A DNA stretch of 59,644 nucleotides from Myxococcales bacterium (GTDB taxonomy: Bacteria > Myxococcota_A > Polyangia > Polyangiales > Polyangiaceae): assembly GCA_903642325.1 (NCBI GenBank), contig CAHJWM010000034.1:1-59644 (forward strand). Reading direction: 5' to 3'. The notes beneath the pieces were generated by a model. The model was not told the DNA's origin, ran no database searches, and saw nothing but the letters and a program-made list of their open reading frames with translations. Positions 1-59,644 of this stretch are shown in pieces. Both the position numbers and the translations under genes were made by a program. Position 1 is the stretch's first letter, and each line of letters opens with the position of its first letter.

Positions 1-136
1 CGCCCTGTGCCGCGCCGCCTGCACCGATGTTGCCGACTCCGCCCGCGGGCGGGTGCGGCGCGCTACAGCCGAGCGCGACGAGCGGCCCCGCCACGAACAC
101 CAACCATCCCATTCGGGCGAAGATAGACCGCCGCAC
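1..136 (-). CDS. Truncated lipoprotein gene (5' end only)
   Basis: The minus strand encodes a lipoprotein signal peptide and the first residues of a mature protein, and the gene runs off the left edge. From a GTG at 136 the protein starts MRRSIFARMGWLV, followed by a hydrophobic core and a VALGC lipobox-like site, then a Pro/Gly/Ala-rich linker. An ATG at 112 is also in frame but would leave the signal peptide without its basic n-region, so the GTG is preferred. There is no clear Shine-Dalgarno sequence. The frame is open to position 1. The protein is probably anchored in the envelope. Function cannot be judged from about 45 residues. Confidence 0.5.
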   Translation of the reverse strand, partial: MRRSIFARMGWLVFVAGPLVALGCSAPHPPAGGVGNIGAGGAAQG

Positions 137-307
137 AAAAAAGGAAGCAGTAAACGTGAGTGCGGGCAATGGACCCACAGCATGAATCGAGGCGTTGCCC
201 CGCGCATCGCCGCCCAATCGCCAATTCAAATCAAAAAACTTGTCGAAAACGCTCGCCCATGAGTCCTCGCCGCCCAGGGTCGGCGGTCGCGCAGGGTCAA
301 GCTGAGC

Positions 308-1525
308 TCAGGGCTCGCGGTAAAAACGCGGCACGCGGCGCGAGATGTCGGTCAGCACTTCCCAGGGGATAGTGCCGAGCTGCACGGCCAAGTCCTCAGC
401 GGAGATCTGGTCTTGGCCCAGAGGACCTTTTTGAGCGCCGAGCACCACGCATTCGTCACCGACGCGCACGTCGTCGATCTCGGTGACATCCAGCATGGTC
501 ATGTCCATACTGACCGCGCCGGCAACCGGTGCTCGCTTTCCCCGGACGAGCAGCGCCCCGCGGTTGGAGAGGCCACGACAAAAGCCGTCCGCGTATCCGA
601 CGGGGACCGTCGCGATACGGCTGGGTCGGGTGGTCGAGAAGGTCGCGCCGTAACCCACCGGCGAGCCGGTGGGCAAGTCGCGAAGAGCGACGATTTCGCT
701 GCGCACACGCATGACGGGCCGGAGCTCTGAAGCAATGCCCGGATTTGGTTGAACTCCGAACAAGGCGATACCGGGGCGTACGACATCTAGGCACGAGCGC
801 GGGCTTTTCAGCAGCGCCGCGCTATTGGCGGCGTGATGGAACGCCGGCTCGATGCCCTCGCGGCGTAGTGCGGCACTCGCCTGTTCGAACAGATCGAGCT
901 GGTGATCGATGGACTCGGGATCCGAAGAGTCCGCGCAGGCGAAGTGCGTCATCAGGCCCTGCAGCTTGACCTCCGGACAGCGGTGCAGAGCGCGGGCCAG
1001 CGCGGGCACGTCTTTTGGCAAGATGCCGAGGCGCGCCATGCCGGTATCGATTTTCACGTGGATGTTGATTGGCTCGGCTGCGGAGAACTTCACTTCGTCC
1101 GCGAGCGCGTCGAGCTGAGCGGGGTCGTGAACCACCGGCGTCAGGTCGTGGCGCAAGAGCTCGCCCCAGGCGCGGCCGTAGTAGCCGCCAGTGATCAAGA
1201 TAGGGACCCGTATACCGGCCTCGCGCAGCTCGATGCCCTCCTCCAAGAGCGCCACGCAAATTCCATCGGCGCCGGCTCGCTCGAGGGTGCGAGCCACGGC
1301 TTTGGCGCCATGGCCGTAGCCATCGGCTTTGAGCACGGCCCAGACCGCAGCCCCGCCGGCGGCACGCTGGACGTATCGCAGGTTATGCCGCAAATTCGCT
1401 AGGTTCACTTCGGCGCGCGTGGGGCGAACGGCGTCCGATGGCACCGCGCGTTGCGGGCGAAGCACCCGCGGAAGCGGCGTGGCCGAAGCCGAGGAAAGCG
1501 CGCTGAGGGCTGGGTTTCGGATCAT
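308..1525 (-). CDS. alr: Alanine racemase
   Basis: This PLP enzyme interconverts L- and D-alanine and so supplies D-Ala for peptidoglycan. The 405-residue protein has the PLP-lysine motif AVLKADGYGHG (Lys66) in the N-terminal TIM barrel. The second catalytic base, the Tyr of GYGATF (Tyr292), lies in the C-terminal beta domain, with the conserved VGYADG and SMDM segments after it. It is about 35 residues longer than usual at the N terminus. The extension is low-complexity and carries no obvious export signal, so a later start is possible. It reads away from the next gene and has its own upstream region (1526-1686). Confidence 0.95.
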   Translation of the reverse strand: MIRNPALSALSSASATPLPRVLRPQRAVPSDAVRPTRAEVNLANLRHNLRYVQRAAGGAAVWAVLKADGYGHGAKAVARTLERAGADGICVALLEEGIELREAGIRVPILITGGYYGRAWGELLRHDLTPVVHDPAQLDALADEVKFSAAEPINIHVKIDTGMARLGILPKDVPALARALHRCPEVKLQGLMTHFACADSSDPESIDHQLDLFEQASAALRREGIEPAFHHAANSAALLKSPRSCLDVVRPGIALFGVQPNPGIASELRPVMRVRSEIVALRDLPTGSPVGYGATFSTTRPSRIATVPVGYADGFCRGLSNRGALLVRGKRAPVAGAVSMDMTMLDVTEIDDVRVGDECVVLGAQKGPLGQDQISAEDLAVQLGTIPWEVLTDISRRVPRFYREP

Positions 1526-1686
1526 CCTACGACGTGTTGGTTAGCGGAGGGCCGAGCCGTGCGTCAACTTAATCGCAGTTCGGGCACGTTTCCGTGAATC
1601 AGCGTTTGCAGCAAAAGACGGCCCATTTTCTGAGCGCGGTATAGATTTGAAGGGTTGCCGCTCTCTGCCGAAGTGCCTGGGTCGAG

Positions 1687-2295
1687 CTACTGGAAGCAAT
1701 GCTTCATACAAGACTTGTAACTCGGATCGCACGCCTTGCACGCTCCGCTTGGCTTGCCCGCGTCGCCCGCGCACGGCTCGCTGCAACCGAGAAAAGTTTC
1801 GCGGCACGCGTTACCGCATTCATCTTCTGGCGCGCTCGCCGGCGGAGCAGTGGGTGCGGTTGGGGCGTTGCCCGCGTCGGCATACCAGCGGGTCGCGACC
1901 GGCGGCGGGGGCGCGTGCACGCTGGTCGGGGCCGGCAGGACCAAATAAAATTGGCGCGCTTCGGTCTTGTGCGTGTCAGCGGTATCGAGGGTCGGACGGT
2001 CGACATCGCCATTGGCGAACGCGTGCGCGCGGCGCCGCGCGTACTCGATGCGATCGCGCGGCTGACCATAGGTGTACATGCCGAGCCATTCCTTCCAACA
2101 CGCTTCACGGTGCGTGGGCGCGGTGTCGACCAATAGGTCTAGCCGGTAGCAATGCTCGAAGCGCACGTTGCCTTCGTAGATAGACTGCACGCTCGGCCCG
2201 CACGCCGCCGCGCAAGCGAGCCCGGTCAACCCGGCGCCCGTCCAAAAAACGCGCTTCCGAGCCCGACGTTTGCCATTGTCCAACGCGCTCTGCAC
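1687..2295 (-). CDS. Hypothetical Cys-rich lipoprotein
   Basis: Not recognised as a named family. From a GTG at 2295 the product has a basic n-region (KRRARKR), a short hydrophobic stretch and a Cys cluster (GLACAAACGPS) that looks like a lipobox. A TTG at 2331 would extend it by 12 residues. The middle holds a charged region with a Trp-rich patch (ACWKEWLGMY), followed by a Pro/Ala linker. The last ~50 residues are rich in Cys (CGNACRETFLGCSEPC and CKACDPSYKSCMKHC), which suggests a disulfide-stabilised or metal-binding periplasmic domain. It is divergent from ribE, with about 100 bp between the starts. Confidence 0.6.
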   Translation of the reverse strand: MQSALDNGKRRARKRVFWTGAGLTGLACAAACGPSVQSIYEGNVRFEHCYRLDLLVDTAPTHREACWKEWLGMYTYGQPRDRIEYARRRAHAFANGDVDRPTLDTADTHKTEARQFYLVLPAPTSVHAPPPPVATRWYADAGNAPTAPTAPPASAPEDECGNACRETFLGCSEPCAGDAGKPSGACKACDPSYKSCMKHCFQ

Positions 2296-2391
2296 GAACG
2301 CTGTTTTCCCCGACCGGGCTTGGCAGCGCAAGCGAAAGGCCAGGCGCCGCGCCAGGCTCGCGCTTTTCTCGTGCTATGTGAGGCCCCAGGC

Positions 2392-3057
2392 ATGTTCACC
2401 GGTCTCGTAGAAACGAAGGGAGTCCTCGTGCAGCGCGCGCGTCGAGGCCCCGGTTACCGTGTGGTGGTCGCCTCGGCGCTGGGCTCGCTCGCGCTTGGCG
2501 AATCTGTTTCGGTCAGCGGCGCGTGCCTCACGGTCGTGAGCGTGAGCTCGGACGCGAACAGCTTCGAGGCCGACGTCTCACTCGAGACGACGGAGAAGAC
2601 CACGCTCGGCGCGCTGCCTATCGGCGGGGCGGTGAACTTGGAGCGAGCCTTGCGCGTCGGAGATCGCCTGGGCGGGCACTGGGTCAGCGGTCACGTCGAC
2701 GGCATCGCGCAGCTGCTGAGCGCTACGCCGGCTGGCGACGCACAACGCTTGGCCTTCGCTTATCCGCGCGAGCTCGCTCGCTTCATTGCCGTCAAGGGCT
2801 CGATCACGCTCGACGGCGTGTCACTCACGGTCAACGCCGTCGGCCCTGACTCACTCGAGGTGATGGTCATTCCCCACACCTTGCATGTAACTACGCTCGG
2901 CGCGCTGAAGCCCGGTGCCTCGCTCAATTTGGAAGTCGATACGCTGGCGCGCTACGCCGTTCGCTACTTGGAACTGGGCAGCGCTTTCGACCCGGAGGCG
3001 GGTCTTAAAGGCGCGCTCAGACGAGCAGGCTACGAACAAGCGCCGAGTAAGCCATGA
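2392..3057 (+). CDS. ribE: Riboflavin synthase, alpha chain
   Basis: Dismutates two molecules of 6,7-dimethyl-8-ribityllumazine to riboflavin, the last step of the pathway. The ATG at 2392 gives the diagnostic N terminus MFTGLVETKG and a 221-residue protein of normal length. The frame is open further upstream but that stretch has no family similarity. Two internal lumazine-binding repeats are visible: one with SGACLTVV and GGHWVSGHVDG, and one starting near AVKGSITLDGVSLTVN. Its stop overlaps the ribBA start by 4 bp (ATGA at 3054-3057), so the two are probably translationally coupled. No FMN riboswitch is visible upstream. Confidence 0.95.
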   Translation: MFTGLVETKGVLVQRARRGPGYRVVVASALGSLALGESVSVSGACLTVVSVSSDANSFEADVSLETTEKTTLGALPIGGAVNLERALRVGDRLGGHWVSGHVDGIAQLLSATPAGDAQRLAFAYPRELARFIAVKGSITLDGVSLTVNAVGPDSLEVMVIPHTLHVTTLGALKPGASLNLEVDTLARYAVRYLELGSAFDPEAGLKGALRRAGYEQAPSKP

Positions 3058-4256
3058 ATCGCGAATCCGCGCCGCCAGCTCGCGGTCTCGATATCGCACC
3101 CGAGCATTTGGAGCGCGTGCGCGCGGCGCTGGATGACATCCGCGTCGGCAAGATGGTGATCTTGGTCGACGACGAAGATCGAGAAAACGAGGGGGATCTC
3201 ACGCTCGCCGCCGACCGCGTGACGCCCGAAGCCATCAACTTCATGGCCATGCATGGCCGCGGCTTGATCTGCCTCACGCTCTCCGAAGAGCAAGTCGCGC
3301 GCTTGGATTTGCCGATGATGACCGCGCCCGGTCGAAGCGGGCCACGTTTGGGCACGGCCTTTACCGTGAGCATCGAGGCGCGTGAGGGCGTGACGACCGG
3401 TATCAGCGCACAGGATCGCGCGCACACCGTGCGCGTTGCGAGCAACCCGCGCGCTCGGCCCTCGGATATCGTCGTCCCCGGTCATGTTCTGCCACTACAG
3501 GCGCGCCGCGGCGGGGTGCTGGTGCGCGCCGGCCAGACCGAAGGCTCGGTGGACTTGGCGCGGCTCGCCGGCTTGAACGAGGCCGCGGTGATCTGCGAGA
3601 TCATCAACGACGACGGCACGATGGCGCGCATGCCCGACCTCGAGCTCTTTGCCGAGCGCCATGGGCTTCGGCTCTTGACCATCGCCGATCTGATTTCCTA
3701 TCGGCTGCAGACCGAGCACCTCGTGACGAGGCTCTCGACGGGCGAGATCGTGCTCGACCGCACGGGCACGACCTGGCAGGCCATCGTGTTCGAGGCGGTC
3801 CTGGAAAAGCGCCAGTTTTTGGCGCTGGTGAAGGGCCCGCTCGACGGCTCCCGCGCCACGCTATGCCGCATGCATGCGGGCTCGACCCTGGCCGACGTGT
3901 TCACGTCCACGAGCGGTGACGGAGCCAAGCATCTGGACGAGGCCATCGACGCCATCGAACAAGCGGGCAGTGGTGTGATCGTGTACTTACCGCCCCAGGG
4001 GGATCTGCGCGATGACCTCGAGCGCTTGCTCCGCCGTAACGAGCCGAAGAGCCCAGTCAGCGGCTCCGCTTCTGCCGCCCGTCCGCACGGTGGCACGCTG
4101 CGCGAGTACGGTTTGGGGGCTCAAGTGTTGCGCGAGCTCGGCCTGTGCAAAATACGTCTGCTCACCAACAATCCCCGAAAAATTGCCGGTATCCAGGGAT
4201 ACGGGCTGGAGCTCGTGGAGAGCGTTCCGCTCGTATCCATGCGCGGCGGCGCGTAA
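3054..4256 (+). CDS. ribBA: RibBA-type: DHBP synthase with a degenerate GTP cyclohydrolase II domain
   Basis: The N-terminal ~215 residues are 3,4-dihydroxy-2-butanone-4-phosphate synthase, which converts ribulose-5-phosphate to the four-carbon precursor. The acidic metal/substrate loop [10 protein letters not shown] is at 39-48. The remaining ~185 residues have the GTP cyclohydrolase II fold, including [14 protein letters not shown] and [20 protein letters not shown]. The zinc-binding loop is altered: the usual Cys-x10-Cys-x-Cys is replaced by a Cys-free stretch at 274-290 ([18 protein letters not shown]). The active-site RQEGRGIGL segment has become [10 protein letters not shown]. Only the RibB activity is therefore expected, and the second half may be structural. 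A true RibA should exist elsewhere in the genome. Confidence 0.93.
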
Positions 4257-4332
4257 GCGGTCGAGAACTCGAGGCCCGGTGCTAACATCGCCGAGCTCAC
4301 GCTTGGCCGCTCGTTATCGCTTCAGGAATCAC

Positions 4333-4833
4333 ATGTCGAACGCAGAGAATGCTCCCGAATCCGTCGAAGGCACATTGATCGTTTCCAAGGGGGCGCGCTT
4401 CGCCATCGTCGCCGCACGCTTCAATAGTTTCATCGTCGAGCGCTTGGTCGAGGGCGCGGTGGACGCGCTTCGCCGCCACGGCGCCGATCCGTCGAAGATC
4501 ACCATCGTGCGCGTGCCGGGTGCGTGGGAAATCCCGTTCGCCTGCGCCCGGCTCGCAAATAGCAAGAAACTCGACGCGGTGATCGCTCTGGGCGCGGTGA
4601 TCCGCGGTTCCACTCCGCACTTCGAGCACGTGTCGAGCGAGGTATCCAAAGGCGTAGCTCAAGTCGCCATGCAATCTGGCACGCCGGTCACGTTCGGCGT
4701 GCTAACGACCGACACAATCGAGCAAGCGATCGAGCGCGCGGGGACCAAGGCGGGCAACAAGGGCTCCGATGCGGCGCTGGCCGCGATCGAGCTCGTGTCA
4801 CTCGGTCACGCGCTCGAAGAAGCCGGGTTTTGA
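4333..4833 (+). CDS. ribH: 6,7-dimethyl-8-ribityllumazine synthase
   Basis: Condenses the RibB product with the pyrimidine ribityl-amine to form lumazine, the substrate of RibE. The 166-residue product from the ATG at 4333 carries the family motifs AARFN (28-31), VPGAWEIP (61-68) and [16 protein letters not shown] (85-100) with the catalytic His96. It also has [11 protein letters not shown] and the phosphate-binding [10 protein letters not shown]. The N terminus is about 10 residues longer than the Bacillus protein. It lies 76 bp after ribBA and only 6 bp before nusB, so it belongs to the same operon. Confidence 0.96.
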
Positions 4834-4839
4834 TTCGGA

Positions 4840-5292
4840 ATGGGCGCGCGCACCCAGGCCCGTGAGGCCGCTCTGCAGATGCTATTCGCAGTAGAAGCGG
4901 GGGGCACGGAGGTCGAGCGCGCGATCGGCGACTTCTGGGCGGAGCTGCCCGCTGAAGATGCCGAAGGGAGGCCGTACGCGGATGCGCTCGTGCGAGGCGT
5001 GCTCGAAGATCTCGAAAAGACCGACCAACAGATAAAAAAAGCCAGCCAGAACTGGCGCCTCGAGCGCATGACCCGGGTCGACCGCAACGTACTCCGACTA
5101 GGCGCGTGGGAGTTGATGGCTCGCTCCGACGTCCCACGCGCCGTGATCTTGGACGAGGCGGTGGAGATTGCCAAACGATTCGGCACGGAGGACAGCGGTG
5201 CATTCGTGAACGGTGTGCTCGATCGCATCGCGGAAAATATCGGCCGTAGCGACGAAGCGCTCGCCTCGCCGCCCGGTAGCGACGCAAGCTGA
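4840..5292 (+). CDS. nusB: Transcription antitermination factor NusB
   Basis: An all-alpha RNA-binding protein of 150 residues. In the known family it binds boxA RNA with NusE (S10) and supports antitermination on rRNA operons. The sequence shows the characteristic start RTQAREAALQMLFA, the central RMTRVDRNVLRLGAWEL and the C-terminal AVEIAKRFGTEDSGAFVNGVLD. Linkage of ribH to nusB is common in bacteria. The Ala/Ser/Gly tail after residue 140 looks disordered. Confidence 0.95.
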   Translation: MGARTQAREAALQMLFAVEAGGTEVERAIGDFWAELPAEDAEGRPYADALVRGVLEDLEKTDQQIKKASQNWRLERMTRVDRNVLRLGAWELMARSDVPRAVILDEAVEIAKRFGTEDSGAFVNGVLDRIAENIGRSDEALASPPGSDAS

Positions 5293-5298
5293 GGAGCT

Positions 5299-5817
5299 TT
5301 GGATCTTCGCTTCACGACGCCGGAGTTGCGTAAGCTCGATCTGCTGGGCACCGAGGTCATCGTCTCGACCATTGCGACCGACGAACGGCCGCCCCACGGC
5401 GTCACCGGGCTGCTCGATTTTCGCCTGGCCGGCCGTATTTCGCGCCTGATTCAGCAGGGCTTTGCCACCGGCCGGGTCGGAGAAGTGCTGCTCGTCCCGG
5501 GCAAGCCGAAGCTTCCGTTCGACAAATTGTTGTTGTTCGGGATTGGTAAGCAAAGCGGATTCAATGAGCCAGTCTTCCGCGCCGTGGTAGACAAAATCTT
5601 GCGAACGCTCGAAGGGCTCCGTGCGCGCACCGCCGTGGTCGAGCTGCCAGGTCGACATTTCGACGCCATCTCCCCCGAGCGCGCGGCCGATATCTTGCTC
5701 GAGTCCGCCGGTGGCGCCAAGGAGCACGACGTCTGGACTTTGGTCGAGCCCGTAGAAGCCCAACGTGCGATCACCCAGCACATGATCCAGGAACGTCGGC
5801 GCGTGCGGCAGAGCTGA
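5299..5817 (+). CDS. Stand-alone M17 aminopeptidase N-terminal-like domain
   Basis: A 172-residue protein resembling only the N-terminal, macro-like regulatory domain of leucyl aminopeptidases (Peptidase_M17_N). Visible matches are VTGLLDFRLAGRISRLIQ, VLLVPG and LPFDKLLLFGIG. The catalytic M17 domain, with its NTDAEGRL motif and metal ligands, is absent, so it cannot be a peptidase. The start is a TTG at 5299, 6 bp after nusB and preceded by GAGGAG. In the full-length enzyme this domain contributes to oligomer assembly, so regulation or assembly of PepA is possible. A full-length pepA lies at 54224-55717. The specific role is unknown. Confidence 0.75.
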   Translation: MDLRFTTPELRKLDLLGTEVIVSTIATDERPPHGVTGLLDFRLAGRISRLIQQGFATGRVGEVLLVPGKPKLPFDKLLLFGIGKQSGFNEPVFRAVVDKILRTLEGLRARTAVVELPGRHFDAISPERAADILLESAGGAKEHDVWTLVEPVEAQRAITQHMIQERRRVRQS

Positions 5818-6182
5818 GCGCGTGACGCCCGCAGTAGAGCTCATCGACGCCGAAGGCTTCGACGTGCGACGACGCCCACCTTGACCATCAAAACCTCTCG
5901 ACTGAGTGGTTCGAATTGGGGGGATGGTCACGAGGAGTGTCGGAGAGCACTCAGCCTTCGGCGGCCCGGTAGGCCTGAGAACGCGCTCGCGGCATTTGGA
6001 ACAGCTCCTTCCGCGGGATGAGGCGAACGAATCGTCAGCGCATCCGAAGCGTCGCGCATTCGGCGCAGCGGCGCGCACGGAATTCGTGGAGCCGTGCAGG
6101 CGTTCGGCCCGCGCTGCGTAGAGCACCGAGACCTCGGCGGGCCGCGACCAGGGGTTTTACGCGTTCACCAATTCGAAAGCGG
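5818..6182. other. Convergent intergenic gap with a repeat element
   Basis: This 365-bp gap lies between two genes that end towards each other. Its left part holds an inverted pair of the dispersed element described separately (5845-5964). In 5965-6182 I see no convincing coding region: the open frames there lack known motifs and start signals. No tRNA or clear rho-independent terminator is visible. Confidence 0.5.
5845..5964. repeat. Dispersed two-box element, inverted pair (copy A)
   Basis: The left arm reads CGCCGAAGGCT (box 1, ending 5858), 24 nt, then GACCAT (5883-5888). The right arm is the reverse complement: ATGGTC (5924-5929), 23 nt, then AGCCTTCGGCG (5953-5963). The arms are separated by about 33 bp, within which AACC and GGTT can also pair. 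The same two boxes with a 24-nt spacer occur at 22211-22251 and 33757-33865. It lies in a convergent gap. I infer a REP/BIME-like element. No named family was recognised. Confidence 0.6.
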
Positions 6183-6842
6183 TCATTTTCTTGCGATCAC
6201 GACCCCGCCCAGTAGCACTTTGCCGTTCGTGTACCGGTCGAATTCCAGCACCATGCCGGGGTAAGTGTCGCGCTCGATGGTGTTGAAGTCGTTCGGGGTC
6301 GTCACGGGCTCGGTGCTCGTTGGCTTACCTAAGAATTCCGTGACCGCGCTCGGGACCATGCCCATGGCAACGCCTGGAGGGATGACGCCGTTGAAGACGC
6401 CGTACACCTGAGGTCGACCTGACGCGTCCGGGCCTGCCGGGCGATCGTGACGATGGACGACGATGCGGTCCGCGATGCCGTTCTTCAAATCGAACTCGAC
6501 CGCGCGCACGATGTACCGACACACCTCTGCCGTCTTCACCTCACAGGGCACGCCCATCAGCCGCTCGATGGTCGCCACATTGGCGCCAATGCGGATTGGA
6601 CCGACGCCCTTGCCCGCGTCGATGGCGAGCAGCGGGCCTTCCGGAAATGTCGCGGCCCGCACCGGCATCGCGCTCGGCTGGGGGCGAGGCTTTGCTGCTG
6701 CGGCGCTAGCGACAGCAGCCTCGCGAGCGGCGGCGCTCGCGTCGGCGGCAGCGTACGGCGAGCTGCGGCCCTGAGATCTACAGGCAATGAGCGGGCACAG
6801 GGCTCCCAAGGCTAACAGCAATCGAGCACCGGGCTGGCGCAT
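6183..6842 (-). CDS. Hypothetical lipoprotein
   Basis: A 219-residue protein with a lipoprotein signal peptide: basic start, hydrophobic core LLLALGALCPLIAC and lipobox Cys21. An Ala/Ser-rich linker follows to about residue 65. The C-terminal domain has a repeated hydrophobic pattern (GPIRIGANVATIERLMG, VYGVFNGVIPPGVAMG, VLLGGVVIARK) and two Cys (EVKTAEVCRY and GVPCEV) that could form a disulfide. It is probably anchored in the periplasm. No enzymatic motif is visible, and the function is unknown. Confidence 0.75.
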   Translation of the reverse strand: MRQPGARLLLALGALCPLIACRSQGRSSPYAAADASAAAREAAVASAAAAKPRPQPSAMPVRAATFPEGPLLAIDAGKGVGPIRIGANVATIERLMGVPCEVKTAEVCRYIVRAVEFDLKNGIADRIVVHRHDRPAGPDASGRPQVYGVFNGVIPPGVAMGMVPSAVTEFLGKPTSTEPVTTPNDFNTIERDTYPGMVLEFDRYTNGKVLLGGVVIARK

Positions 6843-6947
6843 ACGAACCTCCGAACGGCGATACCCTTACCATGCTCCAAACAAGCACGGCCAGGGCGCA
6901 CGGTTTGACGGCAGAGGCCGGGCGGGACAGAACGGCGAGCCCCGACG

Positions 6948-7868
6948 ATGCCCGCTTTCGCGCCACGGCGTTTTCTGTTCATCACTGGTAAAGGCGGAGT
7001 GGGTAAGACGACCGTGACGGCCGCCCTGGCGCATGCGCTGGCCGCGCGTGGGCTCCGTGTTCTGGTCACGGTCTGCGGCGCAAAAGAGCGGCTGTCGGCC
7101 CTACTCGGGGCCCCTCCGCTCGACTCCGCCATCAGCGTGCTTGCGACGAACATCTGGGGGGTGCGCTTGGTGTCCGAGGTGGCGTTGCGTGAGTACGGCA
7201 CATTGAAGCTCAAAAACCGCGTGCTCGTGGACGCAATCTTCGATAGTAAATACGTGAGCGGCTTCTTGAGTGGCACGCCTGGCTTGAAGGAGTGGTCGCT
7301 CCTCGGCAAGGCCTGGTATCACGCGATCGAAGAGGGCCCGGACGGCCGCCCACGCTTCGATGTCGTGCTGTTCGATGCGCCCGCCACGGGCCACGGCCTC
7401 GACATGCTGCGCGTACCCAAAGTGATCGTCGACATTGCGCCGCCGGGCGTGCTGCGCAGCGACGCCGAGCGCGCCTGGGAGATGTTCCGTGATCCGGTGC
7501 GGAGCGGTGTAGTAGTCGTGACTTTGCCGGAGGAGATGCCGACGAATGAGACGCTCGAGCTGTGCTCCGCCCTCCGGAGTGAGCTGACCTTGCCGATTGC
7601 GGAGCTGGTCGTCAACGCGCTGCTACCCCCGCTCTTTTCGGAAGCGGAGGCGAGCGAGCTGTCACGTTTCGCTCCGCTCCACGAAGCGACGCCGGCTCAC
7701 GAGGTGCTAAACAGCGCGTTTCGGCGGGCGACACGTCAGCGCATTCAAAACGAGTGCTTGGCTCGTCTAGGTGGGCTTGGCATACCCATTCGCGAGCTCG
7801 AGCTGCTGCTGGACGGCGCCGTGACACCCGACGCCGTCGCGCTCTTGGCCACGCGCTTCGCCGTTTAG
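6948..7868 (+). CDS. ArsA/GET3-family ATPase
   Basis: A 306-residue cytosolic P-loop ATPase. The deviant Walker A GKGGVGKTT (14-22) has the signature lysine of the MinD/ArsA class that acts across a dimer. The switch II-like segment FDAPATGHGLDML begins near residue 142. A P-loop, FDAPATGH and a central helical region are typical of ArsA/GET3, which is half the length of E. coli ArsA. No arsenical-resistance partner is nearby, so an arsenite pump role is not supported. In this family a membrane-protein targeting or sporulation/signalling role is equally possible. Its stop overlaps that of the convergent pgl by 4 bp. Confidence 0.85.
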   Translation: MPAFAPRRFLFITGKGGVGKTTVTAALAHALAARGLRVLVTVCGAKERLSALLGAPPLDSAISVLATNIWGVRLVSEVALREYGTLKLKNRVLVDAIFDSKYVSGFLSGTPGLKEWSLLGKAWYHAIEEGPDGRPRFDVVLFDAPATGHGLDMLRVPKVIVDIAPPGVLRSDAERAWEMFRDPVRSGVVVVTLPEEMPTNETLELCSALRSELTLPIAELVVNALLPPLFSEAEASELSRFAPLHEATPAHEVLNSAFRRATRQRIQNECLARLGGLGIPIRELELLLDGAVTPDAVALLATRFAV

Positions 7869-8554
7869 CTCTCGGCTTCCAGCTTCGACGCGGCCGCGTG
7901 GTCGAGCAGCCACAGCCCATTCCGCGCCAGGCTTGCGGGTGTGCGGTGTATGTCGACGGGACCTTGCAGCGCACGCGCGACGGCATCGGCTTTGCCCGCC
8001 CCGGTAGCGATCATCACGCACAAGCCCGCGGCTTCGATCACCGGGGGAGTGATCGTGAGCCGCTGTGGGGGCGGCTTGGGCCCGATGACGGGCAGTACGC
8101 GTCGCTCGCGCTCGTCCAAGGCCGAGCTCCCCGGGAACAGCGACGCCGTGTGCCCATCCTCCCCGATGCCCAAGATCAAAACTGAGATACCGTGCGGTAA
8201 GACCGCATCGTAGGCACGCGCCGCCGCGTCCAAATCGCTGGCGTCGCCGTGCATGCGATGAACGTTCGCGGGCGTGAGCGGAACACGGCGGAGCAGTGTT
8301 TCCTGCGCCATCCCAAAGTTACTTTCGGGATCATCGGGCGGGACCGCGCGCTCGTCGGCAAAGTGAATGATCACGTGTTGCCAATCGATGCCCGGCGCTC
8401 GCGCCAGTGTTTCGTAGATCGCGCGCGGCGTGTTGCCGCCGGAGAGGGCCAAAGAAGCCGCGCCGTCTTTGGCAATGGCGGCGATCATCGCTTGCGCGAT
8501 GCGATCTGCCGCAATCGTGGAGATTGTGCTCGAGTCACAGATTTCGGTCGGCAT
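7865..8554 (-). CDS. pgl: 6-phosphogluconolactonase
   Basis: Hydrolyses 6-phosphoglucono-delta-lactone in the oxidative pentose phosphate pathway. The 229-residue protein has the SugarP isomerase fold: LALSGGNTPRAIYE (36-48), FADERAVPPDDPESNFGM and the catalytic-site segment LGIGEDGHTASLFPG, followed by RLTITPPVI. The length is normal. No zwf or gnd is adjacent. Its 3' end overlaps that of the ArsA-type gene by 4 bp, so the two genes share a terminator region. Confidence 0.93.
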   Translation of the reverse strand: MPTEICDSSTISTIAADRIAQAMIAAIAKDGAASLALSGGNTPRAIYETLARAPGIDWQHVIIHFADERAVPPDDPESNFGMAQETLLRRVPLTPANVHRMHGDASDLDAAARAYDAVLPHGISVLILGIGEDGHTASLFPGSSALDERERRVLPVIGPKPPPQRLTITPPVIEAAGLCVMIATGAGKADAVARALQGPVDIHRTPASLARNGLWLLDHAAASKLEAES

Positions 8555-8645
8555 GTGAGCGAGCGTACACCGTTGGCCGGCCGGAATAGGGCGCTAAAGT
8601 GGTGCGCCTCCCATCGGCAAGCGCTATGGTCCTTTCCCCCTGTAC

Positions 8646-10220
8646 ATGGTTGACCCGGCCTTGCTCCGCGATCGCGTGCTGGTCGGACGCTATCGGCTGG
8701 ACGAACGGCTGGGCGCCGGCGGAATGGGCTCCATTTGGCGCGCCCAGCATCTGGTCTTGGCCGCCCCGGTGGCCGTCAAGCTGATTGATAGGGAAGCGAT
8801 TCCCGACGACGAGATGCTCGGCCGGTTCATGCGTGAAGCGCAATCGGCAGCCACGCTCCGGAGTCCGCACGTCGTTCAGATCATCGATTACGGTGTAGAC
8901 GAGCAGCTGCCTTTCATCGTCATGGAGTTGCTCGACGGCGAAAACTTGGCGGAGCGTTTACGCCGGATGGGTCGCTTGCCCTCCGCGGACACCGCCCGCA
9001 TCGTCACGCACATCGGACGTGCCGTGGGGCGCGCCCACGACGCGGGCATCGTTCATCGCGACTTGAAGCCCGAGAACGTGTTCCTGATCCGAAATGAGGA
9101 CGAGGAGATCGCCAAGGTGCTCGACTTTGGCGTCGCAAAAGTGCCGACCGCGGCTCTCGGCGGCGAGCTCGGCACGCGCACGCGCACCGGCTCCATTCTC
9201 GGGACGCCTTATTACATGAGCCCAGAGCAAGCGCAGGGCAACAAGGCCGTCGATCATCGGTCGGACCTGTGGTCGCTCGGCGTAATCGCCTTCGAGTGCT
9301 TGACGGGGCGGCGCCCCTTTTATAGCGACGGGCTCGGCGATCTGGTGCTTCAGATATGCATCCGCGACATCCCTATCCCTTCGGAAATGGGCTCGGTTCC
9401 GCCGGGATTCGACGCTTGGTTCGCTCGCGCCGTCGCCCGCGATCCGGAAACGCGCTTCCAGTCTGCGCGCGATCTCACCGATTCCCTCCGTGAAGTCCTG
9501 GGCGGCGAGGCGCGTGAGTTACACTTTACGTCGCCCGAAGTCGGCGCGGCGAGCCCGGTCGACGAAGCTCCGAATTCACGCCCGCGCACCCGCGTCGATT
9601 CGCGAACGCCGGCCTCCAGGGCGCGCTTTGCCCCGCCCGACGCGAGTTCGGAAGTGCGCTCGACCGTAAGCCGCCTACCAGCCGATCAACACGCGGCGAC
9701 GGTGGCAGCGACCAGCGACGCCCCGAGCTCCGCACGCGGGGCTGGCCCGCGCAGTGAGCGTGGAGATAACGCGGTGATTGCCGCCCTGTTGGCCAGCGCC
9801 GAGGCCGATCCTCCGCCCCGGCGGTCGAGCGCGGCGCTGGTGTTTTGGGTTGCGCTCACGGCGCTGGCGATTGGTCTAGGCGTGGGGCTGTTGTTCGTGA
9901 TGCACCACGAAGTCCGCTTGCGCCCTCTACCCAAAGCCGTCCCTCCGGCTCGCGATGTCGAGCGCACGCCAGTGCGCGCAAAGTTGCCGGAACACGTTAG
10001 TGGCGCACACGACGACCTTCCGGGCACACTGGCGGCATCGGCGAAGCCGGCGGCCGGCCCGCGGCTAGTCGCGCCGGCCACCCCAAAGGCGCTCGCCGCT
10101 ACGCCGGAAGCGCCCAGCGCGGCCGCCCCTGACGCGGGCTGGGTAAAGCCTGCATGGGCCATTCCAGACGACGAACCGCACCGCGCGCACGACGAAGACG
10201 CGCGCGACGCGGGCAAATGA
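8646..10220 (+). CDS. Membrane Ser/Thr protein kinase (Hanks type)
   Basis: A 524-residue receptor-like kinase. The catalytic domain spans about 16-285: glycine loop GAGGMGSIW, Lys45 in VAVK, HRDLKPEN (137-144), DFG (160-162), GTPYYMSPEQA and DLWSLGVIAFECLTG. All catalytic residues are present, so it should be active. A Pro/Ser/Arg-rich linker leads to one membrane segment near 395-420 (ALVFWVALTALAIGLG). A 100-residue Ala/Pro-rich tail follows, with no recognisable sensor domain. It is transcribed in the same direction as glgE, 172 bp downstream, so co-regulation with glycogen metabolism is possible but unproven. Confidence 0.93.
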   Translation: MVDPALLRDRVLVGRYRLDERLGAGGMGSIWRAQHLVLAAPVAVKLIDREAIPDDEMLGRFMREAQSAATLRSPHVVQIIDYGVDEQLPFIVMELLDGENLAERLRRMGRLPSADTARIVTHIGRAVGRAHDAGIVHRDLKPENVFLIRNEDEEIAKVLDFGVAKVPTAALGGELGTRTRTGSILGTPYYMSPEQAQGNKAVDHRSDLWSLGVIAFECLTGRRPFYSDGLGDLVLQICIRDIPIPSEMGSVPPGFDAWFARAVARDPETRFQSARDLTDSLREVLGGEARELHFTSPEVGAASPVDEAPNSRPRTRVDSRTPASRARFAPPDASSEVRSTVSRLPADQHAATVAATSDAPSSARGAGPRSERGDNAVIAALLASAEADPPPRRSSAALVFWVALTALAIGLGVGLLFVMHHEVRLRPLPKAVPPARDVERTPVRAKLPEHVSGAHDDLPGTLAASAKPAAGPRLVAPATPKALAATPEAPSAAAPDAGWVKPAWAIPDDEPHRAHDEDARDAGK

Positions 10221-10392
10221 CGCTCGGCGCTGCGGAACCACGCCCAATGTCCCCGATTTGCGCCATGTTTGTGGCGTGACGGCCCCATTTACGAGGCGCG
10301 TGATCTGATCTGCAAAAACTGATCGGGTCGGACTACGCGACCGCCCGAAAGGCGCCAGCGAGGCGCGGAACTGGGTTAAAACCGGTTCGCCC

Positions 10393-12354
10393 ATGGCCCT
10401 CACCATTCAAAACGCGCCGCAGCTGATCATCGAAAACGCATTGCCCCAGGTGGACGGCGGGCGTCATTCAATCAAACGCGTCATCGGCAGCTCGATCGAA
10501 ATCAGCGCCGACATTTTCAAGGATGGTCACGATCTCATCGCGGCCCGCATTTTGTACCGCCGCCCTGGAGAGGCGACATCACGGGTGGCACCGTTGAGCT
10601 ACCGTTTCAATCCCGACCGCTGGTACGGCGCCTTCAAAGCCGATCAAATCGGCCTGTGGCAATACGATATCGAGGCCTGGCCCGATCGCTTCGGGACTTG
10701 GCGTTCGGACCTCGGGAAGCGCTTGAACGCGGGTCAAGACGTTCGCCCCGAGCTCTTGGAGGGCGCGAGCCTCTTGGCGCGGTTGTCCGACAAGCTGTCG
10801 GGGCCCGCCCGGCGGGTGGTGAGCGAAGCCGCGAAGCGCTTGGCGGACCCGAGCATCGCGCTGGACGAGCGGCTCAAAGTCGCCTTCGCGGAGGACGTCT
10901 TCACGCTGGTCCTCGCGCCTCTCCTGGCCGACGAGGTTGCGCGTTTGGAGCGCCCCCTCGAGCTGTACGTCGACCGCGCCGAGGCAAATTTCTCCGCTTG
11001 GTACGAGCTGTTTCCCCGTTCTCAAGGGACGGACCCAGAAATGCACGGGACGTTTGCCGACGCGACGCGGCGGCTCCCGGAGATCGCCGCGCTCGGTTTC
11101 GACGTGGTTTACCTTCCGCCCATTCACCCGATCGGCGTAACGCATCGCAAGGGCCGCAACAACGCCGCGAGCTCGGCCCAGGGCGATGTCGGTAGCCCAT
11201 GGGCGATCGGGGCCAAGGAAGGCGGACACACCGCCGTCAATCCCGCGCTCGGAACGCTCGCGGACTTCGACCTATTCGTGGCGTCGGCTCTCGACCTGGG
11301 TTTGGAGGTGGCGCTTGATTTCGCACTGCAGTGCTCGCCCGACCACCCGTGGGTGAAGGAGCACCCGGAGTGGTTCTTCGTTCGACCGGACGGCAGCATT
11401 CGCTATGCCGAGAACCCACCCAAGAAATACGAAGACATCTACCCGATCAATTTCTGGTGCAAGGATCGCCAGGGGCTTTGGAATGCATGTCGGGACGCGC
11501 TCTTGTTTTGGATTGCACGCGGTGTGAAGATTTTCCGCGTCGACAATCCACACACGAAGCCGCTTTCGTTCTGGGAGTGGTGTATCCGCGACATACAAAC
11601 GTCGCACCCCGAGACGATTTTCCTATCGGAGTCGTTCACGAGGCCCAAGCGCATGAAGGGGCTGGCGAAGCTCGGCTTCACACAAAGCTATACGTATTTC
11701 ACCTGGAAAAACACGGCGTGGGAGATCAAACAATATTTGACCGAGCTCACCCAGACCGACATGGCCGAATACTACCGGCCGAACTTTTGGCCGAATACGC
11801 CCGATATTTTGCACGAGTTTCTGCAAACGGGCGGTCGTCCTGCGTTTCGCATCAAGCTGCTGCTCGCGGCGACGCTGTCGCCGAACTATGGCATCTACAG
11901 CGGTTACGAGCTGTGTGAAAATGCGGCGGTTCAGGCGGGAAGTGAAGAGTATTTGGACTCGGAAAAATATCAGATCCGGGTGCGAGACTGGAACGCGCCC
12001 GGAAACATCAAGCAGGATATATCGAAGCTGAATCGCATTCGGCGCGAGCAACCGGCCCTCCACGAGCTGACGAACTTGAGCTTCCTCAACACGGACTACG
12101 CGGCGATCTTGGCGTACAAGAAGTCGTCGCCGGGCAATGACTTGATCGTGGTGGTGAACCTGGATCCGCACGCCTTCCACGAGACCATGGTGGAAGTGCC
12201 CATTGCCGAGCTCGGCATCGGCCCCGGGGAGCAATACGAGGTGTCCGATCTGCTTACCGGCACGCATTACACTTGGCAGGGCGCGCGCAACTATGTACGG
12301 CTCGATCCTAACGAGCGCGTCGGTCATGTGTTCAAGGTGTCGAGGCAATCGTGA
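10393..12354 (+). CDS. glgE: Maltosyltransferase GlgE (GH13_3)
   Basis: Transfers maltosyl units from alpha-maltose-1-phosphate onto the non-reducing end of alpha-1,4-glucan. The N-terminal domains precede a GH13 barrel with GVTHRKGRNN, SPWAIGAKEGGHTAVNPA, the nucleophile motif KIFRVDNPHTKP (Asp384) and the acid/base motif FLSESFTRPKRM (Glu413). The 29-residue distance between the two matches the Streptomyces enzyme as I recall it. Length (653) is normal. It starts a cluster with glgX 43 bp downstream. The maltose-1-phosphate suppliers (TreS and maltokinase Pep2/Mak) are not in the window. Confidence 0.95.
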   Translation: MALTIQNAPQLIIENALPQVDGGRHSIKRVIGSSIEISADIFKDGHDLIAARILYRRPGEATSRVAPLSYRFNPDRWYGAFKADQIGLWQYDIEAWPDRFGTWRSDLGKRLNAGQDVRPELLEGASLLARLSDKLSGPARRVVSEAAKRLADPSIALDERLKVAFAEDVFTLVLAPLLADEVARLERPLELYVDRAEANFSAWYELFPRSQGTDPEMHGTFADATRRLPEIAALGFDVVYLPPIHPIGVTHRKGRNNAASSAQGDVGSPWAIGAKEGGHTAVNPALGTLADFDLFVASALDLGLEVALDFALQCSPDHPWVKEHPEWFFVRPDGSIRYAENPPKKYEDIYPINFWCKDRQGLWNACRDALLFWIARGVKIFRVDNPHTKPLSFWEWCIRDIQTSHPETIFLSESFTRPKRMKGLAKLGFTQSYTYFTWKNTAWEIKQYLTELTQTDMAEYYRPNFWPNTPDILHEFLQTGGRPAFRIKLLLAATLSPNYGIYSGYELCENAAVQAGSEEYLDSEKYQIRVRDWNAPGNIKQDISKLNRIRREQPALHELTNLSFLNTDYAAILAYKKSSPGNDLIVVVNLDPHAFHETMVEVPIAELGIGPGEQYEVSDLLTGTHYTWQGARNYVRLDPNERVGHVFKVSRQS

Positions 12355-12397
12355 GTCGTGACCGCTCCGAGCGCGCCGGTGCAGGCAGCGCGGAAGC

Positions 12398-14511
12398 ATG
12401 AGGACTCGGCCAGGCTCTGCCCATCCGCTGGGGGCGACGTGGGACGGTGAGGGCGTAAATTTCGCGGTCTTTTCGGGACAGGCAACCGCGGTCGAGCTGT
12501 GCCTCTTCGATTCGCCAACGGCCAGCAAGGAGTCGATTCGCATTCCCGTCGCTCAGCGTACGAATCGCGTTTGGCACGTGTATCTGCCAGACGCGCGCCC
12601 CGGTCAGCTTTACGGTTATCGCGTACAAGGCCCCTACGCTCCGGAGCAGGGCCAGCGCTACAATCCGAACAAGCTCCTGATCGATCCGTACGCGAAGGCC
12701 ATTGCCGGCAAAATCAGCTGCCCCGATGAGGTGTTCGGTTACACGATCACCGACGCAAATCTGGATCTGAGCTTCGACCCGCGCGACAGCGCCGGAGTGG
12801 TCCCGAAGAGCCTGGTGGTCGAGAGCGCATTCTCCTGGGGGGACGATCGCCCGCCGAACGTGCCCTGGAGCCGGACCCTGATTTACGAGTGCCACGTGCG
12901 CGGCATGACCAAGCTGCATCCCGACGTGCCCGGCAATTTGCGGGGCACGTATCTGGGGTTGGTCTCCGACCCCATTCTCGACCACCTGCGCTCCTTGGGC
13001 GTCACCGCCATCGAGCTCTTGCCCATTCATCAGGCCGTCAGCGAGCGCCGGCTGGAAGAGCTCGGGCTGTGCAATTACTGGGGTTACAACACGATCGGCT
13101 TCTTTGCGCCCGATCCCGCGTTCGCGACCGGTGTCATGGGCGAACAGGTGCACGAGTTCAAGACCATGGTGAAAACGTTTCACCGCGCCGGGATCGAAGT
13201 TCTCCTGGACGTCGTCTACAATCACACCGGGGAAGGCAATCAGCTCGGCCCCACGCTCTGCTTCCGCGGTTTCGACAATCCGGCCTACTACCGCTTGGCT
13301 GCCCAAGCTCGCCATCATGTCGACTTCACGGGCTGCGGCAACAGCGTCAACGTTCTGCATCCGCGTTCGCTGCAGCTGATTTTAGACAGCCTGCGTTACT
13401 GGGTCGACGAGATGCACGTAGATGGCTTTCGCTTCGACTTGGCACCCACGCTGGCGCGCGATCCGTACGAATTCGATGGCTTCTCGCGCTTTCTAGCGCT
13501 CGTGCAACAAGACCCCACGCTGGCGCGCGTGAAGCTTATCGCCGAGCCGTGGGACGTGGGGCCCGGCGGCTACCGCTTGGGTGCCTTTCCCCCTGGCTGG
13601 GCGGAGTGGAACGGCCGCTACCGCGACTGCATTCGGCGATTCTGGCGCGGCGATGAAGGCCAGGTGCCCGAGCTGGCTTCGCGCCTCTCTGGTTCGAGCG
13701 ATATCTTTCAGGGCAGCGATCGCGGCCCTTATGCGAGCATCAATTTCGTCACCTGCCACGACGGTTACTCGCTCCACGATTTGGTGAGCTACGAGCAGAA
13801 GCACAATTTGGCAAATGCCGAAGACAACCGCGACGGCTCCAACGACAACTGGAGCCGTAATTGGGGGGTAGAGGGAGAGACCAAAGCTCAACAGGTCACG
13901 CGCTTGCGTGACCGGATGAAAAAAAATCTGGTCGCGACCCTGGCGTTCTCGCAGGGCGTACCGATGATCTCCCACGGGGACGAGATCGGGCGCACGCAAA
14001 ACGGCAACAACAACGCCTATTGCCAAGACAACCCGCTCACTTGGATCGATTGGCATCTCGATGAACGAGCGCTCGATCTGCTGAATTTCACGCGCGAAGT
14101 GTTGCGCATCACGAAATCGAATCCGGTATTTCGGCGCCATCGCTTCTTTGCTGGCGATTCGGTGAGCGAAAAAGGCTTCAAGGACGTCACGTGGTTCCGT
14201 TCCGACGGAGCCGAAATGGCGATCGACGACTGGAGTAATGGGCGCAATCACCTGCTCGGCATGCTGATACTGGGCGACGCATCCGACGACTTCGACGAAC
14301 GCGGCCGACCGAACCGCGGGCAAACGTTGCTGCTCTTACTGAACGCCAGCAATCGCGCGCGTCACTTCACGATGCCGAGCATGCCCCGCACCGTGACTGG
14401 GCACTGGCAAGAAGTCATCAACACAGCGCAACAAACCCACCGTGTTCCCAAGGGCGGCGGAATCAATGTTGCGCCGCACTCGCTGGTACTGCTTTGCTAC
14501 GTGGTGGCCTG

Positions 14512-14512
<1 letters not shown>
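12398..14512 (+). CDS. glgX: Glycogen debranching enzyme GlgX
   Basis: Cleaves alpha-1,6 branches in glycogen and limit dextrins. It has an N-terminal CBM48-like domain (TWDGEGVNFAVFS) and a GH13 barrel. The barrel carries YECHVRGMTKLHPDVP, the nucleophile in DGFRFDLAPT (Asp347) and the acid in LIAEPWDVGPGGY (Glu383). GlgX-specific stretches HDGYSLHDLVSYEQKHN and AEDNRDGSNDNWSRNWG follow. Length (704) is normal. Its TGA overlaps the glgB ATG by one base (TGATG at 14510-14514), which implies coupled translation. Confidence 0.95.
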
Positions 14513-16746
<2,234 letters not shown>

Positions 16747-16883
16747 AAATAGCCTGCCGCCGGAAAGCTTGCGACGGCCGCGCAGCACCTCCAGTGAGGA
16801 GCGACTCGAAAATCCGCAGAGTGCCGCCGAACGACGAATGAATGCGGGCTGGTTGAGATGAGAGAGCGGCCTGGCCCGCAAAG

Positions 16884-18425
16884 ATGTCGTTAAACGAGCC
16901 ATTTTTTCGGTTCGTTTCGAACACCATGGGGGCCGGCTTACGGCCAGACTGGCCTATGATCTCCGCGTTCTCCCCGGCCTCTTCCGTCATTGCGGCGAGC
17001 GGCGTAGGCTCGGGTCCTGGCATGCCAGAGAGCTTGCTCGAGCAAACGCCGCGCGTGGTAGCGCCGCTGCATCCCGAGTTCAGGCCCGCCTGGCTCGGCA
17101 ATCGCGCATTTCGCGCGGCGGCGGGAGCCGAAGGCGCGCGGCTTTGCTTTGCGCTGGAGCGCGACTCCGAGAACGTGTCCGTCTTCGAGACGCGGCTGCT
17201 ACCGGACGGCCACCCCGAGGCCAATTGCAATCTGCGCTATGCCGAGCGCACGTTGAAGTTTTTGCTCTGGCAAAAGGGTGGTTTTCGTGTGCGCGTCGCC
17301 GGCCCGCTTGCCGTAGTCGAGCACTTGGCACGCGCGTACGGGCCGGGCGGCGAACGCGCATTCGACGCGGAGTTCTTCGCCAAAATTTATGAACAGCCGC
17401 GCTTCATGGTGGAGCACGTTTCGTTCGAGGACCTACCGAAAGAGCGTGAGCAGGCCGCTGCCGTGGGCGGTCACCTCGAAGGTTGCCGGATTGGCTTCGA
17501 CGCGGGCGGGAGCGACCGCAAAGTTTCCGCCGTGATCGACGGGCAGCAGGTATTCTCGTGTGAAGTCGTGTGGGAGCCCAAGCTGCATTCGGATCCGCAG
17601 TATCACATCGACGGCATCGAGGACTCGATTCGGCGGGCAGCGGCGCACCTGCCCCGCATCGACGCGATTGGTGTCAGCTCGGCCGGCATTTACGTGCACA
17701 ACCGCACCATGGTGGCCTCGTTGTTCCGCAAAGTGCCCGAGGCCGCCTTCGAAGCGCACATCAAGAACATCTATAGAGACCTGGCTTACAAATGGGGCAA
17801 CGTCCCGCTCGAGGTGGCGAACGATGGCGACGTCACCGCGCTCGCGGGCGCCATGGACCTCAAGGATCACTCGGTGCTTGGCATTGCGATGGGCACGAGC
17901 CAAGCCGCGGGCTACGTGAATCCGCAGGGGCTCGTCACGGGCTGGCTCAACGAGCTCGCATTCGCGCCCGTAGATTACGGCCCGGACCCCGCGCACGATG
18001 CCGAGTGGTCTGGCGACCATGGCACCGGCGTTGGCTACTTTTCTCAGGATGCCGTGATTCGCCTGGCAATCCGCGCCGGGCTCGACCTACCGGACGGATC
18101 ACCGGGGTCGAAGCTCGAGCACGTGCAGGCCCGCCTGCTCGCGGGCGACACGCGCGCGCGCCAGATTTTCGAGACCTTGGGCGTTTATTTAGGCTACGGC
18201 GTACTTCAATACCTGGACTTTTACGTGGTGAAACACGTGCTTTTGCTGGGCCGGGTGACATCTGGGGAAGGTGGAAACATCTTACTCGGCAAGGCGCGTG
18301 AAGTACTGCGGCTCGAGGCGCCGGAGCTCGAGCGGACTTTGTCCATTCACTTGCCGGACGAAGCCACCCGCCGCGTCGGCCAATCGATCGCGGCGGCGAG
18401 CCTGCCGCGCCTTTCGCCGCGCTGA
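16884..18425 (+). CDS. BadF/ROK-like sugar kinase family protein
   Basis: An actin-fold (ASKHA) kinase-like protein. A ~140-residue N-terminal region of unknown fold is followed by the ATPase core. The core has phosphate-1 motif IGFDAGGSDRKVSAVIDG, DAIGVSSAGIYV, VANDGDVTALAG with the likely catalytic Asp, phosphate-2 motif VLGIAMGTSQAAGYV, and a C-terminal adenosine segment near LLLGRVTSGEGGNILLG. Family members phosphorylate sugars such as N-acetylglucosamine. The start is uncertain: ATGs at 16956 and 17022 are also in frame, and the first ~45 residues look non-conserved. A PIG-L-type deacetylase gene follows 7 bp downstream, so an amino-sugar role is inferred. Confidence 0.75.
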   Translation: MSLNEPFFRFVSNTMGAGLRPDWPMISAFSPASSVIAASGVGSGPGMPESLLEQTPRVVAPLHPEFRPAWLGNRAFRAAAGAEGARLCFALERDSENVSVFETRLLPDGHPEANCNLRYAERTLKFLLWQKGGFRVRVAGPLAVVEHLARAYGPGGERAFDAEFFAKIYEQPRFMVEHVSFEDLPKEREQAAAVGGHLEGCRIGFDAGGSDRKVSAVIDGQQVFSCEVVWEPKLHSDPQYHIDGIEDSIRRAAAHLPRIDAIGVSSAGIYVHNRTMVASLFRKVPEAAFEAHIKNIYRDLAYKWGNVPLEVANDGDVTALAGAMDLKDHSVLGIAMGTSQAAGYVNPQGLVTGWLNELAFAPVDYGPDPAHDAEWSGDHGTGVGYFSQDAVIRLAIRAGLDLPDGSPGSKLEHVQARLLAGDTRARQIFETLGVYLGYGVLQYLDFYVVKHVLLLGRVTSGEGGNILLGKAREVLRLEAPELERTLSIHLPDEATRRVGQSIAAASLPRLSPR

Positions 18426-18432
18426 GGTCGCG

Positions 18433-19275
18433 ATGGAGCTGAGTCAAGCGAGCGCAGAAATTTTCGTTCCCGACCAGGTAACGCTGACCGCGGCCTTGGC
18501 TCGAACGACTCACCTAGGCATCGGAGCTCACCACGACGACCTGGAGTTCATGGCGGCGCATGGCATTTTGGAGTGCTTCGCTCGAACGGATCGTTGGTTC
18601 ACGGGGGTCATCGTCACCGACGGAGCGGGCAGCGCGCGCGACTTCGAGTACAAGGCGTTCAGTGACGCACAAATGAAGAGCGTGCGGCGCGCGGAACAAA
18701 AAAAAGCCGCATACGTGGGCGAATATGGGGCGCAATTTTTGCTCGATCATCCAAGCTCGGCCGTGAAGCTCGACACAGAAGGCGTGCGCGCGGACCTTTT
18801 GGAGGTGCTCCGCGCCACGCGGCCCGAAGTCGTCTACACCCACAATTTGGCCGACAAACACGATACACACGTGGCGGTTGCGCTGCGCGTGATAGCGGCA
18901 TGCCGCGCGCTCGAGCCGTCAGTTCGCCCCAAACAGCTCATTGGCTGCGAAGTTTGGCGTGATCTCGATTGGTTGAGCGATCGCGACAAGGTCCCCATGC
19001 CCGTCGATCGTCGCGAACATCTGCAAAACGCGCTGATGGGTGTGTTCGATTCTCAGATTGCCGGGGGCAAGCGCTACGATCTAGCGACCGCGGGCCGGCG
19101 CAAGGCCCACGCGACCTACTTCGAGAGTCACGGTACGGATCAGCACACGGGGCTGATTTGGGGCATGGACCTCACGCCTTTGATGGAGGTTTCAGACCCC
19201 GCGGCGTACGTGGCCGCTTTGATGCAGCGGTTTCAGGACGAGGTGCTCGCGCGCCTTGCAAAGCTTCGCGGCTGA
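18433..19275 (+). CDS. PIG-L/LmbE-family deacetylase
   Basis: A zinc-dependent N-deacetylase-like protein of 280 residues. The N-terminal metal motif is GAHHDDLEFMAA (31-42), which corresponds to the family's AHPDD signature with His33 and Asp36. A second histidine cluster, VVYTHNLADKHDTHVAVALRV, provides the remaining ligand (HxxH-like). The C-terminal part (ESHGTDQHTGLIWGMDLTPL) is longer than in minimal LmbE proteins. It lies 7 bp after the sugar-kinase-like gene, so the pair probably acts on the same N-acetylated sugar or glycoconjugate. The substrate cannot be read from the sequence. Confidence 0.8.
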   Translation: MELSQASAEIFVPDQVTLTAALARTTHLGIGAHHDDLEFMAAHGILECFARTDRWFTGVIVTDGAGSARDFEYKAFSDAQMKSVRRAEQKKAAYVGEYGAQFLLDHPSSAVKLDTEGVRADLLEVLRATRPEVVYTHNLADKHDTHVAVALRVIAACRALEPSVRPKQLIGCEVWRDLDWLSDRDKVPMPVDRREHLQNALMGVFDSQIAGGKRYDLATAGRRKAHATYFESHGTDQHTGLIWGMDLTPLMEVSDPAAYVAALMQRFQDEVLARLAKLRG

Positions 19276-19301
19276 CGTGTTCCGCCGATGCGGCGAGACC
19301 G

Positions 19302-20432
19302 TCACCTAGCGGCACTGATCAGCTGACCATCCACGTACACCGCGATTGGTTGCGAAAGTGTGAGCGGGTCGACGCTGGGGTCGGCGGCAAGTACGAGAAA
19401 GCTTGCCCGCTTACCAACGGCCAGTGAGCCCAGCTCGTCGAGCCCCAGGAACGCCGCTGGCGTACTGGTTCCGGCCTGAACGATGCTCGCGCCATCGAAG
19501 CCGGCGGCGATCAGCAGGCTGATTTCCTGAGCTTGGATTTGCGTGTCGCGGGTGTTGCCAAAGTCCGTGCCGTACAGGACACGGGTGCCCGCAGCGCGTA
19601 GCGCACGCAAATTTTCGACCGCGGCCGAGCCCCCGCCGAAAGCGGCCAACGTGCTGATCACGGTGCGCTTCTTCCATGCGGCGAGCGTAGCGACGCTCAG
19701 CGCTTCGGTCGGTGTGTGCGCCAAGACATCGATGTCATCGGCCGCTGCGCGCGCCGCGTTGACATCCTCCAACGCGTGCGTAAACACCTTGAGCCCGTGG
19801 GCGTGAGCGGCGCTCACCACCGCCCGGACGGTTTCGTCGTCGAGCGTCGGCGGAGCGGTCAGCGGCACCTTGATCACCTGCGCGCCGGCTTTGAACAGAG
19901 TCTCGACGGCGGCCGCGCCCGCATTCGGCGAGCTCACCTCGAGCCCGTAGCCGTCCGCGCCCCAGGACGTCGTTGGATACCCGAGCTTGGCCGTGATCAT
20001 CGGCCCCGCGTTGAGCACTTTCAGCGGCGCGTGGTCGAGCGGCAGCGCTCGAAGTGGCGCCCCCAAATCGAGCACGGCGACAATGCCCCCCGCGAGCAAA
20101 TCGGGGCCCGCGGGGTAGTAGGCCAAGTGCACGTGGCTGTCGATGAAGCCGGGCACGATGTAGCGACCGTTGACATCGACAACGCGCCCGGCCGCGCCTT
20201 TTTTGACGCCCACCGCGGTCACGCGCCCCGATTCAATCAACAGGTTTTGCTTACCGACCGCGAATACCGTGCCGCCCTGCAACACGAAAGAGCTCGCCGA
20301 GTGTCCGGCATCGGCCGAAACCGTCTCACTCGTTACGGGTCGTGGCGCAGCCGCCGAGTGCGTGACCTCTTCGGACGTGGCGCGTGTCGAGCACGCGAGA
20401 ACGAGAAGGCCGAGGATCGTCGCGCTGTGCAT
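19302..20432 (-). CDS. Amidohydrolase-family lipoprotein
   Basis: A 376-residue metal-dependent hydrolase of the imidazolonepropionase/prolidase-like group. A lipoprotein signal peptide ends in LLVLAC (Cys14), followed by a Ser/Ala-rich linker to about residue 45. The catalytic domain has the HxH metal motif in VPGFIDSHVHLAYYP. Later ligand candidates are THALEDV and AHTPTEAL, and the Asp in VLYGTDFGNTRD. The domain ends with the usual GSLAVGKRASFLVLAADP. It should act in the periplasm or outer membrane. The substrate is unknown. The gene converges with the PIG-L gene and diverges from the capA-like gene. Confidence 0.85.
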   Translation of the reverse strand: MHSATILGLLVLACSTRATSEEVTHSAAAPRPVTSETVSADAGHSASSFVLQGGTVFAVGKQNLLIESGRVTAVGVKKGAAGRVVDVNGRYIVPGFIDSHVHLAYYPAGPDLLAGGIVAVLDLGAPLRALPLDHAPLKVLNAGPMITAKLGYPTTSWGADGYGLEVSSPNAGAAAVETLFKAGAQVIKVPLTAPPTLDDETVRAVVSAAHAHGLKVFTHALEDVNAARAAADDIDVLAHTPTEALSVATLAAWKKRTVISTLAAFGGGSAAVENLRALRAAGTRVLYGTDFGNTRDTQIQAQEISLLIAAGFDGASIVQAGTSTPAAFLGLDELGSLAVGKRASFLVLAADPSVDPLTLSQPIAVYVDGQLISAAR

Positions 20433-20661
20433 TCAGCAGACTCGAGGAAGAATGCGAGCGCTGGCGATCAACCCGGCGTAGTCGAAACCGACGACTGCGA
20501 TCTTCACTTTAATGCTCGTACCCAGCCTCCGCGGACTTGTCGAACCGTTTCTCGGATTTCCGCGGTTTGTCAGGGCTCGCGGCAGCGGCGCGTCGAGTGG
20601 CTGGTGTAGGTAAAGCGCGCCGGCTTTCGCCCGCAGCAGGCGTCTGACAGGATGAAAGATC

Positions 20662-21894
20662 ATGTCTGCGATTCGGGCGCGGCTTTGGCTATATGCGGCA
20701 AGCGCAGCGTGCTTGGCGTGTACTGGCCCCGTCGCCCAAGAGCAGGTTTTCACGCCAGCTCTGGCGCCTGACGGTACTCGAGCGCCGAGCCTTGCGCTCA
20801 CCGGTCTAGGACGCAGCGATAATTTGCTGCGTGCCCCGCGAGTGAGCACAGGCTCGCTCGTCGTGGCAGTGGCGGGGGACGTCAACTTGGGGCGGGCGTG
20901 CGGGCAGCGCCTGCTGACCGACGCCAAGTACGACCCGCTTAGCGGTGTGGCGCCGGTTTGGGCAGACGCCGACCTGCGCTTCGTGAACCTGGAGTCGGTC
21001 CTGAGCGAGCAGCACGGCGAGACACAGTCGCCCAGCCACGGCCTCGTGTTCACGGGACCGCCCGCGGGCGCGGATGCGCTGGCGCGCGCCGGGATTGACC
21101 TCGTGTCGACTGCGAACAACCACGCCTGGGACTACGCTAAGCGCGGGCTCTTCGAGACACTCGAGAACCTCGATCGCGTGGGCGTTGCGCATGCCGGCAC
21201 GGGTCTCGACGAAAGAGCCGCATACCGTCCGGTAATCGTGCGCGTGCACGGCGTCAGCTTGGCGCTGTTCGCGGTCACCCAAGTTTGGAACCTGGGCGTG
21301 TTCAGCGAGGAAGAGGCTCGGCACCACGTGGCGTGGGCCGACTTCGCGCGCTTGCGTGAGGCGCTGCTGCGAGCGCGGTCCGAGTCCGACTTCGTGATCG
21401 TGAGCTACCATGGCGGCGAGGAATACACGGGCGTCCCCCTGCCCAAGACACGCGCGTTCGTGGCGGCAGTCATGAGCTTGGGTGTAGACGCGGTGATCGG
21501 TCATCACCCGCACGTGCCTCAGGGCATTGGCTGGGAGGGCACGCGGCCCATCTTTTACAGCTTGGGCAACTTGGTATTCGACGGGCGGGCGAGCCTGCCC
21601 TGGACCCGGGCGTCATTCATCGGGAGGCTCCACTTTCAGCGCGGAGGCCCGCTCTCCGTAGATGTGTGTCCGGTGTTGATCGAGGGTTATGAGCCGCGTG
21701 CCCTGGCGGCTCATGACGTGACACTCCGGCGCGCCTTCGAGCGGCACCTGCGCGAGCTCTCGGGGAGCGTGGGTGGCACCACCATCGGCGAGCCCGACGC
21801 GGCGGGCTGTTATCCGTTGAGCCCGCCCGTGGTCACTCTGCCTCGCGATCGCCCTCTAGCTGGCCGAGTATCTGTGGCGAGCGTCCGGCGCTGA
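20662..21894 (+). CDS. CapA-like metallophosphatase-fold protein
   Basis: A 410-residue exported protein of the PGA_cap (CapA) family, first known from poly-gamma-glutamate capsule synthesis. The N-terminal signal peptide includes ASAACLACTG, a probable lipobox at LACT. The domain begins at VVAVAGDVNLGRACG, followed by LRFVNLESVL, TANNHAWDYAKRG, IVSYHGGEEY, DAVIGHHPHVPQG and IFYSLGNLVFD. These are the metal/active-site blocks of the family. No capB/capC synthetase is nearby, so a capsule role is not supported. AGGA lies about 10 bp before the ATG. Confidence 0.9.
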   Translation: MSAIRARLWLYAASAACLACTGPVAQEQVFTPALAPDGTRAPSLALTGLGRSDNLLRAPRVSTGSLVVAVAGDVNLGRACGQRLLTDAKYDPLSGVAPVWADADLRFVNLESVLSEQHGETQSPSHGLVFTGPPAGADALARAGIDLVSTANNHAWDYAKRGLFETLENLDRVGVAHAGTGLDERAAYRPVIVRVHGVSLALFAVTQVWNLGVFSEEEARHHVAWADFARLREALLRARSESDFVIVSYHGGEEYTGVPLPKTRAFVAAVMSLGVDAVIGHHPHVPQGIGWEGTRPIFYSLGNLVFDGRASLPWTRASFIGRLHFQRGGPLSVDVCPVLIEGYEPRALAAHDVTLRRAFERHLRELSGSVGGTTIGEPDAAGCYPLSPPVVTLPRDRPLAGRVSVASVRR

Positions 21895-21909
21895 TCGCGA
21901 GCCCGCGTC

Positions 21910-22297
21910 AAGGATGAACGCGCCTGCCGCTTCGGCGGGCTCGTAGGCGATTTCTTGCGCGATTTCGGAACCGTGGCGATCCGCGGCCGCTCTCCGCCGA
22001 GCGCCGTTCATCCTCGTCGCGCAGCACGTTGATCGTGCCCGTGCGCAGTAAATGGTCTGTCGAACCGCGGATTGCTCTGCGCATGGCGTCTGCTCCGACG
22101 GCGCGAACGAACGGTCCGCCGCCCTCCTCGAGAACATGGTCGGCGAGCAGCTCGACAGGCGTTTCCCGCGCGCGGCTGGGCTCGCTCTTCCGCTTCGAGC
22201 GCCAAACCGACGCCGAAGGCTGCGACGCCGACGGCTTTGGACCGCGACCATTAAAATACTCGGGCTCGACTGGGCTCGGCACGTCGCGCGCTAACAA
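21910..22297 (-). pseudogene. Possible frameshifted gene remnant
   Basis: Reading the minus strand from 22297 gives ELLADHVLEEGG, FVRAVGADAMRRAIRGS and NVLRDEDERR. It then becomes an arginine-rich frame that looks non-coding. A different minus-strand frame from about 22010 continues with DRHGSEIAQEIAYEPAEA and GAFILD. Amino-acid composition in both stretches is protein-like, so a decayed gene with a frameshift near 22000 is plausible. I do not recognise the family. This could also be chance open frame in GC-rich DNA. Confidence 0.2.
22211..22251 (+). repeat. Dispersed two-box element, single arm (copy C)
   Basis: Box 1 CGCCGAAGGCT ends at 22221 and is followed by exactly 24 nt and box 2 GACCAT (22246-22251), then TAAAA. 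This matches the left arm at 5848-5888 and both arms at 33757-33865. No inverted partner is evident downstream, so it appears to be a solo or eroded copy. Confidence 0.5.
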
Positions 22298-22508
22298 ACG
22301 GCGCCGCGCTCACCGCGAGGGGCAAGTACGAGCCAGCGAAGGTCGATGTAGTCCGGCGCGCGGCTCCCTAAGCGCAACAACAACCGCGACTTAGGCCTCG
22401 GCTACAAGGTACGAGACGAGAGCTTGGGTAACTTTTACCGGTCATCTGCGCTCGGCAGGGCGATCCGTCTAAAGGTGGGACCAAATCGTGCGTTTCATCT
22501 AACGAACG

Positions 22509-23945
22509 ATGATCGAAGAGGAAACCGGCGCAGCGTCTGTTCAGGGGACCTCCGATTTGGTCGCCGTCGTCGACGATGACCCGACGGCACGGCGTCTGAT
22601 GCGCTTTTGGCTCGAGCGCACGGGCTACCGCGTCGCTGAGCATGACTCGGCGCGCAGCGTGCTCGAGTCCGAAGGCGAATTGCCGACGGTGGCCTGCGTC
22701 GACCTTGGTCTGGGTGAAGTGACGGGGATCAAGGTAATCCAGCATTTGCGTGCGCGCGACGTGGAGTTACCGATCATCGTCGTCACTGCGCAGCGCGAAA
22801 TCGAGACCGCCGTGTCGGCCATGCGCGCGGGCGCTTACGATTACATCACGAAGCCGCTCGATCGCGATCGCCTGCTTTTGGCCGTTCACCGGGCCCGCGA
22901 GAGGCGACAGCTCGTGATCAACGTGCGCCGCTTGGAAAGCGCGCTCACCGAGCGCTCGGTGCTGGGCGCCATCGTGGGCAAGAGCGCGCCGATGCGCGAG
23001 CTCGCCCACCAGGTTCAGCGTGTGCTCGAGAGCGAGGTCGCGGTCTGCGTCTCCGGCGAGAGCGGCACCGGCAAGGAGCTCGTGGCGCGGGCCATCCACG
23101 CGGGCGGGCAGCGCCGGCGCGGCGCGTTCGTCGCCATCAATTGCGCGGGGATCCCCGAATCGCTCCAAGAGTCCGAGCTCTTTGGCCACGAGCGCGGCGC
23201 GTTCAGCGGCGCCACGCAGATGCGGCGCGGGTGTTTCGAGCAAGCCAACGGTGGCACCCTGCTACTCGACGAAATCGGCGAGATGAGCCTGTCTACGCAA
23301 GCAAGCTTGCTCCGCACACTGCAAGAAAAGACGATTCGCCGCGTCGGAGGGTCGGGCGAGATCGCGATCGACGTGCGCATGGTGTGCGCGACTCATCGCG
23401 ACCTGAGAGCGGAAGTGGAAGCGGGGCGATTCCGCGAGGATTTGTACTTCCGACTCGTCGTCTACCCCATCCATTTGCCGGCGCTGCGCGAACGCGTGGA
23501 GGACATTCCGCTGCTCGTTGGCCACTTCTTGCGCACGTTGACGTCGGATGTGGGTCGCCAAGTGCATCGCATCTCGCCCGAAGTATTGGAGGCACTGTCC
23601 AAGCATCGCTGGCCGGGAAACGTGCGCGAGTTACAGAATGTCGTTCATCGCAGCCTGCTCGCGTGCCGAGGCGACGAGATCACACTCGCGGATTTGCCGC
23701 CGGACATCCGCGAGCTAGGCCTGCCGTCGCTCGGGCTGTCCATCGTGCCCAACCCCTGCTCGAGCACCAACGCCCACGCGGAGCACGAGATCCTGCCGCT
23801 GCGTGAGCTCGAACGGAGGGCCATCCAGCGCGCGCTGCGCGCGACCCAAGGTAGCGTCGGGAAAGCGGCCAAGCTGCTCGGAATTGGCCGCGCCACCCTG
23901 TATCGCCGGATCGCGACCCTCGACTTGTCGAGGGACGTCGCATGA
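22509..23945 (+). CDS. Sigma-54-dependent response regulator (NtrC family)
   Basis: A 478-residue transcriptional activator. It has a receiver domain at ~17-130 (VVDDDPT, phospho-acceptor Asp65 in VACVDLG, KPLD). The AAA+ domain at ~150-385 contains Walker A GESGTGKE (183-190) and Walker B LLLDEIGE (251-258). The sigma-54 contact loop reads GAFSGA (230-235) where GAFTGA is canonical, so Ser replaces the key Thr. A Fis-type helix-turn-helix ends the protein (ERRAIQRALRATQGSVGKAA and IGRATLYRRIATL). It overlaps the next gene by 4 bp (ATGA at 23942-23945), so its phosphate partner is probably that protein. Confidence 0.93.
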   Translation: MIEEETGAASVQGTSDLVAVVDDDPTARRLMRFWLERTGYRVAEHDSARSVLESEGELPTVACVDLGLGEVTGIKVIQHLRARDVELPIIVVTAQREIETAVSAMRAGAYDYITKPLDRDRLLLAVHRARERRQLVINVRRLESALTERSVLGAIVGKSAPMRELAHQVQRVLESEVAVCVSGESGTGKELVARAIHAGGQRRRGAFVAINCAGIPESLQESELFGHERGAFSGATQMRRGCFEQANGGTLLLDEIGEMSLSTQASLLRTLQEKTIRRVGGSGEIAIDVRMVCATHRDLRAEVEAGRFREDLYFRLVVYPIHLPALRERVEDIPLLVGHFLRTLTSDVGRQVHRISPEVLEALSKHRWPGNVRELQNVVHRSLLACRGDEITLADLPPDIRELGLPSLGLSIVPNPCSSTNAHAEHEILPLRELERRAIQRALRATQGSVGKAAKLLGIGRATLYRRIATLDLSRDVA

Positions 23946-25216
23946 GCACTGGCCTGAGTGAGCCGCCGCTATCGCTGCCGCCGGAGATGCTGAGGGAGCT
24001 GTCTTCGGCCGGGGCCGATCCGGGCTGCGCGCCGGACTTGGAGCAGTGGCAGACCTTGCTTTTGCGCTTCGCGCATCGGTTTCGCGACGAGCCCTCGAAT
24101 CCGCTGCGTTTCGCCTCGTCCATGCTCGGTCACGAGCTGCGCACACCGATGACGGTGGTGATCGGGGCGAGCGAGCTCCTCTTGGAGAGCGCGCTCGACC
24201 CCGAGCAGCGCCAGGCCGTGCAGAACGTCCATCGCTCGGGTCAGGAGCTCTTGGGCGTCATCGATCAGATCCTGAGTGACGTGACCGAGCTTGCGACGTC
24301 GTCTTCTCCGCCTCCGCGTGCGTTTACGCCAATCCCTTTGCGCCGGCCCGCCGAGAATGACGTGCGGCGAGTGTTGCTGGCGGAAGACAACGAATTCAAC
24401 CGCGTTCTCATCGAACGGGTGCTGAAGACTCTCAGCTGCGAGGTCGACCTAGCGCCGACTGGGCGTGAGGCCGTGCGTAAGTTTCACCAGGGAAAGTACG
24501 ATCTGGTGCTGATGGACTGTCACATGCCCAATCTCGACGGGCTGGAGGCAACGCGCCAGATCCGCGCTCAAGAAGGGCCAGGCCGGCACGTCCCAATCGT
24601 GGCGGTGACCGCGGGCACGGTGCCCGGCGCTCGCCAAGCGTGTTTGGCGGCGGGTATGGACGACTTCATCGCCAAACCTTTTTCGCTGTCCACGCTACGC
24701 CGAAAGGCGTCCCACTGGTTGTCCGTGGCGGCGCGAGCGCCCGATGCGGAGAGGGACGAGCCCGCCGCGCGCGGCGGAGCGCCCGAGCTGCACGGCGAAG
24801 GCGGGGCCCACTCGAACGTGCGCTCGGCGTCCGTCGACCTATCGCGCTTGCAAGAGCTGGCCGACGAGGCGGGCTCACCTCGCATCGTGGAAGAGCTATC
24901 GCTTATTTTCGTGGAGGACATGGACCGCCGCTTGGAGTCTTTGCGTGCGGCCGCCGATGAGCGCGTGGAGCGCAAATTACTCGGGGTTCTGCACTCCGTG
25001 AAGGGCGCCTGCTCGAACTTCGGCGCGCTGCGCATGGCGGGCTTGGCCGAGGCAATGGAGCGTCGCGTACGACGCGGCGGTGTGCTGGGGCTCGATCTCG
25101 AGGTGGGGGAGCTGTGCGAAGAATTTCAGGTCGTGCGCCGAACGCTCGACCTCGAGGTGTTCGGGATTCGCGCCGTGCGCCTGCCCCCCACCGACCTGAG
25201 CGCGGGGTTCGGTTGA
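23942..25216 (+). CDS. HisKA-REC-Hpt phosphorelay protein lacking an ATPase domain
   Basis: A 424-residue signalling protein with three phosphotransfer modules. A HisKA dimerisation/phospho-acceptor domain (H-box MLGHELRTPM, His64) is followed by a short Pro/Arg linker. Then comes a receiver at ~142-262 (LLAEDNEFNR, Asp192 in LVLMDCHMP, KPFS) and a C-terminal Hpt-like domain with His351 in VLHSVKGACSNFGA. The HATPase_c domain (N, G1, F and G2 boxes) that normally follows HisKA is absent: only ~25 residues separate the two modules. It cannot autophosphorylate in the usual way. Overlap with the sigma-54 regulator suggests it relays phosphate to or from that protein. The true kinase must be elsewhere. 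Confidence 0.88.
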   Translation: MSTGLSEPPLSLPPEMLRELSSAGADPGCAPDLEQWQTLLLRFAHRFRDEPSNPLRFASSMLGHELRTPMTVVIGASELLLESALDPEQRQAVQNVHRSGQELLGVIDQILSDVTELATSSSPPPRAFTPIPLRRPAENDVRRVLLAEDNEFNRVLIERVLKTLSCEVDLAPTGREAVRKFHQGKYDLVLMDCHMPNLDGLEATRQIRAQEGPGRHVPIVAVTAGTVPGARQACLAAGMDDFIAKPFSLSTLRRKASHWLSVAARAPDAERDEPAARGGAPELHGEGGAHSNVRSASVDLSRLQELADEAGSPRIVEELSLIFVEDMDRRLESLRAAADERVERKLLGVLHSVKGACSNFGALRMAGLAEAMERRVRRGGVLGLDLEVGELCEEFQVVRRTLDLEVFGIRAVRLPPTDLSAGFG

Positions 25217-25232
25217 GGTGATTGGCCGCGCT

Positions 25233-26573
25233 TCAGCGAGCGCGCGGCGATTTCCGGCTCGGAAGACGCAGGAGGAGAACGTGCTCACGCCGGGGGCTCG
25301 CCCGAAACGCGGCTCGGGTCGGGTCGTGGAAATACGGCCGTTCTTGTGAAGCTAGGCAAGCGAGCACTAGGCCGTGCTTGCTGGCCAAGACGCGTACGGC
25401 TTCATCGGCATACAGGGCGTGGCCACCGAGCACGGAGTCGGCGATCACCAGCGCGATGCTGCCCTGCGGCGTCAGCGCGCCGCGGAAAGCATCGAAGCAC
25501 GCGCCAAGCTCCTTCTCCCAACGCTGCACCGCCGGGTCGAAGCCGATGCCGGACAAGCGCCGCCGCGCGCCAATCTCCGTCGCTTCGAATTGCGTTTCGT
25601 CGAGTCCGAGCCAACGCAGCCGCAGCTCGTGGTGGTCGAAGTAATCATAAACGCCCGGATACGGCGGCGAGCTCACGATCAGGTCGAGCGACCCCGGCTC
25701 GATCTGGGAAAGATCGCGAGCATCCCCAACCGCGCACTTCGGAGCCGGCGCGTCGGGCGGCAACCGTGCCGTAAATTCGGTCAGGCGACGGGCGAGATCG
25801 CGCGCCTTGCTCTCGAAAAATCGAATCGTGAAACCGCCCGCCAGTCGCTTGGGCAGTGCGCGCGGTGCCGTGTCCGACTGACGCTTGCTGACTTTCGTGA
25901 GAGCGGCGGAGAGCACGAGCATCAGCGCCCGCCGTACTCCGTTCGATTTGATTTTCGAGATGCCGTCGCGTAACCCGTCCAGCTCGAGCAGCACGTGTGC
26001 ATCGTACAACTCGCGATCCGCGCTGCCATAGCGGCGCGTCGGGCCGCTCTTGGCCACGCGTCGCGCTTCGGCGTGCTCCCTGATAGCCGTGGCCGCACTC
26101 AGTAGCTCCTCCACGAACTGCGGCGTCGCGCCCTGGGACTTCAGAAGGCTGAGCTCGACCGCGAGTGGATTTGCGTCGATGCCGAATACATGGCGCCCGG
26201 CTTGGCGAGCTTCCACGAGTACGGTGCCGCTGCCGCAAAATGGGTCGAGCACGCGTCCGCTTTCTGCTGAAAATGCCTCCACCAGCCGCCGCGCGGTCGA
26301 CGGATGCAGGCGGGCCGGGTAGCTGTGAAAGCCGTGCACGTGGGCCATGGTCGCCGCCTCGTCCGGGTCGACGGAGATCGCATGCCTCAGTAGGTTTCGG
26401 TCTTGCTCGGAGCCGCCGACCACGCGCACGTCCCCGCCTACGTGGCTCAGCGCCCGCCGTTGGTTTTTCTCGGGCGAGGGCGACGCCTTTGACGGCTTCG
26501 ACGACGCGCTGGCGGCTTCCGGCTTTTCTGGGTCGGGCACGGGCTCAGCTCCGGCCTCGCGAGCATACATCAC
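25233..26573 (-). CDS. DNA methyltransferase (N6-adenine or N4-cytosine type)
   Basis: A 446-residue SAM-dependent methyltransferase. The start is a GTG at 26573 with an ATG next to it at 26570. The first ~75 residues are a Ser/Lys/Pro-rich leader. HGFHSYPARLHP (80-91) precedes motif I DPFCGSGTVLVEA (110-122), then GIDANPLAVELS. About 180 residues later comes motif IV SSPPYPGVYDYFDHH (301-315). The SPPY catalytic motif marks an amino-methyltransferase of DNA. The long segment between motifs I and IV is unusual and may hold target recognition. No restriction endonuclease is adjacent, so it is probably an orphan enzyme. An RNA-modifying role is less likely but not excluded. Confidence 0.8.
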   Translation of the reverse strand: MMYAREAGAEPVPDPEKPEAASASSKPSKASPSPEKNQRRALSHVGGDVRVVGGSEQDRNLLRHAISVDPDEAATMAHVHGFHSYPARLHPSTARRLVEAFSAESGRVLDPFCGSGTVLVEARQAGRHVFGIDANPLAVELSLLKSQGATPQFVEELLSAATAIREHAEARRVAKSGPTRRYGSADRELYDAHVLLELDGLRDGISKIKSNGVRRALMLVLSAALTKVSKRQSDTAPRALPKRLAGGFTIRFFESKARDLARRLTEFTARLPPDAPAPKCAVGDARDLSQIEPGSLDLIVSSPPYPGVYDYFDHHELRLRWLGLDETQFEATEIGARRRLSGIGFDPAVQRWEKELGACFDAFRGALTPQGSIALVIADSVLGGHALYADEAVRVLASKHGLVLACLASQERPYFHDPTRAAFRASPRREHVLLLRLPSRKSPRAR

Positions 26574-26602
26574 GGCCCCAGGCTGGCCTAGTGCCGCTCG
26601 GG

Positions 26603-27607
26603 CTAGCGTCGACGTCGCCGCGCGACCACGAAGCCCAGCAGAGCCAAGAGCGACAGAATGGGGACTGCGCCTCCGGTTTTACCTTGGCCGATGCGCGCGC
26701 CGCCGCAGCCCTTTGCCGTATCCACGCTTGGGTCGTCCTCATTCGCCGAGGCGCTCGCGACGTACAGAGCGTCCATCGTCGTCTCGTCGGTGGTCTGAAG
26801 GAGTCGCTTGTTCGTCTCACAGCGCCCCGTGGTGTAGAACATCGTCGCCGAAGTGGACTCGTAATCTTCGCCCAGGCCAAAGAAATGTCCGGCTTCGTGC
26901 GTGGCGATGCTTTGCAGATCGTACTTTTGCGCGCAAGTTGCCATGTCGTCCGCGGTCATCGCGCCAGGGGCCGCCTGGTACGGCAATAAGCCGAACGGGT
27001 GCTTGTTGTTGAAGACCATGTCGGCTTCGACCACCTCGCCGGTCTTCGGATCGGAAAAAGTGACGGTCAGCGCGAGGTCGTTCTCGTGACCCGCGAGTGT
27101 GATCGGACCGTAGCTAATCTCGCTTTTGCCGTTCGGCGACTGTCCGAAGGCGGCGCCCGTCGTGGAGTCGAAGCTCAGATTGGGCAGCTTGGCGCCGCTG
27201 CTGAGCCACGCACCGAAGGCGAGCTGAACGGATTCTCTGGCGTTCGGCCCGAGCTGGTCCAGCGATGCGTCGATGTACAGTTTGTTCTTGGGCGAGTGCC
27301 AGCGAACCGAAGCGCCATCACTGCTCTTCTTCAGCGCTGGATTACCGCTGACTATCTGCATCACCGGGGCGGGGCGTGCGCGGAAGTGCGACAGGCTGGC
27401 CGCTCCGCCCAGGCCGAGCACCGCTGATAGCGCGCCCAACGCAATGACCTTGAACGGCGGTCGGCGCCGGGGGCTCGGCGGTTTTTTTTCGCTCGGTGCT
27501 TCGAGTGTCGGTTTGACGGTGTGCGCGCTCGCCGCACTCATCAAACTGGTCGGAATGTGCTGCACCTTGGCGCGGGCCGACCGCATGGGTTCTAGGGATT
27601 CACTCAC
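26603..27607 (-). CDS. Matrixin-like metalloprotease with a MYXO-CTERM-like tail
   Basis: A 334-residue secreted protease. The start is GTG at 27607, with an ATG at 27586 as the alternative. A cytoplasmic Pro/Lys-rich leader (to ~50) precedes a membrane/signal segment KVIALGALSAVLGLGG. The zinc motif is HEAGHFFGLGED (237-248), followed by a Met-turn at ATMF (254-257). In matrixins the third ligand is a His ten residues after the first; here that position is Glu247, next to Asp248. The C terminus has CGG, a short hydrophobic helix (VPILSLLALLGFVV) and ARRRRR, as in MYXO-CTERM surface-sorting tails. It is probably surface-anchored. Confidence 0.85.
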   Translation of the reverse strand: MSESLEPMRSARAKVQHIPTSLMSAASAHTVKPTLEAPSEKKPPSPRRRPPFKVIALGALSAVLGLGGAASLSHFRARPAPVMQIVSGNPALKKSSDGASVRWHSPKNKLYIDASLDQLGPNARESVQLAFGAWLSSGAKLPNLSFDSTTGAAFGQSPNGKSEISYGPITLAGHENDLALTVTFSDPKTGEVVEADMVFNNKHPFGLLPYQAAPGAMTADDMATCAQKYDLQSIATHEAGHFFGLGEDYESTSATMFYTTGRCETNKRLLQTTDETTMDALYVASASANEDDPSVDTAKGCGGARIGQGKTGGAVPILSLLALLGFVVARRRRR

Positions 27608-27703
27608 AACGACTATGAACGGCCAGCGCTCGCGAGTGATGAGCGAAACTCGCTGATCAAACCACGATTTGCAGGGAAAAGTGAGCCCGGCAGTAAGTGC
27701 CGC

Positions 27704-28933
27704 TTACATCTCCTGCCGCGCCCGCTCGACTACCGACAACAACTCGGCGTCGGTCAACACGCGATCGGCGCTCTTGGCGCAGCTGAGGATCGCCCGCAGC
27801 AGATGTTCATCCGCGGCGATGCCCTGGCTTTTTAGCCAATGCCTCACGTTCGAGGCTCCCGACATTGGCCCAACCGCGATGGCCGTGCTCTGCCCGACTC
27901 TGCCCGCCGACAGCAGGCTGTACACGTGGTCGCCCAGCCATTGATCCTTGGCCTCGCCCTTCAAAATCGCCGCAGCGTGAACGCCCGTCGCGGTACGGAA
28001 GGCATTTTTGCCGACCAGGGGCCGATTGTCGGCGATCTCGACGCCCAGCACGCGGGCGAAATGGGTGCAGTAGGCGGTGACCTGCGCGAGCGAGCGCGGC
28101 GCGTTGGAAAGCGCCAAATTGAGCAGCAAAAGCTCCATGGCTGGATTGCCGACGCGCTCGCCCACCCCCAGCGCCGTCCCGTGCAAGCGATCCGCGCCCG
28201 CTCCCGCCGCACTGAGCGCGTTGGCCACCGCGAGCCCGCGATCGTCGTGACCATGCCAATCGATGCCAATCCGCGGCCCCACGACGTCTCGCGCGAAGCG
28301 AGTCAAGTTGGCCGCGCCCGCCGGCGTCGCGAAGCCGACCGTATCGCACAGGCAGACACGCGCGGCCCCGCGCTCGACCGCGAGTGAGAGCAACCTGCGC
28401 AGTGTCTCTGGGCGAGCGCGCGTCGAGTCCTCGGTCACGAACGTGACGGGCAAATCGGCCGCGCGTGCCGCATCGATGGCGCTCCTCGAGCGATCGAGCA
28501 AGAGATCCAGATCCCAATCCTCGGCGACCGCGCGGATCTCGCTTGAGCCCACGTACAACGAGGCTTCCACGGCAATTCCCGCGCGCTGTGAGACCTCGAC
28601 GATCGCCGCCACGTCCTCGCCGAGGGTGCGGCCAGCGCAAACTGGGCGCATCGGCCAACGCCGGGCCGCGATTTCGCGGCTCAACTCGAGCGCCTCGGCG
28701 AAAGCGCGGGTCGACGAGCTCGGCAAGCCCACGTTTACGAATTCGATGCCCAGCGCGTTCATCAGCTCGAGCCCCGCGAGCTTCTCTTCCAAGGTGGGAT
28801 TTTTTACCGAAGGGCTCTGCAAGCCGTCCCGCAAGGTCTCGTCCAAGAGCGCGAGCTCGCGCGCGGGCCTGGCGTCGGCCGCGGCATTCCAATCGAAAAT
28901 CAGCGCGCCATCGCCGCCGGAATCTGGCTTCAC
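27704..28933 (-). CDS. LeuA-like aldol-condensing enzyme (isopropylmalate/homocitrate synthase family)
   Basis: An HMGL-like TIM-barrel enzyme of 409 residues (GTG start). Visible motifs are LLDETLRDGLQSPSV, the metal motif HGHDDRGLAVAN and the closing segment GTALGVGERVGNPAME. The linker region then has GKNAFRTATGVHAAA. The C-terminal allosteric LeuA_dimer domain of classical 2-isopropylmalate synthase is missing, so leucine feedback is unlikely. Family members condense acetyl-CoA with a 2-oxoacid. The sequence does not tell isopropylmalate, homocitrate or citramalate synthase apart. It stands alone, divergent from the radical SAM gene. Confidence 0.85.
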   Translation of the reverse strand: MKPDSGGDGALIFDWNAAADARPARELALLDETLRDGLQSPSVKNPTLEEKLAGLELMNALGIEFVNVGLPSSSTRAFAEALELSREIAARRWPMRPVCAGRTLGEDVAAIVEVSQRAGIAVEASLYVGSSEIRAVAEDWDLDLLLDRSRSAIDAARAADLPVTFVTEDSTRARPETLRRLLSLAVERGAARVCLCDTVGFATPAGAANLTRFARDVVGPRIGIDWHGHDDRGLAVANALSAAGAGADRLHGTALGVGERVGNPAMELLLLNLALSNAPRSLAQVTAYCTHFARVLGVEIADNRPLVGKNAFRTATGVHAAAILKGEAKDQWLGDHVYSLLSAGRVGQSTAIAVGPMSGASNVRHWLKSQGIAADEHLLRAILSCAKSADRVLTDAELLSVVERARQEM

Positions 28934-29030
28934 GCCGCGACTTTAGCATTCCCTCGCGCAACGTCCCGAGCGGCGCGCCGAGACTCTCGGCCCGGCGTGG
29001 TCGCCAAAACCCGCTATAGTGCCCGGCTCG

Positions 29031-30575
29031 ATGCTCTCCCAAGCGACCCGCAGACTCATTCAGACGCGCCTGTCTGACGAGATCGGTCGCATCGACAAGG
29101 ACGCGCCGAACCGGGTCGCCCTGGTTTACCCGTCGCCCTACCACGTGGGTATGAGCTCCCTCGGGTACCAGCGCATCTACCGAGCCATCCAAGCGATGCC
29201 CGGCGCGATGTGCGAGCGCGTGTTCTTGCCCGACGAAGGCGACCGCGCGGGCGCCAGGATCGAACGCCCGCTCAGCTACGAAAGCTTGCGCGAGCTGGGT
29301 GAGTTTCCGATTTTGGCGGTGAGCGTGGCGTACGAGCTCGAGCTGTCGGGGCTGGTGCGGATGCTCGATGCCTCGCGCATTCCGGTCTTGCGTGAGGCAC
29401 GCGACGAGCAGGCACCGTTCATTCTCGCCGGCGGCCCACTCACGTTCTCGAATCCCTTGCCGCTCGCGCCGATCGTGGACGCAATCGTGATGGGAGAAGC
29501 CGAGAGCATCGTCGAATTCGCGATCGAGACCATCTATCGAGCGCCCAGCCGTGCCGTGGCGCTAGCGCGGTTGGCGGAGCATCCGAACATCTTCGTGCCC
29601 GCACATCACGGCAGCTTGCTCGCCAAAATTGGCGCGTGTAGCGATGCGCTGTTACCCGCATACAGCGCCATCCGCACGCCGCATACCGAGCTCTCGAACA
29701 TGTTCTTGATCGAGAGTGAGCGTGGCTGCTCCCGCGGCTGTACGTATTGCGTGATGCGCCGGTCGACCAACGGCGGCATGCGGATCGTACCCAAGGAGCT
29801 AATTTTCGAGAAGATCCCCGCCGATGTGAAGAAAGTCGGGCTGGTCGGCGCGGCCGTCAGTGATCATCCGAAGATCATCGAAATCGTCTCCGAGCTGGCC
29901 GAGCGCGGCATGCAGGTAGGGCTGTCGAGCTTGCGGCCGGACCGCCTGAAAGAAGAGTTCGTCGCCGCGCTCCGCAAGGCCGGACACCGCACCTTGACGA
30001 CCGCGCTCGACGGCCCAAGCGAACGCATGCGCGGCCTGATCGATCGCCGCGGACGTGAGCCGCACTATTTGGCCGCCGCCGAGCGCACCCGCCGACACGG
30101 CTTCGACCGGCTCAAGCTGTACTTGATGATAGGCTTGCCTGGCGAGACCGACGACGACATCGACGAGTGTGTGCGGTTCGTCGGTCAGCTGTCGACGATC
30201 TGCCCCGTGGCCTTGGGCGTTGCGCCGTTTTGCGCCAAGCGCAATACGCCTCTCGACCGAATGCCTTATGCCGGTGTTGCTCGGGTCGACGCCAAGCTCG
30301 AGCGGTTGCGCAAGGGCTTACGGGGTCGAGCCGACGTGCGCGCGGTCAGCGCCAAGTGGGCCTGGGTCGAGTACGTGCTCGCGCAGGGAGGGGAAGCGGA
30401 AGGCCTCGCGTTGATCACTGCGGTGCGCGCGGGGGGCCGCTTCTCCGACTATAGACGCGCGTTTGGTTTGCTCGGACATCGCCCGGACGGCGGCGGCTAT
30501 GAGGGGCTGGCCACGCCCATCGCCCCCGAACGCCTGAAGCATAAAAAGTTGCCGTTGATCAGCGCTGGCTCCTAG
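29031..30575 (+). CDS. B12-binding-type radical SAM protein
   Basis: A 514-residue iron-sulfur enzyme from the ATG at 29031. A GTG at 29019 would add four residues. The N-terminal ~200 residues resemble a cobalamin-binding-like Rossmann domain (ALVYPSPYHVGMSSLGYQ, FILAGGPLTFSNP, AIVMGEAE) but without a clear DxHxxG motif. The radical SAM cluster motif is ERGCSRGCTYC (Cys233, 237, 240), and LYLMIGLPGETDDDI is typical of the barrel. It resembles the N-terminal half of the larger radical SAM gene at 44858-47743, which hints at related chemistry. The substrate is unknown. Confidence 0.85.
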   Translation: MLSQATRRLIQTRLSDEIGRIDKDAPNRVALVYPSPYHVGMSSLGYQRIYRAIQAMPGAMCERVFLPDEGDRAGARIERPLSYESLRELGEFPILAVSVAYELELSGLVRMLDASRIPVLREARDEQAPFILAGGPLTFSNPLPLAPIVDAIVMGEAESIVEFAIETIYRAPSRAVALARLAEHPNIFVPAHHGSLLAKIGACSDALLPAYSAIRTPHTELSNMFLIESERGCSRGCTYCVMRRSTNGGMRIVPKELIFEKIPADVKKVGLVGAAVSDHPKIIEIVSELAERGMQVGLSSLRPDRLKEEFVAALRKAGHRTLTTALDGPSERMRGLIDRRGREPHYLAAAERTRRHGFDRLKLYLMIGLPGETDDDIDECVRFVGQLSTICPVALGVAPFCAKRNTPLDRMPYAGVARVDAKLERLRKGLRGRADVRAVSAKWAWVEYVLAQGGEAEGLALITAVRAGGRFSDYRRAFGLLGHRPDGGGYEGLATPIAPERLKHKKLPLISAGS

Positions 30576-30577
30576 CA

Positions 30578-31525
30578 TCACGGGTGCGCGGTGCGCGGCA
30601 CGTTCAGGACCTCCACCTTGGCTTCGAAGTGGCGACCGGAAGCGAGCGTGAAATAGGCACGACCCGGCAACGCGCCGCGCGGCGGATCGAAGCCACGGTC
30701 CACGAGCTCCGCAGGCGCGCCTTCCGTCCGCAGCGCGTGGTCCGAGAGGGTGATGGTGATCCGAAACACGCCGTAGCCTGCGTTGAGCGTGCTCTGTAAC
30801 GCGAAGAGCCCATTGCCCAATAGCGCCAGCACGCGCTCGCGCAGGTGCACGAATTGTTCAGGCGAGGACCGGCCCTCGTGGTCGCCCACGAATTTCGAGT
30901 CTTCGATGTGGCCGTCGGCGCTCACACGAACGGCGATCGTAAATGGACGCTGTTGGCCCGCGGGCAGCGTTTGCCAGATCGGATCGGCGCCGGTGGCCGG
31001 GGGAATGGCGCGCGTGAACGCGCTCGGTAAACTGCCTACGCCCGGCGGCAGATCGCCGGAGCCGAAGACGCCCAGCGCCGCTGGCGTCGCCTGTCGATCG
31101 CGGCCGGATGAGCTTTCGGTCGAAGCCGCTTTGTGCGCTGAGCTCTCGACGCGCGGTGCGCGTGGCCGAGGCGGCTCGGCCCGCTTGCGATTGAGCGCGG
31201 TAAAATCCGGCGACAGGTTCGGGCCGGTCGTGGGCCGCGGCGCTGACGGCGCTGGCGGCGCTTCCGCTTCGGGCCCGGTGCTTGTTTCCGCCGAGCCGAA
31301 AGCATTCTGCAGGGTGGGGACTCCGTTGGGCGTGGCCACGGCGTCGACCTCGAGCGCACTCCCAGCCCAGGCCTCCGCATGCTCCGGGGGCGCACTCGCG
31401 ATCGCGAGTGGGCGACGCACCGCTAGCGCCAGCAAGAGCAGCGCGCCACCATGCAGACCGAGCGAGCCGAGCAGCGGCGTTACGGGCCCGGCGAGTAGCG
31501 TGCGCATGCGAGCCCATTCTGACAT
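30578..31525 (-). CDS. TonB-like periplasmic protein
   Basis: A 315-residue protein from the ATG at 31525. A TTG at 31561 is less likely. An N-terminal membrane anchor (LGLHGGALLLLALAV) follows a short cytoplasmic segment. A long Pro/Ala/Ser-rich periplasmic linker leads to a C-terminal region from ~205 (PFTIAVRVSADGHIEDSKFVG) that resembles TonB/TolA-type C-terminal domains. There is no ExbB/ExbD pair nearby, so a classical TonB role is unproven. It is 63 bp downstream of ttcA on the same strand and is probably cotranscribed with it. Confidence 0.65.
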   Translation of the reverse strand: MSEWARMRTLLAGPVTPLLGSLGLHGGALLLLALAVRRPLAIASAPPEHAEAWAGSALEVDAVATPNGVPTLQNAFGSAETSTGPEAEAPPAPSAPRPTTGPNLSPDFTALNRKRAEPPRPRAPRVESSAHKAASTESSSGRDRQATPAALGVFGSGDLPPGVGSLPSAFTRAIPPATGADPIWQTLPAGQQRPFTIAVRVSADGHIEDSKFVGDHEGRSSPEQFVHLRERVLALLGNGLFALQSTLNAGYGVFRITITLSDHALRTEGAPAELVDRGFDPPRGALPGRAYFTLASGRHFEAKVEVLNVPRTAHP

Positions 31526-31588
31526 CCGGCGCTCCGGGCGGTTTGCCGATTCGTGCGCCAAGCACGACTCGCGCCGGTTTGCGGCCGC

Positions 31589-32440
31589 TCAGCGCCCGCG
31601 AAGCAGCGCGGACAGCGGCACTTCCGGAGCGCGTTCGTGATCGCCGATCGAGCCCGAAGAGAGATCCGGGGTCTCGTCTGCTTCCACGACCCCCAAGGCC
31701 GCGCGCAGTGCCACGTCGTACAGGTGCGAAGGCCGTACGTTGCCCAATGCGGCAAACACGTTGGCGCGCACCTTGGGGTTTTTGGCATTGAGCTCAGTGA
31801 GCAAATTCTTGATCTGCTTACGCTGCAGATTTTCCTGCGACCCGCACAGGTCGCACGGGATGATGGGAAAGGCCTTGCTGGCGGCAAATTCGCCCAATTC
31901 CAGCTCGCTTGCGTACACCAGCGGGCGGATGACCACGTTCCGCCCGTCGTCCGAGCGCAAGCGTGCGGGCATTGATTTGAGCTGGCCGGAATAAAGCAGG
32001 TTCAGGAGCAGCGTCTCGATCACGTCGTCGCGGTGATGTCCGAGCGCGATCTTGGTGGCGCCGAGCTCCACCGCCAGCGTGTAAAGGATGCCGCGTCGCA
32101 GCCGCGAGCAGAGCGAGCAAAAGGTCTTGCCTTCGGGCACCTTCTCTTTGACGACCGAATAGGTGTCTTCGCGAACGACGCGGTATTCATAGCCTTCGCG
32201 TTCGAAATATTCGGGCAGCACGCGCTCGGGGAACCCCGGGTGTCCCTGATCGATATTGACGGCAAAGAGCGAAAACTGAAACGGGGCCCGGCGCTGGATC
32301 TGACGCAGCAGGTAGAGCAAGGCGTGCGAGTCTTTGCCGCCGCTCACCGCCACCATGATTCGATCGCCTGGCTCGATCAGCCGAAAATCATGGCTGGCAC
32401 GAGCGACTTCGGCGAGCAGCCGTTTTTCGAGGCGGTCCAT
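31589..32440 (-). CDS. ttcA: tRNA 2-thiocytidine biosynthesis protein TtcA
   Basis: Adds sulfur to cytidine 32 of tRNA in an ATP- and Fe-S-dependent reaction. The ATG at 32440 gives 283 residues and the canonical N terminus. The PP-loop SGGKDS is at 33-38. The paired cysteines CSLC (C108, C111) and CDLCGSQ (C196, C199) that ligate the cluster are present, together with ALGHHRDDVIETLLLN. The frame is open further upstream but that stretch has no similarity. It is divergent from the thioredoxin-like gene. Confidence 0.93.
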   Translation of the reverse strand: MDRLEKRLLAEVARASHDFRLIEPGDRIMVAVSGGKDSHALLYLLRQIQRRAPFQFSLFAVNIDQGHPGFPERVLPEYFEREGYEYRVVREDTYSVVKEKVPEGKTFCSLCSRLRRGILYTLAVELGATKIALGHHRDDVIETLLLNLLYSGQLKSMPARLRSDDGRNVVIRPLVYASELELGEFAASKAFPIIPCDLCGSQENLQRKQIKNLLTELNAKNPKVRANVFAALGNVRPSHLYDVALRAALGVVEADETPDLSSGSIGDHERAPEVPLSALLRGR

Positions 32441-32572
32441 ATGTCGATTGCGCGCGGGCGGGGAGCCTAGCGCTAGGCAGGCGCCCGCGCGCGAGTGATT
32501 TGTGCGATTTGTGCGCCGCAGCAAGCCCAGGCGGTGCGCGGCGCGCGTGCGGGGTGCTAGGCTCCGCACGCT

Positions 32573-33235
32573 GTGCTGTTCGCGAAGCTTGCTCAATTCT
32601 CTTGCGTGGCCTTGGCGGCCGCGGGCGTCTATTCCTTCATCTCGTCGGCGCGCGATGGCGAAACGCGGCGAGCCTGCACGCCCCTCTGCGCCATGCACCC
32701 CGATTACGCCGCCCGCAATCGGCTGGCGCCGGATTTCGAGCTGCCCAAGCTCGGCGGTGGCACGGCGAAGTTGTCGAGCTACCGGGGGAAAGTCGTCGTC
32801 CTCAACTTTTGGACTAAAACCTGCCGCCCCTGTCTAGAAGAGATGCCGGCGATCGCCGCATTGGGAAAAGCACTTGCGCCGCACTCGGACATGGCGTTGC
32901 TTACCATCTCCACGGACGATGATTTGCAGGACGCGCGCGAGACCCTGAAATCCGTGTTGGGCGGAGCGGAGCCACCCTTCGTGGTCATGATCGACCCGGA
33001 CTCCAAAGTGGTGGCGGAAAAGTTCGGCACGAAGCTTTACCCCGAGACCTGGCTCATCGATCGCAACGGGGTCATTCGCGCTCGCATCGACGGCGGTCGG
33101 GAGTGGAACGCGGCCCTGACCCTCGATCTGGCACGCAGCTTCGACGACCCGATTCAATGCGGCGTGCAGTACCACGACCGCCAAGCACAGGGCCCGTTTG
33201 CGGGCATCTGCGGCGATCTCACGCCCGCCCTTTGA
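32573..33235 (+). CDS. TlpA-like thioredoxin-fold protein
   Basis: A 220-residue membrane-anchored thiol oxidoreductase. The start is a GTG at 32573. An N-terminal hydrophobic segment (LAQFSCVALAAAGVYSF) targets the periplasm. The AhpC/TSA-type domain has LAPDFELPKLGGGTAKLSSYRGK, the active site FWTKTCRPCLEEMP (Cys84-x-x-Cys87) and the cis-Pro loop PETWLID. Typical roles are reduction of cytochrome c or envelope disulfides. The N terminus holds an additional Cys pair (ACTPLC). No cytochrome maturation gene lies nearby. Confidence 0.87.
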   Translation: MLFAKLAQFSCVALAAAGVYSFISSARDGETRRACTPLCAMHPDYAARNRLAPDFELPKLGGGTAKLSSYRGKVVVLNFWTKTCRPCLEEMPAIAALGKALAPHSDMALLTISTDDDLQDARETLKSVLGGAEPPFVVMIDPDSKVVAEKFGTKLYPETWLIDRNGVIRARIDGGREWNAALTLDLARSFDDPIQCGVQYHDRQAQGPFAGICGDLTPAL

Positions 33236-33358
33236 CGGTGAAGGTGGCAGCTCCGTCGACTGCGGAGGCGGCGCGGAGCTAGCGCGAGCAGGTCCATTTG
33301 ACTTTGAACAGCCGGCTCGAGTTGGCGAGCACCGATCCCGAATGGTAGGTTCTCGCGC

Positions 33359-33721
33359 GTGAAAGTTCGACTGATCAAGGAGCTCCGGTTCGAGGCCGCA
33401 CATCGTCTCCCGCGCGTGCCCGAAGGCCACAAATGCGCGCGCCTGCACGGGCACAGCTTCAAAATCGAGCTGGCGGTGGAAGGCGAAGTAAATCCGCAAT
33501 CAGGCTTCTTCATCGACTACGGCCGCATCGACGAAATCTGGCAGCCGCTGAACGACATGCTGGATCATCACTACTTGAATGAAGTGCCCGGCCTGGACAA
33601 TCCGACCAGTGAAATTCTGGCGCACTGGTTGTGGCAGCGCATCAAGCCCGCGCTGCCCGAGCTCACACGCGTGATCGTCCACGAAACGTGCGACGCGCGC
33701 TGCGAGTACGAAGGGGGCTGA
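33359..33721 (+). CDS. queD: 6-carboxytetrahydropterin synthase QueD / PTPS family
   Basis: Converts dihydroneopterin triphosphate to 6-carboxy-tetrahydropterin in queuosine synthesis. The 120-residue protein starts with GTG at 33359. Zinc ligands are His15 (FEAAH), His30 and His32 (LHGHSF), and the catalytic Cys26 is in EGHKCARLHGH. GFFIDYGRIDE and the Asp/His of LDHHYLN are also conserved. It is the size of QueD rather than the longer eukaryotic PTPS. Other queuosine genes are not visible in the window. Confidence 0.92.
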   Translation: MKVRLIKELRFEAAHRLPRVPEGHKCARLHGHSFKIELAVEGEVNPQSGFFIDYGRIDEIWQPLNDMLDHHYLNEVPGLDNPTSEILAHWLWQRIKPALPELTRVIVHETCDARCEYEGG

Positions 33722-33756
33722 CGCTCGAACATGAGCCTGGTCCCGGCGGGGCGCGC

Positions 33757-33865
33757 CGCCGAAGGCTGCGTGCCCTGGCGCCGTATTTTTTGACCATCAA
33801 CCAAAGAAGACGGCCTGAAATTCGATGGTTACGCGCGACGCCGCGGCGCGTCGCAGCCTTCGGCG
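33757..33865. repeat. Dispersed two-box element, inverted pair (copy B)
   Basis: Box 1 with flank, CGCCGAAGGCTGCG (33757-33770), has a perfect 14-bp inverted copy at 33852-33865. In the left arm, 24 nt separate box 1 from GACCAT (33792-33797). In the right arm, ATGGTT (33825-33830) is again 24 nt from AGCCTTCGGCG. The right spacer contains its own palindrome (GCGACGC/GCGTCGC). GC-rich imperfect repeats extend outside both arms. It fills the convergent gap between queD and the HD-domain gene, as copy A does in its own gap. The left arm carries a T6 run, so terminator function is possible. Confidence 0.65.
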
Positions 33866-33977
33866 TCCCGCGGCGGCGCGCCGCGCAAAACAGGTCAGTC
33901 AACGACGCGGCGGCGCGCCAGTTCTGACGGAGCGCGCAGATTGAAACGCGCGGCTCCGAACTCTCTTGCCTTCGAGG

Positions 33978-34913
33978 CTAGGGCAGGCCGAAGCGTTGCC
34001 GATTCTGACCCACGAACTCGATGTAAGCGGACGACTCGAGGCGGCCCTCGATCTCGCCGGCGTCGACCGCTGCTTCCAACGCGCGTTTGATATCGCCGAT
34101 CAGGCGCGAGGGCGGCAGCTTGAAGGCGACCATGAGCTCGCTGCCGACGCCGGTGGGGAGCAGCGGCTGTAGCGCGTCTTCCGCCGCCAAGTGCGAGATG
34201 CGCTCGCCGAGCTCGTCGATTTGGGAGATGCCGCGGCGCTTTTTTTCGGGCCGCTTGGTGGTGATGTCAGCGCGTGACAAGCACAGCAAGTCCTCGAGAT
34301 ACGGTCCGATCTCCTTGGCGAAGCGGCGGACCGCGCTATTCGTCCACTTGCCATCGTATTGACTGGCACGCAGGTGGTGCAGAACTAGAAAGCGCACTTC
34401 GTCGCGGAGCGCGGGATCGGCCGCAAACAAGCGCTGACGGCGCTCGAGCTTGTCGAACATGCGCGCCCCGACCTCCGCGTGGCCGAAAAAATGCACTTCC
34501 CCGCTGGGCGAGATCGATCGAGTGCGCACCTTGCCAATATCGTGAAAGAGCGCGGAGTACCGCACTTCCACCCGCTGCGCGCTCTGAATCACGACTTGCT
34601 TCGTGTGCTTCCAGACGTCCTTGTGACGCCACTCGCCGTCGCCGAAGCCGACCAGGGCTTTGATCTCGGGCAGCACCGAGTCGAGGACGCCCGAGACGAG
34701 CAGTGAATCGAGGCCGGCGTCGGCATGCTCACCCATCAGCACGCGGTCTAGGTGAGCGCGGATGTCGAGCGGGCCAAGCGCGTTCAAATCGAGGCCGCCG
34801 ATCAGGGCCACGGGCCGGTCTGGCGCCCCGCGCTCGGCGCATACGACAGCACGTTCCAGCGCGTCGATCGCGCGGGCGGGATCGGCAGCGGGAGCAACGG
34901 ATTCTTGTGACAT
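33978..34913 (-). CDS. HD-domain protein resembling the C-terminal part of CCA-adding enzymes
   Basis: A 311-residue protein from the ATG at 34913. An N-terminal helical region (~60-95) with LDSLLVSGVLDSVLPEI resembles the body of poly(A) polymerase/tRNA nucleotidyltransferases. It is followed by an HD phosphohydrolase domain: KHTKQVV (His103), ALFHDIGKVRTR (His124-Asp125), FFGHAEVGARM and VLHHLRAS. The nucleotidyltransferase head with its GxD/DxD motif is absent, so it cannot add CCA. It is probably a metal-dependent phosphohydrolase. The substrate is not evident. Confidence 0.8.
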   Translation of the reverse strand: MSQESVAPAADPARAIDALERAVVCAERGAPDRPVALIGGLDLNALGPLDIRAHLDRVLMGEHADAGLDSLLVSGVLDSVLPEIKALVGFGDGEWRHKDVWKHTKQVVIQSAQRVEVRYSALFHDIGKVRTRSISPSGEVHFFGHAEVGARMFDKLERRQRLFAADPALRDEVRFLVLHHLRASQYDGKWTNSAVRRFAKEIGPYLEDLLCLSRADITTKRPEKKRRGISQIDELGERISHLAAEDALQPLLPTGVGSELMVAFKLPPSRLIGDIKRALEAAVDAGEIEGRLESSAYIEFVGQNRQRFGLP

Positions 34914-35090
34914 GAGCCTCGGCAAAAAGAAGCCTCTATCTATGCGCGACGGCCTGAAGAGCAAGTACAATCCGCCCGCCGTGTGCGGCAGCCACCGGCC
35001 GACGCTCGCGTACAGCTGATTGGCGGTCTAGGCCGCCGTCAGCGCAAAGCCAAAGCCGGAGCGCCGGACTCGCGATAGGCTACACCTGCC

Positions 35091-38000
35091 ATGCCTCCCG
35101 GTCGGCTCACCGCGCTGCCGGTTCGAAACCGCGATTTCGGGCGGCTTCTCGCGCGTCTGGCCTGTGTGCTCTTTGCTGCGCTGGGGGCCGCCCCGGTACT
35201 GTCGGGCCTGTTCCTTTCGTCACGTCCGGTGTCGGTCTGGGCCGAGCGTGAAACGGCTCGTTGGCTCAAAACCCAACTCGGCCTGTCGGCCAGTTATCGT
35301 ATCGAGCTGAGATTGTTGCCGCTGCAACTGACCTTGAGCGAGCTCGTAGTGCCCGCCTCCGACGGCGGTAGCCCAGCCGTACGGATTGCCCGGGTCGGCG
35401 TGACGCCGCGCATCTTTTCACTGCTTTCCGGCAAGCTGGATGCGGGCGACGTGGAGGTCGACCGCCCGCAGGCGCGGCTCGTGATCCGTGACGGCAAGAT
35501 TCGGAATCTCGATTGGCATATGCCCGTGCTGTCCAAAGCCAAACGCGAGCCTTCCAAACAGGCGCCGTTCGCTTCGCTGTCCGTGGGCGATGCGCGCTTC
35601 AATCTGGACATCGACGGCGTGCACGTGGATGCGGGCGAGGTCGACTTAGATGTGTTCGCGGAGCACGGCCCGAGCTTCGAAGTCGCGGTGCGCGCCACTG
35701 GCTCGCACGTTTGGCGGACGCGCGAGGTGCGCGGTGTGCCGCCGCCGCCGCCGGGCACCGAGGCAGTCGACGAGGACGTCGTGTGCCGACTAGAGCTTCG
35801 GTTGCATTACGACCCGGGCGAGCTTTTGATTCGACGCTTGTCGGCGCTCGGCGTCGCTGACCTGGACGCGAAGTCGGGCACGCTGCCCGCGTGCGACAGC
35901 GAGCGCGATGACGTCGCCGGTCGCGCGCTGCTGCGGCTATCACAGGTGCGCGTGAGCCTCCGGAAGGGCGAGCTACCGCTGATCGACGGTCACGTCGCGC
36001 TGCGCGCCCCGCTTGGAGTGGTCAATCGTTTTGCGCGCGCGCGACCGCTACGTGGCTTCGTCTCTTTCGCGGGTGACGTTCGCTACGACGGGCGGCACAA
36101 GCTGCCGGAGGTGCACGGCAAGCTGACCGGCGCCGGTATCGAGCTTGGGCACTTCAGGATCGCGAAGAAGTTGGACCTCGACCTGAACGTTGCCGACGAC
36201 GTGGTGAGCATCCCGCGCTCCCAGATGGAGTTCGCGGACGGTGATGTTTCCCTGAAAAATGCTCGCATCGACCCGTTCGCGCCAGGTATGAGCGTACGCG
36301 TCGAGCGGGTCGACAGTAAGAGCATGACCTTTCAGGGGTTGATGCGTGACCTGAACGTGAGTGACGAAACCCTGATCGCCTGGGACTTCGACGACCTCAG
36401 GGTAACGAAGATCAATGGCACCCTGAGGCCGCTACGCATCGACGCCGAGGTGTACGCCGACACGCGCAACTTCGAGGTCACCGACGTCTCGTTCCGCGAC
36501 CCCCATCGCAAGCGGATGATTGGGGTCAAGGCGGCGCTCGTGCGCGGCCACATCGGGGTGCGGGCCACGTCTTTCGAGATCTTCGACACGCGCACCGACT
36601 TCGGCAATAGCTCGATTGGCGTCAAACTGGTGTCGATCGCGTACGGGGACGCGCCCTTGAAAATGTCGTTGCTCGAGGGCTCGCGCCTCGACCTGTCGGA
36701 CGTCAGCCCCATCGTCGGCATTCCGGTCTCGGGCAAGGCGGAGGTCGACGTCACCATGGGCGGCGTGGCCCCCGCGGTGCTGCTCGACGGCAGCATGAAG
36801 GTGCAGGACTTCGTATTTGGCGGCTTTGCATTTGGCGACATCCTGAGCTCCCGGGTTCATTTCACCCCGCTCGTACTCGACCTGTTCGACGTACAAGGCA
36901 AAAAGGGCAAGAGCGACTTCATCGTGCCGAGCGCGCGCCTGAACTTCGATGGCCCTGGAAGCCTGGTTGCGGACGCGCACGTCAAGAGCGGGACCCTCGA
37001 TCTACGAGACTTCTTTGCGATTTGGCACTTCGATAGCGACCCACGCTTCGACGACATCCGGGGTCAGAGCGCGCTCGATGCCACGGTTCACTACGCGCTC
37101 GGGGGCCCAGAGGACCGCTGCGGAGGCGGCAATCTGCGGGTCGCCGGTAAAGCGCATTGGGCCACGCTCGAGCTGTTCGACGAGCATTACGACGCGGGGG
37201 ATGCAGACTTCGATTTCCGTTGGTCGGATCGTGACGCAACCTATCAGGGCGTCGACTTGAGCGTGCCGAGCCTGATCCTGCACAAAGGCAGCGGTACGCT
37301 GGTGGGGGCGCTCGGTCTTCGCCAGGGCGGGAAGGTGTACGGCCACTTCGTCGGGAGCGCCGTTCCGCTCTCGCACATCGACGCTCTTCCGAGCCTTCTT
37401 CGCGCCGCCGACGGTCAGCTGAGCGTCGTCGCCGAGGTCGGCGGCACGGTGGACGCCATGACTCTCAGCGCAAGCGGGCGAGTATCGCCGCTTCGCATCG
37501 GTCGATCGACGCTGCCCGCGTCGAATTTCGATCTGCACTTGGTGCCCATCGTTCGAAAGCAAAAGACGATGGGCACCACTCGCTGTGGCAAGCCAATCGG
37601 CGGGGCGTTCGAGCAGGCGGAGTATGACTCGGATCGGGCGAGCGGCGTGTTTCACGTCAGCGCGGAACTATTCGGCGGGCAGATCGCTTTCGACGATCTG
37701 ACGATCACGCGGCAGCGGGCCAAGGTCGCTCGCGGCGAGGTGCTGTTTTCTGCGTTGAATTTGGGTGCACTGGCTGAATTATCGCCGGCGCTGGGGGATT
37801 CCGAGACGCGTCTAGAAGGCAGGCTGGGCGCGCGCTTGTCGCTCCAGGAATACCGTGTGAAAACGCCGCTCGATTCCCGGGTCGAAATCGCGCTCTCGGA
37901 GCTGGACGCGACGCAACGCGGCTATCGCGTGCAGCTGGCTTCGGGGGCGCGCCCGGTGTCATTTCAGAGCGGACGATTTTCGTTGCCGGGCGTAGGCTTC

Positions 38001-39509
38001 ACGATCACGACGCCGCACGGTCAGCGCGCGACGTTCGACGCCCAAGGCTCCATCTTCAATCTTGCGACGTTCCCGCAAATCGACGCAAAGGTCAGCTTGC
38101 GACCGATGCAGCTTTCTAGTTTGGTGGGGGTGATCCCGAGGGCTGAACGCGCCGATGGCGTGCTTTCGGGTCAGATCGCCGTGAGCGGGCCGCTGTTTGC
38201 GCCGCGGTTTGCGGGGGGTTTCGACTTGCAGCGCGGCGAGCTCGCCATCCGCGGCTTTCCGTTGCCGGTTTCGAACATCGACGTCGCTCTCCGGCTCGAC
38301 GGCAGCGAGCTGCGCATCGAGAAGGCCTCGGCCAACATCGGCTCCGGCACGCTTCAGGTCACGGGCGGCGCGCCGCTCGTAGGGCTCGGTCTTGGAGCTT
38401 CGCGGTTTACCGTCACCGCGCGTGAGCTCGCTCTACCGATCAACGAGGGCATCCGCGCCGTCGCCGATGCCGATCTGAACGTGAGCTTCAAGTCGTCCCG
38501 TGACGAGAGCGCGGAGCAGGAGCTGCCGCGGGTGACCGGGGAGGTGACGCTCCGCAGTTTCGAGTACACGCGACCGGTAACCATGACGGCTGATATTTCG
38601 TCGCTTGCCCAACGCGGCAAGCGCACCGAGGTCGATAACTACGATCCGGCCGACGACGTGCTGCAGTTCGAGGTGCGAGTGCGCTCGCTGCGCCCGATGA
38701 AGCTGCAAAATAACCTGATCGACGCGGAGCTCGACGTGGCGGACGAGGGTTTGTTGTTGGCGGGCAGCAATGGTCGCTTCGGCCTGCGCGGTGCGGTGAC
38801 GCTGCGACCGCGCGGGAAGATCTTCCTCCGCCGTAGTGAGTTCGAGGTCACGCAGGGCCGCGTGCGCTTCGATGATTTGACCCGCATTGCGCCAGAGGTG
38901 GATGTGACGGCGGTCACCGAGTACCGGCGCTATCAAACGAATACACCCGCCTCCGCCGCCAGTACGGCGGCCACGAGTAGTGGCTCTTTTAGCGCGCCGA
39001 CCTCCCAGGGCGGTCGCTGGCGCATTCAGTTGCACGCCCACGGTGATGCCGACAAGCTCAAGATCGATTTGAGCAGCGATCCGGCGCTGGCCCAAGACGA
39101 CATTTTTTTGCTGCTGACGGTTGGTTTGACGCGCGCCGAGCTCGACCAGGCTCAGTCGGCCAGCGTGGGTGAGAGCGTCGCGCTCGAAGCGCTGGGCTCG
39201 CTCAGCGGCGCGGACCGCGCCGTCACGGACGCGGTGCCCTTGATCGACGAATTCCGCTTCGGCAGCGCATATTCGTCGCGAACGGGCCGCACCGAGCCGA
39301 CGGTCACCATCGGCAAGCGGCTTTCACCGCGCATCCGCGCCAACGTCACGAGCGGCGTGGCTGACTCCCGTGAAGTGCGCTCGAACGTGGAGTGGCAACT
39401 CAGCCCGCGCGTCAGCGTGGAAGGCTCTTACGACAACGTCAACGATATCTCGAGCTCGTCGCTCGGCAATTTGGGCGCCGATGTACGCTGGCGGCTCGAG
39501 TTCGAATGA
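35091..39509 (+). CDS. TamB-like envelope transport/assembly protein (DUF490)
   Basis: A 1472-residue protein with an N-terminal signal/anchor (LARLACVLFAALGAAPVLSG) and long beta-rich AsmA/TamB-type repeats, including ELVVPASDGGSPAVRIARVG and repeated hydrophobic/Gly-Asp strands. The C-terminal ~300 residues carry the conserved TamB (DUF490) block: LRPRGKIFLRRSEFEVTQGR, a low-complexity Thr/Ser linker, then ALAQDDIFLLLTVGLTRAEL and PRIRANVTSGVADSREV. In E. coli TamB spans the periplasm with the Omp85 protein TamA. More recent work on AsmA-like proteins supports bridge-like lipid transport. No TamA/BamA gene is adjacent. Confidence 0.88.
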   Translation: MPPGRLTALPVRNRDFGRLLARLACVLFAALGAAPVLSGLFLSSRPVSVWAERETARWLKTQLGLSASYRIELRLLPLQLTLSELVVPASDGGSPAVRIARVGVTPRIFSLLSGKLDAGDVEVDRPQARLVIRDGKIRNLDWHMPVLSKAKREPSKQAPFASLSVGDARFNLDIDGVHVDAGEVDLDVFAEHGPSFEVAVRATGSHVWRTREVRGVPPPPPGTEAVDEDVVCRLELRLHYDPGELLIRRLSALGVADLDAKSGTLPACDSERDDVAGRALLRLSQVRVSLRKGELPLIDGHVALRAPLGVVNRFARARPLRGFVSFAGDVRYDGRHKLPEVHGKLTGAGIELGHFRIAKKLDLDLNVADDVVSIPRSQMEFADGDVSLKNARIDPFAPGMSVRVERVDSKSMTFQGLMRDLNVSDETLIAWDFDDLRVTKINGTLRPLRIDAEVYADTRNFEVTDVSFRDPHRKRMIGVKAALVRGHIGVRATSFEIFDTRTDFGNSSIGVKLVSIAYGDAPLKMSLLEGSRLDLSDVSPIVGIPVSGKAEVDVTMGGVAPAVLLDGSMKVQDFVFGGFAFGDILSSRVHFTPLVLDLFDVQGKKGKSDFIVPSARLNFDGPGSLVADAHVKSGTLDLRDFFAIWHFDSDPRFDDIRGQSALDATVHYALGGPEDRCGGGNLRVAGKAHWATLELFDEHYDAGDADFDFRWSDRDATYQGVDLSVPSLILHKGSGTLVGALGLRQGGKVYGHFVGSAVPLSHIDALPSLLRAADGQLSVVAEVGGTVDAMTLSASGRVSPLRIGRSTLPASNFDLHLVPIVRKQKTMGTTRCGKPIGGAFEQAEYDSDRASGVFHVSAELFGGQIAFDDLTITRQRAKVARGEVLFSALNLGALAELSPALGDSETRLEGRLGARLSLQEYRVKTPLDSRVEIALSELDATQRGYRVQLASGARPVSFQSGRFSLPGVGFTITTPHGQRATFDAQGSIFNLATFPQIDAKVSLRPMQLSSLVGVIPRAERADGVLSGQIAVSGPLFAPRFAGGFDLQRGELAIRGFPLPVSNIDVALRLDGSELRIEKASANIGSGTLQVTGGAPLVGLGLGASRFTVTARELALPINEGIRAVADADLNVSFKSSRDESAEQELPRVTGEVTLRSFEYTRPVTMTADISSLAQRGKRTEVDNYDPADDVLQFEVRVRSLRPMKLQNNLIDAELDVADEGLLLAGSNGRFGLRGAVTLRPRGKIFLRRSEFEVTQGRVRFDDLTRIAPEVDVTAVTEYRRYQTNTPASAASTAATSSGSFSAPTSQGGRWRIQLHAHGDADKLKIDLSSDPALAQDDIFLLLTVGLTRAELDQAQSASVGESVALEALGSLSGADRAVTDAVPLIDEFRFGSAYSSRTGRTEPTVTIGKRLSPRIRANVTSGVADSREVRSNVEWQLSPRVSVEGSYDNVNDISSSSLGNLGADVRWRLEFE

Positions 39510-39714
39510 CCGTCGAGCTCAGCGTCTGCTGCCAATGATCGCGCGGCGGATGCGCGCGAGCTCGGCGTGATCATCGAGGGCGCACGTTGCCCACCGCATC
39601 CGCAGGACGCCGAGCCTGCGAAACAACGCCGTGAGTCAGAGAGACCTCCCGTGTCGATGTCGCCACGTTCTCACTCTGCCGGCTTGGTCGAGCTCGGCCC
39701 TGAGAAAACGAGCT

Positions 39715-41073
39715 TCATGGGCCCGTGCCGGGTTTCGGCGTCTCAGCCGCCGGAGCTGGGCCAGGGCCCCTCGAGAACATCTTCGACGCGTAAGGCAGGA
39801 CGAGCGCCGGTAACCCGACCGTCGGCGCCAGCTGCGCGATCAAGCCAAAGAGCAGCGCCAAGGTGCGTTCGACGTAGAAGTAGCCCTCTGGGTACTCGAC
39901 GCTCTTCATCACCTCGCGCAGGCGGCCGCGAACCTGCGCGTAGCCTGAAAGCTTTTCCATCGTGTGCCGATCCAGGCGCGAAAAGTCCGCGATCTTGACC
40001 GCGGCGAGCACCTGTAAATATTCGTGGCCCACGCGCTTCAAGAGCTCCCGATCGCCGCCCGCCGCGACGAATCCCATCTGCTCCAAGCCCGACATGATCA
40101 TGTCGTCGTTTTTGCCGAAGGCGCCTAAAATCACCACCTTCATGCCCGCGGCCAACGCGGGCGTGAGCTCTTCGACCGCGCCGTAATCCAGGATGACGAG
40201 CTCCGGGCCCGGGCGCACCAAAAAATTGCCCGGATGCGGGTCGGCGTGAAACACGCGGTGCTCGATCAACATCGTAAAATAGGATTCGACCAAGAGCTGC
40301 GCGATTTCGAGCGAGGCGATCCCCTGCTCGCGCAGCGCATCGCCGTCGTTGATCTTCGAGCCGACTTCGTAGCTCATCGAGAGCACGCCGCCCGCCGTCA
40401 ACTCGGCGATCACGTCTGGAACGACTACCTGTTTCTTGGTGGCAAAAATCGCGCGAAGGCGCGCCATGTTGGCGCGTTCGTGGGCATAGTCGGTTTCACG
40501 CGCGAGCATCGAGCTCAGCTCTTCGAGCACACGCTCCACGCGGCCGACCTTGATCACGAGCCGCACCACCGGCATGAGCGAACGCAGCACGGCGAGGTCG
40601 CGACGAATGAGAACCTCGATGCCAGGATACAAAACCTTGACCGCGATGGGGCGACCATCCCGCGTCGTGGCCCGATGAACTTGCGCTAACGAAGCGGCGG
40701 CCAGCGCCTCACGATCGAAGCTACCGAAGCGGGCTACCGGGTCTGACCCGAATGCCTCTCTCAGTCGCCCTTCGATCTCGTCGAAGGGGCGTGGTGGGAC
40801 CTTGTCCTGTAACGCTTCCAATGCCTCGCCAAAGGCCGGCGGAAGGAACGTACCAACGACGCTCAACACCTGGCCCGTTTTGATGAAGACGCCACCCAAG
40901 CGCGCAAAGCCAGCGCTCAGGCGATGCGCGTTGCGAAGATGTGCTCGCTGCAGGCGACGCTCGTGGCGGGCGGTGCTGAGCAGCCCACCCAGCATCCACT
41001 CCCAGGCGTAGGAGAGGATAATGGTCCAAAATAGCAGCAGAGCGCGGAGGGAACGGTACACGCCAGCGCACAT
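39715..41073 (-). CDS. ABC1/UbiB-family atypical kinase
   Basis: A 452-residue ADCK/UbiB-like protein. Visible marks are the KxGQ motif in GGVFIKTGQVLS (62-71), the Ala-rich loop LAAASLAQVHRAT, VKVLYPGI, the Glu in SSMLARETDY and the catalytic FHADPHPGNFLVRPG with VILDYGAVEEL. Hydrophobic stretches at the N terminus (LLLFWTIILSYAWEWML) and C terminus suggest membrane association. In other bacteria UbiB supports ubiquinone/menaquinone synthesis. No quinone biosynthesis genes are near. A Pro-rich tail closes the protein. Confidence 0.88.
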   Translation of the reverse strand: MCAGVYRSLRALLLFWTIILSYAWEWMLGGLLSTARHERRLQRAHLRNAHRLSAGFARLGGVFIKTGQVLSVVGTFLPPAFGEALEALQDKVPPRPFDEIEGRLREAFGSDPVARFGSFDREALAAASLAQVHRATTRDGRPIAVKVLYPGIEVLIRRDLAVLRSLMPVVRLVIKVGRVERVLEELSSMLARETDYAHERANMARLRAIFATKKQVVVPDVIAELTAGGVLSMSYEVGSKINDGDALREQGIASLEIAQLLVESYFTMLIEHRVFHADPHPGNFLVRPGPELVILDYGAVEELTPALAAGMKVVILGAFGKNDDMIMSGLEQMGFVAAGGDRELLKRVGHEYLQVLAAVKIADFSRLDRHTMEKLSGYAQVRGRLREVMKSVEYPEGYFYVERTLALLFGLIAQLAPTVGLPALVLPYASKMFSRGPGPAPAAETPKPGTGP

Positions 41074-41272
41074 TAGTCACCGTGGTGAGCGGGGCACAAT
41101 CCAGCCGGACGTGCGGTGTTCAGGCCCATCAAGGACCTATCTGTGGGCCGCTCGGGTGACCGGCTGTGCGCAGAAGGAGAGAGTTCAGCTTAACCCCCCT
41201 TGCCCATCGCCGTAAGGTCCATGGAGGACCGGCGCCAGTGACCCGAATGCGTTTGCAATTTCGGAGGGTAGA

Positions 41273-42259
41273 ATGAAAATTCTGCTCGCCGACGACGAGC
41301 CAATCGCGCGCACCATGCTCGAGCATTGGTTGACGGGTTGGGGTTACGAAGTAGTTACCGTCAGAGATGGCGAAGCGGCGCTCAATGCCCTCGCGGCCGA
41401 TCCAGATCTGCGCTTGGCTATCATCGATTGGGTGATGCCCAGGGTGGACGGCATCGAGGTTTGTCGCCAAGTCCGCAGCGGGCCGGCAGAGCCGTACATC
41501 TACCTCGTGCTGCTAACGGCCAAGGATGACAAGTCCGACATCATCCAGGGCTTGGATGCCGGCGCGGACGATTATCTGATCAAGCCCTGCAATCCACTGG
41601 AGCTCAAGGTGAGGCTACGCGCCGGCAGGCGAGTGGTCGAGTTGCAAGAGCAGCTAGTCGCGGCGCGCGAGACACTACGCTTCGAGGCCATGCACGACTC
41701 GTTGACAGCGCTTCTGAACCGCGGCGCAACGCTCGAGCAGCTGGGACGTGAATTGGTGCGCTCTTCGCGTCGTAACTCGCCGCTGACGGTGATCATGGCT
41801 GACCTCGACCACTTCAAAGCCGTCAATGATACGTTCGGCCACGCCACTGGCGATGTCGTGCTGCGCGAGGTGGCCCGACGCTTGAAAATCGGGGTCCGTG
41901 CTTACGACTCCGTCGGACGCCTGGGCGGTGAGGAATTCATCGCCGTGTTGCCGGAATGCGACGCAAGTGTTGGCCTGGGCGTCGCCCAACGGCTGTGTCG
42001 GCTGGTTTCGGAGTCCCCCATCGTGACGCCGGCCGGTACAGTTTCCGTTACGATCAGTATAGGCATCGCGGCATCCGGTCAATTTCCCAATGCGACGGCC
42101 CAGGAACTGATGCGCGCCGCCGATGCCGCCTTGTACCAAGCCAAGAACACCGGTCGCGCGCGCGCAGTACTGGCAAGCGACGCTGACTGGCAAGAGCAAG
42201 CCCCCGTGAGCGATCCAGAAGCGACGCCACTGAAGCCGCTCGCGGCCGCCCACGTCTGA
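41273..42259 (+). CDS. Response regulator with a diguanylate cyclase (GGEEF) domain
   Basis: A 328-residue protein that makes cyclic di-GMP under phosphorylation control. The receiver domain (~1-118) has LLADDEP, acceptor Asp52 in AIIDWVMP, LTAKDD and KPCN. The GGDEF domain (~135-300) has the active loop RLGGEEF (217-222) and a complete inhibitory site RAYD (209-212), so product feedback is expected. A good ribosome site (GGAGG) lies ~9 bp before the ATG. It is divergent from the UbiB gene. No cognate kinase is adjacent. Confidence 0.93.
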   Translation: MKILLADDEPIARTMLEHWLTGWGYEVVTVRDGEAALNALAADPDLRLAIIDWVMPRVDGIEVCRQVRSGPAEPYIYLVLLTAKDDKSDIIQGLDAGADDYLIKPCNPLELKVRLRAGRRVVELQEQLVAARETLRFEAMHDSLTALLNRGATLEQLGRELVRSSRRNSPLTVIMADLDHFKAVNDTFGHATGDVVLREVARRLKIGVRAYDSVGRLGGEEFIAVLPECDASVGLGVAQRLCRLVSESPIVTPAGTVSVTISIGIAASGQFPNATAQELMRAADAALYQAKNTGRARAVLASDADWQEQAPVSDPEATPLKPLAAAHV

Positions 42260-42393
42260 GCAGCGGCTCGCAAGTGCAGCGCGGTGCGCGTAGAGACTGA
42301 GCTTTAATTGCGAATGCGTTGCGGCGCCCCCACGTGCCAGATGTCGCGCGTCGAGGTTTGCGTCGAGCCACAAAACTCCATAACCTGCTCGGC

Positions 42394-44067
42394 ATGCCCG
42401 AGTTCATTTTTACGATGCAGGAGGTGACGCGCGTCCATCCGCCTGACAAGAAAGTTCTCGAAAACATCACGCTCGCGTTTTATCCCGGAGCAAAAATCGG
42501 GGTAATCGGCAACAACGGTTCGGGCAAAAGCTCGCTCCTCCGGATCATGGCTGGCGTCGACAAGGACTTCATTGGCGAGGCCAAGCCCCACCCGGGCACG
42601 AAGGTCGGTTATTTTGCGCAAGAGCCCGATCTCGGATCGGCCAAAACGGTGATCGACGCCGTCAACGAGGGCGTCGCAGACATTCGCGGCCTGATCACGC
42701 AATTCGAGGCGGTGAGCAACAAGCTCGGCGAGCCGCTTTTGGATGACGAGATGACGCGCGTGCTCGAAAAACAGGCGACCCTACAGGACCAGATCGACGC
42801 GGCCGACGCTTGGAATCTCGATCAGCGCCTACAAATGGCCATGGACGCGCTGCGTTTACCGCCCTCGGATGCGGCGATCGCGAAGCTTTCCGGCGGTGAG
42901 CGCCGTCGTGTCGCGCTCTGCCGCATTCTCTTGTCCCGCCCCGATATGCTCCTGCTCGACGAGCCGACGAACCATCTGGATGCGGAGTCAGTGGCTTGGC
43001 TCGAGCGCTTCCTGCACGAGTACCCGGGAACTGTGGTCGCAGTCACGCACGATCGATATTTCCTAGACGACGTTGCCGAATGGATTCTGGAGCTCGACCG
43101 CGGCAAGGGTTACCCATTCAAGGGCAACTACACGTCTTGGCTCGAGCAAAAGTCGGCGCGCTTGGCGCTGGAAGAAAAGGGCGAAAGCGCTCGGCAGCGC
43201 AAATTGAAGCAAGAGTTGGAGTGGGTACGCGCCTCACCGCGCGCGCGCCAAGCCAAGAGCAAAGCGCGGCTCGCGGCTTACGACGAGCTCGTCAGCAAAG
43301 CCGACAAGGGCTCGACCGATCCGACGGAGATCAGCATTCCACCCGGCCCACGCCTGGGTGAAACCGTGATCGAAGCCACGGCGTTACGCAAGGGCTTCGG
43401 TGATCGCCTGCTGATCGATGGCTTGGAATTTCGCCTCCCGCGGAGCGGCATCGTGGGCGTAATCGGCCCGAACGGCGCCGGTAAGACGACTCTCTTCCGA
43501 ATGTTGGTCGACGAAGATGTTCCGGACAGCGGCGAGCTCAAGGTGGGCAACACCGTGAAGATCGCCTACGTCGATCAATCGCGCTCCTCGCTCAAGCCTG
43601 ACAACAGTGTGTTTCAGGAAATTTCGGGGGGAAACGAAAAAATCTCTCTGGGCTCACGCGAGATTGCCGCCCGCGCTTACTGCTCCTGGTTTGGTTTCAA
43701 GGGTAGCGACCAACAGAAGAAGCTCGGCACGATGTCTGGTGGCGAACGGAATCGCGTCCACTTGGCGAAGCTGCTCAAGGAGGGCGGCAATCTGCTGCTG
43801 CTCGATGAACCGACCAATGATTTGGACGTCGACACGCTGCGCGCGCTGGAAACAGCACTGCTCGACTTTCCCGGCTGCGCCGTGATCATCAGCCACGATC
43901 GCTGGTTTCTGGACCGGGTTGCGACGCACATTTTGGCGTTCGAAGGCGACAGCAAGGTCGTATGGTTCGAGGGCAACTATCGCTCCTACGAAGAAGATCG
44001 GAAGCGACGCATTGGCGCCGATGCCGATCAACCCACGCGCATCAAGTACAAGCGGCTGGAGATTTAG
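42394..44067 (+). CDS. ettA: ABC-F energy-dependent translational throttle EttA
   Basis: A 557-residue ABC-F ATPase from the ATG at 42394, the normal EttA length. The first domain has Walker A GNNGSGKSS, signature LSGGERRRVAL and Walker B MLLLDEPTNHLD. The linker region (WVRASPRARQAKSKARLA) has the basic PtIM helices. The second domain has GPNGAGKTT, MSGGERNRVHLAK and LLLLDEPTNDLD. There are no membrane segments. Known EttA binds the ribosomal E site and gates the first elongation steps according to energy charge. ABC-F relatives confer antibiotic resistance, but motif content and length fit EttA best. Confidence 0.93.
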   Translation: MPEFIFTMQEVTRVHPPDKKVLENITLAFYPGAKIGVIGNNGSGKSSLLRIMAGVDKDFIGEAKPHPGTKVGYFAQEPDLGSAKTVIDAVNEGVADIRGLITQFEAVSNKLGEPLLDDEMTRVLEKQATLQDQIDAADAWNLDQRLQMAMDALRLPPSDAAIAKLSGGERRRVALCRILLSRPDMLLLDEPTNHLDAESVAWLERFLHEYPGTVVAVTHDRYFLDDVAEWILELDRGKGYPFKGNYTSWLEQKSARLALEEKGESARQRKLKQELEWVRASPRARQAKSKARLAAYDELVSKADKGSTDPTEISIPPGPRLGETVIEATALRKGFGDRLLIDGLEFRLPRSGIVGVIGPNGAGKTTLFRMLVDEDVPDSGELKVGNTVKIAYVDQSRSSLKPDNSVFQEISGGNEKISLGSREIAARAYCSWFGFKGSDQQKKLGTMSGGERNRVHLAKLLKEGGNLLLLDEPTNDLDVDTLRALETALLDFPGCAVIISHDRWFLDRVATHILAFEGDSKVVWFEGNYRSYEEDRKRRIGADADQPTRIKYKRLEI

Positions 44068-44111
44068 CTTCGAACGAGGTTGCCGGGCGTTCGGGCCTGT
44101 CAGTCAGGACT

Positions 44112-44861
44112 TCAGTTCAGCTCGGCCAACAGTTTGCGGGCGCGGTCCGCCCAGCGCTGATCGCGTCGTTTGACGAAATCCGGCGACGATGCGAATTCGG
44201 CCAAGGCTTGGTCGAGCTCACTCCGTGCGGTGGCCTCGTCGCCCTGTTCTTTGAGGTAGTGCGCCAACGCCATGCGGTGGTTGATCCGCTTGCTAACGCT
44301 CACCAAGCCCGTGAGTAGGCCAATTGCGTCCTGGTGCTGGCCAGCCTGCCAAAGGGCTTCGGCATAGTCCAAAGCGGCGCTATAGTCGCGATAGGCCGGG
44401 TCGAGCTCCATCAACTTCGCCAACTCTTCGACGGCTTCGAGGGGCCGGCCCATGCTCAGCAGCGCGCGGGAGACGCCATGCAATGCTTCTCTGCTGTCAC
44501 CCGATTGGCGGAGAACGTCGCGGTAGCGGCCGACCGCCTCCGCGTAGCGTTGCGCCGCGAGGAGCGCGTCCGCGTACGCGAGCTTATTCAGCTCGCTGGG
44601 TGTCTGTCGTGCGAGCTCATTTAGCTCTTCGAGGGTTCGACCCTGAACCGCGAATGCCGCCGGCGCAGCCGGGCGTTTGCCGTTTAGCTCCGGTAATTTG
44701 ACGAGCACGAAATAGAGGATCGCGCCAATCGGCATCAGCAGCAGAAGGTACCAGTAAAAGGGCACACGTCGCCGGATGGCGTCGACCAGCAACCAAATTT
44801 GGAATGCGGCGACGGCAACCGAAAAGATGCTCAGCGGCATGCTCAAATGTTGTGGCGTCAC
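44112..44861 (-). CDS. Membrane-anchored TPR protein
   Basis: A 249-residue protein with two N-terminal membrane segments (SIFSVAVAAFQIWLLVDAI and YLLLLMPIGAILYFVLV). About four tetratricopeptide repeats follow (ADALLAAQRYAEAVGRYRDV, ALLSMGRPLEAVEELAKLM, AEALWQAGQHQDAIGLLTGL). The start is a GTG at 44861 that overlaps the stop of the upstream radical SAM gene by 4 bp. An ATG at 44840 is an alternative. TPR domains mediate protein binding, so it may present a partner to the membrane. The function is unknown. Confidence 0.75.
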   Translation of the reverse strand: MTPQHLSMPLSIFSVAVAAFQIWLLVDAIRRRVPFYWYLLLLMPIGAILYFVLVKLPELNGKRPAAPAAFAVQGRTLEELNELARQTPSELNKLAYADALLAAQRYAEAVGRYRDVLRQSGDSREALHGVSRALLSMGRPLEAVEELAKLMELDPAYRDYSAALDYAEALWQAGQHQDAIGLLTGLVSVSKRINHRMALAHYLKEQGDEATARSELDQALAEFASSPDFVKRRDQRWADRARKLLAELN

Positions 44862-47743
44862 GGTGCTACTGCCTCCGCCGAAAGTGCTGATACTCCCGGC
44901 TTCTTCCGGTGCAGCTCGAGATCACGGGGGCTGCCTTCGCCGGCTAAAAGGGCTCGCCGCACCCCACGGTGCGGAAAGTCCTTTGCGCCCAGCAGGGCCT
45001 CGACCACCTCCGCCACTTTTGCCGAGCCGCGCTGGCCGATCTCGATCGTCACATCGACCGGCACCATGCGGCCGATCAACCCGGCGCGTTCCAAGACGGC
45101 CTGCGAATCGGAGCCGCCGATCCGCACTTCCTGCACGAACTGACGCACGTTCACGAACTTTCCGACGCCTTCGACGTCACGTCTCAGCCGGTGCTCGGTC
45201 TTGGCTAAAAATTCTGCTATCAACCGCTCGAGCGCGGCGTGGCCTCCAAGCTCCCCCAGCGTACTCTCGGCCAACGCGATCACGTAGCGGGCTCCCGTGA
45301 CGATGGTCGTGATCACCCGGTCGTTGTCAGACAATGGCAGCACGCTCTGAAACGCTAGCCCGCCACTGGCGGCCCGGTTCAAGCGCAGAAGCAGGTCCGG
45401 CGGAGCCGGTGCATCAATCAGCGCCACGTCCATGAACTCATCGAGGCTTGCCACTCCCAGCGAGAGCGCGGGCCCGAAGGACATTTCCGGCTTCGGATGA
45501 AAGCCTTGGCTGTACGCCGTTCTGGCGCCGGCGCGGCGAATTACCCGCGGCAGCTCGCGGATGAAGTCCAAGTGTCCGAGTAACGCAGCCGGGCCGGTCT
45601 TGCTGAAGTTCAGCCGGAAACGCTGCGGCTCGCTACCACCTCGGAGCGGACGGAAGGCTTCCGGCAGGGCGCGCGGCATGCGCCGCGGCTTAGCGAAGGA
45701 GGCGGGTCGCGAAGTCGGGCTCGGCACGGCCTCGAACGCAAACGGCTCGGGCCGCGAATCGTCGAACAAATCCAGCTCGGGCGTGCTGACGGCGAGCGGT
45801 AGGCGCACACGCTCCTGCGCGCCGAGGTTACTCAGGAACTCGACCCGTTCCGAACGCATGTGGGTCATGTCACAAGCGATGCCGCAGTCGTAGCAGACGA
45901 GCTTACGGCCGTCGCTCAATGCATCGGCGACGTTCGTGTGATGTACGAACATGCCAGCAACTTTGCCGCACGGCGGGCTCGCCCGACTGGCGAGCGCGCG
46001 CCGGTACTCTCGCGCCAAGAAGCCATCTTCCAGCCCGATGTCGAAGTGATCCCAAGGCAGGCGCGCCGTGACGGGAAGCGTGGCCAGGTAGGGCCCAATT
46101 TGGATGCCATGAAACGAGAGCGCTTCTTGCCACGCTTCGAGCTTCAACTGTTCGTCCCAGGAATCGAAGCGCGCGCCGTGCAAAAACGCGCGCTCAATCA
46201 CGTTGCCGAGCTTTCGATCGCCGCGAGCGAGCACGCCCTCGAGCACGCTCGCCGTCGAGTCATGGACGCGAAGCTTCAGACCGCGCACTCGGCCCGCCTC
46301 TTGGCGCAGGATGTCTTGTTTTCGAAGCACCTCGTCGAAGGCGTCTTGGGCGCACCATTGAAAGGGCGTGTGTGGCTTCGGCACGTGGGTCGATACGCTG
46401 ACGGTCACCGTAGGGTGTTTCCCCACGCGATTGCCGACGGCCAGAGCGTTCTTGCCGACGGCAATGATGCCGCGCACGTCCTCGTCCTCCTCCGTAGGCA
46501 AGCCAATGATGAAGTAGAGCTTCATCTTGTCGAAGCCACGCGAAAATACGCGCTCGGCAGTTTCCATCAACTGCGCTTCCGTGACGTTCTTGTTGATCAC
46601 GTCCCGCATGCGCTGGGTGCCAGCCTCTGGTGCGAACGTGAGACCACTTGCGCGCACCTTGCGCATGTCGTCGAGCAAGTCTTCCGCCAAGCCGTAGGCA
46701 CGCAGTGACGCGACGCCCAAGCTGATTCGCTCCGGCGCAGTTTTCTCGACTAGTTGTTTGATCAGCGGTGAAATGCAGGATACGTCCGCGGTCGACAGCG
46801 CGGTCAGACTGACCTCGTCCTGCCCAGACTTTTTCAGCGCGCTCAATACCGTGTCGATGACGTCCTTCGGATCGCGCTCGCGCACCGGACGGTAAATCAT
46901 CCCGGCCTGGCAAAAGCGGCAGCCCTCGGTGCAGCCTCGCGCGACCTCGATGCTCATGCGATCGAAGATGGCCTCCGGGCCGCCGACGGGGCCGTCATCG
47001 GGAAACGGAAATTTCGAAAGGTCCGTTAAAAGCCGGCGCTCGATGGGAAATTTGAGGCCTTGAACGTTGGGGCCGAGCACCACGTCGAAGCTGGTTTCTG
47101 GGTCGACGACGGTGTCGTAGAGCGACGGCACGTAAACCCCGTCGATGCGCGCAAGCTCGAGCAGGCGCTGCTCGCGGGTGAGGCCGCGCTTTTTTCCGTC
47201 CACCCAGCACAGTGCGATCTCCGTGGTGGCCTCTTCACCGTCCCCGATCAGCACGGCATCGAGAAAGACGGCCATGGGCTCCATGTGCGTTGCAACTGGG
47301 CCGCCCGCGAGGACTAGCGGATCGTCCTCGCCACGAGCGGCACTGCGCAACGGGATGCCTGACAGCTGAAGCATGTTCAGAATGTTCGTGTAGGTGAGCT
47401 CGTACTGCAGCGAAAAGCCGACTACATCGAAGTCGCATAACGGCCGCGCGCTCTCCAATGACAGGAGCAGCTGGCCGTGCGCCATCAGCTCGCGCTGCAT
47501 ATCGACCCAGGGCGTATACGCGCGCTCGGCGAGCGTTCGCTCGTCGTCGTTCAAGATCTTGTACAACATGCGGAAGCCGAGATGACTCATGCCGATGTCG
47601 TAAATATCCGGGAAGGCCAAGCAGACGCGCGCTCGCACCGCTGCCCAGTCCTTTCGACGCGTGCCATGCTCGGCGCCCGTGTACCGGGTTGGCTTCTCGA
47701 CGCGTTGCAGGAAATTGGCGTACGGATGCTCGAAAAGTTGCAT
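44858..47743 (-). CDS. Large radical SAM protein with a DUF2344 domain (TIGR03960 type)
   Basis: A 961-residue Fe-S protein. The N-terminal region resembles B12-binding-like radical SAM enzymes (FPDIYDIGMSHLGFRMLYK, LVLAGGPVATHMEPM). The cluster motif is RGCTEGCRFCQAG near residue 270, and the barrel contains LYFIIGLPTEEDEDV. The ~250 C-terminal residues match the DUF2344 pattern (RFRLNFSKTGPAALLGHLDF, YSQGFHPKPEMSFGPAL). Homologues sit beside rne/rng ribonuclease genes in other bacteria, but no such gene is here. Two extra cysteines (VCYDCGIACDM) may bind metal. The reaction is unknown. It is translationally coupled to the TPR gene. Confidence 0.88.
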   Translation of the reverse strand: MQLFEHPYANFLQRVEKPTRYTGAEHGTRRKDWAAVRARVCLAFPDIYDIGMSHLGFRMLYKILNDDERTLAERAYTPWVDMQRELMAHGQLLLSLESARPLCDFDVVGFSLQYELTYTNILNMLQLSGIPLRSAARGEDDPLVLAGGPVATHMEPMAVFLDAVLIGDGEEATTEIALCWVDGKKRGLTREQRLLELARIDGVYVPSLYDTVVDPETSFDVVLGPNVQGLKFPIERRLLTDLSKFPFPDDGPVGGPEAIFDRMSIEVARGCTEGCRFCQAGMIYRPVRERDPKDVIDTVLSALKKSGQDEVSLTALSTADVSCISPLIKQLVEKTAPERISLGVASLRAYGLAEDLLDDMRKVRASGLTFAPEAGTQRMRDVINKNVTEAQLMETAERVFSRGFDKMKLYFIIGLPTEEDEDVRGIIAVGKNALAVGNRVGKHPTVTVSVSTHVPKPHTPFQWCAQDAFDEVLRKQDILRQEAGRVRGLKLRVHDSTASVLEGVLARGDRKLGNVIERAFLHGARFDSWDEQLKLEAWQEALSFHGIQIGPYLATLPVTARLPWDHFDIGLEDGFLAREYRRALASRASPPCGKVAGMFVHHTNVADALSDGRKLVCYDCGIACDMTHMRSERVEFLSNLGAQERVRLPLAVSTPELDLFDDSRPEPFAFEAVPSPTSRPASFAKPRRMPRALPEAFRPLRGGSEPQRFRLNFSKTGPAALLGHLDFIRELPRVIRRAGARTAYSQGFHPKPEMSFGPALSLGVASLDEFMDVALIDAPAPPDLLLRLNRAASGGLAFQSVLPLSDNDRVITTIVTGARYVIALAESTLGELGGHAALERLIAEFLAKTEHRLRRDVEGVGKFVNVRQFVQEVRIGGSDSQAVLERAGLIGRMVPVDVTIEIGQRGSAKVAEVVEALLGAKDFPHRGVRRALLAGEGSPRDLELHRKKPGVSALSAEAVAP

Positions 47744-47884
47744 GGCTAGCTCGCGTGCGGGGCGCGGTCCTATAGCGCGCCCAGCTCCGCCGCGGTACTT
47801 TGCCCGACAGCGCCGGCAACGCTCCTGCCTCGCCGTGAGGCCCAGCTAGCCGCACCGCCGCGGTTTCGCTACAACCGGCGGCGT

Positions 47885-49174
47885 ATGTTGCCCGCCGGCC
47901 CCTTGCTGATTCCGAAGCTTTCTCGGCCCCCCGAGCTCACCTGGCGCGTCCCCGGCTCCAAGAGCATCACCAACCGGGCGCTGGTCCTGGCTGCGTTGGC
48001 GGAAGGCGAAAGCACGTTGGAGGGAGTGCTCCACAGCGATGATACACGCCATATGCGCCGCGCGCTGACGGCGCTCGGCATTGCGATCGAAGATCTTGGG
48101 CCGACCACGTTGCTGGTGCGCGGTGGCCGCGAGCGTTTACGCGCGCCCACACAGTCGTTATTCGTGGGCAACAGCGGAACCACCGTGCGCTTCCTAGCCG
48201 CGTTGGCCTGCTTGGTGCCGGGGGCTGTCACTTTGGTCGGCGATGAAGCGATGGCGCGCCGCCCTATCCAAGACTTGGTGGACGGTCTGCGTCAGTTGGG
48301 GGTGCGGATTGACTGCCCGACGGGCTGCCCTCCGATCACGGTGTACGGTGGGCGCCTGGCCGGCGGCACCGTAACGATGCGTGGGGACCGCTCGAGCCAA
48401 TATTTTTCGGCGCTCCTGATGGCCGCTGTGCTCGCGGAGTCCGCTGTGACGGTCGAGCTAGCCGGCAGCCTCGTCAGCAGGCCATATGTGGAGATCACGC
48501 GTCGCATGATTTCCGATTTTGGCGGCTCAATCGAAGATACCGGGCGTGGTTTCCGGGTCGGTGCGCCCGGCTCGTATCGGGCTCGCGCGTACGAGGTCGA
48601 ACCGGACGCGTCGTCGGCCAGCTATCCGTTCGCGCTCGCCGCTGTCACGCGCGGTCGGATCGAGGTGCCGGGTCTGGGTGTTCACGCGCTGCAGGGAGAC
48701 TACGGCTTCCTCGATGTCCTGGCACGCATTGGCGCAGAAGTCGAACGTGGCGAGACCACGAGCATCGTCACCGGCAGCCGGGAGCTTTCGGGGGTGAGCG
48801 TCGACATGCACGATATCTCCGATACCGTCATGACGCTGGCGGCGATTGCGCCGACCTTGCAAGGCGAAACGCGCATCAGCAATGTCGCCAATATTCGGAT
48901 CAAGGAGACTGATCGGCTGAGCGCGACGGTCAACGAGCTCGAGCGCCTCGGCCAAGCTGTCGAATACGGGGAGGACTGGCTGAGCGTTTCGCCGCGCGCA
49001 GTGACGCCTGCCCTGGTTCACTGCTACGCCGACCACCGGATAGCGATGAGCTTCGCCGTGCTGGGCCTGGCTGCAGGCGGGGTAAGGGTCGAGGACCCCG
49101 CATGCGTCGCCAAGACTTATCCGGGGTTCTGGGACGATCTAGCGCTCTGTTATCGCGGAAACAAACCCTGGTAA
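47885..49174 (+). CDS. aroA: 3-phosphoshikimate 1-carboxyvinyltransferase
   Basis: EPSP synthase, the sixth step of the shikimate pathway, joins PEP to shikimate-3-phosphate. The 429-residue protein has the N-terminal PGSKSITNRALVLAALA, LFVGNSGTTVRFLAAL, MRGDRSSQYFSALLMAA and C-terminal IRIKETDRLSA with CYADHRIAMSFAV. Because the PEP-site loop reads GNSGTTVR (not the GNAGTAMR of class I enzymes), it may be a class II, less glyphosate-sensitive enzyme. That is an inference. It is the first of two same-strand genes, followed 146 bp later by the fabH-type gene. Confidence 0.95.
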   Translation: MLPAGPLLIPKLSRPPELTWRVPGSKSITNRALVLAALAEGESTLEGVLHSDDTRHMRRALTALGIAIEDLGPTTLLVRGGRERLRAPTQSLFVGNSGTTVRFLAALACLVPGAVTLVGDEAMARRPIQDLVDGLRQLGVRIDCPTGCPPITVYGGRLAGGTVTMRGDRSSQYFSALLMAAVLAESAVTVELAGSLVSRPYVEITRRMISDFGGSIEDTGRGFRVGAPGSYRARAYEVEPDASSASYPFALAAVTRGRIEVPGLGVHALQGDYGFLDVLARIGAEVERGETTSIVTGSRELSGVSVDMHDISDTVMTLAAIAPTLQGETRISNVANIRIKETDRLSATVNELERLGQAVEYGEDWLSVSPRAVTPALVHCYADHRIAMSFAVLGLAAGGVRVEDPACVAKTYPGFWDDLALCYRGNKPW

Positions 49175-49320
49175 TCGGCCGTAGAACGCCTCCGCTGGAA
49201 CTCCGCGCGGCAGCCGGCCTCACTTTGCGCCGGTTTAGCGCAATTCATCGCGCGGGATGACGGAGCGAGCTAAGTGGTTTAATAGCTCTTGCCCCGCAGC
49301 GGGCGTCGTCGAAAAAACAC

Positions 49321-50376
49321 ATGTCGGGTCTCAGCATCATTGGCACCGGCCACTACGTTCCAGGCCGCCCCTACACGAACCACGACCTTTCGCGCGTTCT
49401 AGACACGAACGACGAATGGATCCGCCAGCGCACGGGCATCACCCAGCGCCATTTTTGTCCTGAGGGTCAGGGCGTGTCCGACCTGGCCGTGCATGCCTCG
49501 CAGCGCGCGCTCGAAGCCGCTGGCAAGCGTCCTGAGGATATCGACTACATCTTATTTTCGACGATGACGCCCGACCACGTCTTTCCGGGCTCGGGCTCGC
49601 TGCTGGCCGCCAAGCTCGGCTGTTCGAATATCCCAGCGCCCGATCTACGCACACAATGCGCGGCCATGCTGTACGGCTTTCAGTTCGCCGACGTGCTGCT
49701 CAAGGCGGACGCAGCCAGTTGCATCTTGATCGTCGGCGCCGAAGCGCACGCGGGGCTAATGCCCTGGCGGGACTGGGACATCCTCGAAGGCACGACCGAC
49801 CGCCGGCCGACATCCGAAGATTGGGAGCGTGCCACGCGCAATCGCGGTTGGGCGATCATTTTTGGCGATGGAGCAGGGGCAATCGTCGTCGAGCGCAGCA
49901 AGTCGGAAGGCAACGGCGTGATTGCAGTGGACCTGCAGTCGGACGGTCGCTTCGCGTCGCAGCTGTGCATTCCCGTTGGCTTTCGCACGCGCCCATACGT
50001 GTCCGCTGCCCTGCTCGATGGCGACGCTGCACTGATTCATATGGATGGCCGCGAGGTGTTCAAACACGCCGTCACCAAGCTCCCCAAGTCGATCTTGGCC
50101 GTATGCAAAAAGGCCGGCGTGACCGTCGACCAAGTCGACTGGTTCGTCGCCCATCAGGCCAACGCGCGCATCAACGAGGCCATCGCCTCTCGGCTCGGCG
50201 TGCCGCTCGAGAAAATGCCTGGCAACATCGAACGGTTTGGAAATACCTCGGCCGCCACCATTCCCATTTTGATGGACGAGATGCGCCGTGACGGCCGCCT
50301 GCAGCCGGGACAAATCGTGTGCGTGGCCGCGCTAGGCGCAGGCTTTCACTGGGGGAGTCTGCTGATTCGCACCTGA
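49321..50376 (+). CDS. 3-oxoacyl-ACP synthase III-family protein (FabH-type)
   Basis: A thiolase-fold condensing enzyme of 351 residues. The catalytic triad is complete: Cys113 (DLRTQCAAMLYG), His278 (WFVAHQANARI) and Asn308 (IERFGNTSAATIP). N-terminal SIIGTGHYVPGRPYTN and DEWIRQRTGI match FabH closely. About 25 extra residues near 145-175 (MPWRDWDILEGTTDRRP) are unusual and could reshape the acyl or CoA pocket. It could start fatty-acid synthesis or serve a secondary pathway, as related FabH-like enzymes do. No other fab gene is nearby. A poor ribosome site precedes the ATG. Confidence 0.88.
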   Translation: MSGLSIIGTGHYVPGRPYTNHDLSRVLDTNDEWIRQRTGITQRHFCPEGQGVSDLAVHASQRALEAAGKRPEDIDYILFSTMTPDHVFPGSGSLLAAKLGCSNIPAPDLRTQCAAMLYGFQFADVLLKADAASCILIVGAEAHAGLMPWRDWDILEGTTDRRPTSEDWERATRNRGWAIIFGDGAGAIVVERSKSEGNGVIAVDLQSDGRFASQLCIPVGFRTRPYVSAALLDGDAALIHMDGREVFKHAVTKLPKSILAVCKKAGVTVDQVDWFVAHQANARINEAIASRLGVPLEKMPGNIERFGNTSAATIPILMDEMRRDGRLQPGQIVCVAALGAGFHWGSLLIRT

Positions 50377-50425
50377 CGCCGGCTCCGAGCGCGCGCCCTG
50401 CGCGAGTCGCTCTAACCCAGACCCT

Positions 50426-52120
50426 TCAGCGAATACTGATGATCTTGGTTACCGTTCCAGGCGGGCCGCTAAACGGGGGAACGGTGGCGCCTCTCATAGC
50501 GGCGGCGATGCATGCGCCTCTCGAAGTGCCCGCGAAGGGTGAATCGTTGACCGTGGCGTTCTCGACTTTGCCACCGGGGGCGAACGTCACCACGACGGTC
50601 GCTTTGCCGGTTGGCCCGCTTTTCTCGCGACACTGCGCGGTTTGGTTCGCGGCATTGGCCAGCGCAGCCTTGGCCGCGGCGGCGTTGAAACGCGCCGTAG
50701 CGCTGGCGCCGTGCGTTTGATCGGCACTGCGCGCCCCGTCCGCGAACAGCTCCGCGAAGCCCGCGTTGGGGGCCGTGAGCGCGCCATGGCCCGGTGGTTG
50801 CAGCGCCGCGTTGCTTTGCACGGATTCGCCAGCGGGTTCGGGGGTCGTCGAAGGCGCAGGCTCTGCCGGCCGCGCGCTAGACACGCTCGCTGGAAGCGCG
50901 CTGATCGGCGTTAGCGGCGGCAACTGATCGGCCGAAGAACGGGTCAGATAGAAAATCAGACCACCCAAGGCAAGGAGCGCAAAGGCCGCGCCGAAGAGCG
51001 GTAGGCGGCTTTTCGGCGGCCACTCTGCCACGTCCGATATCGGCGGGAGGGCGCCGAGGGTCGTCGGCGCGGGGCGAGCCGGCCCGCGCGCAACGAGCGC
51101 GGGAAGAGGAGCCGGTGCGGGAGCGACGGGTTGAAAGTTTTGGGCAGGGCCGCGCGGGTTGGATGCCGAGGTGGGCGGGGTTGGAGGGTGTGAACCACGA
51201 ACGGTCGAGAAATTCGCGGCTGGTACGGGCGCCGCCGGAGCCTCGCGAACGTCGTGCCGCGCAAAATCAATGACTGAGCCCGAGGACTCGAACGGGGGCG
51301 GCCCGGCGAGCGGCAAAGGAAGTTGCGGCAGCGTCACGTCGCTTTCCGAGGGCAAAGGCGGCCGCGCGGGCGGTTGCGGTGCACGGCGCGCATGCAGCGC
51401 ACGAAGCTCGGGCAGCTGTCCGAGCTCGAGCCATTCGTTCATGCCATCCCGCCAGACGAGCGTATGTTCGTCGATCGCGCCCGCTACGAGCTCTCTTTCG
51501 ATCTGGACCAGGGTCAGCTCGCGATCTTCGCCATCCGGATAATCGACCGCCCACAGATTTTCGACCGCTGCACTGGGTTTCGCGATTGCCGGGCTCGTTG
51601 ATTCTGTCGCGGCGACGCGCGCGGGTCTGGCGGCGGGCCCAGGAGGCATTTCAACCGTCGGCGAAGGCGCTTGCGCCGATGGGGCGAGGGGCGGTGCTCT
51701 CGGCGGGACGTGGCGAGCGGTAGTGGACGTCGCTTGGGTCGCCGCCCCTGACGGGTTTACTAGCGGCTGAGCCGCGCTCGCGGCTTTGCCCATCGCCGTC
51801 GTTGCGGCTGCCTTCGGCGCGGCTGCCTTCGGCGCGGATCCCGGTGGTGCGACCTTCGGCGCAGGTTTCGCGTCCTGCTTGACGGCGGGGGACGCACGCC
51901 CTGGCGCCGCCGGAGAGAGGTCCGGAGGAGAGCCCGAAGGTGGACGCATCGAATCGGAAACACTGAACACGGGCGTCTGCTTGGTGCCATCGACACGAAT
52001 GCCCGCTTGGCATTGCTTACACTTGATCGTGACAACGCGCCCCTTGACCTTACGCTCGAAGACATCGTCCGCGATGCTGAAGGTCTTATGGCAAGCCGCA
52101 CACGTAATGGGAAACGGCAT
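50426..52120 (-). CDS. Zinc-ribbon/GYF/TM/TonB-like protein resembling GltJ (AgmX)
   Basis: A 564-residue protein from the ATG at 52120. Domains in order: an MJ0042-like zinc ribbon (CAACHKTF, KCKQCQAGI), a long Ala/Pro/Lys linker with APKAAAPKAAA repeats, a GYF_2-like domain (LWAVDYPDGEDRELTL and LVWRDGMNEWLELGQLP), a Pro-rich stretch, one membrane segment (LFGAAFALLALGGLIFYL), and a C-terminal AgmX/PglI-type TonB-like domain (QCREKSGPTGKATVVVTFAP). Myxococcus GltJ/AgmX of the gliding and spore-coat machinery has this arrangement. Whether this copy serves motility here is inferred. Confidence 0.8.
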   Translation of the reverse strand: MPFPITCAACHKTFSIADDVFERKVKGRVVTIKCKQCQAGIRVDGTKQTPVFSVSDSMRPPSGSPPDLSPAAPGRASPAVKQDAKPAPKVAPPGSAPKAAAPKAAATTAMGKAASAAQPLVNPSGAATQATSTTARHVPPRAPPLAPSAQAPSPTVEMPPGPAARPARVAATESTSPAIAKPSAAVENLWAVDYPDGEDRELTLVQIERELVAGAIDEHTLVWRDGMNEWLELGQLPELRALHARRAPQPPARPPLPSESDVTLPQLPLPLAGPPPFESSGSVIDFARHDVREAPAAPVPAANFSTVRGSHPPTPPTSASNPRGPAQNFQPVAPAPAPLPALVARGPARPAPTTLGALPPISDVAEWPPKSRLPLFGAAFALLALGGLIFYLTRSSADQLPPLTPISALPASVSSARPAEPAPSTTPEPAGESVQSNAALQPPGHGALTAPNAGFAELFADGARSADQTHGASATARFNAAAAKAALANAANQTAQCREKSGPTGKATVVVTFAPGGKVENATVNDSPFAGTSRGACIAAAMRGATVPPFSGPPGTVTKIISIR

Positions 52121-52268
52121 ACGGGGTTCAGGGTACACGGATCGGCTGCCCGTGCTCCACTTTTGGTGCGAGCGGGACCTGTTCGGTCGCGCAAGCGGGG
52201 TACAAACTTTCACCACATCAGAGCGCCGTGCTGGCTCCCAGCCGGATTCAGCTACGCTGAGCAGAGCC

Positions 52269-53009
52269 ATGAACGGATTCGCAGAAGGGCGCGTGACGGC
52301 GCGCCGCGACTGGGCCCCCGGCCTAATCACGCTGACCGTCGACGCGCCAGTCGAGCCGTTCGTCGCGGGCCAATTCGTGAGCTTGGGCCTCGAGCTCGAT
52401 CGGCAGCTCGTGCGCCGTTCCTACTCGATCGCATCACCTCCGGGGGCCGCCCTGGAATTTTATTTGAAAGAGGTGCCCGAGGGCGCTCTCACGCCGAGGC
52501 TAACGCGCCTATCTGTGGGAGAGAAGGTTTGGGTCGAACGAAAGCCGCAAGGCTTCTTCACCCTGGCTTATGTGCCGCCGGCTCGGGACATCTGGTTCAT
52601 TGCCACGGGCACCGGGCTCGGTCCCTTCATCGCCATGTTGCGCGGAACCGAGGTCTGGCAGCGCTTCGAACACGTCAACGTGGTCCACGGTGTGCGCCAC
52701 GCACAGCACCTCTCCTATGGCGACGAGCTCGCGTCCTTAGCGGCCGCTCACCCCGGAGCGCTGAGCTACACTTCGCTGGTCAGCGGCGGACCGAACGGCA
52801 GCGCGTTGTCGGGTCGGGTAACGACCGCGGTAGCCAACGGCACGCTCGAACAGAGCGTGGGCCAATTGCTCGACGCTGAGCGTTCACACCTCATGCTGTG
52901 CGGCAATCCGGACATGATCCTCGAGCTCACTATGGTGCTGACGCTCCGCGGCCTGCGTAAGCACCGCATGCGCACGCCGGGTCACATTTCCGCCGAAAAA
53001 TACTGGTAG
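52269..53009 (+). CDS. fpr: Ferredoxin/flavodoxin-NADP+ reductase
   Basis: Transfers electrons between NADPH and ferredoxin or flavodoxin. The ATG at 52269 gives 246 residues. The FAD domain has VRRSYSIASPPG and the NADP domain has FIATGTGLGPFIAML and LMLCGNPDM. The C terminus ends AEKYW, as in the bacterial Fpr subfamily. The length is normal. It is divergent from the GltJ-like gene (148-bp shared promoter region) and convergent with the outer-membrane-like gene. Confidence 0.93.
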   Translation: MNGFAEGRVTARRDWAPGLITLTVDAPVEPFVAGQFVSLGLELDRQLVRRSYSIASPPGAALEFYLKEVPEGALTPRLTRLSVGEKVWVERKPQGFFTLAYVPPARDIWFIATGTGLGPFIAMLRGTEVWQRFEHVNVVHGVRHAQHLSYGDELASLAAAHPGALSYTSLVSGGPNGSALSGRVTTAVANGTLEQSVGQLLDAERSHLMLCGNPDMILELTMVLTLRGLRKHRMRTPGHISAEKYW

Positions 53010-53039
53010 CGGTGGACGGCCACGCCCGATCCAATCGCC

Positions 53040-54002
53040 TCAAAAGACTACGCCGAGCGAAAAGCGAGCCAGCAGATCGAAGGGGTACAAAAAGCCGTTC
53101 AGGTTCGCCACGTTTCTGTCGTTATCCAAGCGGATCAGCCGTTCGTTCTTGGGGCAGCTGGACGTCGCCGAGCCGACGTCGTCGAAGCAACGGTTCTGCT
53201 TGTTCAGCTCGTAACCAAGACCAATTCCGCCCGCGATGGTGAACGCCCCCCAGCGGCTATGCTGGCCGAACATGACGAAGAATTCTCGATCCGTATGGCT
53301 CACGCGATCGATGGCGACGCCGTTATCCTTCGTATCGAAGGTGTACGAATAGTTGCTCAAGCCGACTCGAAACACGTTGCCCTGGAACGGCTTTCGGCCA
53401 AACCAAAAGCCCGCGTCGATCGCCGCGCCCGAAAGCGCACCGATGCCGTTCGACGATTGAGTGATAATCGAGTCCTCGTAGCTCGAGTAATTGAGGGTCG
53501 GTGGCGAATGGGTGGTGACGAACACCGGCACCAGCTCGAGCGTCAGGAATTTGTACAGCCCCGTCTCCAGCTCCAGTCCTAGCCGGCCTTCGAGCAAAAA
53601 GTTGAAAGGGTCGACACGTATGGAAATGTCCGGGATCTGCGAGCCTTCCTTGGGATGTCGTGGCGGCGGCGGGGGGTAACTTTCGCCGGGGTAGCTGGGT
53701 GGGGGGCTCGGGTCCCGCGGGTAGCTCTCGGCATCATACTGTGCGGCAGCGGCACCATTCGTCTGAGCCGCCGTCACCCGGGGGCTCGGCGTGGGCGCCG
53801 CAACTGGCGCAGGCGCCGCAACTGGCGCAGGCGCCGCAACTGGCGCAGGCGCCGCAACTGGCGCAGGCGCCGTGGTCGGAGTAGGGGGAAACGCGGCCGT
53901 AGCACCGCTGTCCGTGTTCTGCGCCAACGCGCGATGTTCTGGGATGAAGGTCGGGCTCGACAGCGCCGACAGCAGCATTGCCGTGCGCGCAAATGTTCGC
54001 AT
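53040..54002 (-). CDS. Exported outer-membrane-like protein with an APAPVA repeat
   Basis: A 320-residue protein with an N-terminal signal peptide (MRTFARTAMLLSALSSP, cleavage near HRALAQ). A low-complexity region contains four tandem copies of APAPVA, then Pro/Tyr-rich sequence (YPGESYPPPPP). The rest (from ~120) alternates aromatic and small residues (VDPFNFLLEGRLGLELE, FLTLELVPVFVTT, AFTIAGGIGLGYELN) and ends in Phe (ARFSLGVVF), as in outer-membrane beta-barrels. Function is unknown. Its own start is set by the ATG at 54002. Open sequence upstream lacks coding character. Confidence 0.7.
   Translation of the reverse strand: MRTFARTAMLLSALSSPTFIPEHRALAQNTDSGATAAFPPTPTTAPAPVAAPAPVAAPAPVAAPAPVAAPTPSPRVTAAQTNGAAAAQYDAESYPRDPSPPPSYPGESYPPPPPRHPKEGSQIPDISIRVDPFNFLLEGRLGLELETGLYKFLTLELVPVFVTTHSPPTLNYSSYEDSIITQSSNGIGALSGAAIDAGFWFGRKPFQGNVFRVGLSNYSYTFDTKDNGVAIDRVSHTDREFFVMFGQHSRWGAFTIAGGIGLGYELNKQNRCFDDVGSATSSCPKNERLIRLDNDRNVANLNGFLYPFDLLARFSLGVVF
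53794..53865 (+). repeat. 18-bp tandem repeat, four perfect copies
   Basis: The unit GGCGCCGCAACTGGCGCA occurs four times head-to-tail without a mismatch, and a fifth copy begins (GGCGCC). It lies inside the outer-membrane-like gene and encodes (APAPVA)4 in the exported linker. The perfection and the multiple-of-three unit suggest recent slippage and a possibly variable copy number between strains. Confidence 0.85.
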
Positions 54003-54223
54003 TGGGCAATGATAGAGCAGCGGGGCGCCTTGCGCGAGTCGCCGCCCGGCGGACAACTCGCTTGAAACGGCGGGAAATGCGGCTGATCCCTGCCGGGTCG
54101 AGCGTTGCGAGGCCCTGCAAGACACGCTACGGTCCGGCCCGCGTTCAAGCGCGATTCGCGGACGGCAGCCTCGAGAGGGCCCGCTTTCCGCTTTCTTTCG
54201 CTACCAACGGAGACTCGCTCAGT

Positions 54224-55717
54224 ATGGCACTACAGATTCAATTGGCCCCCGGCGATGCGAGCGGCGTCGTTTGCGACGTGCTCGTCGTGAGCGTGTTGCA
54301 AGGCGCAATCGCTGCCCATCCGACGGTGGTCGCGCTCGATAAGGCCCTGGGCGGCGCCTTGCTCGAGCATGTAAAGGCGCTGGAGTTCGAGGCCAAGTTG
54401 GATCAAACACTCGAGCTGCCCACGCTCGGCCGCTTGAAGGCGAAAAAGCTCGTCTTGCTCGGGCTGGGCAAGCCCGGCGATCTCGACTCCGCTCGTCTGC
54501 GAGCGTCGCTTGCCGGTTGCGTGCGCTCGAGCTCGGGCGGGACCGCTCGCATACTGCACCTGGCTTTGCCAGACGCCGATCTGGACCTGCGCTGCGTTGG
54601 CGAAGGAGTCGCGCTCGGCGTTTATCGTTTCACCAAATATTTCACCGGAGATCGCCGGCCCAAGGCCGAGCTTGCAAAAGTCGGAATCCACTCGGCCCGT
54701 GGCGTGGCCGGCGCAGCCCAAAAGAAGCAGTTGGATATTGGCGTCGCCGTCGCCGAAGCCGTGGCTATCGCGCGCGACGCAGTGAATGAGCCGCCGAACG
54801 TGATGACGCCCGAAGGCCTGGCCGAGGTTGCAAGGGGCATCGCGCGCAAGCACAAGCTCAAGATCAAAGTGCTCGACAAGAAGGGCATCCTGGCCGCGGG
54901 CATGAATCTTCACTACGCAGTGGGCCAAGGCAGCGAGAACGAACCGCGCTTCATTCATTTGAGTTACGTGCCGAAAAAGAAGTCCAAGAAGATCGTCTTC
55001 GTGGGCAAAGGCATCACGTTCGACTCGGGCGGCTTGTGCATCAAGCCCGCCGCGGGCATGCAAGAAATGAAGTCAGACATGGCGGGCGCGGCCGCGGTGC
55101 TAGGGGCCATCGCGGCCGTGGCCACCGTCAAGCCCGACGTCGAAGTGCATGCGATCGTGGCTGCCGCCGAGAACATGCCGGACGCCGCTGCCTACCGCCC
55201 CGCCGACGTGTTCACTTCTTTGGACGGAAAGACGGTGGAGATCATCAATACGGACGCCGAGGGCCGGCTCGTGCTCGCGGACGCGCTCGCCTACGCCACT
55301 CGCCTCAAGCCCGATCTAATCATTGACGCGGCAACGTTGACCGGCGCTGCGCTAGTGGCACTCGGCAAGACCTGCTCGGCCTTTTACGCGACCGACGACG
55401 ACGTGGCGCGCGCCTTGGAAACCGCGGCGCGCACCGCGGGCGAACAATTTTGGCGTATGCCACTCCTGGAAGAGCTCGGCGAACAGCTGAAAAGCGACAT
55501 TGCCGATTTGAAGCACACTGCCGATCGCTGGGGCGGTTCGATCAGCGCGGCGCTTTTTCTTCGAGAATTCGTCGGCAAATTCCCATGGATTCATTGCGAC
55601 GTTGCCGGCCCGGTCCTGGCCGACCGAGCCAAAGGGATGTATCCGAAGGGCGCAACTGGACATCCCGTGCTGACCTTCCTCACGTTCGTCGAGCAGGCCG
55701 GGCGCGCGCCTAGGTGA
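54224..55717 (+). CDS. pepA: Leucyl aminopeptidase (M17)
   Basis: A zinc/manganese cytosolic exopeptidase of 497 residues from the ATG at 54224. The N-terminal domain (1-~170) includes LKAKKLVLLGLGKPGD. The catalytic domain has DAVNEPPNVMTPEGLA, KGITFDSGGLCIKPA, MKSDMAGAAAVLGA (metal Asp and Lys), the signature NTDAEGRLVLADALAYA and GPVLADRAKGMYPKGATG. All metal ligands are seen, so it should be active. It is the first of five genes in which each stop overlaps the next start by 4 bp (here GTGA at 55714-55717). Confidence 0.95.
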   Translation: MALQIQLAPGDASGVVCDVLVVSVLQGAIAAHPTVVALDKALGGALLEHVKALEFEAKLDQTLELPTLGRLKAKKLVLLGLGKPGDLDSARLRASLAGCVRSSSGGTARILHLALPDADLDLRCVGEGVALGVYRFTKYFTGDRRPKAELAKVGIHSARGVAGAAQKKQLDIGVAVAEAVAIARDAVNEPPNVMTPEGLAEVARGIARKHKLKIKVLDKKGILAAGMNLHYAVGQGSENEPRFIHLSYVPKKKSKKIVFVGKGITFDSGGLCIKPAAGMQEMKSDMAGAAAVLGAIAAVATVKPDVEVHAIVAAAENMPDAAAYRPADVFTSLDGKTVEIINTDAEGRLVLADALAYATRLKPDLIIDAATLTGAALVALGKTCSAFYATDDDVARALETAARTAGEQFWRMPLLEELGEQLKSDIADLKHTADRWGGSISAALFLREFVGKFPWIHCDVAGPVLADRAKGMYPKGATGHPVLTFLTFVEQAGRAPR

Positions 55718-56466
55718 TTCGCCTGGGCGGCGTGGAGCTCCAGACCCCCTCGCCCTCGCGAAGTGACTTGCCACGCGCGCTACGGGCGCTACGGGGCCGC
55801 CTGAGCACCGTGTTGCCGGGCGTATATGCCTGGCTGACCACGGTGGCATTACCTTCGGTGCAGCACGAAGCGCGAGCAGGAGCACGGCTGAGCGCATTTT
55901 TTGCGCTGCTGGCGCTACTGGCTGCGCCGCTTTTCATCGATGAGCGGCCGCGGCTCGGCCGAGCCTTGGGCATCTATTCGTTCGTGGGGTGTTCGCTGCT
56001 GACCTGGGCTCTGCTCGGGGCGGGGTTCGTGCAAAGCCAGGGTGACCCGCTCTTGTCAGCGTTGGGCGCGATCGCTTTCACGCTGTACGCCCTTGGGTGG
56101 GGCTCCCTGCGACGCCGCGATGCTGTCCCGGAGGACGCGCCCAACGTCATCCCCGGCCCGCCGCTTCGCCCACGTAGCAGACCGCAAGGAAGCCCGCCGA
56201 TGGTATTCGGCCTGATCTCCGCGGCGGCTTTGGTTCCGATTTGCCTCGCCTTTCGCGTGGTCGACCCGGCACGCGCGCTGTTCGGCCACGCGGCGGCGAC
56301 TGTCGGCGCCATCGTCAGCATCACGGTGGGCGCGCGGGTTGCAGTGTCCATCGGTCAACGCGAACGGCTTCCTCCCGTCGCGGAACGGTTGAACGCGGCG
56401 GCCGTTCCGCTAGCGTTGATGGCATTGGTCTTTGGCCTCGGCTTCTTGTGGTTGGTGGTGCGATGA
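55714..56466 (+). CDS. Hypothetical multi-pass membrane protein
   Basis: A 250-residue protein, GTG start at 55714. Roughly five hydrophobic segments are visible (LSAFFALLALLAAPLFI, IYSFVGCSLLTWALLGAG, LLSALGAIAFTLYALGW, VFGLISAAALVPICLAF, LALMALVFGLGFLWLVV), separated by basic or Pro-rich loops. No motif of a known transporter is visible. It is coupled to pepA upstream and to the 60-residue protein downstream (ATGA at 56463-56466), so it probably acts with them. Confidence 0.75.
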   Translation: MIRLGGVELQTPSPSRSDLPRALRALRGRLSTVLPGVYAWLTTVALPSVQHEARAGARLSAFFALLALLAAPLFIDERPRLGRALGIYSFVGCSLLTWALLGAGFVQSQGDPLLSALGAIAFTLYALGWGSLRRRDAVPEDAPNVIPGPPLRPRSRPQGSPPMVFGLISAAALVPICLAFRVVDPARALFGHAAATVGAIVSITVGARVAVSIGQRERLPPVAERLNAAAVPLALMALVFGLGFLWLVVR

Positions 56467-56645
56467 GCAAGGTCATCGACGCGCTCAGCGTCCTCTTGGT
56501 TTTGGGCGCGATCAGCGCTTTCGCCGTCGGGGTCGTCGCGCTCGGCGAACGGCGGGACTTGGTTGCGCTGTATTGGCTTGCGATCGGCGGCTTGGTCCTC
56601 CGTTCGGCGGTCGAGCTGCTTCGGCCGAGGCCAAGCGCGCGATGA
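56463..56645 (+). CDS. Small two-TM membrane protein
   Basis: A 60-residue protein starting MSKVIDALSVLLVLGAISAF, with two likely membrane helices (second: LVALYWLAIGGLVLRSAVEL) and a basic tail RPRPSAR. Both its neighbours overlap it by ATGA (56463-56466 and 56642-56645), which strongly supports translation despite its size. It resembles no family I recognise and may be a subunit or accessory of the preceding membrane protein. Confidence 0.65.
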   Translation: MSKVIDALSVLLVLGAISAFAVGVVALGERRDLVALYWLAIGGLVLRSAVELLRPRPSAR

Positions 56646-57574
56646 CCGCGTCGCGAAGGCTGCTGAGCGCGCTGTGCGTCAGCGCGCTCGCTTGCTGCGC
56701 GCACCGCGGGGGCGCGCCTTCGACTACCGATCGGGCGCATCTATCCGCCGGCACGGCCGCTCGTGTAGCTTCCGAACAGATCTCGACAATGAGCGTGACA
56801 CGAATCGCGGGTGCTCAGGGCGTATCGCCCGCCGTCGCCCGCGATCGCGCGGTGAGCGATGCTCTATTCTCGGCGGCGGCACGCACCACTTTGGATGCCG
56901 CGATCATTTCCGTGGTCGAGCGCGGCGCCCTTGCCCGTGCTCTGCTCGAGCGACTCAAAGCGGACGCGGTAGCCCTGGGCGCTCCCAACGACGTCGAGGT
57001 CGCCGAGCTCACGGCCCGCCGCTGGCAGGAGCTCGATCGTCCCGAGACCGTGCGCACGACTCATGTCGTGGTCAAAGCCGCGAGCCCAGCCGCCGATGCA
57101 CGCGCACGCGAGACGGCTCAACGCATTCGTGAGGCGGTCAGCGGGATCACGGATTCCGAGCAATTCATGCGCGTGGCGCGCGCAGTGCCACATGAGGGCC
57201 TGGACCTACGCGCGGAGCGGCTGCCAGCGATCACCCTCGACGGCCGCGTCTATTATCCGGATAACCCGCCGGCCGATGCCGCCGAGCAACGCTTCGATCG
57301 GGGTTTTGCCGCGGCGGCGCACGCGCTTAGCCCCGGCCAGGTCAGCGAGCCCACGCAGACCAGTTTCGGCTATCACGTCATCTTGTGCGAGGAACGCTTG
57401 CCCGAGCAGCGTGTCCCGCTCGAGCAGCGCAGGGCGCGCCTTCACGACCAAGTCGTCAAGGGCCGGGCTGAGCGCGCGAAGCAGGAGTTGCTGAGCCGTT
57501 TGCGCGCTGTCGTGCCGACCTCTATCGACCGCGCGGCGGATGATCTGACGGCTCGCGCACGGGTCACCGAATGA
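56642..57574 (+). CDS. PpiC-type (parvulin) peptidyl-prolyl isomerase lipoprotein
   Basis: A 310-residue lipoprotein. The signal peptide LLSALCVSALACC has its lipobox Cys at ~18. The C-terminal half matches the rotamase pattern (THVVVKAASPAADARARE, then AAAAHALSPGQVSEPTQTSF and GYHVILCEERLP). The N-terminal part (~50-130) is Ala-rich helical and may be a SurA-like chaperone arm. The rotamase domain has an interrupted middle, so isomerase activity is uncertain. It should help fold envelope proteins. It overlaps the next gene by ATGA at 57571-57574. Confidence 0.8.
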   Translation: MTASRRLLSALCVSALACCAHRGGAPSTTDRAHLSAGTAARVASEQISTMSVTRIAGAQGVSPAVARDRAVSDALFSAAARTTLDAAIISVVERGALARALLERLKADAVALGAPNDVEVAELTARRWQELDRPETVRTTHVVVKAASPAADARARETAQRIREAVSGITDSEQFMRVARAVPHEGLDLRAERLPAITLDGRVYYPDNPPADAAEQRFDRGFAAAAHALSPGQVSEPTQTSFGYHVILCEERLPEQRVPLEQRRARLHDQVVKGRAERAKQELLSRLRAVVPTSIDRAADDLTARARVTE

Positions 57575-58215
57575 ACACCCGCGCTCGGGTCGCGCTCGCG
57601 CGGGACCAGGATGCCTCACAGTTCAGCGCGATTCTCCTCCGGTTGTGCGACGGTTGCGCCGCACACGCGGCCGCCCTCGTCGACAAGGAGGGCGAGACCG
57701 TAGATTACGCAGGGCGCATCTCACCGTACGAGATCCGCGTCGCGGCGGCCGAGTTGCGCCTAGTGCTTGCCTTTACACGCGCCGCCGAGGTGCCCGGATT
57801 TCGCGAGGTGAACGACATTCGCATCCGCACCCGGCTGCGAAGCTACGCGGTCATTGGCTTGGGCGATGGCTACGCAATCGTGCTCGAGTTGGCGCGTCAC
57901 TCCTCCGCGCTCTCCAAGCGGGCGCTCTTGCAGGCCACGCGCGAGCTAGAAAGCGAGGCCGGCATCGCGAGCGTGCTGCCGCCGGGATGTACGCCCTGGT
58001 CGCGAGTCGAAGTCCGCCTCTCATCCGAAGACGCCCGCCGGCCCGAAGCCCTCTGGCTGAACAGAGCTTGGCAGGTCGTCAGCGTGCTCGGGCGCTATCG
58101 GAGCCATGACCTCGAGCCGCGTGAACGAGGCTACCTAGCCCGGCTGCCCAGCGGGGCGGAGCTCTCGCTTGTACGCGAGCCGCTCGGCCGGTGGTTCATG
58201 GACGACCTCGCTTGA
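57571..58215 (+). CDS. Roadblock/LC7-like domain protein
   Basis: A 214-residue protein. The N-terminal ~110 residues resemble Roadblock/LC7 domains: LLRLCDGCAAHAAALVDKEG, VDYAGRISPYEIRVAAAEL and YAVIGLGDGYAIVLELARHS. In myxobacteria such domains accompany the MglA GTPase that controls polarity. A second region of ~95 residues (RVEVRLSSEDARRPEALW) is unassigned. It ends the five-gene pepA operon. No GTPase gene is next to it, so its partner is unknown. Confidence 0.6.
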   Translation: MNTRARVALARDQDASQFSAILLRLCDGCAAHAAALVDKEGETVDYAGRISPYEIRVAAAELRLVLAFTRAAEVPGFREVNDIRIRTRLRSYAVIGLGDGYAIVLELARHSSALSKRALLQATRELESEAGIASVLPPGCTPWSRVEVRLSSEDARRPEALWLNRAWQVVSVLGRYRSHDLEPRERGYLARLPSGAELSLVREPLGRWFMDDLA

Positions 58216-58452
58216 GTCCGCGGTTCAATCGCGCGACTCGCAAAGTACTGTACGGAAGTAGAGTCGTTACCGATCGGAACCCATTGAAAGTGCGAGATAT
58301 TTCGTAAAAAAAAGACGCCCGACAAAAGTGCTTGCCGAGAACCGTCGCGGGAGAGCATACACCCCTCCCGCTTCGAGCATCCGGCACGTCGAGCTCGTTG
58401 GCTCACTGGGGCCGGACGCGCAAGCGGGGTCACGGAAAGGTCAACAAAGTCT

Positions 58453-58481
58453 TTGACACCAAAGACTTCAAAGACTAGATA
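58453..58481 (+). promoter_or_regulatory. rrn promoter P1
   Basis: The -35 TTGACA (58453-58458) and -10 TAGATA (58476-58481) are separated by exactly 17 bp. It is followed by GC-rich CCGCGACCC. It is repeated almost identically at P2. Near-consensus sigma-70-type boxes directly upstream of 16S fit a growth-rate-controlled ribosomal promoter. Confidence 0.75.
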
Positions 58482-58585
58482 CCGCGACCCACTTCGGGAG
58501 CCTGATGCCCCCGCGCTCTAAAAAAGCGCGCAGCATTGCTGGAGCCTGAAACGGGAAACCGGGACGAAATAGTCTCACAAAGTCT

Positions 58586-58614
58586 TTGACAGCGAAGACT
58601 AAAGAGACTAAACA
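58586..58614 (+). promoter_or_regulatory. rrn promoter P2
   Basis: The -35 TTGACA (58586-58591) and -10 TAAACA (58609-58614) again have 17-bp spacing. The surrounding ~50 bp repeat those of P1 (ACAAAGTCTTTGACA and ACCGCGACCC shared), 133 bp further downstream. The tandem arrangement resembles E. coli rrn P1/P2. Confidence 0.75.
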
Positions 58615-58696
58615 CCGCGACCCGCTCGGAAGGAACGCCTTCCCCTCGGTCCTTGAAAACTGAGTCCTATTACCCGCGATGAAAATCGTCGTGGGT

Positions 58697-58738
58697 CCTC
58701 GTAATAAGTCACGAGGCTCGTCTTCCCGTTTCGGGAAG
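58697..58738 (+). promoter_or_regulatory. Two hairpins in the 16S leader
   Basis: The first stem is CCTCGT/ACGAGG (58697-58702 with 58711-58716). The second is a 7-bp perfect stem CTTCCCG/CGGGAAG with a TTT loop (58722-58738). They lie ~80 nt before the mature 16S 5' end. They could be processing or antitermination structures. No T-run follows, so they are not rho-independent terminators. Confidence 0.5.
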
Positions 58739-58815
58739 CAGCCGAGTGAGTATTCGAACTAAGAGAGCATAATGGCAACACCATGGTTTACTCCGTAGTG
58801 TTCGCCGAAAGATTC

Positions 58816-59644
<829 letters not shown>

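Follow-up and report, generated by a model that had tools for sequence, protein, structure and literature searches.

The window (the whole stretch of DNA analysed here, 59,644 nucleotides in length) comes from the genome of a soil bacterium related to Sorangium and contains five copies of a short two-part repeat, of which the host has about 180. Each copy, here called an arm, consists of box 1 (CGCCGAAGGCT), a spacer and box 2 (GACCAT), and belongs to one of two types, X with CG at positions 15/16 or Y with GC. Four of the five arms make up two facing pairs (5848-5963 and 33757-33865), and the fifth stands alone (22211-22251), as follows:

5848..5888, plus strand: arm A1 (X type); box 1 CGCCGAAGGCT at 5848-5858, 24-nt spacer, box 2 GACCAT at 5883-5888; profile score 51 bits
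5889..5923, no strand: 35-bp centre between the facing arms of pair A
5924..5963, minus strand: arm A2 (Y type), facing A1; box 1 at 5953-5963, 23-nt spacer, box 2 at 5924-5929; 45.5 bits
5845..5965, no strand: composite unit X-centre-Y; other facing pairs of the genome align across the full stretch at ~70-79% identity, and no further
22211..22251, plus strand: single arm B; 24-nt spacer; the surrounding gap, between tandem genes, measures 614 bp; 45 bits
33757..33797, plus strand: arm C1 (Y type, GC at positions 15/16); 24-nt spacer; 49 bits
33825..33865, minus strand: arm C2 (X type), facing C1 across 27 bp; 24-nt spacer; box 2 AACCAT, one mismatch; 39 bits

Exact matches to CGCCGAAGGCT-N(20-28)-GACCAT number four in the window and zero in shuffled sequence. 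The three copies listed in the initial annotation (at 5848, 22211 and 33757) lie where it placed them and are not reproduced by shuffling, and its description of the first as an inverted pair, with a second arm at 5924-5963 on the minus strand and a 23-nt spacer, is accurate; the arms of this pair are separated by 35 bp rather than by the ~33 bp it gave. The copy at 33757 had been listed without a partner and is in fact half of a facing pair, the second arm of which (33825-33865, minus strand) has one mismatch in box 2. Gene positions, taken from a purpose-written codon-usage gene caller, place all five arms between genes, as had been said of the listed copies. Both facing pairs occupy convergent gaps and the single arm a tandem one; one further convergent gap of more than 60 bp in the window is without an arm. 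No sigma-70 promoter was seen at either pair. Elsewhere in the window, a 47-bp stretch at 6094-6140 has an exact repeat in the same genome (G000:C2:127307-127353), and the window ends within a 16S ribosomal RNA gene, the first part of which occupies 58816-59644.

Copy number and intactness of the arms

Across the host genome (G000; 5.83 Mb in 140 contigs) the pattern CGCCGAAGGCT-N(22-25)-GACCAT has 130 exact matches, and the reversed pattern none. With up to two mismatches allowed, a spacing of 23 gives 90 matches (61 exact, 22 with one mismatch and 7 with two) vs 0 in the control, and a spacing of 24 gives 84 (58 exact, 24 with one and 2 with two) vs 3. These genome-wide counts are pattern searches; a two-part profile was scanned across the window and 126 regions fetched around copies, about 717 kb, plus 400 kb elsewhere. 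It identifies 177 arms scoring at least 28 bits vs 0 in the reversed control, with almost nothing between 8 and 28 bits, and finds no match of at least 12 bits in the 400 kb of the host genome away from known copies. Because of this gap in the scores and the lack of matches in the other 400 kb, arms can be described as near-perfect or absent, with no decayed copies in the 400 kb elsewhere.

The initial annotation had argued for a unit rather than chance, and regarded fewer than about five genome-wide hits as pointing to coincidence; the 130 exact matches, against none for the reversed pattern, far surpass that figure. Chance recurrence of GC-rich words is excluded by the counts of 130 vs 0 in the same genome and 177 vs 0 by profile, and as 144 related genomes of comparable composition are also almost devoid of the pattern, its probability is negligible.

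Anatomy of an arm

An arm is about 55-60 bp long. Column counts over 131 arms show a constant G at -2, CGCCGAAGGC at 0-9, a T (mostly) at 10 and a G at 13, followed by the CG of most arms or the GC of the second type at positions 15/16, and weaker base preferences extend to about -10. On the downstream side the arm reads (G)TGACCAT, then CAA, then an A-rich stretch. The 51 changes seen in the boxes are unevenly spread over 17 positions (p about 1e-11). An earlier description, in which the boxes are kept and the spacer letters differ, applies to the family at large, with boxes near invariant and spacers ~45% identical on average between arms vs 30% for shuffled letters; the spacing, which had been given as exactly 24 nt, is variable, at 23 nt in 83 of the 177 arms, 24 in 83, 22 in seven and 25 in four. 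Spacers show no covariation and fold no better than shuffled spacers, and the arm has no dyad symmetry. A peptide reading of box 1 (DAEG...) was rejected, because the frame changes between spacings of 23 and 24 and an in-frame TGA is present in Y arms.

Pairing and the copied unit

The 177 arms comprise 109 single arms and 34 close pairs, and every one of these pairs is inverted (direct pairs, 0). In 25 pairs the arms face one another across centres of 15-54 bp, and in nine they stand tail to tail; 19 of the 25 facing pairs join an X to a Y arm. Facing pairs are homologous from end to end, at ~70-79% over ~120 bp and not beyond; examples aligned to the window pair are C29:30034-30153 (79%) and C32:13684-13800 (76%). 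Since this homology covers the whole ~120 bp and none is found outside it, the facing pairs descend from a copied unit. None of the 109 single arms has a remnant of a partner, and singles show no more decay than arms in pairs, box mismatches being present in 23% of the former vs 35% of the latter (p 0.09).

Single arms (L046-L171) lie more often on the minus than on the plus strand of their contigs (73 vs 36, p 0.0005), even though contig orientation should be arbitrary; within contigs their strands do not agree. Orientation relative to the replication strand, sought through GC skew and within-contig concordance, gave no signal.

Location relative to genes

Only one of 140 exact arms falls inside a gene. 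Gaps between convergent genes hold 57 arms, tandem gaps 60 and divergent gaps 13, and within 300 nt the arms have 202 stop-codon sides vs 64 start sides beside them; arms are enriched at gene 3' ends and in convergent gaps, to which the initial annotation had suggested mapping them. Relative to the upstream gene, 37 arms have the same and 45 the opposite orientation, which amounts to no preference, and only part of the genome's gene gaps carry an arm.

Distribution across genomes

A comparison with related genomes, which the initial annotation had proposed, finds any match at all in seven of 144; these are mostly single and chance-like, and one genome (G002) has a pair with typical arms. In a scan of 84,980 species genomes, typical copies occur only in Sorangium sp. 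MAG bin s1, as this same G002 pair, and the remaining matches are one per genome. A profile search of 108 family genomes likewise gave strong matches only in the host and G002, the rest being weak and short. Viral contigs and phage records contain no match, a plasmid collection yielded nothing relevant (one 41-bp match inside a Streptomyces gene, E 0.03), Rfam has no match, and a search of a literature library found no published account of such repeats in myxobacteria. Because the family is nearly absent from congeners and absent from the other species genomes scanned, it has expanded in one lineage. Congeners are ~70% identical in genes and their intergenic DNA is not alignable, so no empty site or excision is visible in them.

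A possible fold of box 1

Two small folds can be drawn in box 1. One is a GCC-GAA-GGC mini-hairpin, in which all four stem changes among the 177 arms are C>T and preserve G-T pairing (P 0.004-0.026, according to the transition bias that is assumed), and five of six changes in the GNA triloop affect the middle base. In the alternative, CGCC pairs imperfectly with GHCG at 13-16, leaving a mismatch opposite C2; a G at +14, which would close this mismatch, is avoided (6 of 177 arms, p 2e-21), and GC-type arms do not form this stem in the same register. The evidence for the hairpin comprises four stem and six loop changes, and the two folds are mutually exclusive; both are hints that may point to single-strand recognition, and neither is proof. 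Box 1 thus has only the 3-bp stem GCC/GGC or an imperfect stem of four positions, and none of at least 5 bp. Pair A, treated as single-stranded DNA, folds better than its shuffles (z -3.0).

RAYT-like genes

A search for a RAYT-type transposase gene, also proposed at the outset, shows that the host has six diverse Y1/RAYT-like genes, on contigs C29, C33, C86, C98, C107 and C123 (L040-L045); for the two that were tested the best model is REP-associated tyrosine transposase, with a score below the cut-off. Only two of the six have an arm within ~0.5 kb, in both cases upstream, and none is flanked by arms on both sides, several of these genes being near contig ends where a flank may be missing. 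At the observed arm density, random intergenic placement would put arms beside two or more of the six with an estimated p of about 0.09, and adjacency is therefore not established. The searches turned up no IS200/IS605 element bearing these ends, the Y1 proteins present being only RAYT-like. Among congeners, RAYT-like genes number 11 in G003, two in G006 and none in the other five; none was found in G002 (a genome 84% complete), although arms are present there.

Several of the host RAYT-like genes stand beside tandem-repeat arrays, and a perfect 26-bp palindrome, AATCGCCTTCGCCGGCGAAGGCGATT, lies downstream of one of them (L042:2205-2230).

Comparison with known systems

The repeat resembles REP and BIME sequences in being small, extragenic, high in copy number and lineage-specific, in a genome with RAYT-like genes, and it resembles BIMEs in that neighbouring arms alternate in orientation (34 of 34 close pairs inverted); its inverted dimers, like theirs, are often heterodimers. 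REPs have stems of 5-13 bp (PMC3733652) or 7-20 (PMC6006769), belong to GTAG- and CGTC-tagged families (PMC3733652, PMC2817692), and flank the RAYT gene as two inverted copies (PMC2817692). The arms, in contrast, have no GTAG/GTGG or CGTC tag beside a palindrome in the column counts of 131 arms (GACG, the complement of CGTC, requires an A at position -1, where C is frequent too), no 5-13 bp stem, and two blocks separated by a free spacer of 22-25 nt, and none of the RAYT-like genes has inverted arms on its two sides. A REP/BIME-type assignment, as first proposed, therefore describes the distribution well – dispersed, extragenic, close copies inverted – and fails for REP membership itself, the tag and stem being absent.

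REPINs are inverted doublets that act as the unit, with doublets predominating and singlets being decayed remnants (PMC3116915). The extragenic inverted doublets described here are similar, being about 100-120 bp long and conserved at the ends but variable in the centre, but single arms outnumber pairs (109 vs 34) and are not more decayed, and spacers do not covary. The family is thus REP-like in where its copies lie, how many there are and how they pair, yet it belongs to neither REP nor REPIN, and we file it as a small dispersed intergenic repeat rather than as a REP because the tag and the stem are lacking and no RAYT gene was seen to be flanked.

Two further likenesses bear on how the arms may work. 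In the ends of IS200/IS605 elements, which are moved by Y1 HUH transposases, a small subterminal hairpin together with a distant short box would work in a like manner; the sequence after box 2 is often ATCAA, the complement of which, TTGAT, is the target of ISDra2. The ~110-bp units with inverted ends, dispersed between genes, also recall MITEs and Correia-type elements, from which the family differs in its mostly single arms, its tail-to-tail pairs and the lack, near copies, of a transposon with such ends.

Explanations for the family

We tentatively favour a reading in which this is a REP-like, dispersed non-coding element spread by copying, with arms kept as two-part recognition sites of a trans-acting factor. 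The arm would have spread within the lineage both singly and in the form of inverted X-Y doublets about 110-120 bp long, and each arm would be kept as a site for the putative factor. Box 1 would probably be read as a folded single strand, either as the GCC-GAA-GGC mini-hairpin or as the imperfect CG-C-C / G-H-CG stem, and box 2 at a fixed distance from it, the spacer acting only as a constraint on length. The likeliest candidate reader would be an HUH-type (RAYT-like) transposase or a domesticated relative. In favour of such a reader are the six RAYT-like genes here and the 11 in the one other congener with an abundant element; against it are the weak adjacency of these genes to arms (2 of 6 here, and 0 of 11 in G003 for that congener's own element), the missing GTAG guide and long stem, and the arms of G002, in which no RAYT was found. 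Neutral mobile repeats leave decaying copies, and in the sequence scanned here none were found despite widely diverged spacers; from this we infer selection or fast turnover acting on the boxes.

The main rival, which we consider possible if somewhat less probable, is a site for a host protein that binds double-stranded DNA – a nucleoid organiser, a roadblock or a terminator factor at gene ends – which would contact it at the two boxes, some three helical turns from one another (~32 bp from centre to centre). Selection acting on each site would fit the invariant boxes, the free spacer and the lack of decayed copies (in the 400 kb, and at up to two mismatches genome-wide), and the graded tolerance to change by position, the gene-end location with no orientation preference relative to genes and the equal intactness of single and paired arms are all in keeping with it. 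However, the common ancestry of facing pairs over 120 bp means that copies came from duplication of a unit; the family is missing from congeners, unlike a housekeeping site; and arms lack dyad symmetry and occupy only part of the gene gaps.

The stop-codon bias (202 vs 64 start sides within 300 nt) and the folding of pair A (z -3.0, as single-stranded DNA) could instead reflect an RNA element of 3' untranslated regions, acting in termination, processing or stability, with a facing pair as a long RNA hairpin; this is improbable, as arms take either orientation to the upstream gene (37 same, 45 opposite), the two window pairs have no intrinsic terminator, and neither an Rfam match nor spacer covariation was found. 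Still less probable, and disfavoured, is a MITE in which the facing pair is the element and the arms are 40-bp terminal inverted repeats moved by a DDE transposase: it would account for the 25 facing pairs, about 100-135 bp long and homologous throughout, but 109 of the 177 arms stand alone without trace of a partner, nine pairs have the tail-to-tail arrangement, the arms within a pair differ systematically as X and Y types, and distant arms have no transposase gene between them.

On the favoured reading of a copied element with arms kept as recognition sites, the genome would hold ~180 natural replicates of one recognition site, from which contact positions can be read, and would offer a test case in myxobacteria for the maintenance of REP-like repeats and for the protein that reads them. 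A bolder proposal, which we regard as less likely than not, is that these arms, unlike REPs, are two-part recognition elements and represent a new class of chromosomal element particular to the species. A tiny folded block and, at a distance, a linear one would then be under strong selection at ~180 sites with a free spacer between them, with a congener having an element of similar plan and different sequence.

A second element in a congener

That congener, G003, is the only other one found with an abundant element. Traced from de novo word counts in 295 kb of G003, the element reads RGTCTYG-N7-AGATCACGATC (84 copies vs 0 in the control in G003, and 0 in G000), followed by 27-31 variable nt (~48% identical) and often by a small GC hairpin, CCGGCGAGGCCGG. 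It adjoins none of the 11 RAYT-like genes of G003. The element is similar to the host family in its block-spacer-block plan; the sequences differ. By eye, the 12-mer GACGAGCTACGA can be seen in some G003 spacers (L299, L307) and in the spacer of one host X arm (L049), possibly as a trace of common origin, or by chance. Many copies begin 11-18 nt past a stop codon, and short versions of ~60 bp with CTAG-ended inverted repeats also occur (e.g. L294, L312, L313 and L320).
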